From Natronococcus amylolyticus DSM 10524 (GTDB lineage: Archaea > Halobacteriota > Halobacteria > Halobacteriales > Natrialbaceae), in the NCBI RefSeq assembly GCF_000337675.1, contig NZ_AOIB01000039.1, forward strand, positions 15,808 to 63,804: a stretch of DNA of 47,997 bases, written 5' to 3'. The stretch's first letter is position 1. Each line of letters opens with the position of its first letter. Below the pieces are notes generated by a model. The model saw nothing but the letters and a program-made list of their open reading frames with translations, searched no databases and had not been told where the DNA came from. Of the stretch, positions 1 to 47,997 are shown one piece after another. The translations under genes were made by a program, and so were the position numbers.

Positions 1-1
1 C

Positions 2-664
2 GTCCTGCTGGTCGCCTTCACGGTCGTCTCGCTGGCGATCGGCCTCGTGCTGGCGATCCTGGTCGACCAGAACATCCGCTTCGAGAACACGTTCCGAACG
101 ATCTACCTGCTGCCGATGGCGCTGTCGTTCGTCGTCACGGCGATCTTCTGGTCGTGGATGTACAACCCCTCGACGGGGACGATCAACGTCTTCCTCAGTA
201 CGATCGGGCTCGACTTCCTGACGATGGACTGGATCGGCAATCCGACGACCAGGCTGGCGGCGATCATCTTCGCGCTGACCTGGCAGTTCAGCGGCTACGC
301 GATGGTCGTCTATTTAGCGGGGCTGCGGGCGATCCCCGACGCACACTACGAGGCCGCGAAGGTCGACGGCACGAGTTCGCTGCGGATGTACCGCCGCGTG
401 ATCGTTCCCCAGCTCAGCGCGTCGACGACCTCCGCCGCGGTCGTGTTGATGGTGTTCGCACTGAAGGCGTTCGACTTCATCTTCGTGATGTTCGGCGACA
501 CGCCCGGGCGATCCGCGGACATCCTCGCGGTGATGATGTTCCGGGTCGCGTTCTCGCGAACCGAGTGGGCCTACGGCGCGGCGGTCGCGACAGTCCTCTT
601 CCTGATGGCGCTGTCGGTCGTCGCTCCGTACCTCTACATGCAGTACAAGCGCGGTGATCTCTGA
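2..664 (+). CDS. Sugar ABC transporter permease, MalF/UgpA type (5' end cut off)
   Basis: Inner-membrane permease of a CUT1-family carbohydrate importer. The reading frame is open from base 2, so the gene begins outside the window and about 220 residues are seen. Several hydrophobic membrane segments are visible, and the cytoplasmic EAA loop that docks on the ATPase is recognisable around 350-410 (HYEAAKVDGTSSLRMYRRV). The C-terminus YLYMQYKRGDL is typical of MalF/UgpA proteins. The second permease follows after 61 bases and the ATPase after that, so this is one operon. The substrate cannot be read from the sequence. A solute-binding protein should lie just upstream of the window. Confidence 0.9.
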   Translation, partial: VLLVAFTVVSLAIGLVLAILVDQNIRFENTFRTIYLLPMALSFVVTAIFWSWMYNPSTGTINVFLSTIGLDFLTMDWIGNPTTRLAAIIFALTWQFSGYAMVVYLAGLRAIPDAHYEAAKVDGTSSLRMYRRVIVPQLSASTTSAAVVLMVFALKAFDFIFVMFGDTPGRSADILAVMMFRVAFSRTEWAYGAAVATVLFLMALSVVAPYLYMQYKRGDL

Positions 665-711
665 TGGAAGGACGAACGCGAACGAGGCGACCGAACGGAA
701 TCGAACGCGAC

Positions 712-717
712 GGAGGT
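712..717 (+). promoter_or_regulatory. Shine-Dalgarno site of the second permease gene
   Basis: GGAGGT ends 8 bases before the ATG at 726. A strong site here fits an internal operon gene in a genome where first genes are mostly leaderless, and it fixes the start. Confidence 0.65.
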
Positions 718-725
718 AGCGACCG

Positions 726-1640
726 ATGACCGCTGCCGAGCGAACCGAATCGGGCTCGAGCGAGGGCCGACTCGCGACGACCCTCGAGACGATCGATAGC
801 CAGCGGGCCGCGCTGTACGCGGTGTTGCTGGGGCTGATCGCGTTCTACCTCTCCCCGCTGTGGGGCGGGCTGACGACGGCGTTCAAGACCCAGACGGGGT
901 TCGTCCAGACGACGCCGCTGGCGCCGCCGACTCCCGAGTGGTTCACCCTCGAGCCCTGGGAGCTGGCCTTTGCGACGATGCAGGGCGGGCTCGTCAACAG
1001 CCTGCTGTTCGTCGTTCCGGCGACGATCCTGTCGGCGCTGCTGGGTAGCCTCGCGGCCTACGGGTTGACGAAGCTGTCCTGGCGGGGACAGATCGGAATC
1101 CTCGTGCTCTTTCTGGCGGGGGTTTTCCTGCCCTACCAGTCGGTGCTGGTTCCCCTGCGGCAGTTCTGGTCGGCCGTCGACCTCGCGGGGCTGCTCGCGT
1201 TCGCGCCGTTTCTCGCCGAGCGGGCGGACCTGATCGAGCTGACGGTCACCCACACCGCCTACGGGATCCCGATCTGTACGATCCTGTTCCGATCCTACTA
1301 CAAGACGCTCGACGACGAGATGATCGAGGCGGCGAAGATCGATGGCGCCAGCGCCTTCGGGATCTACAAGCGGATCATCCTCCCGCTGTCGATGCCGATG
1401 TTCGCCGTGACGCTGATCTACCAGTTCACGCAGGTCTGGAACGATCTGCTGTTCGCGCTGGTGCTCGTCACGTCGCGGTCGAACTACGTCGTGACCCAGT
1501 CGCTGAACGAGCTCCAGGGGTCGATGGCTCAGGAGTACAACATCCAGATGGCGGGCGCCTTCATCGCCGCCCTGCCGACGATCCTCATCTACGTCGTCTT
1601 CGGACGGCAGTTCGCGAAGGGGATCACCGGTGCATCGTAG
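726..1640 (+). CDS. Sugar ABC transporter permease, MalG/UgpE type
   Basis: Second permease of the CUT1 importer, 304 residues, close to the usual size. It has a hydrophilic N-terminal tail of about 35 residues, then six hydrophobic segments. The EAA loop is clear at about residues 200-222 (EAAKIDGASAFGIYKRIILP), and the end (VVFGRQFAKGITGAS) carries the usual F-x-KG-x-T-x-GA tail of the MalG branch. The start is fixed by GGAGGT eight bases upstream. It would pair with the upstream permease in a heterodimer driven by the ATPase encoded 24 bases downstream. Confidence 0.93.
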   Translation: MTAAERTESGSSEGRLATTLETIDSQRAALYAVLLGLIAFYLSPLWGGLTTAFKTQTGFVQTTPLAPPTPEWFTLEPWELAFATMQGGLVNSLLFVVPATILSALLGSLAAYGLTKLSWRGQIGILVLFLAGVFLPYQSVLVPLRQFWSAVDLAGLLAFAPFLAERADLIELTVTHTAYGIPICTILFRSYYKTLDDEMIEAAKIDGASAFGIYKRIILPLSMPMFAVTLIYQFTQVWNDLLFALVLVTSRSNYVVTQSLNELQGSMAQEYNIQMAGAFIAALPTILIYVVFGRQFAKGITGAS

Positions 1641-1664
1641 ACGACCACGACACACTCACTACCA

Positions 1665-2810
1665 ATGGCAACTCTCACGCTCGAAAACGTAACGAAACGC
1701 TTCGCCGACGGCGATGACGAGATCGTCGCGGTCGACGACGTATCGATCGAGATCGACGACGGCGAGTTCCTCGTCCTCGTCGGTCCCTCCGGCTGTGGCA
1801 AGTCGACGACGCTGCGGATGGTCGCGGGCCTCGAGACGATCTCCGAGGGCGCGATCGCGATCGACGACGAGATCATCAACGACGTACCGGCCCAGCGACG
1901 GGACATCGCGATGGTGTTCCAGAGCTACGCGCTGTACCCCCACATGACCGTGCGGGAGAACATGCGCTTCGGCCTCGAGGAGTCGACCGACCTCGACACC
2001 GAGACGATGGACGGCTCCGTCGAGCGCACCGCCGAACTGCTCGAGATCGAGGAGCTGCTCGATCGAAAACCCGGAGAGCTCTCGGGCGGCCAGCAACAGC
2101 GGGTCGCACTGGGGCGGGCGATCGTCCGGGATCCGTCGGTGTTCCTGATGGATGAACCGCTCAGCAACCTCGACGCGAAGCTCCGCGCGGGGATGCGCAT
2201 GGAGCTTCAGCGCCTGCAGAACGACCTCGACGTGACCACGGTGTACGTCACCCACGACCAGACCGAGGCGATGACGATGGGCGACCGAATCGCCATCCTC
2301 GACGGCGGGAAACTGCAGCAGGTTGCGACGCCGCTGGAGTGTTACCACCGGCCGCGGAACCTGTTCGTCGCCGGCTTCATCGGCGAGCCCTCGATGAACT
2401 TCTTCGACGCGACCCTCGAGGGCGACGAGCTCGTCCTCGAGGGAACGGAGCTGTCGTACCCGCTCTCGGCGCCGATCCGCGAGGAGCTCGAGGGCGAGAC
2501 CGAACTCGTCCTCGGCGTTCGCCCGGAGGACGTCAAGATTCTCGACGAGGCGACCGACGACCACGCGTTCCCGGTCACGGTCGACGTCGTCGAGCCGATG
2601 GGTAACGAGAACAACCTGCTGGCGACGTTCGAGGGAAGCGAGCTGTCGATCAACGCGATCGTCGACGGGATGCGCCACGTCCAAGCTGACGAGCGCTACG
2701 CCGCCCGACTGCCCGAGTCCGCGATTCATCTCTTCGATCGCTCGAGCGGACGGGCGCTGCACAACCGTCGGATCGACGACGAGGAGAAGCTGCTCGAAAC
2801 GCGCGTCTGA
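1665..2810 (+). CDS. Sugar ABC transporter ATP-binding protein, MalK/UgpC/MsmX type
   Basis: ATPase that powers the importer, 381 residues. Walker A is GPSGCGKST (residues 40-48), the signature is [14 protein letters not shown], Walker B is FLMDEP followed by LSNLDAKLR, and the switch histidine is in VYVTHDQTEAM. The C-terminal part of about 140 residues is a MOBE/TOBE domain (VLGVRPEDVKIL, then VVEPMGNENNL), which marks the CUT1/MalK subgroup and can bind regulators. It sits 24 bases after the second permease and is the last transporter gene. Such ATPases often serve more than one permease pair, so its presence does not define the sugar. Confidence 0.95.
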   Translation: MATLTLENVTKRFADGDDEIVAVDDVSIEIDDGEFLVLVGPSGCGKSTTLRMVAGLETISEGAIAIDDEIINDVPAQRRDIAMVFQSYALYPHMTVRENMRFGLEESTDLDTETMDGSVERTAELLEIEELLDRKPGELSGGQQQRVALGRAIVRDPSVFLMDEPLSNLDAKLRAGMRMELQRLQNDLDVTTVYVTHDQTEAMTMGDRIAILDGGKLQQVATPLECYHRPRNLFVAGFIGEPSMNFFDATLEGDELVLEGTELSYPLSAPIREELEGETELVLGVRPEDVKILDEATDDHAFPVTVDVVEPMGNENNLLATFEGSELSINAIVDGMRHVQADERYAARLPESAIHLFDRSSGRALHNRRIDDEEKLLETRV

Positions 2811-2843
2811 GCCACTCGAGGTCGGGAACCGAACCCCCACAAA

Positions 2844-2852
2844 GGTTTAACC
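2844..2852 (+). promoter_or_regulatory. TATA-like promoter of the winged-helix regulator
   Basis: AAAGGTTTAACC lies about 37 bases before the ATG at 2885, so initiation would leave a leader of roughly ten bases. It shows that the regulator is transcribed separately from the transporter. Confidence 0.45.
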
Positions 2853-2884
2853 ATACAGGTGGCCTCGTCCTCCACGAGAGGGAC

Positions 2885-3481
2885 ATGGCTTCAGACGACA
2901 CCGACGACCGTCCGGACGAGGGGGGCGGGGACGACGAACGACTCGAGGCCGACGGGACGGGCACCGAACGTCCCCCGACCGTCGAGGAGGTCGACCAGCG
3001 GATCGTGGATCTGCTCTCGTGGATCCTCGACACGGAGACGCGCGCGAAGATATACGTCCACCTGCTGGCGAACCCGGGCAGCACCTCCGAGGAGGTCGCG
3101 AAGGGGACCGGGCTCTACCCGAGCACCGTCCGGGAGGCGCTGGCGGAGCTTCACGACGAGGAGCGCGTCAGCCGGGAGAAACGCGAGAGCGAGGGGGCCG
3201 GCAACAACCCCTACGAGTACACGGCGATCCAGCCGAGCGAACTGGTCGGCGGCGTCGTCGACCAGGTCCAGCACGAGCTCAACACCATCTTCACGCTCGA
3301 TCGAGTCCTCGACCGACACGCGGAGGACGGGTTCGAGGAGGAACTCGAGCCCGTCACGATCACCGTCGACGACACCGACGCGGCGTCGGCCGACGACGAC
3401 GTCGATCCGATGGCCCTCGAGGACGACATGGACATCGACAGCGGCGAATCGGACGACGACGAGCCGGAGTCGGACCGGTAG
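2885..3481 (+). CDS. Winged-helix transcriptional regulator, ArsR/TrmB-like
   Basis: 198-residue haloarchaeal regulator. After an acidic disordered N-terminus (about 30 residues), residues 38-105 form a winged helix-turn-helix: helix AKIYVHLLANPG, then SEEVAKGTGLYPSTVREALAELHDEERVSREKR. About 60 residues follow that may dimerise (VVDQVQHELNTIFTLDRVLD), then a very acidic tail. No sugar-binding TrmB domain is visible, so it is shorter than a full TrmB. Its place right after the sugar transporter suggests a local regulator, but this is inference; similar proteins also occur away from transporters. Confidence 0.8.
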   Translation: MASDDTDDRPDEGGGDDERLEADGTGTERPPTVEEVDQRIVDLLSWILDTETRAKIYVHLLANPGSTSEEVAKGTGLYPSTVREALAELHDEERVSREKRESEGAGNNPYEYTAIQPSELVGGVVDQVQHELNTIFTLDRVLDRHAEDGFEEELEPVTITVDDTDAASADDDVDPMALEDDMDIDSGESDDDEPESDR

Positions 3482-3485
3482 CAAC

Positions 3486-4577
3486 CTACTCCTCGAGTCC
3501 GAGCACCGCGGGCCGCTCGAGTTCGAACGATCGATCGACGGCCGACACAGTGAGCGTCGGCCACTCGCCGGTCTCGGTCAGCACCTCGATTTCGGTGTCG
3601 GTAACGAGCGCGGTGTCCTCGCTTTTCGCACCCTGTACCGTCGGGTTCCAGGCGTAGGCCATCGGCGATCGGACCGATGCCCCGTGGTCCGGCGTCGCGA
3701 TCCACTCGCGGCCGGCGAAGCCGGCGGCCCCGCCCTGGTGGTGGCGCTCCCACTCGCCGTCGTGGCCGACTCCGGCGTAGGCCTCGCGGATCGCATCGAA
3801 AACGTCGCCGGCTGTGCCGCCATTCGTCGCGGCCTCCTGCGTCGCCGCCAGCGCCGTCGTCTCGACGCGGGCCGCGGCCCGGTGACGGTCCGCGAGCCAG
3901 TTGGGCGGGTCGAAGGCGACCGCGCGGGTACAGCTGGCGTGCAAGCCGCCCCGCTCGGCCGTCGCCGAGACCAGCGCGTAGTCGCCGAGTTCGGCCTCGG
4001 TGGGCGTGTAGTGACGGTATCGCTGTGCGCGCTCGCTTCCGCCGGCGAGGGCGACCGGCGACTCGATCCCGCGGGCCGAGAGCCCGACCCGCAGCGCCGA
4101 GACGACCTCGCGTTCCGTGTCGCCGGGCTCGAGCTCCCGACAGACCGACTCGAGGACCGTCGCCGTCTCCCGGCCGAGCTCGCGGTAGCGCTCGCGGTCG
4201 CGCTCGGTCAGGGGCTGGCGGAGTTCGGTCGGATCGACCCACTCGAGTCCCGGGACGTCGATGTCCGCGGCCGCGCGCTCGCTCTCGGTCCGATCACCGA
4301 TCGCCTCGGCCAGCGAGCTCTCGTACCAGGGGAACCGCTCGACGGAAACGCCCTCGAGGTCGGGCAGCTCCTCGGTTTCGATACGGTCGGCCTCGATGGT
4401 GTCGGCCAGCACGCGGATCTCGCCGTCGAAGCCGACGGCCGCGACGCCGGCGTCGCCCTCGCGGTCGACGACGTTGCTCCCGCCCGTGAGCCAGGCGAAG
4501 GCGTTCGGTCGGGCGAACCAGATCGAGTCGAGGTCGCGGACCTCGAGGTGGCGCTCGAGTCGGTCGCGTTTGTCCAT
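3486..4577 (-). CDS. M24 (aminopeptidase P/creatinase-fold) family protein with lost metal ligands
   Basis: 363 residues in the two-domain layout of the M24 family: an N-terminal creatinase-type domain (about 1-120) and a C-terminal pita-bread domain (about 125-363). In active aminopeptidases five residues (D, D, H, E, E) hold two metals. Aligning by eye on the block ending in TR (residues 217-218), the two aspartates become S204 and S215, and the IEPG glutamate becomes N311 in AWNPT. A histidine (HHQGG, 279-280) and the last glutamate (SED, 320) remain. The protein is therefore probably not a normal metallopeptidase. It could be a metal-free lyase-like enzyme such as creatinase, or a binding protein. 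It converges on the regulator with a 4-base gap. Confidence 0.75.
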   Translation of the reverse strand: MDKRDRLERHLEVRDLDSIWFARPNAFAWLTGGSNVVDREGDAGVAAVGFDGEIRVLADTIEADRIETEELPDLEGVSVERFPWYESSLAEAIGDRTESERAAADIDVPGLEWVDPTELRQPLTERDRERYRELGRETATVLESVCRELEPGDTEREVVSALRVGLSARGIESPVALAGGSERAQRYRHYTPTEAELGDYALVSATAERGGLHASCTRAVAFDPPNWLADRHRAAARVETTALAATQEAATNGGTAGDVFDAIREAYAGVGHDGEWERHHQGGAAGFAGREWIATPDHGASVRSPMAYAWNPTVQGAKSEDTALVTDTEIEVLTETGEWPTLTVSAVDRSFELERPAVLGLEE

Positions 4578-4678
4578 GCCGGGCGCTGGTGAGGTCGAGC
4601 CTTGAATGCGACGAACCGGTTCGGCTCGACTCGGGTGAACGGTGCGAATCCGCCCGGGACCGGGCTCGACTCGGGCAA

Positions 4679-4688
4679 TCTAAATACG
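4679..4688 (+). promoter_or_regulatory. TATA box of the heme A synthase gene
   Basis: TCTAAATACG is centred about 33 bases before the GTG at 4717 and only a few bases before an in-frame GTG at 4690. The second GTG would lie inside the promoter, so 4717 is the likelier start. Confidence 0.5.
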
Positions 4689-4716
4689 GGTGGTCCTAAT
4701 CCTCGCCAGAACGTCC

Positions 4717-5589
4717 GTGTCGACCCACAGCCACACCCCCGGTCTCCGATTTCGCTCGTTGATCGCTCGCGTTGGCTTCCCACACCTGCTCGCGGCGACG
4801 CTCGCGCTGGTCGCGGCGACGATCCTGCTCGGCGTCGCGGCGAAAGCCACCGGTGCAGGACTGGCCTGCGAGGCCAACTGGCCCCAGTGTGACGCCGGCC
4901 CGTACAACCTCCTGCCCGCGAACCTGCCGAGTTTCTACGAGTGGTTCCACCGCTTCGTCGCGATGTTCGCCGGCTTCGCCATCATCGGCTCGGCGGTCGC
5001 AGCCTGGCGCTCGCCGTCGATCGACAAACGCGTCACGGCGCTCGTCGTCGCCGGGATGATCCTGACGCCGATCCAGGTCGTCCTGGGCCGGGAGACGGTC
5101 ACTCAGTACACGATGGACATCCTCTCGCTGCACTTCTGGACCGCAGTCCTGATCTTCTCGATGTTCGTCGTCGCGACCGCGCTCGTCTGGTCGGCCTCGC
5201 TGCGAGCCGGCCACGTCAGCGCCGCGCTCGGGCTCGGCCTTCTCACCCTGCCCGCCCACGTCGCGCTCAGCCCGACCGACCTGAGTCTCGTCTCGAGCTA
5301 CTCGCCAACGGTTCAGCTGCTCCAGTACGGCGTCACCCTTGCCCTGCTGGCGTCGGTGATCGTCGCCGTCCTGGTCGGCCGATGGCGCTTCGACGACACC
5401 GCGCTACTGGGGCTGCTCTCGGTGTCGGCCGTGCTGGCGCTGGTCGTCACCTACCTCGGCCGCCAGGCCGTGATGACCTACAGTCCGCTGCTGGACGACC
5501 TCTACCTCGTCACCGCGCTCGCGTTGCTCGTCGTCTTCGGCGTCGGAATCTGGCGAAGCCGATCCTCGGCCGGCGCTCGAAACGCCTGA
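4717..5589 (+). CDS. ctaA: CtaA/COX15-type heme A synthase
   Basis: Membrane enzyme that oxidises a methyl group of heme O to make heme A for cytochrome oxidase. It is about 290 residues with eight hydrophobic segments and the internal two-half layout of CtaA. The first helix is followed by the loop ATGAGLACEANWPQCD, which carries the paired cysteines seen in many CtaA proteins. Candidate heme-ligand histidines follow: WFHRFVAMFAG, then LSLHFWTAVLIFS. An upstream in-frame GTG at 4690 is rejected because of the TATA box position. No oxidase subunit or heme O synthase gene lies nearby. The family call is firm; catalysis is inferred. Confidence 0.85.
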   Translation: MSTHSHTPGLRFRSLIARVGFPHLLAATLALVAATILLGVAAKATGAGLACEANWPQCDAGPYNLLPANLPSFYEWFHRFVAMFAGFAIIGSAVAAWRSPSIDKRVTALVVAGMILTPIQVVLGRETVTQYTMDILSLHFWTAVLIFSMFVVATALVWSASLRAGHVSAALGLGLLTLPAHVALSPTDLSLVSSYSPTVQLLQYGVTLALLASVIVAVLVGRWRFDDTALLGLLSVSAVLALVVTYLGRQAVMTYSPLLDDLYLVTALALLVVFGVGIWRSRSSAGARNA

Positions 5590-5734
5590 TCGCTCTCCTC
5601 TGCTGCTCAGTTGTTGAGAAAACGGGTTCGGTGTTCGGTCTCTTTCGTGAATCTTGATCGGTCGATTCGGTACACGGAGGGTGCGTATGGACCATATGGC
5701 AATGAGTCTGCAGCCCTGACTGACCACCGCTGGG

Positions 5735-5935
5735 TGGGACTGAAACGGGCTGGCCGGCTCGGGGAGCGAGGCGACGCAAGCACCGACCGAGCGGAGCGAG
5801 GGGAAGTCGTTCGAAAGACGCGAAGCGTCTTTCGTGATGACGAGAGAGCTTTGCTCTCTCGAACCACGCGCAGCGAGCCGCAGCCCTCGAGCCGGCCAGG
5901 GGCTTTCGCGGTAATACCGACGAGTAGGAGGTCTG
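5735..5935. repeat. Hairpin-rich structured element with an 11-bp closing stem
   Basis: CTGGCCGGCTC (5750-5760) and its exact complement GAGCCGGCCAG (5889-5899) can close a domain of about 150 bases. Inside it are two perfect hairpins: a 10-bp stem with a GAA loop at 5812-5834 and a 9-bp stem with a TTT loop at 5841-5861. There is no convincing protein gene, although both strands are open for over 500 bases, a common artefact of this composition. It could be an intergenic repeat or a structured RNA. Confidence 0.5.
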
Positions 5936-5953
5936 CTCGCACGAACACAGGGG

Positions 5954-6114
5954 ATTGCCACGCCCTCCCCAACCGATTCGCTCGCTTCGCTCGCTCATCC
6001 ACTGGCAGAGCAAGCTCTGCCAAGCCATTCGCTCGTGTTACTCGCGAAGACCTCGCACAGTGTCTTCGACCGTCCTCACTAGCGTTCGGCCGGCCGACAG
6101 CGCGCGCCACCGCA
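5954..6114 (-). repeat. Dispersed structured element, copy 1
   Basis: Read on the minus strand it begins with the block GGTGGCGCGCGCTG (6098-6112 region), then three hairpins, and ends ATCGGTTGGGGAGGGCGTGG. The hairpins on the plus strand are TCGACCG/CGGCCGA (6066-6072 with 6091-6097, one A-C mismatch), TTCGC/GCGAA (6028-6032 with 6044-6048) and GGCAGAGC/GCTCTGCC (6004-6011 with 6014-6021). The same order of blocks occurs at 47769-47997. It starts about 98 bases after the stop of the YdjM-like gene, in the same sense. Confidence 0.7.
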
Positions 6115-6211
6115 GGAAGAACGGTCGGATCGAACTGATACATGGTCCACCTATGCGTAACCCAATCTTCACCAGACTATCAAATAGAGAAATTAGTACG
6201 ACCGTTTGCTG

Positions 6212-6703
6212 CTATCCGGCCGTGAGCACGACTCCCGCAGCCGCGGCCGTCGCTGCGACGCCGGCGAGAAACAGCACGTAGTTCGCCACCGGGCTCTTCG
6301 CGGGGGTCACGTTCAACGTGTACCGGCGCCTCGAGACGGGCCAGAACGGCCTGATTCCCATCGGCGTCAGCGCGTCGGCGAGCAGGTGCGAGCCGATCGA
6401 GAGCGTCCCAATGAGAAAGGCGAATCCGACGAACGCGACGTCGACGAGCGGCGACGCGGCCTCGACGAGGACGGCCGCGGCCGCGGCGAGGGCAGCCCCG
6501 ACCAGCGCCGCGAAGACGAGGGTGTGGGTCGGCCCGCGGTGTGCAACGAACGGCAGTCGGTGATCGACGTCGGGCAGCGTCGACAGCGAGACACAGACGA
6601 GGCCGCCGACGATCGCCACGGCCTCGAAGTCGGCGAGCGCGACGACGGCGCCGATCGGCGCGTACGCGAGCAGGGCGGCGCCGTAGTGACCGTACTGATA
6701 CAT
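6212..6703 (-). CDS. YdjM-like membrane-bound metal-dependent hydrolase (DUF457 type)
   Basis: 163-residue membrane protein with about four hydrophobic segments. The family signature is DVDHRLPFVAHRGPTHTLVF (about residues 45-64), with histidines and aspartates like those of the YdjM/DUF457 metal-dependent hydrolases; a second conserved segment is SHLLADALTPMGIRPFWPVS. The biochemical role of the family is not well established. The frame is open further upstream, but a TATA box centred near 6731 lies 28 bases before the ATG at 6703, which fits a leaderless transcript and fixes this start. Its 3' side leads into the structured repeat. Confidence 0.82.
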   Translation of the reverse strand: MYQYGHYGAALLAYAPIGAVVALADFEAVAIVGGLVCVSLSTLPDVDHRLPFVAHRGPTHTLVFAALVGAALAAAAAVLVEAASPLVDVAFVGFAFLIGTLSIGSHLLADALTPMGIRPFWPVSRRRYTLNVTPAKSPVANYVLFLAGVAATAAAAGVVLTAG

Positions 6704-6725
6704 CTCGGGTAACTGGTTCCCGATC

Positions 6726-6736
6726 GTTGATAAGTT
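6726..6736 (-). promoter_or_regulatory. TATA box of the YdjM-like gene
   Basis: On the minus strand AACTTATCA is centred about 28 bases before the ATG at 6703, as expected for leaderless transcription. Confidence 0.55.
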
Positions 6737-6808
6737 CTCCCCCGAACGTCTCGAGTCGCTCGCGTCCAACCGCGGTCGTTATGGGAGCCGACCCCTTCAG
6801 TACGGGCC

Positions 6809-7438
6809 GTGCAAAACGTCACCGACAGGACGAGCAACCCGTTCGGCATGCGACCGCCCTTCGACCGGAGCCCGCCCGGCGATCGAGCCGCCGTCTTCGG
6901 CTACGGCGACGCCAACGCGGACTTCCACCTGATCGGCGACCATCCCGGCGTCCACGGCGGCGCCGACACCGGCGTCCCCTTCGGCGCCCCCGAGGTCGAG
7001 CCACTGCGGGAGATCCTCCGCGAGGTCGGCTTCGAGAGCGGCCCGCGGGACGAGCCTATCTTCGAGAACCTGTTCGCCAGCTACGTCCACATGTGTACGC
7101 TCCCGACGGGCGACGTCCCAACCGACCGGGGGTACGACGACCTCGAGCGCTACCTCGACGCCGAGTTGCGCGCGATCAACGCCCACATCCTCATGCCCGT
7201 CGGCGAGCGCGCGACCGACCGCGTCCTCGAGGGGTACACCACCCAGCGCAGCCGGATCGACCTCGAGATGCCCGCGTTACACGCCACGGAGATCCGCGGC
7301 CGGGGCTTTCTGGTCGTCCCGATCAGGGACCCGAGCGAGTGGGAGGACACGGAACGGGAGGCGCTCGTCGCGCGCCTCGAGGCGATCCTCGGGCGGGACT
7401 ACCGCCAGACGAAAGGCGTCGCGACGCTCGTGGGATAG
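6809..7438 (+). CDS. Uracil-DNA glycosylase superfamily protein
   Basis: 209 residues (GTG start) resembling haloarchaeal members of the uracil-DNA glycosylase fold. The motif-1 region is IGDHPGVHGG followed by GVPFG (about residues 42-60), comparable to the G-x-x-PG active-site loop. ENLFASYVHMC (about 87-97) occupies the place of the conserved Asn-Leu strand, and ILMPVGERATDRVL corresponds to the next core strand. The usual motif-2 HPS is not obvious; RDPSEW near residue 178 may take its place. It could therefore be a divergent glycosylase with another substrate, or an inactive relative. It is divergent from the YdjM-like gene and converges on polymerase IV with abutting stop codons. An ATG at 6848 is an alternative start. 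Confidence 0.7.
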   Translation: MQNVTDRTSNPFGMRPPFDRSPPGDRAAVFGYGDANADFHLIGDHPGVHGGADTGVPFGAPEVEPLREILREVGFESGPRDEPIFENLFASYVHMCTLPTGDVPTDRGYDDLERYLDAELRAINAHILMPVGERATDRVLEGYTTQRSRIDLEMPALHATEIRGRGFLVVPIRDPSEWEDTEREALVARLEAILGRDYRQTKGVATLVG

Positions 7439-8713
7439 TCAGAAGTCCTCGAGCGAGGACTGGCCCTCCTCGGGGTTCGGATCGCCGTCCCGATCGGCGT
7501 CGGTTCCGTCAGCTGGTTCGGCTTCGGTATCGGGGGTCCCCGCCCAGCCGTCGAGGCTGGTCTGGTCGGCCGCGGCGAACTCGAGGTTCGCGACCCTGAC
7601 GCCAACCTTCCTGACCGGTTCCCGTTCGAACTCCGCGAACAGCTCTCGAGCGATGCGCTCGACCAGTTTCGGCTCGTCGATCGGGCCGGGCAGCGATCGC
7701 TCGCGGGTGTTTACCTCGAAGGGGGGCTCGACGGCCTTGACGCCGACGGTCCGGTACAGGGCGCCCTCTCGCCGGGCGCGGTCTGCGACCGCGGCCGCCA
7801 GCGTCTCGATCTGTTCGTACTTCGGCTCCGGCTCGCTGACGGGCTCGGCGAACGCCGACTCCCGCGAGAAGCTCTTGGGATCCCCTTTCGGCTCGACGCG
7901 ACGGTCGTCGTCCCCGCGGGCGCGGTCGTACAGCTCCCGGCCGCGCTCGCCGAAGCGCTCGACCAGCGGTTCGGGGTCGGCTGCGGCGACGTCGCCGGCG
8001 GTCTCGAGCCCCATCTCCCGCAATTCGCGGGCCGTTACGGGGCCAACGCCGTGGAGCAGGTCGACCTCGAGAGGCGCGAGAAACTCGCGGAGCTCGCCGG
8101 GACGAACGACGGTCAGCCCGTCGGGTTTGTCGAAGTCGCTGGCGATCTTGGCCGCGCTCATCGTCGGCGCGGCGCCGACGCTGACGACGATTCCGACCTC
8201 CCGGCGGATACGGTCCTTGACGTGGCGGGCGAAGCCGTCGGCGACCTCCCAGGCGGTTCGGTCGGTGACCTCGAGGTAGGCCTCGTCGATGCTCACCTCG
8301 CGGACGACGTCGGCGCAGTCGTGGAGAATCTCCTGGACCTCGCTCGCGACGGACTCGTAGTAGTCCAGGTCGACGGTGCGGTAGTAACCGGTCTCCGATT
8401 CGACGAGTTCGGGGTCGTAGTCGTCCGCGTCCGGATTCAGTGCGGCGCGACGGGGAAGTCGCTCGAGGGCCGTCGAGATCGCCTGCGCGCTCTCGACGCC
8501 GAACTCGCGGGCCTCGTAGCTGGCGGTGGCGACGGCCCCGTTCGTCTCGCCGGGCTCGTACCCCATGCCGACGACGACGGGGTCGTCCTCGAGTTCGGGC
8601 TCTCGAAGCCGCTCGCAGGCGGCGTAGAAGCAGTCGGCGTCGACGTGAAGGATTATGGGATCCTCCTCGTCCTCGTCGTCTTCGACGCCGGGAAGTCGCG
8701 GCCCGTCTGCCAT
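7439..8713 (-). CDS. dinB: DNA polymerase IV (Y-family translesion polymerase)
   Basis: 424-residue Y-family polymerase that copies past DNA lesions. Catalytic carboxylates are in HVDADCFYAA (D25, D27) and SIDEAYLEV (D143, E144). The thumb holds a helix-hairpin-helix (LLHGVGPVTARELREMGL), and the little-finger domain follows to about residue 375. The last seven residues, QSSLEDF, form a PCNA-interacting box after a long acidic linker, so recruitment to the sliding clamp is likely. An unusual acidic stretch (VEDDEDEEDP) precedes the first catalytic strand. It is encoded tail to tail with the glycosylase-like gene, so the pair may form a small repair cluster. Confidence 0.95.
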   Translation of the reverse strand: MADGPRLPGVEDDEDEEDPIILHVDADCFYAACERLREPELEDDPVVVGMGYEPGETNGAVATASYEAREFGVESAQAISTALERLPRRAALNPDADDYDPELVESETGYYRTVDLDYYESVASEVQEILHDCADVVREVSIDEAYLEVTDRTAWEVADGFARHVKDRIRREVGIVVSVGAAPTMSAAKIASDFDKPDGLTVVRPGELREFLAPLEVDLLHGVGPVTARELREMGLETAGDVAAADPEPLVERFGERGRELYDRARGDDDRRVEPKGDPKSFSRESAFAEPVSEPEPKYEQIETLAAAVADRARREGALYRTVGVKAVEPPFEVNTRERSLPGPIDEPKLVERIARELFAEFEREPVRKVGVRVANLEFAAADQTSLDGWAGTPDTEAEPADGTDADRDGDPNPEEGQSSLEDF

Positions 8714-8798
8714 TCACAGGAGAGTTCGGGCGGACGGTTGTGAACGTTGCGCCCCTCGTTCGGGAGCGACTCGAGCGGTCGGAGACTGGGCGGAGCGC

Positions 8799-10139
8799 TC
8801 AGTCGCCTGCCGGGGCGGGCGTCTCCGTCGGAACGGTCGTCGGCTCCGAGCGGTACAGCGAGACGGCGATGGCGAGCGCGCCGAGTCCGAGCACGAAGTA
8901 GACGACGAACCCGGTCGCGTACCCGCTTACGCCCTGGACGTCGACGAACAGCCCCAGCAGCGGCGGGACGACGAACCCGCCGAACCCGCCGAGCCCGCCG
9001 ACGAGTCCCGAGGCGCCCCCGACGGCCTCGGGAACGTACCGCGGGAGGAGCTGGTAGATCGCCGCGCTGGCGATCCCCAGCCCCGCGCCGAGGACGACGG
9101 TCGCGAGGATCGCGGCGTAGAGGCTGCCGGTGCCCATGAGCGCCACCGTCGAGAGCACGACCAGGCCGAAGCTCGCGACGGTCGTCACCTCGCCGCCGAT
9201 CCGGTCGCTGACCGCGCCGCCGGCGGCCCGGAACAGCGCCGACAGGAGGGTGAAGGTGAGCGCGGTGACGACGCCGGCCGTACGGAGGTCCAGCCCGTGG
9301 AAGTTGCTCCAGTAGGAGGGAAACCAGGTCGTGAGCGCGAGGTAGCCGCCGAAGGAGACGAAGAACATCGCGGTCAGCAGCCACGAGCGGGGGATAGTCG
9401 CCGCTTTCCGAACGGAGGCCATCGCGTCGCCAGTCGGGAACAGCTCCTGGCCGGCGTCCCGAGCGCGCCGCTTGGCTTCGGCCTCCTCGAGCCCGCGCTT
9501 GCGGTACTGGAAGTACGGCGAGTCGACGGCGAAGACGACGAAGACGGTCGTCCCCACGAGGAGGAAGACGAACCAGGCGGCGTACGTCCCCGTCAGCCCG
9601 AGCGCCAGCAGGGCGACCGGGGAGACGATGGTGAACAGCCCCGGCGAAGTGGTGCCGAGGCCGGCAAAGAGCGCGAGCATCGTCCCGCGTCGCTCCGAGC
9701 TGTACCAGTAGGCGGTGTCCGTGATCCCCACCGAGAAGGCGGCGATCCCGCAGCCGCTCAGCGAGCCGAACAGGAAGATCAGCGGGTAGTGAGCGAGCGT
9801 CAACCCGTCGGGGTAGGCCGACACCAGGATCGCGAGCAGCCCGCCCATCCCGACGACCGAGAGCCCGAGGAGGACGCTGAAGGGTTTCTTCGCGCCGACG
9901 CTGTCAGCCCACGCGCTGAAGGGGATCCGCAGCAGCGACCCCGTCAGCTGCGGCGCGGCGACGAGCAGCCCGAGCAGGAGTCCGGACAGCCCGAGCACGT
10001 CCTGGAACTCCGAGGCGACGGGGCCGTAGACGACGACGCCGGCGAACCCGACGAAATAGCCGAACGTCAGCACCGAGAGGGCCCGCTCGGGCCCGCCGCG
10101 GACGCCGGCCTCGAGTTCGGACGGCTCGCCGCCGGACAT
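8799..10139 (-). CDS. Major facilitator transporter, NarK-like (probable nitrate/nitrite)
   Basis: 446-residue protein with about 12 hydrophobic helices. The cytoplasmic MFS motif is seen as SAWADSVGAKKPF after helix 2. Two glycine-rich stretches match the nitrate-signature positions of the NarK family: ALFAGLGTTSPGLF in the first half and GLVGGLGGFGGFVVPP in the second. A charged loop of about 45 residues divides the halves. Nitrate or nitrite is the likely substrate by family, but no nitrate reductase lies in the window. The start at 10139 follows the stop of the 41-residue gene by one base (TGAGATG), so the two are probably translated from one mRNA. The frame is open further upstream, but that part overlaps the small gene. 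Confidence 0.82.
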   Translation of the reverse strand: MSGGEPSELEAGVRGGPERALSVLTFGYFVGFAGVVVYGPVASEFQDVLGLSGLLLGLLVAAPQLTGSLLRIPFSAWADSVGAKKPFSVLLGLSVVGMGGLLAILVSAYPDGLTLAHYPLIFLFGSLSGCGIAAFSVGITDTAYWYSSERRGTMLALFAGLGTTSPGLFTIVSPVALLALGLTGTYAAWFVFLLVGTTVFVVFAVDSPYFQYRKRGLEEAEAKRRARDAGQELFPTGDAMASVRKAATIPRSWLLTAMFFVSFGGYLALTTWFPSYWSNFHGLDLRTAGVVTALTFTLLSALFRAAGGAVSDRIGGEVTTVASFGLVVLSTVALMGTGSLYAAILATVVLGAGLGIASAAIYQLLPRYVPEAVGGASGLVGGLGGFGGFVVPPLLGLFVDVQGVSGYATGFVVYFVLGLGALAIAVSLYRSEPTTVPTETPAPAGD

Positions 10140-10140
10140 C

Positions 10141-10266
10141 TCAGACGCGCACCTCGAGGTTCGGATCGTCGGGACGGTCGGGGTCCGCCCTCGTTTCCCG
10201 ATCCGACTCGAGTAACAGTCCGTCGTGGAATCCGCGCGGAACGCAGTCGAACGTTTCGTGGTACAT
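10141..10266 (-). CDS. 41-residue leader protein, unknown function
   Basis: Small gene directly ahead of the NarK-like transporter. The product starts MYHETFDCVPRGFHDGLL and ends with an acidic, arginine-rich tail. Two things support it: a TATA box centred at 10294 lies 28 bases before its ATG, so the transcript would begin at this codon; and its stop is followed after one base by the transporter ATG, the usual sign of coupled translation. No membrane segment or known domain is visible; there is one cysteine and two histidines. It could be a regulator or small subunit of the transporter, or a translated leader. Confidence 0.55.
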   Translation of the reverse strand: MYHETFDCVPRGFHDGLLLESDRETRADPDRPDDPNLEVRV

Positions 10267-10288
10267 GGTATATCCACATCAGCCTAAA

Positions 10289-10298
10289 GATTATAATG
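10289..10298 (-). promoter_or_regulatory. TATA box of the leader gene and NarK-like operon
   Basis: GCATTATAAT on the minus strand, centred 28 bases upstream of the ATG at 10266. It predicts a leaderless transcript that begins with the 41-residue gene rather than with the transporter. Confidence 0.6.
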
Positions 10299-10492
10299 CT
10301 AACCGTTTACAAACAACCAATATTCTGGTGTGCCGTGCCACTGGTGTAGTATCTCCAATCGAATAGGGTCTGTATTAGGATCTTTATTTGGGTCGGACGG
10401 CGAGGGAGTGGACGAGTATTGCCTCCGAGGGCGGGCTCGAGCGACGCACTGGAAACTCGAGGTTTTTCGCCCGAGAACGAAAGTCGACTCGT

Positions 10493-10873
10493 ATGCACCG
10501 ACCGACCGAGGGCGAGACCCACGCGTTCGAGCGCACGTTCACGACCGAGGAAGTTCGGCAGTTCGCCGAGCTCTCGAGGGACACCCAACCGCGTCACACC
10601 GAGCCCGACGAGGAGGGACGGCTGCTGGTCCACGGCCTGCTGACGGCGACGCTGCCGACGAAGATCGGGAGCGACCTCGAGGTGCTGGCCTCCGAGATGA
10701 GCTTCGAGTTCCGCCGACCGGTGTACACCGGAGACCGGGTCGTCTGTACGTGGAGCTACGAGGAGGTCGAAGAGCTCGAGGATCGGTACGACCTCGTGGC
10801 AGCCGTCGACTGCGAGAACGACGCGGGAGAGACGGTGTTGACGGCGACCGTCGAGGGACTGATCTGGAAGTAA
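10493..10873 (+). CDS. MaoC-like hot-dog fold dehydratase family protein
   Basis: 126-residue protein resembling the MaoC/R-hydratase hot-dog fold. The N-terminal part reads FTTEEVRQFAELSRDTQPRH, where active MaoC hydratases have an S-x-D-x-N-P-x-H motif; here the Asn is Gln, and D-x-x-P-x-H is partly kept. LLVHGLLTATLP matches the hydration region, and the strand MSFEFRRPVYTGDRVVCTW is typical. The substrate would be an acyl thioester, but activity is uncertain because of the altered motif. The first ATG of the frame that gives the full fold was chosen. It converges on the TFS gene with a 4-base gap. Confidence 0.75.
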   Translation: MHRPTEGETHAFERTFTTEEVRQFAELSRDTQPRHTEPDEEGRLLVHGLLTATLPTKIGSDLEVLASEMSFEFRRPVYTGDRVVCTWSYEEVEELEDRYDLVAAVDCENDAGETVLTATVEGLIWK

Positions 10874-10877
10874 GCGC

Positions 10878-11201
10878 TTAGTTGTACCCGCGCCAGCGGT
10901 GGCCACACTCGGTGCACTTGAAGAATCGGGTCGGCGGTTCGTCGGCCGAGGCGGTCTGTTTGAGCGTGTACCACGCCTCCTGGGTGCCACACTCGTCGCA
11001 GACGACGTCGGTCGCCTTGGGCTTGCCCTCGAAGTTCGCGTCCTCGCTGGACTCGATTATCTCGTCGTCGGTCTGGGACTCGGTCGTGACGAACTCGCTT
11101 TCGGCCTCGCGGTCGCGCTCGCTCGAGGCGCCGCAGTTCGAACAGACCATGCGGTCGCCGTCGGCTTTCATCATCGAGCCGCAGTCGTCGCAAAACTGCA
11201 T
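10878..11201 (-). CDS. Transcription factor S (RNA polymerase cleavage factor, TFIIS/RPB9-like)
   Basis: 107 residues with the two zinc ribbons of archaeal TFS. The N-terminal ribbon has MQFCDDCGSMM and MVCSNCG. The C-terminal ribbon has VVCDECGTQEAWYTLKQTASADEPPTRFFKC and ends TECGHRWRGYN. The acidic tip expected in the C-terminal ribbon for stimulating RNA cleavage is present as ADEPPTRFF (usually RSADEP). TFS rescues stalled RNA polymerase by stimulating transcript cleavage. The start at 11201 begins the first ribbon; the open frame upstream adds unrelated residues. Confidence 0.93.
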   Translation of the reverse strand: MQFCDDCGSMMKADGDRMVCSNCGASSERDREAESEFVTTESQTDDEIIESSEDANFEGKPKATDVVCDECGTQEAWYTLKQTASADEPPTRFFKCTECGHRWRGYN

Positions 11202-11306
11202 GTCCCCACGTACGCACGTACAGCGACAAAACTCCCTCGCTCGTCCTCCCAACCGATACCCCCTCGACCTGCGAAAACCACGGAGCCGCGACAGCGGCCG
11301 AGAGGG

Positions 11307-12128
11307 CTACGCCGGGGGAGCGAGATCTCGAAGATCGAAGTGGTCGGCGGCGAGCAGCTGGCGGCGGTCCTCGTCGAGGTCTGCGGGCGAGTCGGCGGCG
11401 TGGACCGCCTCCCGAACGCGCATCCAGTCGGCGTGGCGGTAGTAACAGACGACCGGGATCGCGTCGAGCTCGAGCAGTTTTGCGATCGAGAGCCGGTGGG
11501 AGCCGTCGACGAACAGCGGTTCGCCGTCGCGGGCGACGTCGATCGCGACCTCGTTGCCGATCGCCGTCAGGAACCGCTTTCGCTCCTCGCCGCGGGCGAG
11601 CAGCTCCCGCTGTGAGCGGTAGCCCTCGCTCGCGATCGACTCGTAGAGGGCGTCGTACCCCCGGTAGAAGTCGACGATCTCATCCAACGTGTCGCCGTAC
11701 CGGCTCTCCTTCTCGCCGGCCTCGACCCGTTCGGCTTTGTCCCGGATGTAGGCCGTCTCCGCCCAGGGGATTCCATCCTCGAAGTGGGCGCGGAACGCCT
11801 CGAACTCGAGGCGATCCTCGAATCTGGGGGGTTTGCGGTAGTCCTCGCTCGGACGGTCCCAGTCGCCGCGGGCGACGCTTCCACAGCGGCCGACAGTACC
11901 TTCCCAGGGTGGGTACGGCCGGTTCGTGTGTCGGACGATCCGATCGGGGTCGATCCGGATCACCCGGTAAGGATCGGTCGGGGCCGCGTACCGATCGACG
12001 TCGTGGTCGCGACGGAGCCGGGCGTACCGCGGGGCAAGACGCCAGTAGGCCTGGACTGGAAGCCTCCTGAGAGTGTAGCCGAGCCCCCCATCGTCAGGGA
12101 GGAGCCCGTCCCGTCGCTGGTCTTCCAT
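11307..12128 (-). CDS. Unknown protein with a ParB/sulfiredoxin-like box
   Basis: 273-residue soluble protein, rich in Arg, Asp and Glu. The only recognisable feature is near residues 200-225: PLFVDGSHRLSIAKLLELDA, then IPVVCYYRH. This resembles the box II loop of ParB/Srx-fold proteins (DG-x-HR-x-x-A-x-x-x-G-x-x-x-IPV). The rest, including a tyrosine- and proline-rich N-terminus and RTHTNRPYPPWEG-like stretch, is unassigned. ParB/Srx proteins can bind nucleotides or DNA, but no partner is nearby. A GTG at 12140 is an alternative start. Confidence 0.65.
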   Translation of the reverse strand: MEDQRRDGLLPDDGGLGYTLRRLPVQAYWRLAPRYARLRRDHDVDRYAAPTDPYRVIRIDPDRIVRHTNRPYPPWEGTVGRCGSVARGDWDRPSEDYRKPPRFEDRLEFEAFRAHFEDGIPWAETAYIRDKAERVEAGEKESRYGDTLDEIVDFYRGYDALYESIASEGYRSQRELLARGEERKRFLTAIGNEVAIDVARDGEPLFVDGSHRLSIAKLLELDAIPVVCYYRHADWMRVREAVHAADSPADLDEDRRQLLAADHFDLRDLAPPA

Positions 12129-12358
12129 AGCGCTACTCACAACTATATCGGAATCATTGTTTCGGTCCGTTCGAACGGAACGAAAACCGAGAGAGGCCGG
12201 TTCAGCCGTTGCCCGGCTCCGCTACTCGTTCCGTGTCGTTCGGCGGTCTCGAGGACGAGATCGACGGCATCGGACGCCCCTTCCGACTACCGAGAAGGAC
12301 TCGGATGGCCTGCTCGAGCGGACAGCAGGGACGTTCGGAGCCGACCCGTCGGCCCCGT

Positions 12359-13345
12359 TTACGTCCGACCGGTCTCGAGGTCAGCAGTCGCTCCCCCGGT
12401 CGCGGCAGCCGAGAGCACGACCTCGCCGCCGAGCCCGCGGTCCTCGAGTGCGTCCTGGGCCGCACCCCTGGCCTCCGTTGCGTGGTCGGCGTCGGTCAGC
12501 CCGTAGACGACCGGCCCCCACGAGGACTGGCCGACGCCGGTGAGGACGGGACAGTCCTCGAGGGTCGCGACGAGCTCGCCCGCGGGCGGGCGGAAGACCC
12601 CGCCCTGGGCGTCGGCGTACCAGGCGCCGTTCTTGCGGCCGATCTCGGCGACCGCCTCGCCGAACGCCTCGAGGCGACCCTCGGCCGCAGCGGGCAACAG
12701 CTTGCGGGTGACCACGCCCGCGAGCTCGTCGGCGACGGCGGGATCGGCTCGCTCGACGACCGCGCGCATGCTCGCATCCTCGTTCTCGCCGCTGCGTCCG
12801 GGGTCGGCGTCGGGGACGACGATCAGAAAGCGCCACTCCTCGGGCAGGTCGTGGCGGGCGACGACCGGGGGAACCGTCCAGTCGCCCTCCGCGGGCGGGT
12901 CGGTCGTGAACCGACTGGTCGGGTGGCCCGCGTCGACGACGAACCCGCCGTCCTCGAAGGTCGCGACGCCGATCCCGCTGCGGCCGCCCCGACCCATCGC
13001 AGGCGCCAGCTCCCTGACCTGGCGCTCGAGCCCGTGTGCCCGTGCGGTCGCCGCGAGCACGGCGAGTGCGAGCTGGGTGCCACTGCCCAGGCCGACGTGA
13101 CGGGGAAGTCGCTCCTCGAGGGTGACATCGACGCCCCGAACGTCGAGCACGTCGACGGCCCGACGGGCGTACTCCTCGAGGAGCGAGTCCGACGCCGCGA
13201 CCGTCGGGGCGGGCTCGGCGGTGACGGTCACTCGTGGTCGCTCGAGGCCGACCCCGATGCCGCCGTAGAGGCGTCGACGGGCGAGCGAGAGGTTCTGAAA
13301 GCCGAAGTGGAGGCGCGCACCCGCGCTGACGGTCGCCGTAGTCAT
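12359..13345 (-). CDS. Beta-ribofuranosylaminobenzene 5'-phosphate synthase family protein (GHMP-kinase fold)
   Basis: 328 residues. The protein begins SAGARLHFGFQNLS, like beta-RFAP synthases, and has the GHMP-superfamily glycine-rich region LPRHVGLGSGTQLALAV near residue 85 and GRGGRSGIGVATFEDGGFVV near 118. The C-terminal GVGQSSWGPVVYGL is also characteristic of this family. Beta-RFAP synthase condenses 4-hydroxybenzoate (or pABA) with PRPP at an early step of tetrahydromethanopterin synthesis. Whether haloarchaeal members make that cofactor or a related compound cannot be told here; no other pterin gene is nearby. Confidence 0.85.
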   Translation of the reverse strand: MTTATVSAGARLHFGFQNLSLARRRLYGGIGVGLERPRVTVTAEPAPTVAASDSLLEEYARRAVDVLDVRGVDVTLEERLPRHVGLGSGTQLALAVLAATARAHGLERQVRELAPAMGRGGRSGIGVATFEDGGFVVDAGHPTSRFTTDPPAEGDWTVPPVVARHDLPEEWRFLIVVPDADPGRSGENEDASMRAVVERADPAVADELAGVVTRKLLPAAAEGRLEAFGEAVAEIGRKNGAWYADAQGGVFRPPAGELVATLEDCPVLTGVGQSSWGPVVYGLTDADHATEARGAAQDALEDRGLGGEVVLSAAATGGATADLETGRT

Positions 13346-13426
13346 CTGTTCTCGCCGTAGGAATCCGTCCGGGAAGGGGGTTTCGACGCTGGCAACGATC
13401 GACGACGCTCGCTTGCTGGCGGTCGG

Positions 13427-14422
13427 TCAGGGGCGGGGCGCGGCCTTCTGCAGGGCCGTCTCCGCGATGTTGCCACCGTAGTCCGCGCTGCGGGACAGCG
13501 AGTCGAGCACCAGACCGAGCGACTGGGCCTGCACGGGATCGAGATCCCGAAGGAGTTCGTCGACGTGACGTGTGTGTTCGTCGATCTCCGGAACGGCCTC
13601 GAGCGCGCGGTGGCCGTTCCTGGTGGCCTCGTCGCTCCCCTCGGCGAACAGCGCGTCCATCGACCGCTCGATGATCGCCGCCGCGTCCTCGTGGAGGGCC
13701 AACAGCGCGTCCGCGACGTCCTCGGGAACCTCTCCGAGCCTGAGCGCAAGCCGGGCGATCTTGACGGCGTGGTCGCCGACGCGCTCGAGCTGGCGAGCGC
13801 TCGAGTGGTAGTCGAAACAGTCCTCGCGGGAGACGCCGAGCCCCTCGGCGGCCCCGGGCGAGCGGAGCGTCGCGCGGAAGATCCGCGAGACGACCAGAAA
13901 GAGCCGATCGACGTCGTCGTCGCGCTCGATGACGTCCTGGGCGACGTCGTCGTCGTTCTCGACCAGGGCCGTGAGGGCGTCGGAGAGCATCGAGGAGGCG
14001 ATCAGGCGCATTCGGGAGACGGCGTTGACGATCGAGAGTTCGGACGAGTCGAGCAGATCCTGGACGACGACGCAGCCGCTTTGCTCCTCGACGACCTCGA
14101 CCCCGATCAGTCCCTGGATCGCGCTGCGGATCGCCCGTCGCTGCTCGGTCGTAATCCGGGTCGCCTCGAGGCGGATGACGTCGAAGCCGCTGACGTACAT
14201 CGCGAGGATCGCCCGTTTTAGCTGTTCGTCCTCGAGGGAGGCGACCTCGAGGGTTCCCTCCTGGTGATCGACATCGTTCTGTGGGGTGATCAGGAGCGTG
14301 TCGTCCTCGGCGTAGATCTCGACGGTCATCCCGCTGCTGACGTCGTTTGCCGTCGCCCACGTCTTCGGCAGCGAGACGGTGTAGGTCGAGCCCCCGGTCA
14401 CCTGGATCTTGCGCGTCTCCAT
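13427..14422 (-). CDS. AbrB-PhoU phosphate uptake regulator (divergent to pst)
   Basis: 331 residues. The N-terminal SpoVT/AbrB swapped-hairpin DNA-binding domain reads RKIQVTGGSTYTVSLPKTWA (residues 4-23). It is followed by two PhoU-type helical repeats, each with E/D-x-x-x-D metal-binding patterns (ERDDDVDRLFLVVSR, and the ARQLERVGDHAVKIARLA core at about 210-227). In haloarchaea this fusion is thought to link phosphate status to transcription directly. It faces pstS across a 425-base promoter region. It is a diverged paralogue of the last gene of the pst operon (19363-20364). A TATA box 28 bases upstream fixes the ATG. Confidence 0.88.
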   Translation of the reverse strand: METRKIQVTGGSTYTVSLPKTWATANDVSSGMTVEIYAEDDTLLITPQNDVDHQEGTLEVASLEDEQLKRAILAMYVSGFDVIRLEATRITTEQRRAIRSAIQGLIGVEVVEEQSGCVVVQDLLDSSELSIVNAVSRMRLIASSMLSDALTALVENDDDVAQDVIERDDDVDRLFLVVSRIFRATLRSPGAAEGLGVSREDCFDYHSSARQLERVGDHAVKIARLALRLGEVPEDVADALLALHEDAAAIIERSMDALFAEGSDEATRNGHRALEAVPEIDEHTRHVDELLRDLDPVQAQSLGLVLDSLSRSADYGGNIAETALQKAAPRP

Positions 14423-14444
14423 ACTGATCCGATTCTTCCGGCCA

Positions 14445-14455
14445 CACTATAAATC
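14445..14455 (-). promoter_or_regulatory. TATA box of the divergent AbrB-PhoU gene
   Basis: GATTTATAGTG on the minus strand, centred 28 bases before the ATG at 14422; leaderless transcription is expected. Confidence 0.65.
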
Positions 14456-14766
14456 TGACTGCGTCTATAGAGATTGTCTCGAGATGCACTAGTCCGGTCG
14501 AGAAAATAGGAGCGAACTCCCGACTATATCATATCTCACTGTACCGATATCGTGGGAAATGTATAACTATATAGTGGGCGGTACTGGTGTGATCGGATAC
14601 GGGCCCCTCTCTGGAACTGTAACGCCACTCGAGTATCCGATAGCGACCGATCCAGTCGCCGGCCAGTTTGTTCGATAAGGGCGATAGAGCGGTTGTAAAA
14701 CCTTTCTGTGCAATCCCATAGACTCGAGGTGAGACAGTGATCACGGACGTCGAGCTACACTGCACT

Positions 14767-14793
14767 ATAGAGCACTCTATCGAGGTACTCGAT
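14767..14793. promoter_or_regulatory. Two overlapping dyads upstream of the pst promoter
   Basis: ATAGAG-CA-CTCTAT (14767-14780) overlaps ATCGAG-GTA-CTCGAT (14779-14793). Both are perfect inverted repeats with 6-base arms, lying 24-50 bases upstream of the pstS TATA box. That is a typical place for an archaeal activator site. Binding by a phosphate regulator, perhaps one of the AbrB-PhoU proteins, is inference. Confidence 0.45.
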
Positions 14794-14816
14794 CGGATAT
14801 ATAGATATTAGCATCG

Positions 14817-14826
14817 TCTTTATACG
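14817..14826 (+). promoter_or_regulatory. TATA box of the pst operon
   Basis: TCTTTATACG is centred 26 bases before the pstS ATG at 14848, which predicts a leaderless transcript. Confidence 0.6.
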
Positions 14827-14847
14827 ATCTATCGCATCGTTCACCTG

Positions 14848-15930
14848 ATGACGGACAAACAGTCCGCAACCGAGCGAATCGGGGGTAAATCGCGACGAAC
14901 GTTCCTGGCCGGCGCGGGTGCGGCAGGGCTTGCGAGCCTCGCGGGGTGTACGGCGTTTCTCGAGAGCGCGGCGGAAACCGACGCGACGATCGCGACGGTC
15001 GCCGTCGAGAGCGACGAGGACGGCGAGTACTACCACCCGACAGAGGACAACATCGAGAGTGGTGTCTACTCGCCGTTGACGCGCCCGCTGTTTATCTACG
15101 TAAACCACGCGAGCTTAGAAGAGAAGCCGGATACGCTCGCGGCGTTCGTCCAGCACTACTTCGAGGGGCAACACGACTTCTCCCGCGACACCGGATACTA
15201 CGCGGCGACGGACGAGGTCCGCGACGAGAACAAAGCGGAGTTCCAGGCCGTCCTCGACGACCTCGGTATCGAACCTGATGAGGACGCGGTCGACGACGAT
15301 ATCGACTGTTCGGGCAGTAACACCGTCGCACCGGTAACGGACGCGGCGGGCGAATCCTTCGAAGCGGAGTACCCCGACGCGAACGTCTACGTCGATCCCG
15401 AGGGGACCGGCGCCGGGTTCGAGGCGTTCGCGGAGGGCGACTCCGACGTCCAGAGCGCGAGCCGCAAGATCATGGACGAGGAGGCGGAGCTCGCCGAGGA
15501 AAACGGTGTCGAGTACAGTTCCTACGAGATCGGCTGGGACGGGCTCTCGGTCGTCAAACACGGCGAAAACGACTGGATGGAGGAAGTCTCGCTCGACGAG
15601 CTCCACGCGATCTGGCAGTACGAGTCCGACGTCGAAATGTGGAGCGACCTCGATGACGACTATCCCGACGAGGAGATCGAACTCTGGGCTCGCGACAGCG
15701 ACTCCGGGACCTTCGACTACTTCACCGAGGAGATCAACGGCGAGGTCGGCTCCATCCGGACGGACTACAGCGCCCACACGCACACCGACTCGATCATGGA
15801 GGGGGTCGCCGACAACCAGTACGCCTTCGGCTGGGGCGGCGTCGGCTACTTCCAGGAACTGGGCGGCGAGCCCGGCGAGGACGAGTTCGACGTCGAGGAC
15901 GCCGACGACGGGGACGAAGCCGACGAGTAA
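14848..15930 (+). CDS. pstS: Phosphate ABC transporter substrate-binding lipoprotein PstS
   Basis: 360-residue phosphate-binding protein. It has a twin-arginine signal (SRRTFLAGAGAAGL) ending in a lipobox LAGC at residue 33, so it should be exported folded and anchored by lipid on the cell surface. Phosphate-contact motifs are visible: a serine-rich GSNTVAPVTDAA near residue 155, the GTGAGFEAF segment with SRKIMDEE after it, and RDSDSGTFDYF near 285. The domain order fits the PstS family and the C-terminus is very acidic. It heads pstSCAB-phoU, with pstC 14 bases downstream. Confidence 0.95.
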   Translation: MTDKQSATERIGGKSRRTFLAGAGAAGLASLAGCTAFLESAAETDATIATVAVESDEDGEYYHPTEDNIESGVYSPLTRPLFIYVNHASLEEKPDTLAAFVQHYFEGQHDFSRDTGYYAATDEVRDENKAEFQAVLDDLGIEPDEDAVDDDIDCSGSNTVAPVTDAAGESFEAEYPDANVYVDPEGTGAGFEAFAEGDSDVQSASRKIMDEEAELAEENGVEYSSYEIGWDGLSVVKHGENDWMEEVSLDELHAIWQYESDVEMWSDLDDDYPDEEIELWARDSDSGTFDYFTEEINGEVGSIRTDYSAHTHTDSIMEGVADNQYAFGWGGVGYFQELGGEPGEDEFDVEDADDGDEADE

Positions 15931-15944
15931 CTACCTGAGTCAGA

Positions 15945-16955
15945 ATGAGCACAGAAACAGGCCCGGATTCGGAGATCATCGGCGACGGTGCCGACGCCGA
16001 CAGGCGTCGAAACCGTCGCGTGCGCCGACTCCTGTTCGGGTGTACGAGTATCACCGTGTTGACGACGGTGGCGATCTTCGCCGTCCTGTTCGACAACGCA
16101 TTTCATTTCTTCTACGACGTGCGCTTTCACGAGTGGCTCGTCGGACTCGTAACCGAGTTCAGACTCGTTCCGGAACAGCGCGTCGCGATCACCGAGTTCC
16201 TGCTCGATACGGAGTGGCGGCCGTCCCACGCCGACGACCCGCGCTTCGGTATCCTGCCGCTGGCAGCCGGAACCCTGCTGATCACCGTCGGCGCAGCGTT
16301 CGTCTCGATTCCGATCGGGACCGCGACGGCGCTGTACCTCTCGGAGTACGCACGGCCGGGAACGCGCAAGTATCTCAAGCCAACGCTCGAGGTGCTGGCT
16401 GGCGTGCCGACGATCGTCTACGGTTTCTTCGCGCTGACGTTCATTACACCGAACATCATCGGACCGCTCGCGGCCGCGCTCGGGCAGGACGTCGGCCGAT
16501 TCAGCGCGCTCTCGGGGGCGATCGTCGTCGGCATCATGACGATCCCGATGGTCGCGTCGATCTCCGAGGACGCAATGAGTGCGGTTCCCGACGAGTTGCG
16601 AAACGGGGCGTACGCGCTCGGTGCGTCGAAGTACACGGTCTCGACGAGCGTCGTGTTGCCGGCATCGATCTCCGGCATCATGGCGTCGTACATCCTGGCG
16701 GTCTCGCGTGCCATCGGCGAGACGATGGCCGTCGCGCTCGCGGCGGGCGTCACGCCGCGGCTGACCGCGAATCCGTTCGCCGAGATTCAGACGATGACCG
16801 CGTTCATGGTCGACTCGACCCGGTCGACGATGCTCGTCGGATCCGTCGAGTACCAGTCCCTGTTCGCGGTCGGCCTCGCGCTGTTCGTGATGACGCTCGC
16901 AGCGAACCTCGTAAACGACTACGTCAAGCGAAGTTACCGGGAGGAGTATCGATGA
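15945..16955 (+). CDS. pstC: Phosphate ABC transporter permease PstC
   Basis: 336-residue membrane permease. After a charged N-terminal tail of about 25 residues there are six or more hydrophobic helices. The permease loop with LRNGAYALGASKYTVSTSVVLPA (conserved E/D-A-LGA-S-x-x-x-T pattern) docks on PstB. PNIIGP and SRAIGETMAVALAAG are family landmarks. The stop overlaps the pstA start by four bases (ATGA), so translation is coupled. Confidence 0.94.
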   Translation: MSTETGPDSEIIGDGADADRRRNRRVRRLLFGCTSITVLTTVAIFAVLFDNAFHFFYDVRFHEWLVGLVTEFRLVPEQRVAITEFLLDTEWRPSHADDPRFGILPLAAGTLLITVGAAFVSIPIGTATALYLSEYARPGTRKYLKPTLEVLAGVPTIVYGFFALTFITPNIIGPLAAALGQDVGRFSALSGAIVVGIMTIPMVASISEDAMSAVPDELRNGAYALGASKYTVSTSVVLPASISGIMASYILAVSRAIGETMAVALAAGVTPRLTANPFAEIQTMTAFMVDSTRSTMLVGSVEYQSLFAVGLALFVMTLAANLVNDYVKRSYREEYR

Positions 16956-17863
16956 GTGCCGACACCGAACGAGGGAACGTCCGCGAGTGGATGAGCGACG
17001 TCGACCTGCGCTGGGTGAAACGGAAGAATCGACTCTTCCACATCGCCCTCGTCGGCGCGTCGCTGTTCGGGGTGGTTATGCTCGCCTTGCTCATCGCCGA
17101 CGTCATCCTCGACACGCTGATCGGCGTCGTCGTCTTCGAAATCGATATCGGGACGTTCCTCACCCGGGCGGGCTCGAGCGACTGGGCTAACGCCGGCTTC
17201 CTCGGTGCGATGATCGGATCGGCGTGGCTGCTCGTGTTCACATTGTTCTTTTCGTTCTTCCTCGGCGTCGGAACCGCCGTCTATCTGGAGGAGTACGCGC
17301 CGGATACCCGAACCACGCGGCTGATCGAGGCGAACCTGACCAACCTCGCCGGCGTTCCTTCGGTCGTCTATGGGCTGTTGGCGCTCGGCGTCTTCGTGAA
17401 CGCGATGCGGCTGGGTCCGATCCTGATCGCCGGCGCGCTGGCACTCGCGTTGCTCGTGACGCCGATCGTCATCGTCGCGAGCCAGGAGGCCCTCCGGGCC
17501 GTGCCAGACGGCATGCGAAACGGCTCGCTGGCGACGGGAGCGACCCAGTGGCAGACGGTTCGCGGCGTCGTCCTCCCATCGGCGATGCCCGGCATCGTCA
17601 CCGGAACGATTCTGGCGCTCGCTCGAGCGATCGGCGAGACGGCGCCACTGCTCATGGTCGGAACCGTCTGGGGGATGCGACACTACCCCGGTCCGTTCGA
17701 CCGCTTCGGTGCGATGCCGACCCAGATCTACGAGTGGGCGTTCCTGCCCGAGATCGAACTGCAGTACCTCGCCGCGATGGGGATCGCCGTGCTGATGACG
17801 ATCCTCCTCGCGATGTATGGCGTCGCGTTCTTCGTGCGGAATCGGTACGAACGGAGCTACTAA
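16952..17863 (+). CDS. pstA: Phosphate ABC transporter permease PstA
   Basis: 303-residue partner permease. Landmarks are the YLEEYAPD motif, [18 protein letters not shown], the docking loop [20 protein letters not shown] and [15 protein letters not shown]. The frame is open for almost 1.5 kb upstream, but that is a shadow of pstS and pstC. The start at 16952 overlaps pstC by four bases and is preceded by GGGAGGAG, a good ribosome site. Confidence 0.94.
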
Positions 17864-17864
17864 C

Positions 17865-18701
17865 ATGGCAAGTAACACCACGAACGACACCGAATCGCTG
17901 ATTTCGACGGAGGTATCGGTCGACAGAACTCACGACCAGCCGGCGTCCCCCGAAACCGTCGTCGAGGCCACCGATATCGACGTCTACTACGGCGACGAGC
18001 AGGCCCTAGATGGAATCGATATCGAGATTCCCGAACGGCAGGTGACCGCGATCATCGGTCCCTCCGGCTGTGGAAAGTCGACGTTCCTTCGGTGTGTCAA
18101 CCGAATGAACGACCAGATCGACGCCTGTCGCGTCAGCGGCGAACTCGACTTCCACGACAAGAACGTCTACGACGACGACGTCGATCCCGTCGCGCTGCGC
18201 CGGAAGATCGGGATGGTCTTCCAGAAGCCGAATCCCTTCCCGAAATCGATCCGGGACAACGTCGCCTACGGGCTGAACGTCCAGGGAAAGACCGAGGGGG
18301 TCGACGAGCGCGTCGAGCGAGCGCTGCGCGGTGCGGCCCTCTGGGACGAGGTGGGCGACCAACTCGACTCGAGCGGGCTCGACCTCTCCGGCGGTCAGCA
18401 ACAGCGGCTCTGTATCGCTCGCGCGATCGCTCCGGACCCGGAAGTTCTCCTGATGGACGAACCGACGTCGGCGCTCGATCCCGTCGCCGCGTCGAAAGTC
18501 GAGGACCTCATCGACGAACTCGTCGAGGAGTACACCGTCATCATCGTTACCCACAACATGCAACAGGCGGCCCGCATCTCCGATAAGACCGCCGTCTTCC
18601 TCACCGGGGGCGAACTCGTCGAGTTCGACGACACCGCCACGATCTTCGAGGACCCCGCGGACGAACGGGTCGAAGACTACATCACCGGCAAGTTCGGCTA
18701 A
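17865..18701 (+). CDS. pstB: Phosphate ABC transporter ATP-binding protein PstB
   Basis: 278-residue ATPase. After about 30 disordered residues come Walker [10 protein letters not shown], the Q-loop [13 protein letters not shown] (the latter part is characteristic of PstB), the signature [16 protein letters not shown], Walker [14 protein letters not shown] and the switch [10 protein letters not shown]. It ends EDYITGKFG, the usual PstB tail. Its ATG lies one base after the pstA stop. Confidence 0.96.
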
Positions 18702-18703
18702 CC

Positions 18704-19363
18704 ATGTCACGAACGGATTACCAACGGCAGCTCGAGGCGCTTCGCACGAACGTCGTGGAGATGTCCGACCTCGCCTGTCACCGTCTCCGGCGGGCGCTCG
18801 AGGCCTACGAACGGCGGGACGTCAACCTCGCTGAGAACGTCATCGAGGGCGACCACGAGCTCAACGAGCTGTACCTCGAGCTCGAGCAACGCTGCATCGA
18901 ACTGATCGCGCTTCAACAGCCCGTCGCAGGGGATCTGCGATTTATCGCCGCTTCGTTCAAGATCATCACCGATCTCGAGCGGATCGGCGACCTCGCCGTA
19001 AACATCGCCGAGTACGCCGATCGCGGCCAGGGGAGCCGGTATCCGGATATCGATATCTCGGCGATCGGCGAGCAGACGGTCGGGATGGTCGAGGACGCCA
19101 TCGAGGCCTACGCGACCGACGACACCCCGTCGACGTACGACGTTGCGGCGGCCGACGACGAGGTCGACGCGCGCTGTAAGCGGGCGAGCGAGCTCGTCGT
19201 CGAGGACCTCCTCGCGACGGAGGTCGGCGACGAATCGCTGCTCGAGGACGTCTCCCGAACGCTGTTGACGATCCGGGATCTCGAGCGCGTCGGCGACCAC
19301 GCAGTCAACATCGCCGCGCGAACGCTGTACATGGTCGACAACGACGACGAACTGATCTACTGA
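18704..19363 (+). CDS. phoU: Phosphate transport system regulator PhoU
   Basis: 219-residue all-helical protein with two PhoU repeats. Each has the metal-binding pattern E-x-x-x-D: EGDHELNELYLELEQRCIEL and ADDEVDARCKRASE. The ITDLERIGDLAVNIAE and IRDLERVGDHAVNIAA signatures occur one per repeat. It is thought to control PstB activity and phosphate signalling. It starts two bases after pstB and overlaps the next gene by one base. Confidence 0.93.
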   Translation: MSRTDYQRQLEALRTNVVEMSDLACHRLRRALEAYERRDVNLAENVIEGDHELNELYLELEQRCIELIALQQPVAGDLRFIAASFKIITDLERIGDLAVNIAEYADRGQGSRYPDIDISAIGEQTVGMVEDAIEAYATDDTPSTYDVAAADDEVDARCKRASELVVEDLLATEVGDESLLEDVSRTLLTIRDLERVGDHAVNIAARTLYMVDNDDELIY

Positions 19364-20364
19364 TGAGCCAGTATCGATCGACGACCGGCTGGGAACCAGT
19401 CGAACGGAAGGTCCAGCTGGCTGGCAACTCCACGTTCGTCATCTCGCTGCCCAAGGAGTGGGCGCTCGAACAGGATCTCGAGTCGGGGATGTCGATGCAT
19501 CTGTATCCTCACGAAGACCGCGTCGTCGCCTCCGCCGAGTCGATCCCAGACCAGGATCGGTGTGCGACGATCGATGCGACGGCAGTCGGCGACGAGACGA
19601 TCGTTCGACGCGTCCGCGCGGCGTACGCCGTCGGCTGCGATCGAATCACCGTCGTCGGTTCCGACGGACTCGATCCCGAGCGGCGACGCGACCTCGACCG
19701 GACAGTCGGACGTCTCGTCGGCGTCGAGATCCTCGAGGATACCGGCGACCGACTCGTCGTCCAGGACCTGCTCGACGTCGACGACGTCTCGCTGCCACAG
19801 ACGCTTCTCCAGACACGCCTGCTCGCCCTCGAGATGCACGCCGACGCCCTCGAGGCCCTGGTCGAGGACGACGAGGAACTCGCCCGCCGGGTGATCGATC
19901 GCGACGACGAGGTCGACCGACTGTTCGCGTTCGTGAGCCGGGGCTTTCATCGCGGGCTCGAGGACGTCCACGAGATCAACCGGCTCGGCACCGACCGGAC
20001 CTCGGCGTTTCGCGACTATCGGGTGGCCCGACAGCTCGAACGCGTCGCCGACCACGCCGAGCGGATCGCGAGCGTCGCCGTACAGCAGTCCGGGCCGCCG
20101 GCCGAGGACGTCGGGAATCCGCTCGAGCTCGCGGGGGCGAACGCGCGACGAGCGCTCGAACTCGCGCTCGCCGGGGAGATCGAACACGCGACGGCGACCG
20201 TCGACGAGGTCTCCGAGACAGTCGCCGAACTGGACGCGACGCTCCGCGAGAGTACCGATCCGGACGCGTACGCCTACGGAACGGCGCTCGAGAGCGTTCG
20301 TCGAACGGCCGCGATCGCCGGCAACGTCGTCGACGTAATGGCCGAGTCGGCGATCGACGCGTGA
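19363..20364 (+). CDS. AbrB-PhoU regulator, second copy, at the end of the pst operon
   Basis: 333 residues with the same layout as the divergent gene at 13427: AbrB-type N-terminus (RKVQLAGNSTFVISLPKEWA, residues 15-34), a middle part, then PhoU-like helices (RVARQLERVADHAERIAS near 225). The two are clearly paralogous but strongly diverged. The ATG shares one base with the phoU stop (TGATG). The locus thus carries three PhoU-type proteins. One possibility is that this one autoregulates pst while the other responds upstream. Confidence 0.87.
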   Translation: MSQYRSTTGWEPVERKVQLAGNSTFVISLPKEWALEQDLESGMSMHLYPHEDRVVASAESIPDQDRCATIDATAVGDETIVRRVRAAYAVGCDRITVVGSDGLDPERRRDLDRTVGRLVGVEILEDTGDRLVVQDLLDVDDVSLPQTLLQTRLLALEMHADALEALVEDDEELARRVIDRDDEVDRLFAFVSRGFHRGLEDVHEINRLGTDRTSAFRDYRVARQLERVADHAERIASVAVQQSGPPAEDVGNPLELAGANARRALELALAGEIEHATATVDEVSETVAELDATLRESTDPDAYAYGTALESVRRTAAIAGNVVDVMAESAIDA

Positions 20365-20482
20365 GGGTTCTCGGCGGAGAGTCGTCTCTCGCACGGTGCG
20401 GGCCCAACTCCGAAACACTTCCTCGACGACTGTAGCGTACAGACACGGACGACGGACTCGAGTTGATCCGCGTTCGCAGCGA

Positions 20483-21460
20483 TCAGTCCGTCAGCGGCGC
20501 CCCGGCGATCCGCGGCGGCTCGTACAGCATCGGTGCATCCTGGATCGTCGTCTCGGTGATCCCCAGCAGCGTCCGGCGAAACGCCGGCCCCTCGGTCATG
20601 AGCTGGTACGCCTCGTCTCGTCCCGTCTCGTCGGCGTGAGAGATCAGCCAGACGTTCGTCCCGGTCGCATCGATCTCGAGCAGACAGTACGCCTGCGGGT
20701 AGGAGGCGACCGCCGGCGCGATGAGCTGTCGGACGCCGCCGCGTTTCACGAGCGACGGAAGGTGGTGGTGACCGGAGACGACGAGTCCGACGCCGTGGCT
20801 CTCGAGGATCGACTGGAATCGATCCCGTTCGCTCATCGTGAACCACTTCCAGGTGTCCGTCTCACAGAGCGGCTCGCTGACCAGCGGGATCGGGTTGTGA
20901 TGGCACACGACGACGGGCATCGACGCGTCCCGAAGCCCCTCGTCGAGCCACTCGAGCTGGTCGTCGGAGATCCGGCCGCGGTGGGTCCCGGTGTAGGGTC
21001 CGTTCCGACCCGCTGCGCTGTTCAGGACGAAGAGATCGAGCCCGTCGAGATCGTAGCGGGCCGGAAGCGATCCCCCGGCGTATCGTTCCGCGAACGTCGT
21101 CGTCGACGGACAGCGGTGGTCGTCTCCCTGCTTTTGAAGATCGTGGTTCCCTGGCGTCGCCAGAAAGGGCACCGTAAGGTCCTCGAGGAGGAGGTCGACC
21201 CGGTCGTAGTTCCACGGCTCGCCGTCTTTCGTGAGATCGCCGGGGAACACCACGAGATCGACGTCCCGATCGTTGACGTCGTCGATCACGGCCCGAAGTC
21301 GCTGCTCGGTCCGGTGAAAGACGCGGTAGGTCCCCGACGCTCGAGTCGCGACATGTGGGTCGCCGACGACGGCGATTCGCCGAGCCCGGTGGGTTCGCGG
21401 ATAGTCGAGGCGACCGAGGAGGACGCGGTCGCCGACAGCCGACAGGCAGTTATCGCTCAT
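20483..21460 (-). CDS. Calcineurin-like metallophosphoesterase
   Basis: 325 residues. All five blocks of the binuclear metallophosphoesterase fold are present: GDPHVA (D-x-H), VVFPGDLTKDGEP (GD), LATPGNHD (GNHD), VVVCHHNP (H) and VVSGHHHLP (GHHH). Substrate class is unclear; relatives include cyclic nucleotide and nucleoside polyphosphate hydrolases and DNA-repair proteins. The ATG at 21460 is preceded by GGAGG six bases upstream, which fixes the start. It follows the phosphate operon tail to tail, which may be chance. Confidence 0.88.
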   Translation of the reverse strand: MSDNCLSAVGDRVLLGRLDYPRTHRARRIAVVGDPHVATRASGTYRVFHRTEQRLRAVIDDVNDRDVDLVVFPGDLTKDGEPWNYDRVDLLLEDLTVPFLATPGNHDLQKQGDDHRCPSTTTFAERYAGGSLPARYDLDGLDLFVLNSAAGRNGPYTGTHRGRISDDQLEWLDEGLRDASMPVVVCHHNPIPLVSEPLCETDTWKWFTMSERDRFQSILESHGVGLVVSGHHHLPSLVKRGGVRQLIAPAVASYPQAYCLLEIDATGTNVWLISHADETGRDEAYQLMTEGPAFRRTLLGITETTIQDAPMLYEPPRIAGAPLTD

Positions 21461-21466
21461 TGCAGT

Positions 21467-21471
21467 CCTCC
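21467..21471 (-). promoter_or_regulatory. Shine-Dalgarno site of the phosphoesterase gene
   Basis: GGAGG on the minus strand, six bases before the ATG at 21460. It argues against the longer frame that starts at 21556. Confidence 0.6.
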
Positions 21472-21838
21472 CGACCGATCGGCACGGCACTCCCGCCCGG
21501 TCGCTGTGTGTTTCGAGTCCTTCCCTGCGTCGTACGGACGGACGAGTGCATACCACAGCACGCGACGCCGAGCATAAAGAACAGTTATATTAGTAGTACG
21601 TCGTTCTGCGGTGACGAGACGGGCGATACCCTCGCGTACGTGTCGACAACCGGGGCCGCCAGATTCCTCCGGAGCACTCGGGTGAACTCAGTAGATGCCG
21701 TCGGTTTCCGTTTTTCCGAATAGACGACAGTATGTCGTTCCTCGTCTCGATACGTGCCGAAATCGCGACGGCAGTCGGATCGGACCGAGCCCGACCCAAG
21801 GGCGTTTAGTAGTCGGATTCCGTGCTGTACGGTACGCT

Positions 21839-23020
21839 ATGACAGGACCAGACGACGATCGGATCCCGGTGACGATCGTCAGCGGCTATCTCGGTGCCGG
21901 CAAGACGACGCTCGTCAACCACCTGCTCACGAACGAGGCGGGACACGAGATCGCGGTGATCGTCAACGACATGGGCGAGGTGAACATCGATGCGGACCTG
22001 ATCGCCCGCGAGAACGAAGAGGAGGGGGTGATCGACCTCTCGAACGGCTGTATCTGTTGTCGGCTACAGGGCGACCTGCTCGAGGAGGCCCGTCGGCTCG
22101 CCGAGAGCCGCGAGTTCGACTACCTGCTCGTCGAATCGTCGGGGATCAGCGAGCCGATTCCGGTAGCGCGGGTGTTTCTCGAGGGCACCGAGGAAAGCGA
22201 GATCGATCCGACCGAGCGGTTCCGGCTCGATACGATGGTGACCGTCCTCGACACCTACGGCTTCTGGAAGGAGTTCGACGCGGGCGCGACGCTCCCCGAG
22301 GGCGCCCAGCCCGACGAAGAGCGGCCGCTGAGCGAGGTGCTCGTCGAGGGAGTCGAGTTCTGCGACGTCCTCCTGTTGAACAAGACCGACATGGTTCCCG
22401 ACGACGTCCTCGAGGAGATCGAGACCGTCGTCGATCGGCTTCAGCCGCGGGCCGAACGGGTGCGAACGACGTATTCCGAGATCGACCCCGACCTCGTGCT
22501 GGGGACGGGGCGGTTCGACTTTGAGGACGCGAAGCGCTCCCAGGGGTGGAAACGGGAGCTGCGCGGCGAGAGCCACGAGCACGGGGACGCAGAAGCGGAA
22601 CACGAGCACGGGAAAGCGGATGCGATGCACGATCACGATCACGAGGATCACGACCACGGCCCTGGCCACTCCGCCGCCGACCTCCACGGCGTCTCCTCGT
22701 TCGTCTTCCGGGCTGACGACCCGTTCCGACCCGACGAATTCGGCGAGTGGCTCGAGGAGTGGGACGGCTCGATCATCCGCGCAAAGGGGATCTGTCACGT
22801 CGCCGGCCGCGAGGAGGTGATCGGGCTCAGTCAGGCCGGCCCCGCGGTGCAGGCGGGACCGATCGGCGAGTGGCGGCCCGACGACGACCGGCGAACGCAG
22901 CTCGTGTTCATCGGCCGCGAGATGGACGAGGAGCGGATTCGCGAGGAGCTCGAGTCGATGCTCGTCGATCCGGACGAACGCGACGGAGCCGAGAGCTGGG
23001 CCGACCCGTTTCCGCTATGA
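21839..23020 (+). CDS. CobW/G3E-family GTPase, putative zinc or cobalt chaperone
   Basis: 393-residue P-loop GTPase of the CobW/YjiA/ZNG1 group, which delivers metals to target enzymes at the cost of GTP. Walker A is GYLGAGKTT (16-24), the metal site is the family CxCC in SNGCICCRLQGDLL (C71, C73, C74), ESSGISEP is Walker B region and NKTD is at 181-184. A histidine-rich insertion (246-277, with HDHDHEDHDHGPGH) follows and may buffer metal. The CobW C-terminal domain is recognised from about 285 (SSFVFRADDPFRPDEF). The TATA-like GTTTAGTAG is about 30 bases upstream. Its stop overlaps the opposite small gene by six bases. Confidence 0.92.
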   Translation: MTGPDDDRIPVTIVSGYLGAGKTTLVNHLLTNEAGHEIAVIVNDMGEVNIDADLIARENEEEGVIDLSNGCICCRLQGDLLEEARRLAESREFDYLLVESSGISEPIPVARVFLEGTEESEIDPTERFRLDTMVTVLDTYGFWKEFDAGATLPEGAQPDEERPLSEVLVEGVEFCDVLLLNKTDMVPDDVLEEIETVVDRLQPRAERVRTTYSEIDPDLVLGTGRFDFEDAKRSQGWKRELRGESHEHGDAEAEHEHGKADAMHDHDHEDHDHGPGHSAADLHGVSSFVFRADDPFRPDEFGEWLEEWDGSIIRAKGICHVAGREEVIGLSQAGPAVQAGPIGEWRPDDDRRTQLVFIGREMDEERIREELESMLVDPDERDGAESWADPFPL

Positions 23021-23200
23021 CTCGAGCTCGTCGCTGAGCTCGTCCCAGGACTCGTGGAAGCCGTGGGTCGACTGTGTTGTCACCGACTCGGGGAGGGCGT
23101 TCTGGTAGACGTCGTCGTACTCGAGCAGCTGGCCCCAGCCGTCGGTGAACGAGTAGTTACAGTACTTGCACACGGAGACGGGTAGTACCGACGCCGACAT
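23015..23200 (-). CDS. 61-residue protein with a CxxC and HxxH pair, possible zinc protein
   Basis: Small protein starting MSASVLPVSVCKYCNYSF. C11 and C14 with H46 and H49 could bind one zinc ion. The middle is hydrophilic and there is no membrane segment. It converges on the CobW gene with a 6-base overlap and is one of three tiny Cys2-His2 candidates in the window. The function is unknown; a metal link with the adjacent CobW gene is possible but unproven. Confidence 0.6.
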   Translation of the reverse strand: MSASVLPVSVCKYCNYSFTDGWGQLLEYDDVYQNALPESVTTQSTHGFHESWDELSDELES

Positions 23201-23324
23201 ACGCCTTTCCGTCGCCGCCACGAAAACCTATCACTGACGCTGAAACCGGCCCCCGATCCAACAGAGCCATACCGGTGTATCGTCGAGAGCGGGTATCCGA
23301 CGGCCCGCCGCCGGATCACCGACA

Positions 23325-23492
23325 ATGAACACGAACCGAAACGGTGCCTACGTCGCCAGCACGACCGACGTCGTCGAACGCTCCTGTGACCACTGCGAGT
23401 GGCACGCTGTCGACGACACCTACCCCGCCCTGATCGAACGCTACCAGGATCATCTCCGCGAAGAACACCCGCGGATCTGGCTTCGACGATAG
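23325..23492 (+). CDS. 55-residue protein with a Cys2-His2 pattern, possible small zinc finger
   Basis: Product begins MNTNRNGAYVASTTDVVERS and has C21-x2-C24 and then, in a helix-like stretch YQDHLREEHP, H43 and H48. This is the spacing of a treble-clef or C2H2-like finger in a 55-residue protein; related small proteins are common in haloarchaea. It sits between two genes read toward it. The open frame with sensible acidic codon usage supports it. Role unknown. Confidence 0.6.
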   Translation: MNTNRNGAYVASTTDVVERSCDHCEWHAVDDTYPALIERYQDHLREEHPRIWLRR

Positions 23493-23524
23493 CGTCCGTC
23501 CTCGGCACGCGTTTTCCGACCGAC

Positions 23525-24514
23525 TCAGAAGTCGCCGAGCGAGCGCTGGTTACGGACCAGCGGGTACGCCTCGTAGCCCTCGACCGTCTCGAGATGCGTC
23601 GCGAGCTCCGCGGCGGAGCCGTGCTGGGTGTAGACGACGTCGGGGTCGACGCCGCGAACGACGTCGACGAGTTCGGTGAAATCACAGTGATCGGACAGCG
23701 GAAACGTCGCGTCGTAGTCTCCGCGGTACTGAAAGCTGTCGTTGATCGCCCACCCGGAGAACCCGGCCTTGATCGCGTCGGCGTCGCGGACCAGCGCGTC
23801 GACGAACGAGAGCTTGCTCGTCTGGGAGGGGAGGATCAACGCGTCGCCGGCGCCGAGTTCCGTCTCGTCGCGGTAGCGCCGTGCGCCGAAGTCGATGTCG
23901 TAGTGGTCCTCGACGACCGCGTTGATTCGCTCGGTCGCCTGCGTGACGAACAGTCGATCCCGTGAGGATCGATTCACCAGAAGCTGCAGCTCCTGGACCC
24001 GGCCGAGCGTGTAACCGAACAGGAGCACCGGACGATCGTCGGTGTCCTCGAGCCAGTCGACGATCTCGGCCTCGACGGTCTCCTGGGGCGGCAGGACGTA
24101 CTCGGGCTCGCCGTAGGTCGCCTCGATCACGAGCACGTCGGCGTCGACGGAGTTGGGGTCGAACCCCTCGAGGTAGAACCGATCCCGCGTCGAGCAGTCG
24201 CCGGTGTAGCAGTAGGTCGTCCCGTCGGGATCCGTGATGTGGGTCGCCCGCGAACCTGGAACGTGACCGGCGTCGTGAAGGTCGACGGCGGGGTGGGTTG
24301 TTCGCTCGAGCGGGGTGTCCTCGCGCCGAGTCCGCGCGAGCGCCGCCGTCACGTCCGAGCAGATCACGGCGCCCGGGTCCTCCCGATAGAGGTGGTCGCC
24401 GTGGGCGTGGCTCAGCACGCGAATCCCGTCGCTCGAGCGCTCGCCGTCGCAGACGACGGTCTCGCCGTTCGTCAGATCGAACCGGATCCCGTCTCCGAGG
24501 CGAACTCGACGCAT
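23525..24514 (-). CDS. Metallo-beta-lactamase-fold nuclease, SNM1/Artemis or mRNA-processing-factor-like
   Basis: 329 residues. The zinc motif LSHAHGDHLY (H36, H38, D40, H41) is followed by DAGHVPGSRA and YTGDCSTRDR. The beta-CASP part has LFGYTLGRVQELQ and a final FPLSDHCDF with VYTQHG. Annotation of such proteins swings between mRNA 3'-end processing factor and DNA exonuclease. The last seven residues, QRSLGDF, form a PCNA-binding box like that of polymerase IV. Together with the DNA ligase gene nearby this favours a DNA-repair role. Confidence 0.82.
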   Translation of the reverse strand: MRRVRLGDGIRFDLTNGETVVCDGERSSDGIRVLSHAHGDHLYREDPGAVICSDVTAALARTRREDTPLERTTHPAVDLHDAGHVPGSRATHITDPDGTTYCYTGDCSTRDRFYLEGFDPNSVDADVLVIEATYGEPEYVLPPQETVEAEIVDWLEDTDDRPVLLFGYTLGRVQELQLLVNRSSRDRLFVTQATERINAVVEDHYDIDFGARRYRDETELGAGDALILPSQTSKLSFVDALVRDADAIKAGFSGWAINDSFQYRGDYDATFPLSDHCDFTELVDVVRGVDPDVVYTQHGSAAELATHLETVEGYEAYPLVRNQRSLGDF

Positions 24515-24711
24515 GTGCTATCCCGCAGTACGGCCGAGACGGTGATGGGCGGCGTGCTTGCACTCGGTCGCGACGTCCACATCCATGACCTGTCTACGAT
24601 CCGTCGACGCCTCTCGGTTACGACCCTCGAGACGACACTCCTCGCGTGCTGGCTCGCCGAGCCCCGGTCCGTCGTAGCGAGGGCCGCCGAGCGGCGAACG
24701 CCAGCCGACGG

Positions 24712-24831
24712 TCACCAGTCGACGCCTCCGGAGTCCTGCTCGAAGCCGGATCTAATAATCGGGGCGAGCAGTCCGGACGCGAGCATCAGACAGAGTCCGA
24801 CGACGATCAGAACGATGCCGAGGTCGAACAT
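24712..24831 (-). CDS. 39-residue single-span membrane protein, unknown
   Basis: The product starts MFDLGIVLIVVGLCLMLASG, one transmembrane helix of about 22 residues, and ends in a short polar tail (FEQDSGGVDW). Its ATG overlaps the stop of the preceding 38-residue gene (TAATG), so the pair is probably translated together. It resembles in size the small accessory subunits of membrane complexes, but no family is recognised. Confidence 0.5.
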   Translation of the reverse strand: MFDLGIVLIVVGLCLMLASGLLAPIIRSGFEQDSGGVDW

Positions 24832-24947
24832 TAGTGCTCAGCTCCGAACGGATGATCGTGGACCAGCGTTTCGCCGTCCGCGAGCGGGCGGCGGTTCGAG
24901 GCGGCGGCGTCGATACGGTCGGTCGGATCGGGGTCGAGCTCGTTCAT
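24831..24947 (-). CDS. 38-residue hydrophilic protein, unknown
   Basis: The product starts MNELDPDPTDRIDAAASNRR and ends with a His-containing tail (LVHDHPFGAEH). There is no membrane segment and no cysteine. Its stop shares one base with the ATG of the following membrane microprotein, which is the main support. No clear TATA box is seen upstream. Function unknown. Confidence 0.45.
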   Translation of the reverse strand: MNELDPDPTDRIDAAASNRRPLADGETLVHDHPFGAEH

Positions 24948-25127
24948 TTTTGAGGTGTGAGATCACGGCATCGGCGTTCCTTCGGTCGCCGTCGTCGACG
25001 ACTCGTGATGGGGCGTCGCGGACGTAGTGAGCGCGGGCGTTGTCACTCGGCCCGGCGATACAGCTAACCCGAATTCCGCGCCAGGACCGGTCGCTTACCG
25101 TCGAACTGGGACGTCTCGTAGTAACGG

Positions 25128-25150
25128 GCGACGGTCGGATAAACCGTCGC
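25128..25150 (-). terminator. Hairpin downstream of the DNA ligase gene
   Basis: GCGACGGT and ACCGTCGC form a perfect 8-bp stem around a 7-base loop, about 45 bases after the ligase stop. No U-run follows, so termination is a guess. Confidence 0.35.
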
Positions 25151-25195
25151 CAACCGTAGTGTAAGTGAAAGTCTCGGGCGAAGGGTGAGGAGTCG

Positions 25196-26887
25196 CTACT
25201 GGGCCTCGAACAGCGCCTCGACCCGCTCGAGCGTGTCGACGTCCGACACCGAGAGTTCCTCCCGCCGGCGCACGAATCGGGGAAATCGCAGCGCGTAGCC
25301 CGAGTCGTACGTCGGCGAGGACTGGATCTCCTCGTACTCGACCTCGAGGACGACCTCCGGGCGAACGTTCACGTCGCGACCGTCGGTCTCGGTGATCAGC
25401 GGCTCGAGGGCGTCGGTGAGGGCGGCGAGCTGTTCGTCGGTGTACCCCGTCGCCAGCCGGCCGACCTCGTTGAGTTCGTCGTGTTCGGTGTCGCGACAGG
25501 CGAGGTAGAGCCGACCGAGTTTGCCCTTCCGGCGGCCCTCGCTGTACTTTCCGCGGGTGACGACGACGTCGAGGGGCTCCATCGTCGGCTTGACCTTCAG
25601 CATGTAGCCGACGCGCCGACCCGGCTGGTACGGCACTTCGAGGTTCTTGCACATTAGCCCCTCGTGGCCGGCGGCGAGGGCGTCCGCGTAGAGCTCGCGG
25701 GCCAGCTCGGGATCGGCGGGATCGAAGCGAACGTGCTGTGTCGGTTCGATCGCCCACTCCTCGGGCTCGAGGACGGAATCGAGGCGAGCGAGGCGCTCGT
25801 CGAGCGATTCCTCGAGCAGCGACTCGCCCTCGAGCGAGAGCAGGTCGAAGAGGTAGACGACGACCGGCGTCTCCTCGGCTGCCGCCTCGATATCGTGTTC
25901 TCGAGTGATCCGGGTCGAGAGCTCCTGGAACGGCGTCAGCGCCCCGGTGTCGGGATCGTAGCCGACGATCTCGCCCTCGAGTACGCAGCTGTCGGCCGCG
26001 ACGCGCGTACGGACGCTCTCGACGACGTCGGGAAACTGCTCGGTGATCTCCTCGAGCCGGCGGGTGAAGGCCCGCACCTCGTCGCCGTCCTTGTGAATCT
26101 GAACCCTGACGCCGTCGTACTTGTACTCGGCCAGCAGCGGCCCGTCGCTCGTCGCAACCGCGTCGATCCCGTCCTCGACGCTGTCGGCCGAATCGGCGAG
26201 CATCACCTGCAGCGGCCGGAACAGCTCGATCTCGAGGTCACGGAGGCCGTTGACGCCCGATTCGCGGGCCGTTCGGGCGACCAGCGGGTAGTCGTTCGTG
26301 AGCTGGTAGGCGTACTCGACGGCGTCGGTCGCCTCGTCGCTCCCGTCGAGGGCCGCCTGGGCGATGGCGTCGCGGATCGTCCCCTCGCCGATTCCGATCC
26401 GAAGGTGGCCGAGGACAGTGCGAACGACGTAGCGCGCCTCCTCGGGCTCGGCGTTCGAGAGCAGCTTCGCGACGGCGTCGATGCGGCGCTGCTGGCTCCC
26501 CTCGCCCTCGTACTCGAGAAGGTCCCGAAGCGTCTCGAAAACCGACTCGACGGTCAGATCGGTCGAAAACAGCGTCTGCTGGGTCTGGTTCGCGACGGCC
26601 TCGGCCGCGGCGGTGCCGAGGTCCCCGGTCTCGTGCCACGTCGTTCGGATCTCGGATTCGGCGACGCCGGTCGCCTTGCGGATCGCCTCCAGGGTGAGAC
26701 TCGAGGAGATACCGAGATCTGCCCCCTCGTACGCCGGCGTTACCTTCCCGCGAAATAGCGGCAACAGTCGCTCGAGTTCGTCGGTCGTCGCCGCCTCGAG
26801 GACCGATGCGACGATCGCGGTCTTCTCGTCGGTCGAGGCGGTCGCGTCGATGCGGCGATAGGACTCGACGAGATCGGCGTACTGCAT
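25196..26887 (-). CDS. lig: ATP-dependent DNA ligase
   Basis: 563-residue archaeal replicative ligase that joins nicks and Okazaki fragments. Residues 1-215 form the DNA-binding domain. The catalytic motif is EYKYDGVRVQIH, with the nucleotidyl lysine at K256. Later motifs are VLEGEIVGYD (motif III region), EGLMCKNLEVPYQPGRR (motif IV) and YMLKVKP (motif V), followed by the OB domain. The start at 26887 (MQYADL) fits the family better than the codon two residues upstream. It ends 249 bases before the pair of small genes, on the same strand as the Artemis-like nuclease. Confidence 0.95.
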   Translation of the reverse strand: MQYADLVESYRRIDATASTDEKTAIVASVLEAATTDELERLLPLFRGKVTPAYEGADLGISSSLTLEAIRKATGVAESEIRTTWHETGDLGTAAAEAVANQTQQTLFSTDLTVESVFETLRDLLEYEGEGSQQRRIDAVAKLLSNAEPEEARYVVRTVLGHLRIGIGEGTIRDAIAQAALDGSDEATDAVEYAYQLTNDYPLVARTARESGVNGLRDLEIELFRPLQVMLADSADSVEDGIDAVATSDGPLLAEYKYDGVRVQIHKDGDEVRAFTRRLEEITEQFPDVVESVRTRVAADSCVLEGEIVGYDPDTGALTPFQELSTRITREHDIEAAAEETPVVVYLFDLLSLEGESLLEESLDERLARLDSVLEPEEWAIEPTQHVRFDPADPELARELYADALAAGHEGLMCKNLEVPYQPGRRVGYMLKVKPTMEPLDVVVTRGKYSEGRRKGKLGRLYLACRDTEHDELNEVGRLATGYTDEQLAALTDALEPLITETDGRDVNVRPEVVLEVEYEEIQSSPTYDSGYALRFPRFVRRREELSVSDVDTLERVEALFEAQ

Positions 26888-26980
26888 GAACAACTGAGGT
26901 AGGCAGCGAAGCGGTAAAACTCCGCAGCCGGCACGCTCGCGGGCGGAGATTGCGCAAAGAATAGTTAGCGGCCGTCCGCG

Positions 26981-28147
26981 TCAGGGCTCGAGTAAGACCT
27001 TCACGACGCCCTCCTCGCGGTCGTCGAAGCGCTCGTACATCTCGGGGGCCTCCTCGAGGTCGACCCGGTGAGAGACGACCCAGCTCGGGTCCGCCCGGCC
27101 CTCGATGATCATGTCGCGGAGCTGGCGGTTGTACTGCTTGACGTTACATTGCCCGGTGCCGAACTTGTGACCCTTCTCAAAGAGCTTCCCGAAGTCGATG
27201 CCGAGTCGGCCCTGCTGGGCCATCTCGTCGGGTCCACCCGGATCGGAGGGGACGTACAGTCCCGGAATGCCGAGCTGTCCGGTCGGCCGCACGGTCTGGA
27301 TCAGCTGGTTGAGTACGACCGCGGGGTTCTCGCGGGCGGGGTCGTAGGCGTCGTCGCCCGGATCCGTCTCGGGGTCGATCGCCTGGTAGCCGACGGCGTC
27401 GACGCCCTTGTCGACCTGGTCGCCGTGTGCCTCGACGATCTGGTCGACGGGGTCGCCCTCCTCGAAGTTGATCGCATGAGCGTCGCAGTGGTCTTCAGCC
27501 ATCTCGAGGCGGCTCGGCACCCGATCGACGACGTAGATCTCCGAGGCGCCCTGGATCTTCGCGCTGTAGGCGGCCATCAGACCGACCGGGCCGGCGCCGT
27601 AGATGGCGATCGACTCGCCGGGCTGGAGGTCCGCCAGTCGGGTGCCGTGCCACCCCGTCGGGAAGATGTCCGCGAGCAAGGCGAACGAGTCCTCGTGTTC
27701 GTCTCCCTCGGGCAGTTTCAGGGCGTTGAAGTCGGCGTACGGGACCCGAAGTTTCTCGGCCTGGCCGCCCTTGTACGGCCCCATCGCGACGTAGCCGTAG
27801 GCGCCGCCGGCAAAGCCCGGGTTGACGTTCGTACAGAAGCCCGTGTAGCCGTCCTCGCAGTTCTGACAGAAGCCACAGGCGACGTTAAAGGGCATCACGA
27901 CGCGGTCGCCCTCCTCGAGGGTCGAGACGGCGTCGCCGACCTCGCTGACGATCCCCATATTCTCGTGGCCGAAAACGATCCCCTCCTCCGCCGCGGTCCG
28001 GCCCTCGTACATGTGGAGGTCCGACCCGCAGATACAGGTCGTCGTGATGTCGACCATCACGTCGTTCGGATGCTGGATCTCCGGCTCGTCGACTTCCTCG
28101 ACGGCTACCTCGTGCGGTCCCTGATAGACGACAGCGTTCATTGACAT
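26981..28147 (-). CDS. Zinc alcohol dehydrogenase, glutathione-independent formaldehyde dehydrogenase type
   Basis: 388-residue medium-chain dehydrogenase. The catalytic zinc is held by C39 in TCICGSDLHMYEG and by the FGHENMG motif. Four further cysteines, CGFCQNCEDGYTGFC, form the structural zinc site. The Rossmann fingerprint is IYGAGPVGLMAA. Overall it matches formaldehyde dismutase/dehydrogenase-like enzymes (long GYVAMGPYKGGQAEKLRVPYAD insertion and VDAVGYQA). Substrate could be formaldehyde or another aldehyde/alcohol. It starts with two nearby ATG codons (28147 and 28141). Confidence 0.9.
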   Translation of the reverse strand: MSMNAVVYQGPHEVAVEEVDEPEIQHPNDVMVDITTTCICGSDLHMYEGRTAAEEGIVFGHENMGIVSEVGDAVSTLEEGDRVVMPFNVACGFCQNCEDGYTGFCTNVNPGFAGGAYGYVAMGPYKGGQAEKLRVPYADFNALKLPEGDEHEDSFALLADIFPTGWHGTRLADLQPGESIAIYGAGPVGLMAAYSAKIQGASEIYVVDRVPSRLEMAEDHCDAHAINFEEGDPVDQIVEAHGDQVDKGVDAVGYQAIDPETDPGDDAYDPARENPAVVLNQLIQTVRPTGQLGIPGLYVPSDPGGPDEMAQQGRLGIDFGKLFEKGHKFGTGQCNVKQYNRQLRDMIIEGRADPSWVVSHRVDLEEAPEMYERFDDREEGVVKVLLEP

Positions 28148-28339
28148 TTGGTATCTGTCTCCACAGTACTTGCCACGGGTTCGGGGGGTAAATGTTGCTG
28201 TGATTACTGGTTCGTGGTTTGTGTATAATTATTATCTATGTGCCTCAGCTAGCATCCGGTGCGGGCAGCGGATCGGACGAACGGTCGGTTTCGCAGCGTC
28301 CCCGACAGGTATTACGGCTCCCCACTCCAAGCGCCGACT

Positions 28340-28981
28340 ATGAGTTCCCACTCCCAGCGATCACTGTCGGGGGTCGTCCTCGCGGGCGGCTACTCGACCC
28401 GGTTCGGCGAGGACGACAAGGCAGTAGCGGAGCTCGCGGGAACGCCGATGATCAGGCGGGTCGCCGATCGGCTCGCGACGGTCTGTGACGAACTCGTAAT
28501 CAACTGTCGCGAGGACCAGCGGGAGGCGATCGAGGCGGCGATGGTCGACTTCCCCGAGCCCGTCGCGTTCGCGATCGATCCAGAACCCGACCGCGGACCC
28601 CTCGCGGGGATCGCCGTCGGACTCGAGACGGCCACCCGAGAGTACGCCGCCGTCGTGGCCTGCGACATGCCGTTCGTCGACCCTACCCTGCTCGAGGCGC
28701 TGGCCGACCGCACCCAGGGCCACGACGGGGCGCTCGTCGAACTCGAGGACGGCTGGTACCAGACGACCCAGGCGGTCTACCGGACCGAGCCGATGGCCCG
28801 GGCCTGCGCCGACGCCCTCGAGGGTGAGGACGGTCGGATTCTCGCGGCCGTGGAGGACCTCGACGTCGTCGTGGTCGACGAGGGCGAACTCGAGGGGGTG
28901 AGCGGGGATACCTTCGAGAGCATCGATACGCGGGAGGCGCTTCGGGAGGCGGCGACCCGGTTCGAGACGCCGAGCCACTGA
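28340..28981 (+). CDS. mobA: Molybdenum cofactor guanylyltransferase MobA
   Basis: 213 residues. It starts the nucleotidyltransferase fold with GVVLAGGYSTRFGEDDKAVAELAG (L-A-G-G-x-S-x-R-x-G-x-D-K, the GTP-binding loop), continues INCREDQREA, DRGPLAGIAVGLE and VVACDMPFVDP (metal-binding aspartate). This enzyme adds GMP to molybdopterin to form the bis-MGD cofactor used by nitrate or formate-type enzymes. The ATG at 28340 is preferred because the domain begins immediately after it. Confidence 0.92.
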   Translation: MSSHSQRSLSGVVLAGGYSTRFGEDDKAVAELAGTPMIRRVADRLATVCDELVINCREDQREAIEAAMVDFPEPVAFAIDPEPDRGPLAGIAVGLETATREYAAVVACDMPFVDPTLLEALADRTQGHDGALVELEDGWYQTTQAVYRTEPMARACADALEGEDGRILAAVEDLDVVVVDEGELEGVSGDTFESIDTREALREAATRFETPSH

Positions 28982-29149
28982 TACTGTCGGACGGAACTAT
29001 TCGAAGATCGATCGCTCAACTGTGGCCGTTTCCCGAGGCAACGGCCGCGAACTCGCGATCGACTTCTCTCTGACTTCCGCCCGACAGTATGACCCTCGAC
29101 CAACCCGGGAGCCGGCACCCGATCGCCAGCAACCCTTGAGGAGAAGGCG

Positions 29150-29159
29150 TGACTTATGT
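29150..29159 (+). promoter_or_regulatory. TATA box of ilvD
   Basis: GACTTATG lies about 27 bases before the ATG at 29182, consistent with leaderless transcription. Confidence 0.5.
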
Positions 29160-29181
29160 CCCCTCGAGACAAGGGCCGACC

Positions 29182-30921
29182 ATGAGCAGCGACGATCGGT
29201 TCGACCACGGGAAAGACGAGCGCCTGCAGAGCAGCGAAGTTACCGAGGGCGCCGAGAAGGCCCCCCACCGTGCGATGTTTCGAGCGATGGGGTTCGACGA
29301 CGAGGATCTCTCCTCGCCGATGATCGGCGTGGCGAACCCGGCTGCGGACATCACGCCGTGCAACGTGCATCTGGACGACGTCGCCGACTCGGCTCTCGAG
29401 AGCGCCGACACCGCCGGCGGGATGCCAATCGAGTTCGGCACGATCACGATTTCGGACGCGATCTCGATGGGGACCGAGGGGATGAAGGCGTCGCTGATCT
29501 CCCGTGAGCTGATCGCCGACAGCGTCGAACTCGTCAGCTTCGGCGAGCGCATGGACGGGCTCGTCACGATCGGGGGCTGCGACAAGAACATGCCCGGCAT
29601 GATGATGGCCGCGATCCGAACCGATCTCCCCTCCGTGTTCCTCTACGGCGGGTCGATCATGCCCGGCGAGCACGAGGGCCGTGACGTCACCATCGTTCAG
29701 GTCTTCGAGGGCGTCGGCGCCTACGGCACCGGCGAGATGGACGCCGAGGAACTCGACGAACTCGAGCGCAGCGCCTGTCCCGGCGCCGGCTCCTGTGGCG
29801 GAATGTTCACCGCGAACACGATGGCCTCGGTGTCGGAGGCTCTCGGCCTCGCCCCACTGGGCAGCGCCTCCCCGCCCGCGGAGGATGAGGAGCGCTACGA
29901 CGTCGCCGAGCGCGCGGGCGAACTCGCCGTCGAGGTCGTCGAGGCGGATCGGCGCCCCTCCGACATCCTCACACGGGAGTCCTTCGAGAACGCCATCGCG
30001 CTCCAGACCGCGATCGGCGGCTCGACCAACGGCGTGCTCCACCTGCTGGCGCTCGCTCGCGAGGCCGGGATCGACCTCGAGATCGAGGACTTCGACGAGA
30101 TCTCCCGACGGACCCCGAAGATCGCCGACCTCCAGCCCGGCGGCAACAGCGTGATGAACGACCTCCACGAGCTCGGCGGCGTGCCGATTGTCGTCCGACG
30201 ACTGCTCGAGGCGGACCTGATCCACGGCGACGCCATGACCGTCACGGGGCGAACGATCGCCGAGGAGATCGAGCATCTCGAGGCCGAACGCGGGCTCCCG
30301 GCCGACGAGGAGATCGAGGCCGACTTCCTCTACACCGTCGACGAGCCCAAACAGGAAGAGGGCGCGATCAAGATCCTGACGGGCAACCTCGCCCCCGGCG
30401 GCGCCGTCCTCAAGGCGACCGGCGAGGACCAGTTCCACCACGAGGGGCCGGCCCGGATCTTCGAGACCGAAGAGGAGGCCATGCGGTACGTCCAGGAGGG
30501 GGACATCGAGAGCGGCGACGTGATCGTCATCCGCAACGAGGGTCCCCAGGGTGGACCGGGGATGCGCGAGATGCTCGGCGTCACCGCCGCGGTCGTCGGC
30601 GCCGGCCACGAAGACGACGTCGCGCTGATCACGGACGGTCGATTCTCCGGTGCGACGCGGGGTCCGATGATCGGTCACGTCGCGCCCGAGGCCGCCGTCG
30701 GCGGCCCGATCGGCCTGCTCGAGGACGGCGACGAGGTCACCATTGACATTCCGGAGCGGACCCTCGCAGTCGACGCCAGCGACGAGGAACTCGAAACTCG
30801 ACGGGAAGAGTGGGACCAGCCGGAGCCGGCCTACGACGCCGGTGTGCTGGCGAAGTACGGCCGGGACTTCGACTCGGCGTCGAACGGCGCCGTGACCAAT
30901 CCGGGCGTCAAGCGGGAGTAG
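29182..30921 (+). CDS. ilvD: Dihydroxy-acid dehydratase
   Basis: 579-residue enzyme of valine, leucine and isoleucine synthesis that removes water from dihydroxy acids. Fe-S cysteines are seen in [27 protein letters not shown] and the first CNVHL. Other landmarks are [32 protein letters not shown] and [21 protein letters not shown]. Size is normal. It is transcribed from its own promoter and no other branched-chain gene is adjacent. Confidence 0.96.
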
Positions 30922-30985
30922 CCTCCCTTCGATTTCCTGCACGGGGCTTTCCCGGTCCCGTCCCCGACTACGAACAGAGCGAGGG

Positions 30986-31141
30986 ATGCACAAGTATTGT
31001 CTCGAGTGTGACTGGAAGGCGAGTACGGATGACGGGGATAGCGAGCAGGAGGTTTCGCGGAAGGCGATCGAGCACTTCGTCGAGACCGGCCACACGGTGG
31101 ACTCGATACGGCTTCCGCCGCCCTGCGTCAACAAAAACTAA
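30986..31141 (+). CDS. 51-residue protein with a Cys2-His2 pattern
   Basis: Product starts MHKYCLECDWKASTDDGDSE and has C5-x2-C8, then H30 and H36 in a helix-like segment AIEHFVETGHTV, then a Pro-rich tail. It has the same plan as the 55-residue gene at 23325, so both may belong to one haloarchaeal small zinc-finger family. It converges on the lipoprotein gene with a 9-base gap. Function unknown. Confidence 0.62.
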   Translation: MHKYCLECDWKASTDDGDSEQEVSRKAIEHFVETGHTVDSIRLPPPCVNKN

Positions 31142-31150
31142 CGGCGCCGA

Positions 31151-32524
31151 TCAGAACGGTGGCGAGTTCGGAATCTCGCTGTCGCCGTCACTGAACACGC
31201 GAACCCCCAGTCCGTGGAAGTCCGGGATTGCGGGTGCGTCCTCCTCTTCGTCCCGTGCGGCCTGTAGCTCCTCTTCCTCGTAGTCGTCGATCGGATCCGG
31301 CTCGACGACGTCGACGATCTCGCGGCTCTCGATATCGAGCACCGAGAAGCCTGGCGTGACGCCGGTCGCGGCGTGGGGATCGCCCGACAGCGGGACGGGA
31401 CCGCGCAGGGTGACGAACATGTACTCGCCGTCCGGCGAGGACCACATGATGTCGGGTGCGTCGCGATCCTCGGGATCGTCGGATTGGGCGGGCCCGAAGG
31501 CCTCGATCTCCTCGACGACCTCGTCGGTCTCCGGATCGACGATGACGCCGTCGTTGGTCTCGCGGTTCAGCACCCACAGCTCCTCGCCGTCGGGAGTGAA
31601 CCAGAAGCCGTGGGCGTCGACGCCCTCCGTGCTCTCGCCGTCGACGATGATCTCGTCCTCCTCGACGTCGTAGACGTAGTACTTGCCGACGCCGTCCTCG
31701 CCCTCGTCGGGATCCGACGGCAGCCCGGCGGTGAGGTAGAACTTCCCGTCCTCGAAGTGGGGCATGGTTCCGCAGTTAGCCGGCAGTTCGTCGCCGGAGT
31801 AGGCCCGTTCGACCTCGAAACTGTCGTGGTCGACGATGACGACGCCGGCGTCGTGGTAGCTCGGGCCGAGCGTGTGGAGCGATCGTCCCTGCCCGTCGAA
31901 CTGGTGACAGATCGGGTTCGCCGACTCGATGCCGGCCTCCTGGACCGTCTCGTCCTCGGCCAGTTCGAGGCGGTCGACCTCCTCGAAGGACTCGTTCTCG
32001 AGGTCGGCGTCGACGCGGGCGACCGCCTCCTCGTCGATCACGTCGACGTGGATGTACTCGTCGTCGGGCGAGAAGATCGCCATGTGCGAACCGGGACCGG
32101 TCTCGACGTTGCCGACGAGCTCGCAGCCCTCGGTTCGGAAGACGAGAACGCGCTGGCCGGCCGTACACGCGATAGCGGCGTACTCGTAGTCCGAGCTGAA
32201 GTCGATCATGTGCGGGACGACGCCCTCCTCCGGGACGCCCTCGAGCTCGTTCAGGTCGACCGTCGTCTTCAGATCGAACTCGGCGTCGCCCTCGCCGGGT
32301 TCGTAGATGTGGATGTTGTCGGTCCCCTGATCGAGCGCCCAGACCTCGTACTCGGCGTCGGCGTAGTCGGCCGTGTCGTCGGTCTCCTCGGTGTCGTCGG
32401 CGTCGTCACCGTTCGGGTCGTCGCTCTCGTCGCCGTCCGTCTCACTGAGACAGCCAGCGACGGCGACGATTCCCGCAGTCGTGCTTCCCGCGAGAAACCG
32501 TCTGCGAGTGGAGTTCGTCTGCAT
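31151..32524 (-). CDS. Tat-exported lipoprotein with a YncE-like beta-propeller
   Basis: 457 residues. Twin-arginine signal TRRRFLAGSTTAG with a lipobox VAGC at residue 25, then a strongly acidic linker of about 35 residues. The remainder repeats a pattern of four-stranded blades like surface-exposed propellers (HMIDFSSDYEYAAIACTAG, HMAIFSPDDEYIHVDV, HGFWFTPDGEELWVLNRET, IMWSSPDGEYMFVTLRGP). Several histidines sit at the blade ends. It may be a surface protein binding metals, nitrite-like ligands or partners; no specific substrate is visible. A TATA-like patch near 32552 fits the start. Confidence 0.78.
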   Translation of the reverse strand: MQTNSTRRRFLAGSTTAGIVAVAGCLSETDGDESDDPNGDDADDTEETDDTADYADAEYEVWALDQGTDNIHIYEPGEGDAEFDLKTTVDLNELEGVPEEGVVPHMIDFSSDYEYAAIACTAGQRVLVFRTEGCELVGNVETGPGSHMAIFSPDDEYIHVDVIDEEAVARVDADLENESFEEVDRLELAEDETVQEAGIESANPICHQFDGQGRSLHTLGPSYHDAGVVIVDHDSFEVERAYSGDELPANCGTMPHFEDGKFYLTAGLPSDPDEGEDGVGKYYVYDVEEDEIIVDGESTEGVDAHGFWFTPDGEELWVLNRETNDGVIVDPETDEVVEEIEAFGPAQSDDPEDRDAPDIMWSSPDGEYMFVTLRGPVPLSGDPHAATGVTPGFSVLDIESREIVDVVEPDPIDDYEEEELQAARDEEEDAPAIPDFHGLGVRVFSDGDSEIPNSPPF

Positions 32525-32796
32525 ACCGAGATACTCCGTACTCCGCCCTCAAAAGTTTGCGGGTTTCAGGCCCTCTACCTCGAGATTTCGGATTTGTGGA
32601 CCATAGGAAGAGGCAAGATTTGTCTCACTCGAACGGGCCCGAACGCCGGAGACGCGAGCTACCGACCGTTTCGTCGGGGCCGGCCGACTCGGTACGGGAA
32701 GAGCAGGATTATGTTTCCGCTATCTACGTTCCTCAGCGAGAGTATATTTTTCACACCCACAGTTAGCTAACTATCGCTCTCTCCCCGCGAGCGGCC

Positions 32797-33228
32797 TCAA
32801 CCGCGCCGTTCGAGTATCCGATCAATAATCAGCCGCGTCGACAGGATCTCGTCGTCGGCCGCCGGCTCGCGCGCGCTTGCCCGGCGAACCTCGCAGTCGA
32901 CGCCGCGTCCCTCGAGCGCCGTTCGGATCGCGTCGGCGTCGTGGTGCTGGTCGTGACCGAGCGCGATCACGTCGGGATCGATCTCCTCGATCGGGACGAA
33001 GATGTCCTCCTCGTGGCCCAGCAGGGCCTCGTCGACGGCCTCGAGCGCGCCGACGACGTCCCGTCGCTGGCTCGCCGGACAGACTGGCGCCTCCTTGTGA
33101 TCGACGTTGGCCTTCCGGGCGACGATCACGTACAGCTCGTCGCCCATGGCGGCGGCCTCCTCGAGGTAGTGGACGTGTCCGGGGTGGAGGATATCGAACG
33201 TTCCCTGCGCGATGACGGTGCGGCTCAT
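32797..33228 (-). CDS. ribL: FAD synthase RibL (archaeal)
   Basis: 143-residue nucleotidyltransferase that adds AMP to FMN. Signature HPGH (residues 15-18) lies in the [18 protein letters not shown] loop, and the C-terminal [11 protein letters not shown] is the counterpart of the ISSTxxR motif. ALGHDQHHD is also typical. The size matches archaeal RibL, which is unlike bacterial RibF. It lies in the same direction as the JAMM protease gene, about 80 bases downstream. Confidence 0.9.
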
Positions 33229-33310
33229 ACCGTCGATCCCGCCCCCGTCGCCGGCCGTCGATCGGTGTTCGAGTCGTCGGTCGTCTCGAGCGGGAGAGTC
33301 GCGTTCGGAG

Positions 33311-33805
33311 TCATGAGAGATCCTCGTCGATATCGGCCTGCGTGAAATCGAAGAACTCGTCGTTGTCCGGAAGTTCGACGTCGATCACGTTCAGCGTCGT
33401 CGGCCGTCCCTGTGAGTCGAAGGCCTTCCAGTCGCTTCGGCGGTAGGGGGCGCCGATAATAACGTGAACGCTCCCCCGGCCGAACGTCTCCAGATCCGCG
33501 CCGCTGGGACGGAGCACGCCGTTAGGATGGGAGTGGACGCTCCCCAGCGCCTTCACGTCGTTGGGGATCTGGCTCGTCCGGACCGTCGCGCTGACGCTGT
33601 TCGATTCGGTTCCCGGCACGACCAGTACGTCCGTGATGACGAGCCCGCTCTGCTCGAGTCCGAGCTCGCGAGCCTCGGTGCCCCGCAGAAACCCCATATA
33701 CTCGTCGGGGTGGGCCGCCTCGGAGGACTCGATGGCGAACTCGAGGGTCTCCTCGGCGATGCCGAGGACCTCGCTCGAGCGAAACAGCGCGTCGAACAGC
33801 CCCAT
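33311..33805 (-). CDS. JAMM/MPN+ metalloprotease (Mov34/PAD-1 family), possible desampylase
   Basis: 164 residues. The full JAMM motif is present: E35 in HPDEYMGFL, and H91-x-H93-x7-S101-x2-D104 in [21 protein letters not shown]. Haloarchaeal proteins of this group remove the ubiquitin-like SAMP tags from proteins. The assignment to SAMP removal is by family, not by sequence seen here. A TATA-like GTTTAGC lies 27 bases before the ATG. Confidence 0.85.
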
Positions 33806-33827
33806 ACCCCTCCTCCGGGCTTCCGGT

Positions 33828-33838
33828 TGCTAAACGTT
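33828..33838 (-). promoter_or_regulatory. TATA-like promoter of the JAMM protease gene
   Basis: ACGTTTAGCAA on the minus strand, centred about 27 bases before the ATG at 33805. Confidence 0.45.
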
Positions 33839-33875
33839 CCGAAAGGCCACCCAGCGGGTCGGCAGGCTTAACAAG

Positions 33876-33886
33876 GGTTATACGCG
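33876..33886 (+). promoter_or_regulatory. TATA box of the RecJ-like gene
   Basis: GGTTATACGCG is centred about 30 bases before the ATG at 33910. Confidence 0.55.
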
Positions 33887-33909
33887 CCCGTCCCAAACAA
33901 CGGGCAACG

Positions 33910-35814
33910 ATGACTGCTGAGCCCGCCGGAGACTCCGGCGCGGACGACGGGGATTCCGTCGTCTACGATCTCGCTGCCGACTGCACCGCAGACGACCTCG
34001 AACAGGACCGGCCGTATCTGGCCGAGATCAACGGTATCGTCGACTACGGCGTCTTCGTCGATCTCTCGGATTCGATCTCCGGACTCGTCCACGAGTCCGT
34101 CCTCGAGGGCACCTACGCCGTCGGCGACGAGCTCGTCGTCGAGCTCGAGTCGATCCGTGAAAATGGCGACATGGCGTTCGAGCCCGTCGACATCGAGGAG
34201 TACACCCTCGAATCGGTTTCCCGCGACTACGCGCTGACCGGCACCAACCGTCTCGAGGCCAACGTCGGCGACCAGATCCACGTCGAGGGGAAAGTCGTCC
34301 AGGTCAAACAGACCGGCGGCCCGACCATCTTCCACGTCGCCGACGAGCAGGGCGTCGTTCCCTGCGCCGCCTTCGAGGAGGCTGGCGTCCGCGCCTACCC
34401 CGCCATCGAGGTCGGCGACGTCATCCGGGTCACCGGGATGCCCGAACACCGCGAGGGCGCCGTCCAGATCGAGGTCGACGGCCTCTCGAAACTCGAGGGC
34501 GAGGACGCCGAACAGGCCCGCGAACGGCTCGAGGCCGCCCTCGAGGAGCGCGCCGAGCCCCACGACGTCGAGCCGCTGATCGACTGGCCCGCCTTCGAGA
34601 AGCTCCGACCCAACCTGCAGGAGGTCGCGACGCTCCTTCGCCAAACCGTCCTCGAGGGACGCCCCATCCGGGTGCGCCACCACGCCGACGGCGACGGGAT
34701 GTGCGCCGCCGTCCCCGTCCAGATCGCCCTCGAGCGGTTTATCGCCGAGGTCCACGAGGATGAGGACGCCCCCCGACACCTCATCAAGCGACTGCCCGCG
34801 AAGGCGCCATTCTACGAGATGGAAGACGCCACGCGCGACCTCAACTTCGCGCTCGAGGACCGAGAGAAACACGGCCAGCAGCTTCCCCTCCTCCTGATGC
34901 TCGACAACGGCTCGACGGCCGAGGACGTGCCGGCCTACGAGACGCTGGCCCACTACGATATCCCGATCGTTGCCCTCGACCACCACCACCCCGACCCCGA
35001 CGCCGTCGGCGGACTGCTCGACGCCCACGTCAACCCCTACCTCCACGACGAGGACTACCGCATCACGACGGGGATGCTCTGTGTCGAACTCGCCCGGATG
35101 ATCTACCCGGACATGACCGACGAGCTTCGCCACATCCCTGCCGTCGCCGGTCTCTCCGATCGCTCGAAGGCCGACGCGATGGACGACTACCTCGCCCTCG
35201 CCGCCGAGGAGGGGTACGACGAGGATCGCCTGAAGGACGTCAGCGAGGCGCTGGACTACGCCGCCTTCTGGCTCCGGTACAACTCCGGCGATCAGCTGAT
35301 CCAGGACCTGCTCCAGGTCGACAGCGACGACGAGGAGCGCCACCGCGAGCTGGTGTCGTTCTTCGCCGACCGCGCCCGCGAGGAGGTCGACGAACAGCTC
35401 GAGGCCGCCATGCCCCACGTCGAACACGAGGAACTCGACAACGGCGCCCACCTCTACGGGATCGACGTCGAGAACTACGCCCACCGCTTTACCTACCCCG
35501 CACCGGGCAAGACCACCGGCGAGATCCACGACCGCAAGATCGAGGAGACCGGCGACCCCGTGATCACGGTCGGCTACGGCCCCGACTTCGCCGTCCTCCG
35601 CTCCGACGGCGTTCGCCTCGACATCCCGAACATGGTCTCGGAGCTCGAAGCGGAGATCCCCGGCGGCGGCGTCTCCGGCGGCGGCCACCTCGTCGTCGGC
35701 TCGATCAAGTTCGTCAAGGGCAAACGCGAGGAGGTCGTCGACGCCCTGATCGAGAAGATGGCCGAGGCCGACATCGACGAGGCCCTCTCGAGTGCGGCGC
35801 TGATCGACGACTGA
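33910..35814 (+). CDS. S1-OB-DHH/DHHA1 protein, RecJ-like single-strand nuclease
   Basis: 634 residues. An S1 domain (about 35-105, with YGVFVDLSDSISGLVHESVL) is followed by an OB-fold (about 115-205), then the DHH phosphoesterase core with RHHADGDGMCAAVPV and ALDHHHPDPDAVGG, then DHHA1 with GGGVSGGGHLVVGSIKF. The layout matches the haloarchaeal RecJ-like/DHH family, thought to degrade single-stranded nucleic acid in repair or RNA decay; whether DNA or RNA is the target is not seen. It is divergent from the JAMM gene. Confidence 0.87.
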   Translation: MTAEPAGDSGADDGDSVVYDLAADCTADDLEQDRPYLAEINGIVDYGVFVDLSDSISGLVHESVLEGTYAVGDELVVELESIRENGDMAFEPVDIEEYTLESVSRDYALTGTNRLEANVGDQIHVEGKVVQVKQTGGPTIFHVADEQGVVPCAAFEEAGVRAYPAIEVGDVIRVTGMPEHREGAVQIEVDGLSKLEGEDAEQARERLEAALEERAEPHDVEPLIDWPAFEKLRPNLQEVATLLRQTVLEGRPIRVRHHADGDGMCAAVPVQIALERFIAEVHEDEDAPRHLIKRLPAKAPFYEMEDATRDLNFALEDREKHGQQLPLLLMLDNGSTAEDVPAYETLAHYDIPIVALDHHHPDPDAVGGLLDAHVNPYLHDEDYRITTGMLCVELARMIYPDMTDELRHIPAVAGLSDRSKADAMDDYLALAAEEGYDEDRLKDVSEALDYAAFWLRYNSGDQLIQDLLQVDSDDEERHRELVSFFADRAREEVDEQLEAAMPHVEHEELDNGAHLYGIDVENYAHRFTYPAPGKTTGEIHDRKIEETGDPVITVGYGPDFAVLRSDGVRLDIPNMVSELEAEIPGGGVSGGGHLVVGSIKFVKGKREEVVDALIEKMAEADIDEALSSAALIDD

Positions 35815-35825
35815 AACCGGCCACA

Positions 35826-35836
35826 CTCTTTATCAC
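35826..35836 (+). promoter_or_regulatory. TATA box of the histidine kinase gene
   Basis: ACTCTTTATCA is centred about 36 bases before the ATG at 35867 and only 12 bases before an in-frame GTG at 35843. It therefore favours the ATG. Confidence 0.5.
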
Positions 35837-35866
35837 TCCGAAGTGAAAAGCGATGCTGCGTATCGA

Positions 35867-38800
35867 ATGAGTTCGTCCCGAGACGACACGACGTTCGACA
35901 GCCAGGAGAGTTCGCAGGCGATCGTCGCGGAGCTGTCCGAGCTGGCGCTCCGGGCCGAGGATACCGAGGAGCTGCTGGACGCGGCCGTCGACGCCGCCGC
36001 GGGAGCGCTCGAGGCCGACTCCTCGGTGCTCTTCGAGCGACTCCCCGGCGGGAACCGCGCGGTGTGTCGTCGGAGTACGGGTGCGAGCGACGACGACGCG
36101 TCGGCGACGGTCTCGCTCGACCACGGGGACTCGCCGCTCGTGCGGGCGGTCACGGACGACGACTCCGTCGTCGTTGACGACCTGGCGGATCGAGGAGGCG
36201 AGTATCCTGATCGGCTGCTCGAACGCGACGTCCGGAGCGGGCTCTGGGCGCCCGTCGGCACCGACGACCCCTGGGGCGTCCTCGAGGTTCGCGCCGCGGT
36301 ACCGAACGCGTTCGACGCGGACGACGCTGCGACCCTGCGGACGATCGCGAACGTCCTCGCTGGCGCGCTCGAGTCCGCGTCCGGCGAGGCGGACGCCGAG
36401 CTCGGCGGGGAGTGGACCCGCAAGGGGGAGGTTCTGGAACGGAGCCCCGTCGGGATTACGGTCGTCGGCGCCGACGGGACGCTGCAGTTCGCGAACGAGC
36501 GAGCGGAGGAGATTCTCGGACGGAGTCGCACAGAGATCGCCGACGTCGCCCACGACGACCCGCGCTGGGGGCTCGTCGACGCGAACGGAGAGCCGATCTC
36601 GACCGACGACCTCCCGTTCGACCGGGTCCTCGAGACCGGCGAACCGGTCACCGACGTTGAGCTCGGCGCGACCCGCCCGGACGGAACGCGAGTCTGGCTC
36701 TCGGTCGACGCCGCGCCGTTGCGAACGGACGACACGGACCGTCCCGACGTGGTCTTTGCGCTAACCGACGTCACCGACCGGAAACGAATCGAGACCGAGT
36801 TCGAGGAGATACTGGACCGGGTGACCGACGCCTTCTACGCGCTCGACGCCGAGTGGCGGTTCACACACGTCAACGAGCGTGCGGCGGAGCTGATCGATGT
36901 TACGGATCGAGGACTGGTCGGCGAGCGCGTCTGGGACGTCTTCGAGTGGGCCGCCGACTCGAAGCTCCGCACGGAGTACGAACGCGCCATGGAGCGCCAG
37001 GAGGCGTCCTCGTTCGAACTCTACTACCCCGACCCGCTCGACACCTGGTTCGAGATCCACGTCTACCCCTCGGAGACGGGACTCTCCGTGTACTTCCGGG
37101 ATATCTCGGAGCAGAAAGCGCGGGAACGGCGCCTGCGTGAGGAGCGTGATCTCACTGACCGGATCATCGAGACGAATCCGACCGGAATCGTCACGCTCGG
37201 CCCCGACGGTTCGTTCGAGCGGATGAACCGACGAGCCGAGGAGATCACGGGGTACGCGGCCGACGAGCTCGAGGACCTCGCTGGCGGAACGGCCGGACTC
37301 GATCCCGTGAAACCTGACGGAGAGCCGTTTTCGCCCGACGAAATTCCGACCCGACAGGTCTTTTCCGACGGCGAGACGATCCACGACCTCGAGATCGGGC
37401 TCGAGCGTGCCGACGGACGACGGATCTGGCTCTCGGTGAGCGGGACGCCACTGCGTGAGGACGGCGAGATATCGGGGGCAGTGTTTTCGTTCGTCGACAT
37501 CACCGAGCGAAAGCAGATCGAAACCGACCTCCGGGAGAGCGAGGCGAAGTTCCGCCAGGTCACGGAGAACGTTTCGGAGGTGGTCTGGCTGAGCAGCCCG
37601 GAGAAAGACGAGATGCACTACGTGAACCCGGCCTACGAGGACGTCTGGGGCCGGGCTCGTGACTCGCTGTACGAGGACCCGGCGTCGTTCGTCGACGCGA
37701 TCCATCCGGCGGATCGGGACCGCGTCCTCGAGGCCCTTCCCGAACAACGGGAGGGGACCTACGACGAGGAGTACCGCGTCGTTCGCCCGGATGGCGAGGT
37801 ACGCTGGGTGCGGGATCGGGCGGTTCCGATCCGCGACAGCGACGGCGACGTCTACCGGATCGTCGGGATCGCAAGCGACGTCACTGACCAGCGGAAGGTC
37901 GAACAGGAGCTTCGCGCGCGGGAGCAGGAACTCTCACGGCTGATGGGCAACGTTCCCGGGATGGTCTACCGCTGTCGGAACGAGCGCGGCTGGCCTATGG
38001 AGTTCGTCAGCGACGGCTGTGAGGAGCTGACCGGGTACAGCTCGACCGTCCTCGAGCAGGGGGACGTGCAGTGGGGAACCGACGTCGTCGTCCCGGCGGA
38101 CCGCAGGAAGCTCTGGGAGCGAATCCAGACGAACGTCTCCGATCGGGAGCCGTTCTCGACGACCTACCGGATCGAAACCGCTGGCGGGGACGAACGGTGG
38201 GTCAAAGAGACCGGGCGGGCGGTCGTCGAGGACGGCAGCATCGAGACCATCGAGGGAGTCGTCATCGACATCACCGAGCGCAAGCGCTACCAGCAGCGAC
38301 TCGAGGAGACGAACGATCGACTCGCGCGGACGAACGAGCGCCTCGAGCGAGCCAACCACCGCCTCGAGAAGTCGAACGAGCGCTTAGAGCAGTTCGCCTA
38401 CGCCGCCAGTCACGACCTCCAGGAGCCGTTACGGATGGTCTCGAGCTACCTTCGACTGATCGAAGACCGCTACGCCACGGAGTTCGACGAGGACGGACGG
38501 GAGTTCCTCGCGTTTGCCGTCGACGGCGCCGACCGAATGCGCGAGATGATCGACGGGCTACTCGCGTACTCCCGGGTCGAAAACCAGGGCCAACCCCTCG
38601 AGCCCGTCGACCTGGAGGACGTCCTCGAGGACGTACGCGACGACCTCCAGCTCCGGCTCGAGGAAAGCGACGCGGTGCTTTCGGTCGGCTCCTTGCCCCG
38701 CGTCGAGGGTGACGCCAGCCAGCTCCGACAGCTGTTCCAGAATCTGCTCGAGAACGCGATCGAGTACAGCGGCGAGACACCCCCGAAAATCGAGGTCGAG

Positions 38801-39049
38801 GCCGAACGGAACGGCGAGACGTGGATCGTCTCGGTCAGCGACGAGGGAATCGGGATCCCCGACGGCGAATCCGATCGCGTCTTCGAAGTGTTCGAACGGC
38901 TCCATCCCGTCGACGACCACGCTGGACCCGGGATCGGACTCGCGCTCTGTCAGCGGATCGTCGAGCGCCACGGCGGGGAGATCCGGGTCGACTCCGAGTC
39001 CGGCGAGGGGTCGACGTTCACCGTTACGCTTCCGGCTCAGCAGCGCTGA
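35867..39049 (+). CDS. GAF and multi-PAS sensor histidine kinase
   Basis: 1060-residue sensor without membrane segments, so probably cytoplasmic. Order: GAF (about 15-170), then five PAS units (about 180-805, each ending in a PAC-like strand such as TDVTDRKRIE, RDISEQKARE, VDITERKQIE, ASDVTDQRKVE and IDITERKRYQ), a coiled coil (805-845), HisKA with ASHDLQEPLRMV and the phospho-histidine at H849, and an ATPase domain with NLLENAIEYS, DEGIGIPD and GPGIGLAL. Ligands may be redox, light or small molecules. No response regulator is adjacent, as is common for haloarchaeal kinases. The upstream GTG is rejected because of the TATA position. Confidence 0.92.
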   Translation: MSSSRDDTTFDSQESSQAIVAELSELALRAEDTEELLDAAVDAAAGALEADSSVLFERLPGGNRAVCRRSTGASDDDASATVSLDHGDSPLVRAVTDDDSVVVDDLADRGGEYPDRLLERDVRSGLWAPVGTDDPWGVLEVRAAVPNAFDADDAATLRTIANVLAGALESASGEADAELGGEWTRKGEVLERSPVGITVVGADGTLQFANERAEEILGRSRTEIADVAHDDPRWGLVDANGEPISTDDLPFDRVLETGEPVTDVELGATRPDGTRVWLSVDAAPLRTDDTDRPDVVFALTDVTDRKRIETEFEEILDRVTDAFYALDAEWRFTHVNERAAELIDVTDRGLVGERVWDVFEWAADSKLRTEYERAMERQEASSFELYYPDPLDTWFEIHVYPSETGLSVYFRDISEQKARERRLREERDLTDRIIETNPTGIVTLGPDGSFERMNRRAEEITGYAADELEDLAGGTAGLDPVKPDGEPFSPDEIPTRQVFSDGETIHDLEIGLERADGRRIWLSVSGTPLREDGEISGAVFSFVDITERKQIETDLRESEAKFRQVTENVSEVVWLSSPEKDEMHYVNPAYEDVWGRARDSLYEDPASFVDAIHPADRDRVLEALPEQREGTYDEEYRVVRPDGEVRWVRDRAVPIRDSDGDVYRIVGIASDVTDQRKVEQELRAREQELSRLMGNVPGMVYRCRNERGWPMEFVSDGCEELTGYSSTVLEQGDVQWGTDVVVPADRRKLWERIQTNVSDREPFSTTYRIETAGGDERWVKETGRAVVEDGSIETIEGVVIDITERKRYQQRLEETNDRLARTNERLERANHRLEKSNERLEQFAYAASHDLQEPLRMVSSYLRLIEDRYATEFDEDGREFLAFAVDGADRMREMIDGLLAYSRVENQGQPLEPVDLEDVLEDVRDDLQLRLEESDAVLSVGSLPRVEGDASQLRQLFQNLLENAIEYSGETPPKIEVEAERNGETWIVSVSDEGIGIPDGESDRVFEVFERLHPVDDHAGPGIGLALCQRIVERHGGEIRVDSESGEGSTFTVTLPAQQR

Positions 39050-39071
39050 GATCGCCGCTCGCGCTCGTCGA

Positions 39072-39395
39072 TTAAAACTGGTAGCGTCGCTCGTCGTCCA
39101 TGCTCGGATACTGGTCGGCGCCGGTCATCTCGTCGTAGGTCATCCCCGAGAGGTACTCGTCGTAGGTGACGTCGTAGCCCGAGCGCAGCTGGAAGTCGAG
39201 TTTGCCGCTCTCGACGGTCGTCTGGAACAGCATGTGGATCGCCCGGCGGACGAGTTCGTCGGTCGCCTCGGGCTCGAGGGCCGACTCGAGCAGGGCGAGT
39301 TCGTTTCTCGTTTCGCGGTCGAGGGCGACGGACAGCTCGTCGCCGACGTCGGCGTAGGACTCCTGTACGTCGTCGTTGAGATCGTCGAGGCTCAT
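39072..39395 (-). CDS. Conserved haloarchaeal protein of unknown function
   Basis: 107 residues, acidic, probably helical and soluble. It begins MSLDDLNDDVQESYADVGDE and has a C-terminal part rich in Tyr (SGYDVTYDEYLSGMTYDEM, and a final YQF). I do not recognise a domain with a defined role. The codon use and start (TATA-like GGTCTATCC about 30 bases upstream) support it. It converges on the kinase gene. Confidence 0.7.
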   Translation of the reverse strand: MSLDDLNDDVQESYADVGDELSVALDRETRNELALLESALEPEATDELVRRAIHMLFQTTVESGKLDFQLRSGYDVTYDEYLSGMTYDEMTGADQYPSMDDERRYQF

Positions 39396-39517
39396 ACGGG
39401 AGCGGAGTCATGCGGGCCGGATAGACCTTTCGTGCTCGCCCGACGAGACTCCTCGAGCGCGTTCGAATCGCAGGCCGATTCAGTAGACGTAAGCCGGGGG
39501 AGTCGCTAGAACGGCCG

Positions 39518-40462
39518 ATGAGTGATGCCGACGCCGACGTCGACTCCGGGACCGATGAGCCGTCGGTGCCCGACGACCTCGAGCCGGTCCGCGAGTCGCT
39601 GATCGCGTGGTACGAGGCCGACCACCGCTCGTACCCCTGGCGCGAGACCGACGACGCCTACGAGATCCTCGTCAGCGAGGTGATGAGCCAGCAGACCCAG
39701 CTCGACCGGGTCGTTGACGCCTGGGAGGACTTCCTCGAGCGCTGGCCGACCACCGCCGAGCTGGCGGCCGCGGATCGGGCCGACGTCGTCGGCTTCTGGA
39801 CCGACCACAGCCTCGGCTACAACAACCGCGCGAAGTACCTCCACGAGGCCGCCGGACAGGTCGAGGCGGAGTACGACGGCGAGTTTCCGGAGACGCCCGA
39901 GGAGCTTCAGGAGCTGATGGGCGTCGGTCCCTACACTGCCAATGCGGTCGCGAGCTTCGCGTTCAACAGCGGGAACGCAGTCGTCGACACCAACGTCAAA
40001 CGTGTTCTGTACCGGGCCTTCGACGTTCCCGACGACGATTCGGCCTTCGAGGAGCGGGCCAACGAGTTGATGCCCGCGGGTCGCTCGAGGGTCTGGAACA
40101 ACGCCATCATGGAGCTGGGCGGGGTCGCCTGCCGACAGACGCCCCGCTGTGACGAAGTTGGCTGCCCCTGGCGGGAGTGGTGTTCGGCCTACGCGACGGG
40201 CGATTTCACCGCCCCCGACGTCCCGACCCAGCCCAGCTTCGAGGGGAGCCGCCGACAGTTCCGTGGGCGCGTGATCGGAACGCTTCGGGAGTACGACGAG
40301 CTCGAGCTGGACGCACTCGGCCACCGGATCCGGGTCGACTACGTTCCCGAGGGTGAGTACGGGCGGGCGTGGCTCGAGGGGCTCCTGTCGGATCTCGCGG
40401 ACGACGGGTTAGTCGAGGTCGAAAAACGGAACGGGGAGACGCTCGCGCGTCTCACACGGTAG
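39518..40462 (+). CDS. mutY: A/G-specific adenine DNA glycosylase MutY
   Basis: 314-residue base-excision repair enzyme that removes adenine opposite 8-oxoguanine. Catalytic Glu is in SEVMSQQTQ, the helix-hairpin-helix is LMGVGPYTANAVASFAF, and the catalytic Asp is in VVDTNVKRV. The 4Fe-4S ligands read C-x5-C-x4-C-x5-C (ACRQTPRCDEVGCPWREWC), slightly different from the bacterial C-x6-C-x2-C-x5-C spacing. The C-terminal domain of about 80 residues is shorter than the bacterial 8-oxoG-recognition domain and shows no obvious NUDIX-like core. Damage recognition may therefore differ from the bacterial enzyme. Confidence 0.92.
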   Translation: MSDADADVDSGTDEPSVPDDLEPVRESLIAWYEADHRSYPWRETDDAYEILVSEVMSQQTQLDRVVDAWEDFLERWPTTAELAAADRADVVGFWTDHSLGYNNRAKYLHEAAGQVEAEYDGEFPETPEELQELMGVGPYTANAVASFAFNSGNAVVDTNVKRVLYRAFDVPDDDSAFEERANELMPAGRSRVWNNAIMELGGVACRQTPRCDEVGCPWREWCSAYATGDFTAPDVPTQPSFEGSRRQFRGRVIGTLREYDELELDALGHRIRVDYVPEGEYGRAWLEGLLSDLADDGLVEVEKRNGETLARLTR

Positions 40463-40500
40463 CCCCCTCGAAGCGGCGGGGAAATCATCGCTCGAGCGCG

Positions 40501-41064
40501 TCAGCTCGAGTCCGACGCCTCTTCGAACGGCGCCTCGACCTCCTGGGCCGCGTCGGTATCGACGAACACCGCGAACAGCGCGCCGAGCAGGATTCCGTAC
40601 AGCACGTGACCCGCAAGGCTCTCGGCGGCGATCGCTGGGAACGCGGGATCCCCCCCACCAACCGAGATGACGACGGTCGTGGCGACGACCGGGAGCAACG
40701 CCCAGACCGCCAGGCCGTAAACGAAGCCGGCGAGGACGAACCGCACCGCCAGGCCGGTCTCCTCGAGGACGGTGAACTGGGTGTCGGCGGTGATCGTCCC
40801 GAGGATCGTCTCACGCGAGACGAGCGCGCCGAACACGACCCCGAGGACGAGCCCGTGGAACAGGTGGAACACCCAGCCGAGCCCGCCGGCCGTATCGAAG
40901 CCGTAGATCCCGGGAATGACGTCGGTCACGATCTCGGGATCGACGACCCACAGCAGGGCGCCGAAGAGCAACGAGCCGACGATTCCCCCGATCGCGCCGC
41001 CGAGCAGCCAGTTGGTGCTGCCGCCGAGGCCGTAGTCGGTAGGACTTGCGGATTCAGTGCTCAT
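40501..41064 (-). CDS. Haloarchaeal integral membrane protein, unknown function
   Basis: 187 residues with about five hydrophobic segments and the polar loops between them containing Gly-rich helix starts (GGAIGGIVGSLLFGALLW; ESLAGHVLYGILLGALF). It looks like the membrane proteins of unknown function common in haloarchaea. It converges on mutY. It marks the left boundary of the region before the AT-rich island. Confidence 0.7.
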   Translation of the reverse strand: MSTESASPTDYGLGGSTNWLLGGAIGGIVGSLLFGALLWVVDPEIVTDVIPGIYGFDTAGGLGWVFHLFHGLVLGVVFGALVSRETILGTITADTQFTVLEETGLAVRFVLAGFVYGLAVWALLPVVATTVVISVGGGDPAFPAIAAESLAGHVLYGILLGALFAVFVDTDAAQEVEAPFEEASDSS

Positions 41065-41273
41065 ACCGTGCCGTTCTAGTCCGATGCCGTAGAAAAGTGT
41101 TGGCCATGAAACACAATATCGGTGAAAGCGACTGTGAGCGGACGGGTTTGGGGAAAGTTCTCGATTAAAGGCGACTGGGGACTCGAGTGGCGGTGCTCAA
41201 ACGGCGGGGCTCGAGTGTTGGCGAGGGAGGGACGTGCGGTAGTTCGACGACACACGCCGCTCCTTAACCGTTA

Positions 41274-41307
41274 TTCCGTCAGAAGTGAGGGCAGATTTGA
41301 GCCTCGA
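41274..41307. repeat. tRNA-Val-like fragment, left flank (part 1)
   Basis: TTCCGTCAGAAGTG followed by GGGCAGATTTGA matches the sequence flanking and ending the tRNA-Val gene (43483-43514: TTCCGTCAAAAGTG, GGGCAGATTTGA), with a shortened acceptor. Reading continues into an inserted palindromic block. Confidence 0.5.
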
Positions 41308-41400
41308 CGAGACGTGCTCGCTCACGGCGCGAAGCGCCGTTCGCAATCGCGGTCGGCGACCGCGCTCTCGCTGCGCACGACTCGTCTGGTTTGCACTCAT
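41289..41400. repeat. Palindromic repeat element, copy A
   Basis: Starts GGCAGATTTGAGCCTCGACG and ends CGCACGACTCGTCTGGTTTG; the ends are near complements (GACGAG/CTCGTC). A shorter related copy is at 43371-43437. Copy A has extra hairpins inside (CGGCGCgaaGCGCCG at 41323-41340). Confidence 0.5.
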
Positions 41401-41416
41401 CTTCGACTCGCGCTCA

Positions 41417-41430
41417 CTGCCGGCCTCCTC
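41417..41430. repeat. tRNA-Val-like fragment, left flank (part 2)
   Basis: CTGCCGGCCTCCTC is identical to part of the T-arm and anticodon-stem region of the tRNA-Val gene (43515-43528). It lies on the far side of the palindromic block from part 1, as if a tRNA fragment had been split by an insertion. Confidence 0.45.
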
Positions 41431-41501
41431 AGTAGAGTAGCAGGTGGGAAAAGCACTCTCGAGTCTACGCTTAGTCTGCGTCGCAAGTTGGCGATTCGAA
41501 A

Positions 41502-43115
41502 TTAACCCGAGTATGAATAGATTATGGGATTTACTTTTCCGGATTGGTGTGTTTGTACACCAGGTGCAGAGTCCAATTCTTCAGACAAAAGGTATGACCA
41601 CAGACTATCGAACGTATTGTATCTTCCCGTCTTCTCCGGGAATTTCTTTCTAAAGTGCTCTCTGAAATCTCCTCGTTGTGCTTCACCAACTTCCTTCAAA
41701 TAGTTATATGCATATTGAAGTAGTGCCTGTCGCTCTTTCTTTGTCATTTTTTCTCCAGATATATTTGCGTTTTCAACCCATTCTTCTATCTCAATATCCA
41801 GTTCAGATGGGATTTCTTCATCACCGATATAGCGCCAGTATTTGTTGCCACCAGAAGGAGACTCAATATCCTCACACGTATGTAGTGTGTCTCGAATACA
41901 GTATATCCAGAGACCATCATAATTGGTGTAATGTGCAGTATAGTCAGGCAGTGAATCAATAAGATTCTCTTTTGTCACGGTCCCTTCTTCGCGTATACTG
42001 TTATACGCATGCTGGATCATTGCCTGCTGCATCTCTACCGCTTTTCCACTCCCAACAGGCTGGTCATCTAAATTCTTGACCCAGTCGTCAATCTCATCTA
42101 CCATTACCTCTTCTTCCAATTCAGGTGACACATATCTCCAAACACCTTTTGTTCCACCCCCAGTATCATGGATACGCGGCAGTTCTGACAGGTTGTCCCT
42201 CAGATAGTTTTGCCATTGGCGATCAAGATCTTCCGAAGAGAGGCTATTAGACGTTGTTTTTACTACATGGTCCTTGATTTCTTGTCCTTTTGCTTTCTCT
42301 TTACTACGTAGAAAATTGTATGCAGTAAGTATGTATTCTGCACGTTCTTCACGTACTTCTTCTGTTCGTCCAGGTAGATACGTCCCCAGGGTTTCAAGCA
42401 CATCTTCTGGGGCCCTTGGAAGATTCTCGTCTGCAGGGTCGGTACTGAGATTTTGAATTAGATCATCAATAAATGAATCTACTTCCTCTTCAATATCAGA
42501 TGCAAGAGAATTATTCGTTTTCTCTATCAATATTTCTGCCATATCCTTTTTAATACTATTTGCGTTTTCTTCGAGTTTTTTGATCCCCTGACTCCTTGTA
42601 TTCAATTCTTTTTCAAGTTCATAAGATTGGCCCGATTCTATCATCTCTTTCGAAAGAATACGTAGATTTTCCCAATCGGAACCTAAATTACCAATTGTCG
42701 TCTCAAACAATGGTCCTTCCGCGGAACTGGGTGCACCAGTAAGGCTTAAAACATGAAACTGCTTTCCGTTCGTTAGAAGACCCCAGTCTGTTTCGGTTTG
42801 CCGCATATAGCTCCTAAGCTGTTCTCTGTCCTCTTCTGTTAAGCTATGGGCTCCAGATTTAGCTTCAACAATCACATCTGGTTCATCATCGACAAAAAGT
42901 GCATAATCTATCTTGAGATAGGTAGTCCCAGCCCTAACTGAATACTGTGTCCGTACATCATTGAATCGGTCCCATCCCAGAAGATCAAGGAGGGGTTGGA
43001 TGAATTTCATTTCAACATCACTTTCTGATAAATCAGAGAAAGTATCCATGGCCTGTTTTGACCGTTCAATATAGTTAGCTAGGTCTTCGCTCATGACATT
43101 GGTAGCATCATTCAC
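41502..43115 (-). CDS. HsdR-N-like PD-(D/E)XK nuclease protein with three winged-helix-like repeats, possible defence gene
   Basis: 537-residue protein in AT-rich DNA unlike its neighbours, with codons such as AAA, AAT and TTA. Residues 20-155 resemble the N-terminal nuclease domain of type I restriction subunits: E35 (VEMKFIQPLLDLLGW), then D70 (YLKIDYALF) and E84-x-K86 (VIVEAKSG), followed by EEDREQLRSYMRQT and WGLLTNGKQFHVL. A helical middle (155-250) follows. Residues 258-349, 362-450 and 460-537 are three diverged copies of one module: an AYN-x-L/I helix, then a W-x-Y strand (LWIYCIRDTL, LWSYLLSEEL, WQNYLRDNLS) and, in the first two, WRY. No helicase or methylase is present. Defence is inferred; it could also be a mobile-element protein. 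Confidence 0.72.
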   Translation of the reverse strand: MNDATNVMSEDLANYIERSKQAMDTFSDLSESDVEMKFIQPLLDLLGWDRFNDVRTQYSVRAGTTYLKIDYALFVDDEPDVIVEAKSGAHSLTEEDREQLRSYMRQTETDWGLLTNGKQFHVLSLTGAPSSAEGPLFETTIGNLGSDWENLRILSKEMIESGQSYELEKELNTRSQGIKKLEENANSIKKDMAEILIEKTNNSLASDIEEEVDSFIDDLIQNLSTDPADENLPRAPEDVLETLGTYLPGRTEEVREERAEYILTAYNFLRSKEKAKGQEIKDHVVKTTSNSLSSEDLDRQWQNYLRDNLSELPRIHDTGGGTKGVWRYVSPELEEEVMVDEIDDWVKNLDDQPVGSGKAVEMQQAMIQHAYNSIREEGTVTKENLIDSLPDYTAHYTNYDGLWIYCIRDTLHTCEDIESPSGGNKYWRYIGDEEIPSELDIEIEEWVENANISGEKMTKKERQALLQYAYNYLKEVGEAQRGDFREHFRKKFPEKTGRYNTFDSLWSYLLSEELDSAPGVQTHQSGKVNPIIYSYSG

Positions 43116-43136
43116 AGCTTTCCTAATATAGTCTGG

Positions 43137-43143
43137 TATATGG
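43137..43143 (-). promoter_or_regulatory. TATA box of the island gene
   Basis: CATATACC on the minus strand lies about 25 bases before the ATG at 43115. A second A/T patch (ACTATATTA, 43126-43134) is closer. Confidence 0.4.
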
Positions 43144-43173
43144 TGTAGTGTTTCAGTGGTGTAGTGTTTCAGT
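43142..43173. repeat. 16-bp tandem repeat upstream of the island gene
   Basis: GGTGTAGTGTTTCAGT occurs twice in tandem, followed by a degenerate third unit (GTTGCAGTG). It lies immediately upstream of the island gene promoter, so it may be an operator. Confidence 0.55.
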
Positions 43174-43370
43174 GTTGCAGTGACGACGTGATATAGTTCA
43201 CATTTGGAGAGATAGATTTTATCCTGGATTATAAAATGGAATCTAACTAGATGGCACTATTCTTACTACTCCTGAGACCAGACGCACGATCACCACCAAT
43301 CGGCTCAGGAACCCGTCGGAAAAAGCTTAATCAGGATTCCTGGGTGAGGATGCGTTGGAAATAGATTGGA

Positions 43371-43437
43371 GCAGATTTGAACCTCGACGAGACGTGCTCG
43401 CTTCGCTGCGCGCGACTCGTCTGGTTCAAACTGCCGT
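43371..43437. repeat. Palindromic repeat element, copy B
   Basis: The left arm GCAGATTTGAACCTCGACGA and right arm TCGTCTGGTTCAAACTGC are near complements of about 20 bases around a G/C-rich centre. The left arm is almost the same as the 3' end of the tRNA-Val gene (GCAGATTTGAAC). Related to copy A at 41289. Confidence 0.55.
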
Positions 43438-43442
43438 AACAA

Positions 43443-43493
43443 TTTTGACGGAACGAACGACTCGCTTCGCTCGTCGTTGTTGTTCCGTCAAAA
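43443..43493 (-). terminator. Long perfect hairpin 3' of tRNA-Val
   Basis: TTTTGACGGAAC (43443-43454) is exactly complementary to GTTCCGTCAAAA near 43482-43493, with AACGAC/GTCGTT also pairing inside. It lies immediately downstream of the tRNA on its strand, so it may shape the 3' end of the tRNA transcript. It may equally be part of the repeat cluster. Confidence 0.45.
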
Positions 43494-43494
43494 G

Positions 43495-43569
43495 TGGGTT
43501 GGGGCAGATTTGAACTGCCGGCCTCCTCCATGTCAAGGAGGTGTCATAACCAGACTAGACCACCAACCC
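43495..43569 (-). tRNA. tRNA-Val (GAC)
   Basis: 75 bases on the minus strand with 7-bp acceptor stem GGGTTGG/CCAACCC and discriminator A. The anticodon stem CCTCC/GGAGG encloses the loop TTGACAT, giving anticodon GAC (valine). The T arm is GGCAG-TTCAAAT-CTGCC. No CCA end is encoded. It is divergent from the trp operon, and its 3' part is echoed by fragments at 41274-41307, 41417-41430 and 43366-43383. Confidence 0.95.
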
Positions 43570-43702
43570 GCCTGGTTTCGCGTCCGTGGCGTCGGGCGCC
43601 ACCTCGCCTGCACTCGTTCGTTGCCCGCCACCGTAATTGAAGGTTTCGAATCGCTCGCTGTGCGTAACTCGGCCCCACGGACCGACGACACGCTTAAGTT
43701 GG

Positions 43703-43713
43703 TGTACTTATTT
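43703..43713 (+). promoter_or_regulatory. TATA-like promoter of the trp operon
   Basis: GTACTTATTTG, preceded by CTTAAGTTGG, lies about 42 bases before the trpD ATG; a short leader of about 15 bases is expected. Confidence 0.4.
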
Positions 43714-43750
43714 GGTCATTGTAAGACAACTACGTACATTGGTGTTCACT

Positions 43751-44779
43751 ATGCAGGAGTTCATTGAGCGGGTGGCCGACGGGGAGGATCTCACACAGAA
43801 GGAGGCTCGAGCGGCCTCGACGGCCGTGTTCGAGGGCGCAACGGACGCCCAGATCGGTGCGCTGCTGGCGGCGCTGCGGGCGAAAGGCGAGACCGAAGCC
43901 GAAATCGCGGGCTTCGCCCAGGGGATGCGCGAAGCCGCCCGGACGATCGACCCCGCCCGAGAGCCGCTGGTCGACACCTGCGGCACGGGCGGGGACGACT
44001 ACGACACGATCAACGTCTCGACGACCAGCGCGATCGTCGCCGCCGGCGCCGGCGTTCCGGTCGCCAAACACGGCAATTACTCCGTCTCGTCCTCGTCGGG
44101 CAGCGCGGACGTCTTAGAGGAGGTCGGCGTCGAGATCGAGGCCGAACCGCCGGCCGTCGAGGACGCCATCGAGCGCGACGGGATCGGGTTCATGCTCGCG
44201 CCCGTCTTCCACCCGGCGATGAAGGCCGTCATCGGTCCGCGCAAGGAACTCGGCATGCGGACGCTGTTTAACGTGCTCGGGCCGCTGACCAACCCCGCCG
44301 GCGCCGACGCCCAGGTCGTCGGCGTCTACGACCCCGACCTCGTCCCGGTGCTCGCGGACGCCCTCTCGCGCATGGACGTCGACCGCGCGCTGGTCGTCCA
44401 CGGCGCGGGCACCGACGAAATCGCGATCCATGGCCGAACGAAGGTCGCGGAGGTCGAGGGAACCGACGTCGAGGAGTACGTCCTCGAGCCGGCCGACCTC
44501 GGACTCGAGGAACGCGCCATCGAGGAGATCGCGGGCGGGACCCCGACCGAGAACGCTCGAGACATGCGCGGTATCGTCGAGGGCGACGTGGGCGGTGCGA
44601 AGCGGGACGTGATCCTCGCGAACGCCGGCGCGGCCGTCTACGTCGCGGGCGAGGTCGCCTCGCTGGCCGCGGGTGTCGAGGCGGCCCGCGCGGCCATCGA
44701 GACCGGCGACGCCGCGGCCAAACTCGAGGAGCTCTGCGCGCAGAACCGAACCCGGGCGCCGACCCAGGAGGGACGATGA
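43751..44779 (+). CDS. trpD: Anthranilate phosphoribosyltransferase
   Basis: 342-residue enzyme that joins anthranilate to PRPP, the second step of tryptophan synthesis. PRPP-binding motif DTCGTGGDDYDTINVST, then KHGNYSVSSSSGSADVLEEVG, and HPAMKAVIGPRKELGMRTLFNVLGPLTNPA are diagnostic. The frame is open upstream, but the ATG at 43751 begins the conserved N-terminus (QEFIERVADGEDLT). First gene of trpDFEG; overlaps trpF by four bases. Confidence 0.96.
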   Translation: MQEFIERVADGEDLTQKEARAASTAVFEGATDAQIGALLAALRAKGETEAEIAGFAQGMREAARTIDPAREPLVDTCGTGGDDYDTINVSTTSAIVAAGAGVPVAKHGNYSVSSSSGSADVLEEVGVEIEAEPPAVEDAIERDGIGFMLAPVFHPAMKAVIGPRKELGMRTLFNVLGPLTNPAGADAQVVGVYDPDLVPVLADALSRMDVDRALVVHGAGTDEIAIHGRTKVAEVEGTDVEEYVLEPADLGLEERAIEEIAGGTPTENARDMRGIVEGDVGGAKRDVILANAGAAVYVAGEVASLAAGVEAARAAIETGDAAAKLEELCAQNRTRAPTQEGR

Positions 44780-45435
44780 CGCGGGTAAAGGCCTGTGGCA
44801 CCACCTGCGAGGACGACCTCGAGGCGGCCGTCGAGGCGGGCGCCGACGCCGTCGGACTCATCGCCGAGGTCCCCGTCGACACCCACCGCGAGATCTCGCC
44901 CAAGCGCGCGCGATCGCTCGCGGCGGCCGCGCCGCCGTTCGTGACGACCGTGCTCGTGACGATGCCCGAGACGCCCGCGGAAGCGATCGGGTTAGTCGAG
45001 CGCGTCCGTCCCGACGCCGTTCAGCTTCACGGGACGCTCGAGCCCGACGGGGTCGCCTCGGTCCGCGAGGCGGTCGATGCGACGGTGCTCGTCGTCCTCG
45101 AGGCCGGCGAGACCGACGCGGCGACCGCGGAGGCGTACGACGCAGTTGCCGACGGGCTGCTCGTCGATACCCCCGCAGTCGACGGCGGTGGCGGCACCGG
45201 TGAGACCCACAACTGGGAGGTGACCCGCGAACTCGCGGCGGGTCTCGACTCCCCGCTCGTTCTCGCCGGTGGGCTGACCCCCGAAAACGTCGCCGACGCG
45301 GTGCGGGCGGTCGAGCCGTTCGCCGTCGACGTCGCCAGCGGGATCGAGAACGCCGAGGGGCGCACGGACCCCGGCGCAGTACGGACGTTCGTCGAGCGAG
45401 CGAAGAACGTGAACGTGCCGATCCCCCGATCATGA
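44776..45435 (+). CDS. trpF: Phosphoribosylanthranilate isomerase
   Basis: 219-residue TIM barrel that catalyses the Amadori rearrangement after TrpD. Catalytic Cys is in KACGTTCEDDL (Cys 7) and the general-acid Asp is in the LLVDTPAVDGGGGTGETHNW loop; other landmarks are VQLHG and LAGGLTPENVADAV. It overlaps trpD by 4 bases and trpE by 4 bases. Confidence 0.95.
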   Translation: MTRVKACGTTCEDDLEAAVEAGADAVGLIAEVPVDTHREISPKRARSLAAAAPPFVTTVLVTMPETPAEAIGLVERVRPDAVQLHGTLEPDGVASVREAVDATVLVVLEAGETDAATAEAYDAVADGLLVDTPAVDGGGGTGETHNWEVTRELAAGLDSPLVLAGGLTPENVADAVRAVEPFAVDVASGIENAEGRTDPGAVRTFVERAKNVNVPIPRS

Positions 45436-47081
45436 CCGACGGCGAACGATCGCCGACGGAGCCGACCGCGCTCGACATCGACCGCGAGGCGCTCCGGGAG
45501 CACGTCGAGGCCGACGGGTCCCGTCCCGTCGTCGTCCGGGCCGTCGCCGAACTCGAGGTCGAGACGTCGCCGCTCGCCGCGTACGCGGCCCTGACCGGGC
45601 GCTCGAGGGGAAGCGACCGCGAGCGCTCGCCGTACGCCTTCCTGCTCGAGAGTGCCGAAAAGACCGCCTCGAGCGACCCCGACGGCGCCTTCCGACCCAA
45701 CGCCACCCGGGCGGATCGCCACGCCCGGTACTCCTACGTCGGCTACGACCCCGAGGCCGTCGTCACCGTCGGCCCCGAGGGGGCGTCGGTCGAGGCCCTC
45801 TCGGCGAACCCGCCGCTCCGGGAACTCGAGACCGATCCCGACGGGGATACGGTCGACACCCTCCGGGCCGCCCTGCCGGACGTCCGGCTCGAGAACTTCC
45901 CGGATCACGACCGTCAGCACCTGGAGGGCGGGCTGGTCGGGTTTCTCGCGTACGACGCCGTCTACGACCTCTGGCTCGAGGAGGTCGGCTGCGAGCGACC
46001 CGACTCGCGCTTTCCGGACGCGCAGTTCGTCCTGACGACGAGGACGCTTGCGTTCGACGAGCGCGACGGGACGGTCTCGCTGGTCTTCACACCCGTTCTC
46101 GAGGACGGCGACGATCCCGACGCGGTCTACGACGAACTGCTCGCGGAGGCTGCCGACGTCGCGGAGACCCTCGGCGAAGCCTCGGAGCCGGATTCGGGCG
46201 GATTCGTTCGCGAGGACGAGCGTGCGGGCTCGCGCGAGGCGTACGAGGAGAGCGTCCGCCGCGCGAAAGAGCACGTTTTAGACGGTGACATCTACCAGGG
46301 CGTCATTTCACGGACGCGGGAGCTGTACGGCGAGGTCGACCCCATCGGGTTCTACGAGGCGATGCGCGAGGTCAACCCTTCGCCGTACATGTACTTACTC
46401 GAGCACGACGACCTGACCGTCGTCGGCGCGAGTCCGGAGACCCTGGTCTCGGTGCGGGGCCGCGAGATCATGTCGAACCCGATCGCGGGCACCTGCGACC
46501 GGGGGTCTGGCCCCGTCGAGGACCGACGGCTGGCCGGCGAGATGCTGGCCGACGAGAAGGAACGCGCCGAGCACACGATGCTCGTCGATCTGGCGCGCAA
46601 CGACGTGCGCCGGGTCGCCGAACCGGGTTCGGTGCGGGTCGACGAGTTCATGAACGTCCTGAAGTACAGCCACGTCCAGCACATCGAGTCGACGGTGACG
46701 GGTCAGCTAGCGGAGGACGCAGATGCGTTCGACGCGACCCGGGCCGCCTTTCCCGCGGGGACCCTCTCGGGGGCGCCGAAGATCCGCGCGATGGAGATCA
46801 TCGACGAGCTCGAGGCCGAACCGCGCGGACTGTACGGCGGCGGGGTCGGCTACTACTCCTGGACGGGCGACGCCGACTTCGCGATCGTCATTCGGACCGC
46901 CACCGTAGAAGCCGACGGCGACCGCGATCGGATCACCGTCCAGGCCGGCGCCGGACTGGTCGCCGACAGCGATCCGACCGCCGAGTACGAGGAGACCGAG
47001 AAGAAGATGGGCGGCGTGCTGGCCGCCCTCGAGAAGATCGAGGACGAACGGACTGAGGCCACCCCGGAGGTGGGGCAATGA
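45432..47081 (+). CDS. trpE: Anthranilate synthase component I
   Basis: 549-residue chorismate-binding subunit. The chorismate-binding core is seen in SPYMYLLEHDDLTVVGASPE, MSNPIAGTCDRG, MLVDLARNDVRRVAEPGSV and FPAGTLSGAPKIRAMEIID. The N-terminal tryptophan-feedback region contains ESAEK, LLESA-like pattern (residues 72-80). It is followed by the amidotransferase gene with a four-base overlap. Confidence 0.96.
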   Translation: MTDGERSPTEPTALDIDREALREHVEADGSRPVVVRAVAELEVETSPLAAYAALTGRSRGSDRERSPYAFLLESAEKTASSDPDGAFRPNATRADRHARYSYVGYDPEAVVTVGPEGASVEALSANPPLRELETDPDGDTVDTLRAALPDVRLENFPDHDRQHLEGGLVGFLAYDAVYDLWLEEVGCERPDSRFPDAQFVLTTRTLAFDERDGTVSLVFTPVLEDGDDPDAVYDELLAEAADVAETLGEASEPDSGGFVREDERAGSREAYEESVRRAKEHVLDGDIYQGVISRTRELYGEVDPIGFYEAMREVNPSPYMYLLEHDDLTVVGASPETLVSVRGREIMSNPIAGTCDRGSGPVEDRRLAGEMLADEKERAEHTMLVDLARNDVRRVAEPGSVRVDEFMNVLKYSHVQHIESTVTGQLAEDADAFDATRAAFPAGTLSGAPKIRAMEIIDELEAEPRGLYGGGVGYYSWTGDADFAIVIRTATVEADGDRDRITVQAGAGLVADSDPTAEYEETEKKMGGVLAALEKIEDERTEATPEVGQ

Positions 47082-47707
47082 GCGCAACCGAGACTCGAGA
47101 CGGGCGCGAGTCGGAGGGCGAGACCGTCCGGATCCTCGTGATCGACAACTACGACTCCTTTACGTACAACCTCGTCGAGTACGTCAGCCAGCAGCCCGGG
47201 ACCGAAACCGAGGTGCGCAAGAATACGGCCTCGCTCGAAGAGGTCCGGGCCGTCGACCCCGATGGGATTATCGTCAGCCCCGGTCCGGGCCACCCGAAGA
47301 ACGACCGCGACGTCGGCGTGTCGCTGGACGTCCTTCGAGAGGTTAGCCCCGAGGTGCCGACACTGGGCGTGTGCCTCGGCCTCGAGGCGGCCGTCTACGC
47401 CTACGGGGGCTCGGTCGGTCGCGCGCCCGACCCCGTCCACGGCAAGGCCTGGGCGGTCGACCACGACGGCAAGGGCGTCTACGCCGGCCTCGAGCAGGGG
47501 TTTCGCGCCGGCCGCTACCACTCGTTGGTCGCGACGGAGGTACCCGACTGCTTCGCGGTGACGGCGACGGCCGACCACGACGGCACCGAACTCGTCATGG
47601 GCGTGCGCCACCGCGAGTACCCGATCGAGTGCGTCCAGTTCCACCCCGAGAGCGTGCTCACGGCCGTGGGTCACGACGTGATCGAGAACTTCCTCGAGGG
47701 GCTGTAA
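47078..47707 (+). CDS. trpG: Anthranilate synthase component II (glutamine amidotransferase)
   Basis: 209 residues. Class I glutamine amidotransferase: IDNYDSFTYNLVEYV N-terminus, GPGHP oxyanion region, catalytic Cys in LGVCLGLEAA, and the His-Glu pair in VQFHPESVLT. It supplies ammonia to TrpE. It is the last gene of trpDFEG; trpCBA genes are not in the window. The stop lies 62 bases before the second dispersed element. Confidence 0.95.
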   Translation: MSATETRDGRESEGETVRILVIDNYDSFTYNLVEYVSQQPGTETEVRKNTASLEEVRAVDPDGIIVSPGPGHPKNDRDVGVSLDVLREVSPEVPTLGVCLGLEAAVYAYGGSVGRAPDPVHGKAWAVDHDGKGVYAGLEQGFRAGRYHSLVATEVPDCFAVTATADHDGTELVMGVRHREYPIECVQFHPESVLTAVGHDVIENFLEGL

Positions 47708-47768
47708 CGGGTGTCGGTTCGGCTACTTTTGGCTTGACTTCTGTTACTCCCGACTGAGCGACCGGCAT

Positions 47769-47997
47769 TGCAGTGGCGCGCGCTGACCGAGAGCGAGCGA
47801 ACTGCGAGCTCTCGGACCCAAGCTGTGCGAGGTCTTCGTGAACAGCGTGAACGAAGGCTTGTCAGAGCGTGCTCTGACAGTGGATGAGCGAACGAAGGAA
47901 GTGAGTGAGCGTAGCGCGGAACCTTCGGTTCCGCGGACCATGCGAACGGGCGCTGCGCGCCCGTGAGCAGAAATCGGTTGGGGAGGACGTGGCAATA
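47769..47997 (+). repeat. Dispersed structured element, copy 2 (to the end of the window)
   Basis: Starts TGCAGTGGCGCGCGCTG and has three hairpins: CCGAGAGC/GCTCTCGG (47787-47794 with 47808-47815), CTTCGT/ACGAAG (47834-47839 with 47851-47856) and GTCAGAGC/GCTCTGAC (47861-47868 with 47871-47878). It ends ATCGGTTGGGGAGGACGTGG. Two extra hairpins in 47910-47965 are absent from copy 1. Both copies sit downstream of a gene in the same sense. Confidence 0.7.

What the first reader, a model, noticed from the sequence alone, without database searches (positions are those of the whole stretch)
41502..43115. Lone restriction-like nuclease with three copies of a winged-helix-like module
The protein has an HsdR-N-type PD-(D/E)XK domain (E35, D70, E84-x-K86), then three diverged copies (258-349, 362-450, 460-537) of a roughly 85-residue module with conserved AYN helix and LW-x-Y strand. 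It lacks helicase, methylase or specificity partners. The combination could sense foreign or modified DNA with the repeats and cleave through the nuclease domain. I do not recognise this arrangement as a named defence family.
Basis: partly seen in the sequence, partly recalled or inferred. Interest (0 to 1): 0.8.

Follow-up and report, generated by a model that had tools for sequence, protein, structure and literature searches.

The report
Lone tRNA-linked nuclease with triple winged-helix
A salt-loving archaeon carries, in a small foreign DNA insert beside a tRNA gene, a stand-alone DNA-cutting enzyme joined to three copies of a previously unnamed winged-helix module; it is probably a self-contained defence enzyme that moves between genomes as a one-gene cassette.

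Summary
Residues 8-162 match HSDR_N (E 9e-11) and fold like the nuclease domains of DrdV and HsdR (Z about 12.9), with D70, E84-x-K86 and Q99xxxY103 kept; the conserved first Glu is E31, not E35. Three repeats (251-331, 356-432, 455-537) are homologous (0/2000 shuffles) and predicted as winged helices. The module has no Pfam or PADLOC match, occurs in about half of 392 genomes of the order, mostly in wHTH or RHH-like proteins of likely regulatory function, and was not found convincingly outside the order. Nuclease plus three modules was found in only three genomes, one copy broken by a transposase. No HsdS or Dam-family methylase exists in these genomes. New here: the gene fills a 2.2-kb low-GC single-gene island at tRNA-Val, bounded by tRNA-3'-end copies; one relative lacks it, another has a different gene there. 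Of 103 related lone nucleases, 25 lie within 1.5 kb of a tRNA, 23 facing its 3' end; four islands have far-side tRNA repeats (up to 36/36 nt) and hold one gene, no integrase. Best reading: a single-protein restriction enzyme working like wH-fusion type IV nucleases such as DpnI, carried as a tRNA-site cassette. Its target is unknown.

The parts
41502..43115 (-). ORF of the lone nuclease, 537 codons from GTG 43115; likely start ATG 43094 (530 aa)
42630..43094 (-). HSDR_N-type PD-(D/E)XK nuclease domain (GTG numbering 8-162): E31, D70, E84-x-K86, Q99xxxY103
   Evidence: Pfam 8.6e-11; conservation; fold Z 12.9 DrdV, 12.8 HsdR
42444..42629 (-). helical linker (residues about 163-224)
   Evidence: helices 156-217 in M8 numbering of the model
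42123..42365 (-). winged-helix module A (residues 251-331)
   Evidence: module HMM 82 bits; model
41820..42050 (-). winged-helix module B (residues 356-432)
   Evidence: module HMM 94 bits; separate model pLDDT 85, cullin-WHB-like Z 8.7
41505..41753 (-). winged-helix module C (residues 455-537)
   Evidence: module HMM 78 bits; LmrR/PadR-like Z 7.8
43494..43569 (-). tRNA-Val(GAC); its 3' end faces the island
   Evidence: ARAGORN
43366..43382 (-). near-side copy of the tRNA-Val T-arm/3' end (16/17)
41416..41430 (-). far-side copy of part of the tRNA-Val 3' half (15/15)
41289..41300 (-). far-side copy of the adjoining tRNA-Val T-arm part (12/12), split from the above by a palindromic segment
41291..41391 (.). 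palindromic segment, also present near the tRNA (43371-43426) and 94% alike at the same site in a congener
41289..43493 (.). 2.2-kb single-gene island, GC 0.44 against flanks of 0.66 and 0.70
   Evidence: missing from congener G205

Best explanation
A stand-alone, probably ATP-independent DNA endonuclease. The N-terminal HsdR/DrdV-type PD-(D/E)XK domain cuts; three C-terminal winged helices bind DNA and set where it cuts, by sequence or by base modification that the host lacks. It works as a one-protein restriction factor (type IV-like or unprotected type II-like) and spreads as a single-gene cassette at tRNA 3' ends, moved by integrases supplied elsewhere or by recombination between flanks. 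SHOWN: domain make-up, intact motif, winged-helix fold (predicted), orphan status, horizontal tRNA-site island with cargo turnover. INFERRED: DNA binding by the modules, cleavage, modification dependence, antiviral role, route of movement.
For: Nuclease domain and motif; fold like DrdV and HsdR; winged-helix modules that otherwise sit in wHTH or RHH-like proteins; no HsdS, HsdM or Dam in the genome and no partner gene beside the other two members; low-GC island, absent in G205 and replaced by an Exo_endo_phos-like gene in G203; 25 of 103 related lone nucleases within 1.5 kb of a tRNA, 23 facing its 3' end, at least 9 changes of this trait forced on the tree, 0 of 32 module-only control loci; far-side tRNA repeats of 15/15, 18/18, 36/36 and 33/36 nt around single-gene islands. 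Precedents: wH fusion nucleases without a methylase (PMC11037411) and the gonococcal drg nuclease in a low-GC insert (PMC4269198).
Against: No activity, binding or phage data. Only three members are known and one is disrupted by a transposase. The best structural match of the module, cullin WHB, is not a DNA reader, so DNA binding is not secured. No gene of a known defence system was found beside it.
Confidence: 0.55

Rival explanations
1. Homing-type selfish element: the nuclease cuts the unoccupied tRNA 3'-end site, and repair copies the one-gene cassette into it; the winged helices recognise the tRNA-flank junction.
For: Family members recur at 13 different tRNA genes, 23 of 25 at the 3' side, with no integrase found near; islands hold only the nuclease gene.
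Against: Duplicated tRNA 3' ends are the mark of integrase-type recombination, not homing; 78 of 103 relatives are not near a tRNA; close relatives sit at different tRNAs, and some beside integrase genes away from tRNAs (G183, G078).
Confidence: 0.1
2. Passenger of tRNA-integrated elements whose integrase and other genes were lost; the nuclease is decaying or has no present function.
For: Short islands with worn repeats; the Halococcus thailandensis copy is broken by a transposase.
Against: In the window the frame and all motif residues are intact; gene-only islands recur many times, which suggests that the gene itself is kept.
Confidence: 0.15
3. Host-type regulator or DNA-processing factor: the winged helices target chromosomal sites as in the wHTH proteins, and the nuclease domain nicks or only binds DNA.
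For: Module otherwise found in likely regulators, including one wHTH protein with the same three modules (L044).
Against: Patchy, horizontally acquired, tRNA-island gene; conserved catalytic motif.
Confidence: 0.1
4. Degraded type I or type IIG restriction subunit that lost helicase or methylase.
For: Nuclease domain nearest to HsdR and DrdV.
Against: Same architecture over the full length in a second genome (43% identity) with three modules in place of a motor; about 100 relatives of about 360-440 aa also lack it; no HsdS in any of five genomes checked.
Confidence: 0.05

Closest known systems
DpnI / FcyTI / Psp4BI (PD-(D/E)XK-wH, N6mA-dependent; PMC4117772, PMC11037411)
   Same: N-terminal PD-(D/E)XK domain, C-terminal winged helix, no cognate methylase; host here has no Dam-type methylase
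   Different: HSDR_N-type nuclease, three modules of a family with no sequence match to DpnI, about twice as long; methylation dependence untested
HhiV4I/HHPV4I and haloarchaeal PUA-wH-HNH or wH-HNH nucleases (PMC10101028, PMC11037411)
   Same: Haloarchaeal wH-nuclease fusions acting alone
   Different: HNH rather than HSDR_N nuclease; one wH placed before the nuclease
FokI (type IIS; from own knowledge)
   Same: Nuclease joined to three winged-helix-like subdomains for recognition
   Different: Order reversed, different nuclease subfamily, FokI has a cognate methylase
DrdV / HsdR (type IIG and type I)
   Same: Same nuclease-domain fold (Z 12.9 and 12.8) and motif
   Different: No methylase, target-recognition domain, helicase or specificity subunit
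Neisserial drg in the leuS/dam locus (PMC4269198) and minimal mobile elements
   Same: Lone Gm6ATC nuclease in a low-GC insert between conserved genes; slot with variable cargo
   Different: Here at a tRNA gene, flanked by tRNA-derived repeats

Membership tests
Type I restriction HsdR | HSDR_N nuclease domain | tested here: met
   Pfam 8.6e-11; Z 12.8 to 3h1t
Type I restriction HsdR | helicase motor in the same chain | tested here: not met
   No helicase family in 537 aa; the rest of the chain is three winged helices
Type I restriction HsdR | HsdS and HsdM partners | tested here: not met
   No PF01420 or PF02384 match in G000
Type IIG (DrdV-like) | methylase and target-recognition domains in the chain | tested here: not met
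   No methylase domain by Pfam; only the nuclease part aligns
wH-fusion modification-dependent nucleases (DpnI-like, type IV) | PD-(D/E)XK domain plus winged helix | tested here: met
   (fold by prediction)
wH-fusion modification-dependent nucleases (DpnI-like, type IV) | no cognate methylase beside the gene | tested here: met
   two PF01555 methylases lie on other contigs
wH-fusion modification-dependent nucleases (DpnI-like, type IV) | sequence homology of nuclease and wH to DpnI | tested here: not met
   No DpnI family in Pfam scans of the protein or of 32 modules; no significant solved-structure sequence hit
wH-fusion modification-dependent nucleases (DpnI-like, type IV) | cleavage depends on base modification | not testable with these tools
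   needs a cleavage assay
tRNA-integrated element | tRNA 3' end duplicated at the far end | tested here: met
   worn and split in the window, 36/36 in L187
tRNA-integrated element | own integrase | tested here: not met
   No PF00589 match listed on the window's contig; one gene only in the island
Minimal mobile element | same slot, different or no cargo in relatives, no mobility gene | tested here: met
   G000 nuclease, G203 Exo_endo_phos-like gene, G205 empty

The most novel reading that the evidence does not exclude
Lone HSDR_N nucleases of haloarchaea define a class of minimal, integrase-less, single-gene mobile elements of tRNA 3' ends, in which the nuclease itself drives or secures the insertion (for instance by cutting unoccupied tRNA sites), with exchangeable C-terminal readers such as the triple winged-helix module.
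Probability: 0.1. Interest if true: 0.85.

Novelty: new variant of a known kind. Interest (0 to 1): 0.5.

Why it matters
It adds a reader domain, absent from Pfam and apparently confined to haloarchaea, to the known set of lone nuclease-winged-helix enzymes, and it shows that lone HsdR-like nucleases in haloarchaea repeatedly travel as one-gene islands at tRNA 3' ends. Both are directly testable: what the three modules read, and what moves a one-gene island that has no integrase.

Tried and rejected
Viral contigs: two scans with this protein found no relative; phage records show only the nuclease domain. Plasmid records: no copy covers 80% of the protein. The 13-base motif TAATCAGGATTCC beside the tRNA-proximal edge was tested as a general element end: it occurs only in G000 and G203, at this one site, so it is local shared flank. 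Near-side tRNA copies (+77 to +130) also occur at tRNA-Val loci without the nuclease, so they are not taken as evidence for this island. DpnI and forkhead kinship of the module: no significant sequence hit (forkhead E about 0.6); DpnI did not appear among the structural rows shown, which proves nothing. Three alignments were too divergent for pattern scans.

Full report
WHAT IS THERE. The gene is on the minus strand, 43115 to 41502, in a haloarchaeal genome (G000, contig C39; relatives are named as Halobacteriales). The first codon of the ORF is GTG; relatives begin around M8, so ATG 43094 is the likelier start. Pfam finds HSDR_N_2 (8.6e-11) and HSDR_N (3.8e-9) and nothing else above cut-off. 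AlphaFold gives mean pLDDT 80, pTM 0.44 (flexible arrangement); the N-terminal part aligns with DrdV (Z 12.9, 136 residues, 3.0 A), an HsdR fragment (12.8), BpuSI (11.5) and EcoR124I HsdR (8.8).

THE REPEATS. Pairwise local scores of the three copies are 60-98 against shuffled means of 24-28, 0 of 2000 shuffles as high. Each copy is predicted as helix-strand-helix-helix-strand-strand, a winged helix; module B alone with 32 aligned modules gives pLDDT 85 and aligns with cullin winged-helix B domains (Z 8.7, 2.0 A over 71 residues), PadR and others. Middling Z values only support the fold, not a function. The module has no significant match in Pfam, PADLOC or PDB sequences. It occurs in 199 of 392 sampled genomes of the order at E 0.001 or better; outside the order only one hit at E 0.006 was seen. 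Its usual hosts are proteins with an N-terminal wHTH and one or two copies, or an RHH-like segment with one copy (RHH-like is my reading of the sequence), and one wHTH protein with three copies (L044). So the module is probably a DNA-binding or regulatory domain of haloarchaea that was joined to a nuclease, not a defence domain as such.

HOW RARE THE FUSION IS. Nuclease plus three modules was found in three genomes: this one, Halobacteriales archaeon QH_8_64_26 (43% identity over the full length) and Halococcus thailandensis JCM 13552, where an IS4-like transposase gene (my reading of the sequence) splits it. Neighbours in both are housekeeping-like genes. No HsdS or Dam-family methylase exists in any of five genomes checked; the window's genome also has no HsdM and two PF01555 methylases on other contigs.

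THE ISLAND. GC falls from 0.66-0.70 to 0.41 around the gene. The gene lies beside the 3' end of tRNA-Val(GAC) (43494-43569). Copies of the tRNA 3' half lie on the far side of the gene (41416-41430, 15/15, and 41289-41300, 12/12), split by a palindromic segment, and on the near side (43366-43382). In congener G205 the flanking genes and tRNA-Val are joined by about 0.5 kb without the gene; in congener G203 the same slot, with flanking segments 94% and 85% alike, holds a different low-GC gene with weak Exo_endo_phos similarity. This is an integration slot with cargo turnover.

A FAMILY HABIT. I collected 103 distinct loci of the nuclease family (mostly about 360-440 aa, with other C-termini). 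25 have a tRNA within 1.5 kb; about 4-5 are expected from 45 tRNAs in 3.1 Mb (figures of Haloquadratum, PMC3119063). In 23 of 25 the tRNA 3' end faces the gene (binomial P about 1e-5 for 50:50); the two exceptions, L168 and L170, are near-identical neighbours on the tree. Thirteen different tRNA genes are used, and the tree forces at least nine changes of the trait, so the placement arose many times. Of 32 module-only loci none has a tRNA near. Parts of the last 36 nt of the tRNA recur on the far side of the gene in four loci: window 15/15, L129 18/18, L187 36/36, L191 33/36; shuffled controls averaged 8.5 and never exceeded a score of 12. These islands of 1.4-2.2 kb hold one convincing gene. 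No PF00589 integrase is near the tRNA-linked ones checked, though two relatives away from tRNAs have one within about 1 kb.

MECHANISM. The best-supported account is a one-protein restriction enzyme: nuclease core plus three winged-helix readers, with self-protection either by reading a modification that the host lacks or by a target that is rare or masked. Absence of Dam-type methylase would permit Gm6ATC reading, but this is only compatible, not evidence. The closest workings known are DpnI and other wH-fusion nucleases, which lack cognate methylases (PMC11037411), including haloarchaeal and haloviral ones (PMC10101028), and the gonococcal drg nuclease in a low-GC insert (PMC4269198). It is not a member of the DpnI family by sequence, not a type I HsdR and not type IIG. 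The tRNA cassette habit is separate evidence that the gene is horizontally spread; how a one-gene island moves is open (integrase in trans, or flank recombination as in minimal mobile elements; the homing rival is less likely because of the duplicated tRNA ends).

LIMITS. All function is inferred. Structures are predictions. The count of fusions rests on samples and capped lists. tRNA statistics use related loci, although the tree shows many independent placements. The window's own far-side repeat is worn and split; the clean cases are in relatives.

Noticed in passing
L187:2063-3706: Cleanest one-gene tRNA island: tRNA-Gly(CCC) with an exact 36/36 copy of its 3' end 1.6 kb away, holding only an HSDR_N nuclease.
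   Followed up: partly
L113:5600-5900, L115:801-2450: Tandem copies of the tRNA-Val 3' end with hairpin-rich spacers of about 130 bp downstream of tRNA-Val, also in genomes without the nuclease; origin unexplained.
   Followed up: partly
   Followed up: no
L044:7402-8721: A wHTH protein with the same three modules in tandem, 38% identical to the modules of the nuclease; possible source of the fusion.
   Followed up: partly
L041:7081-8163 and L220, L226, L227, L229, L232: Conserved haloarchaeal family with an RHH-like N-terminus, coiled region and one C-terminal module; function unknown.
   Followed up: no
L046:8553-9848: IS4-like transposase gene inserted in the Halococcus thailandensis copy of the nuclease.
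   Followed up: yes
L168 and L170: Two near-identical nucleases lie on the 5' side of tRNA-Ser(TGA), the only exceptions to the 3' side rule; a 23-nt copy of the tRNA 3' end lies beyond the tRNA.
   Followed up: partly
window 43327-43341: TTAATCAGGATTCCT at the tRNA-proximal island edge is shared (13 bases exact) with the different cargo of G203 and found in no other of 61 genomes searched.
   Followed up: yes
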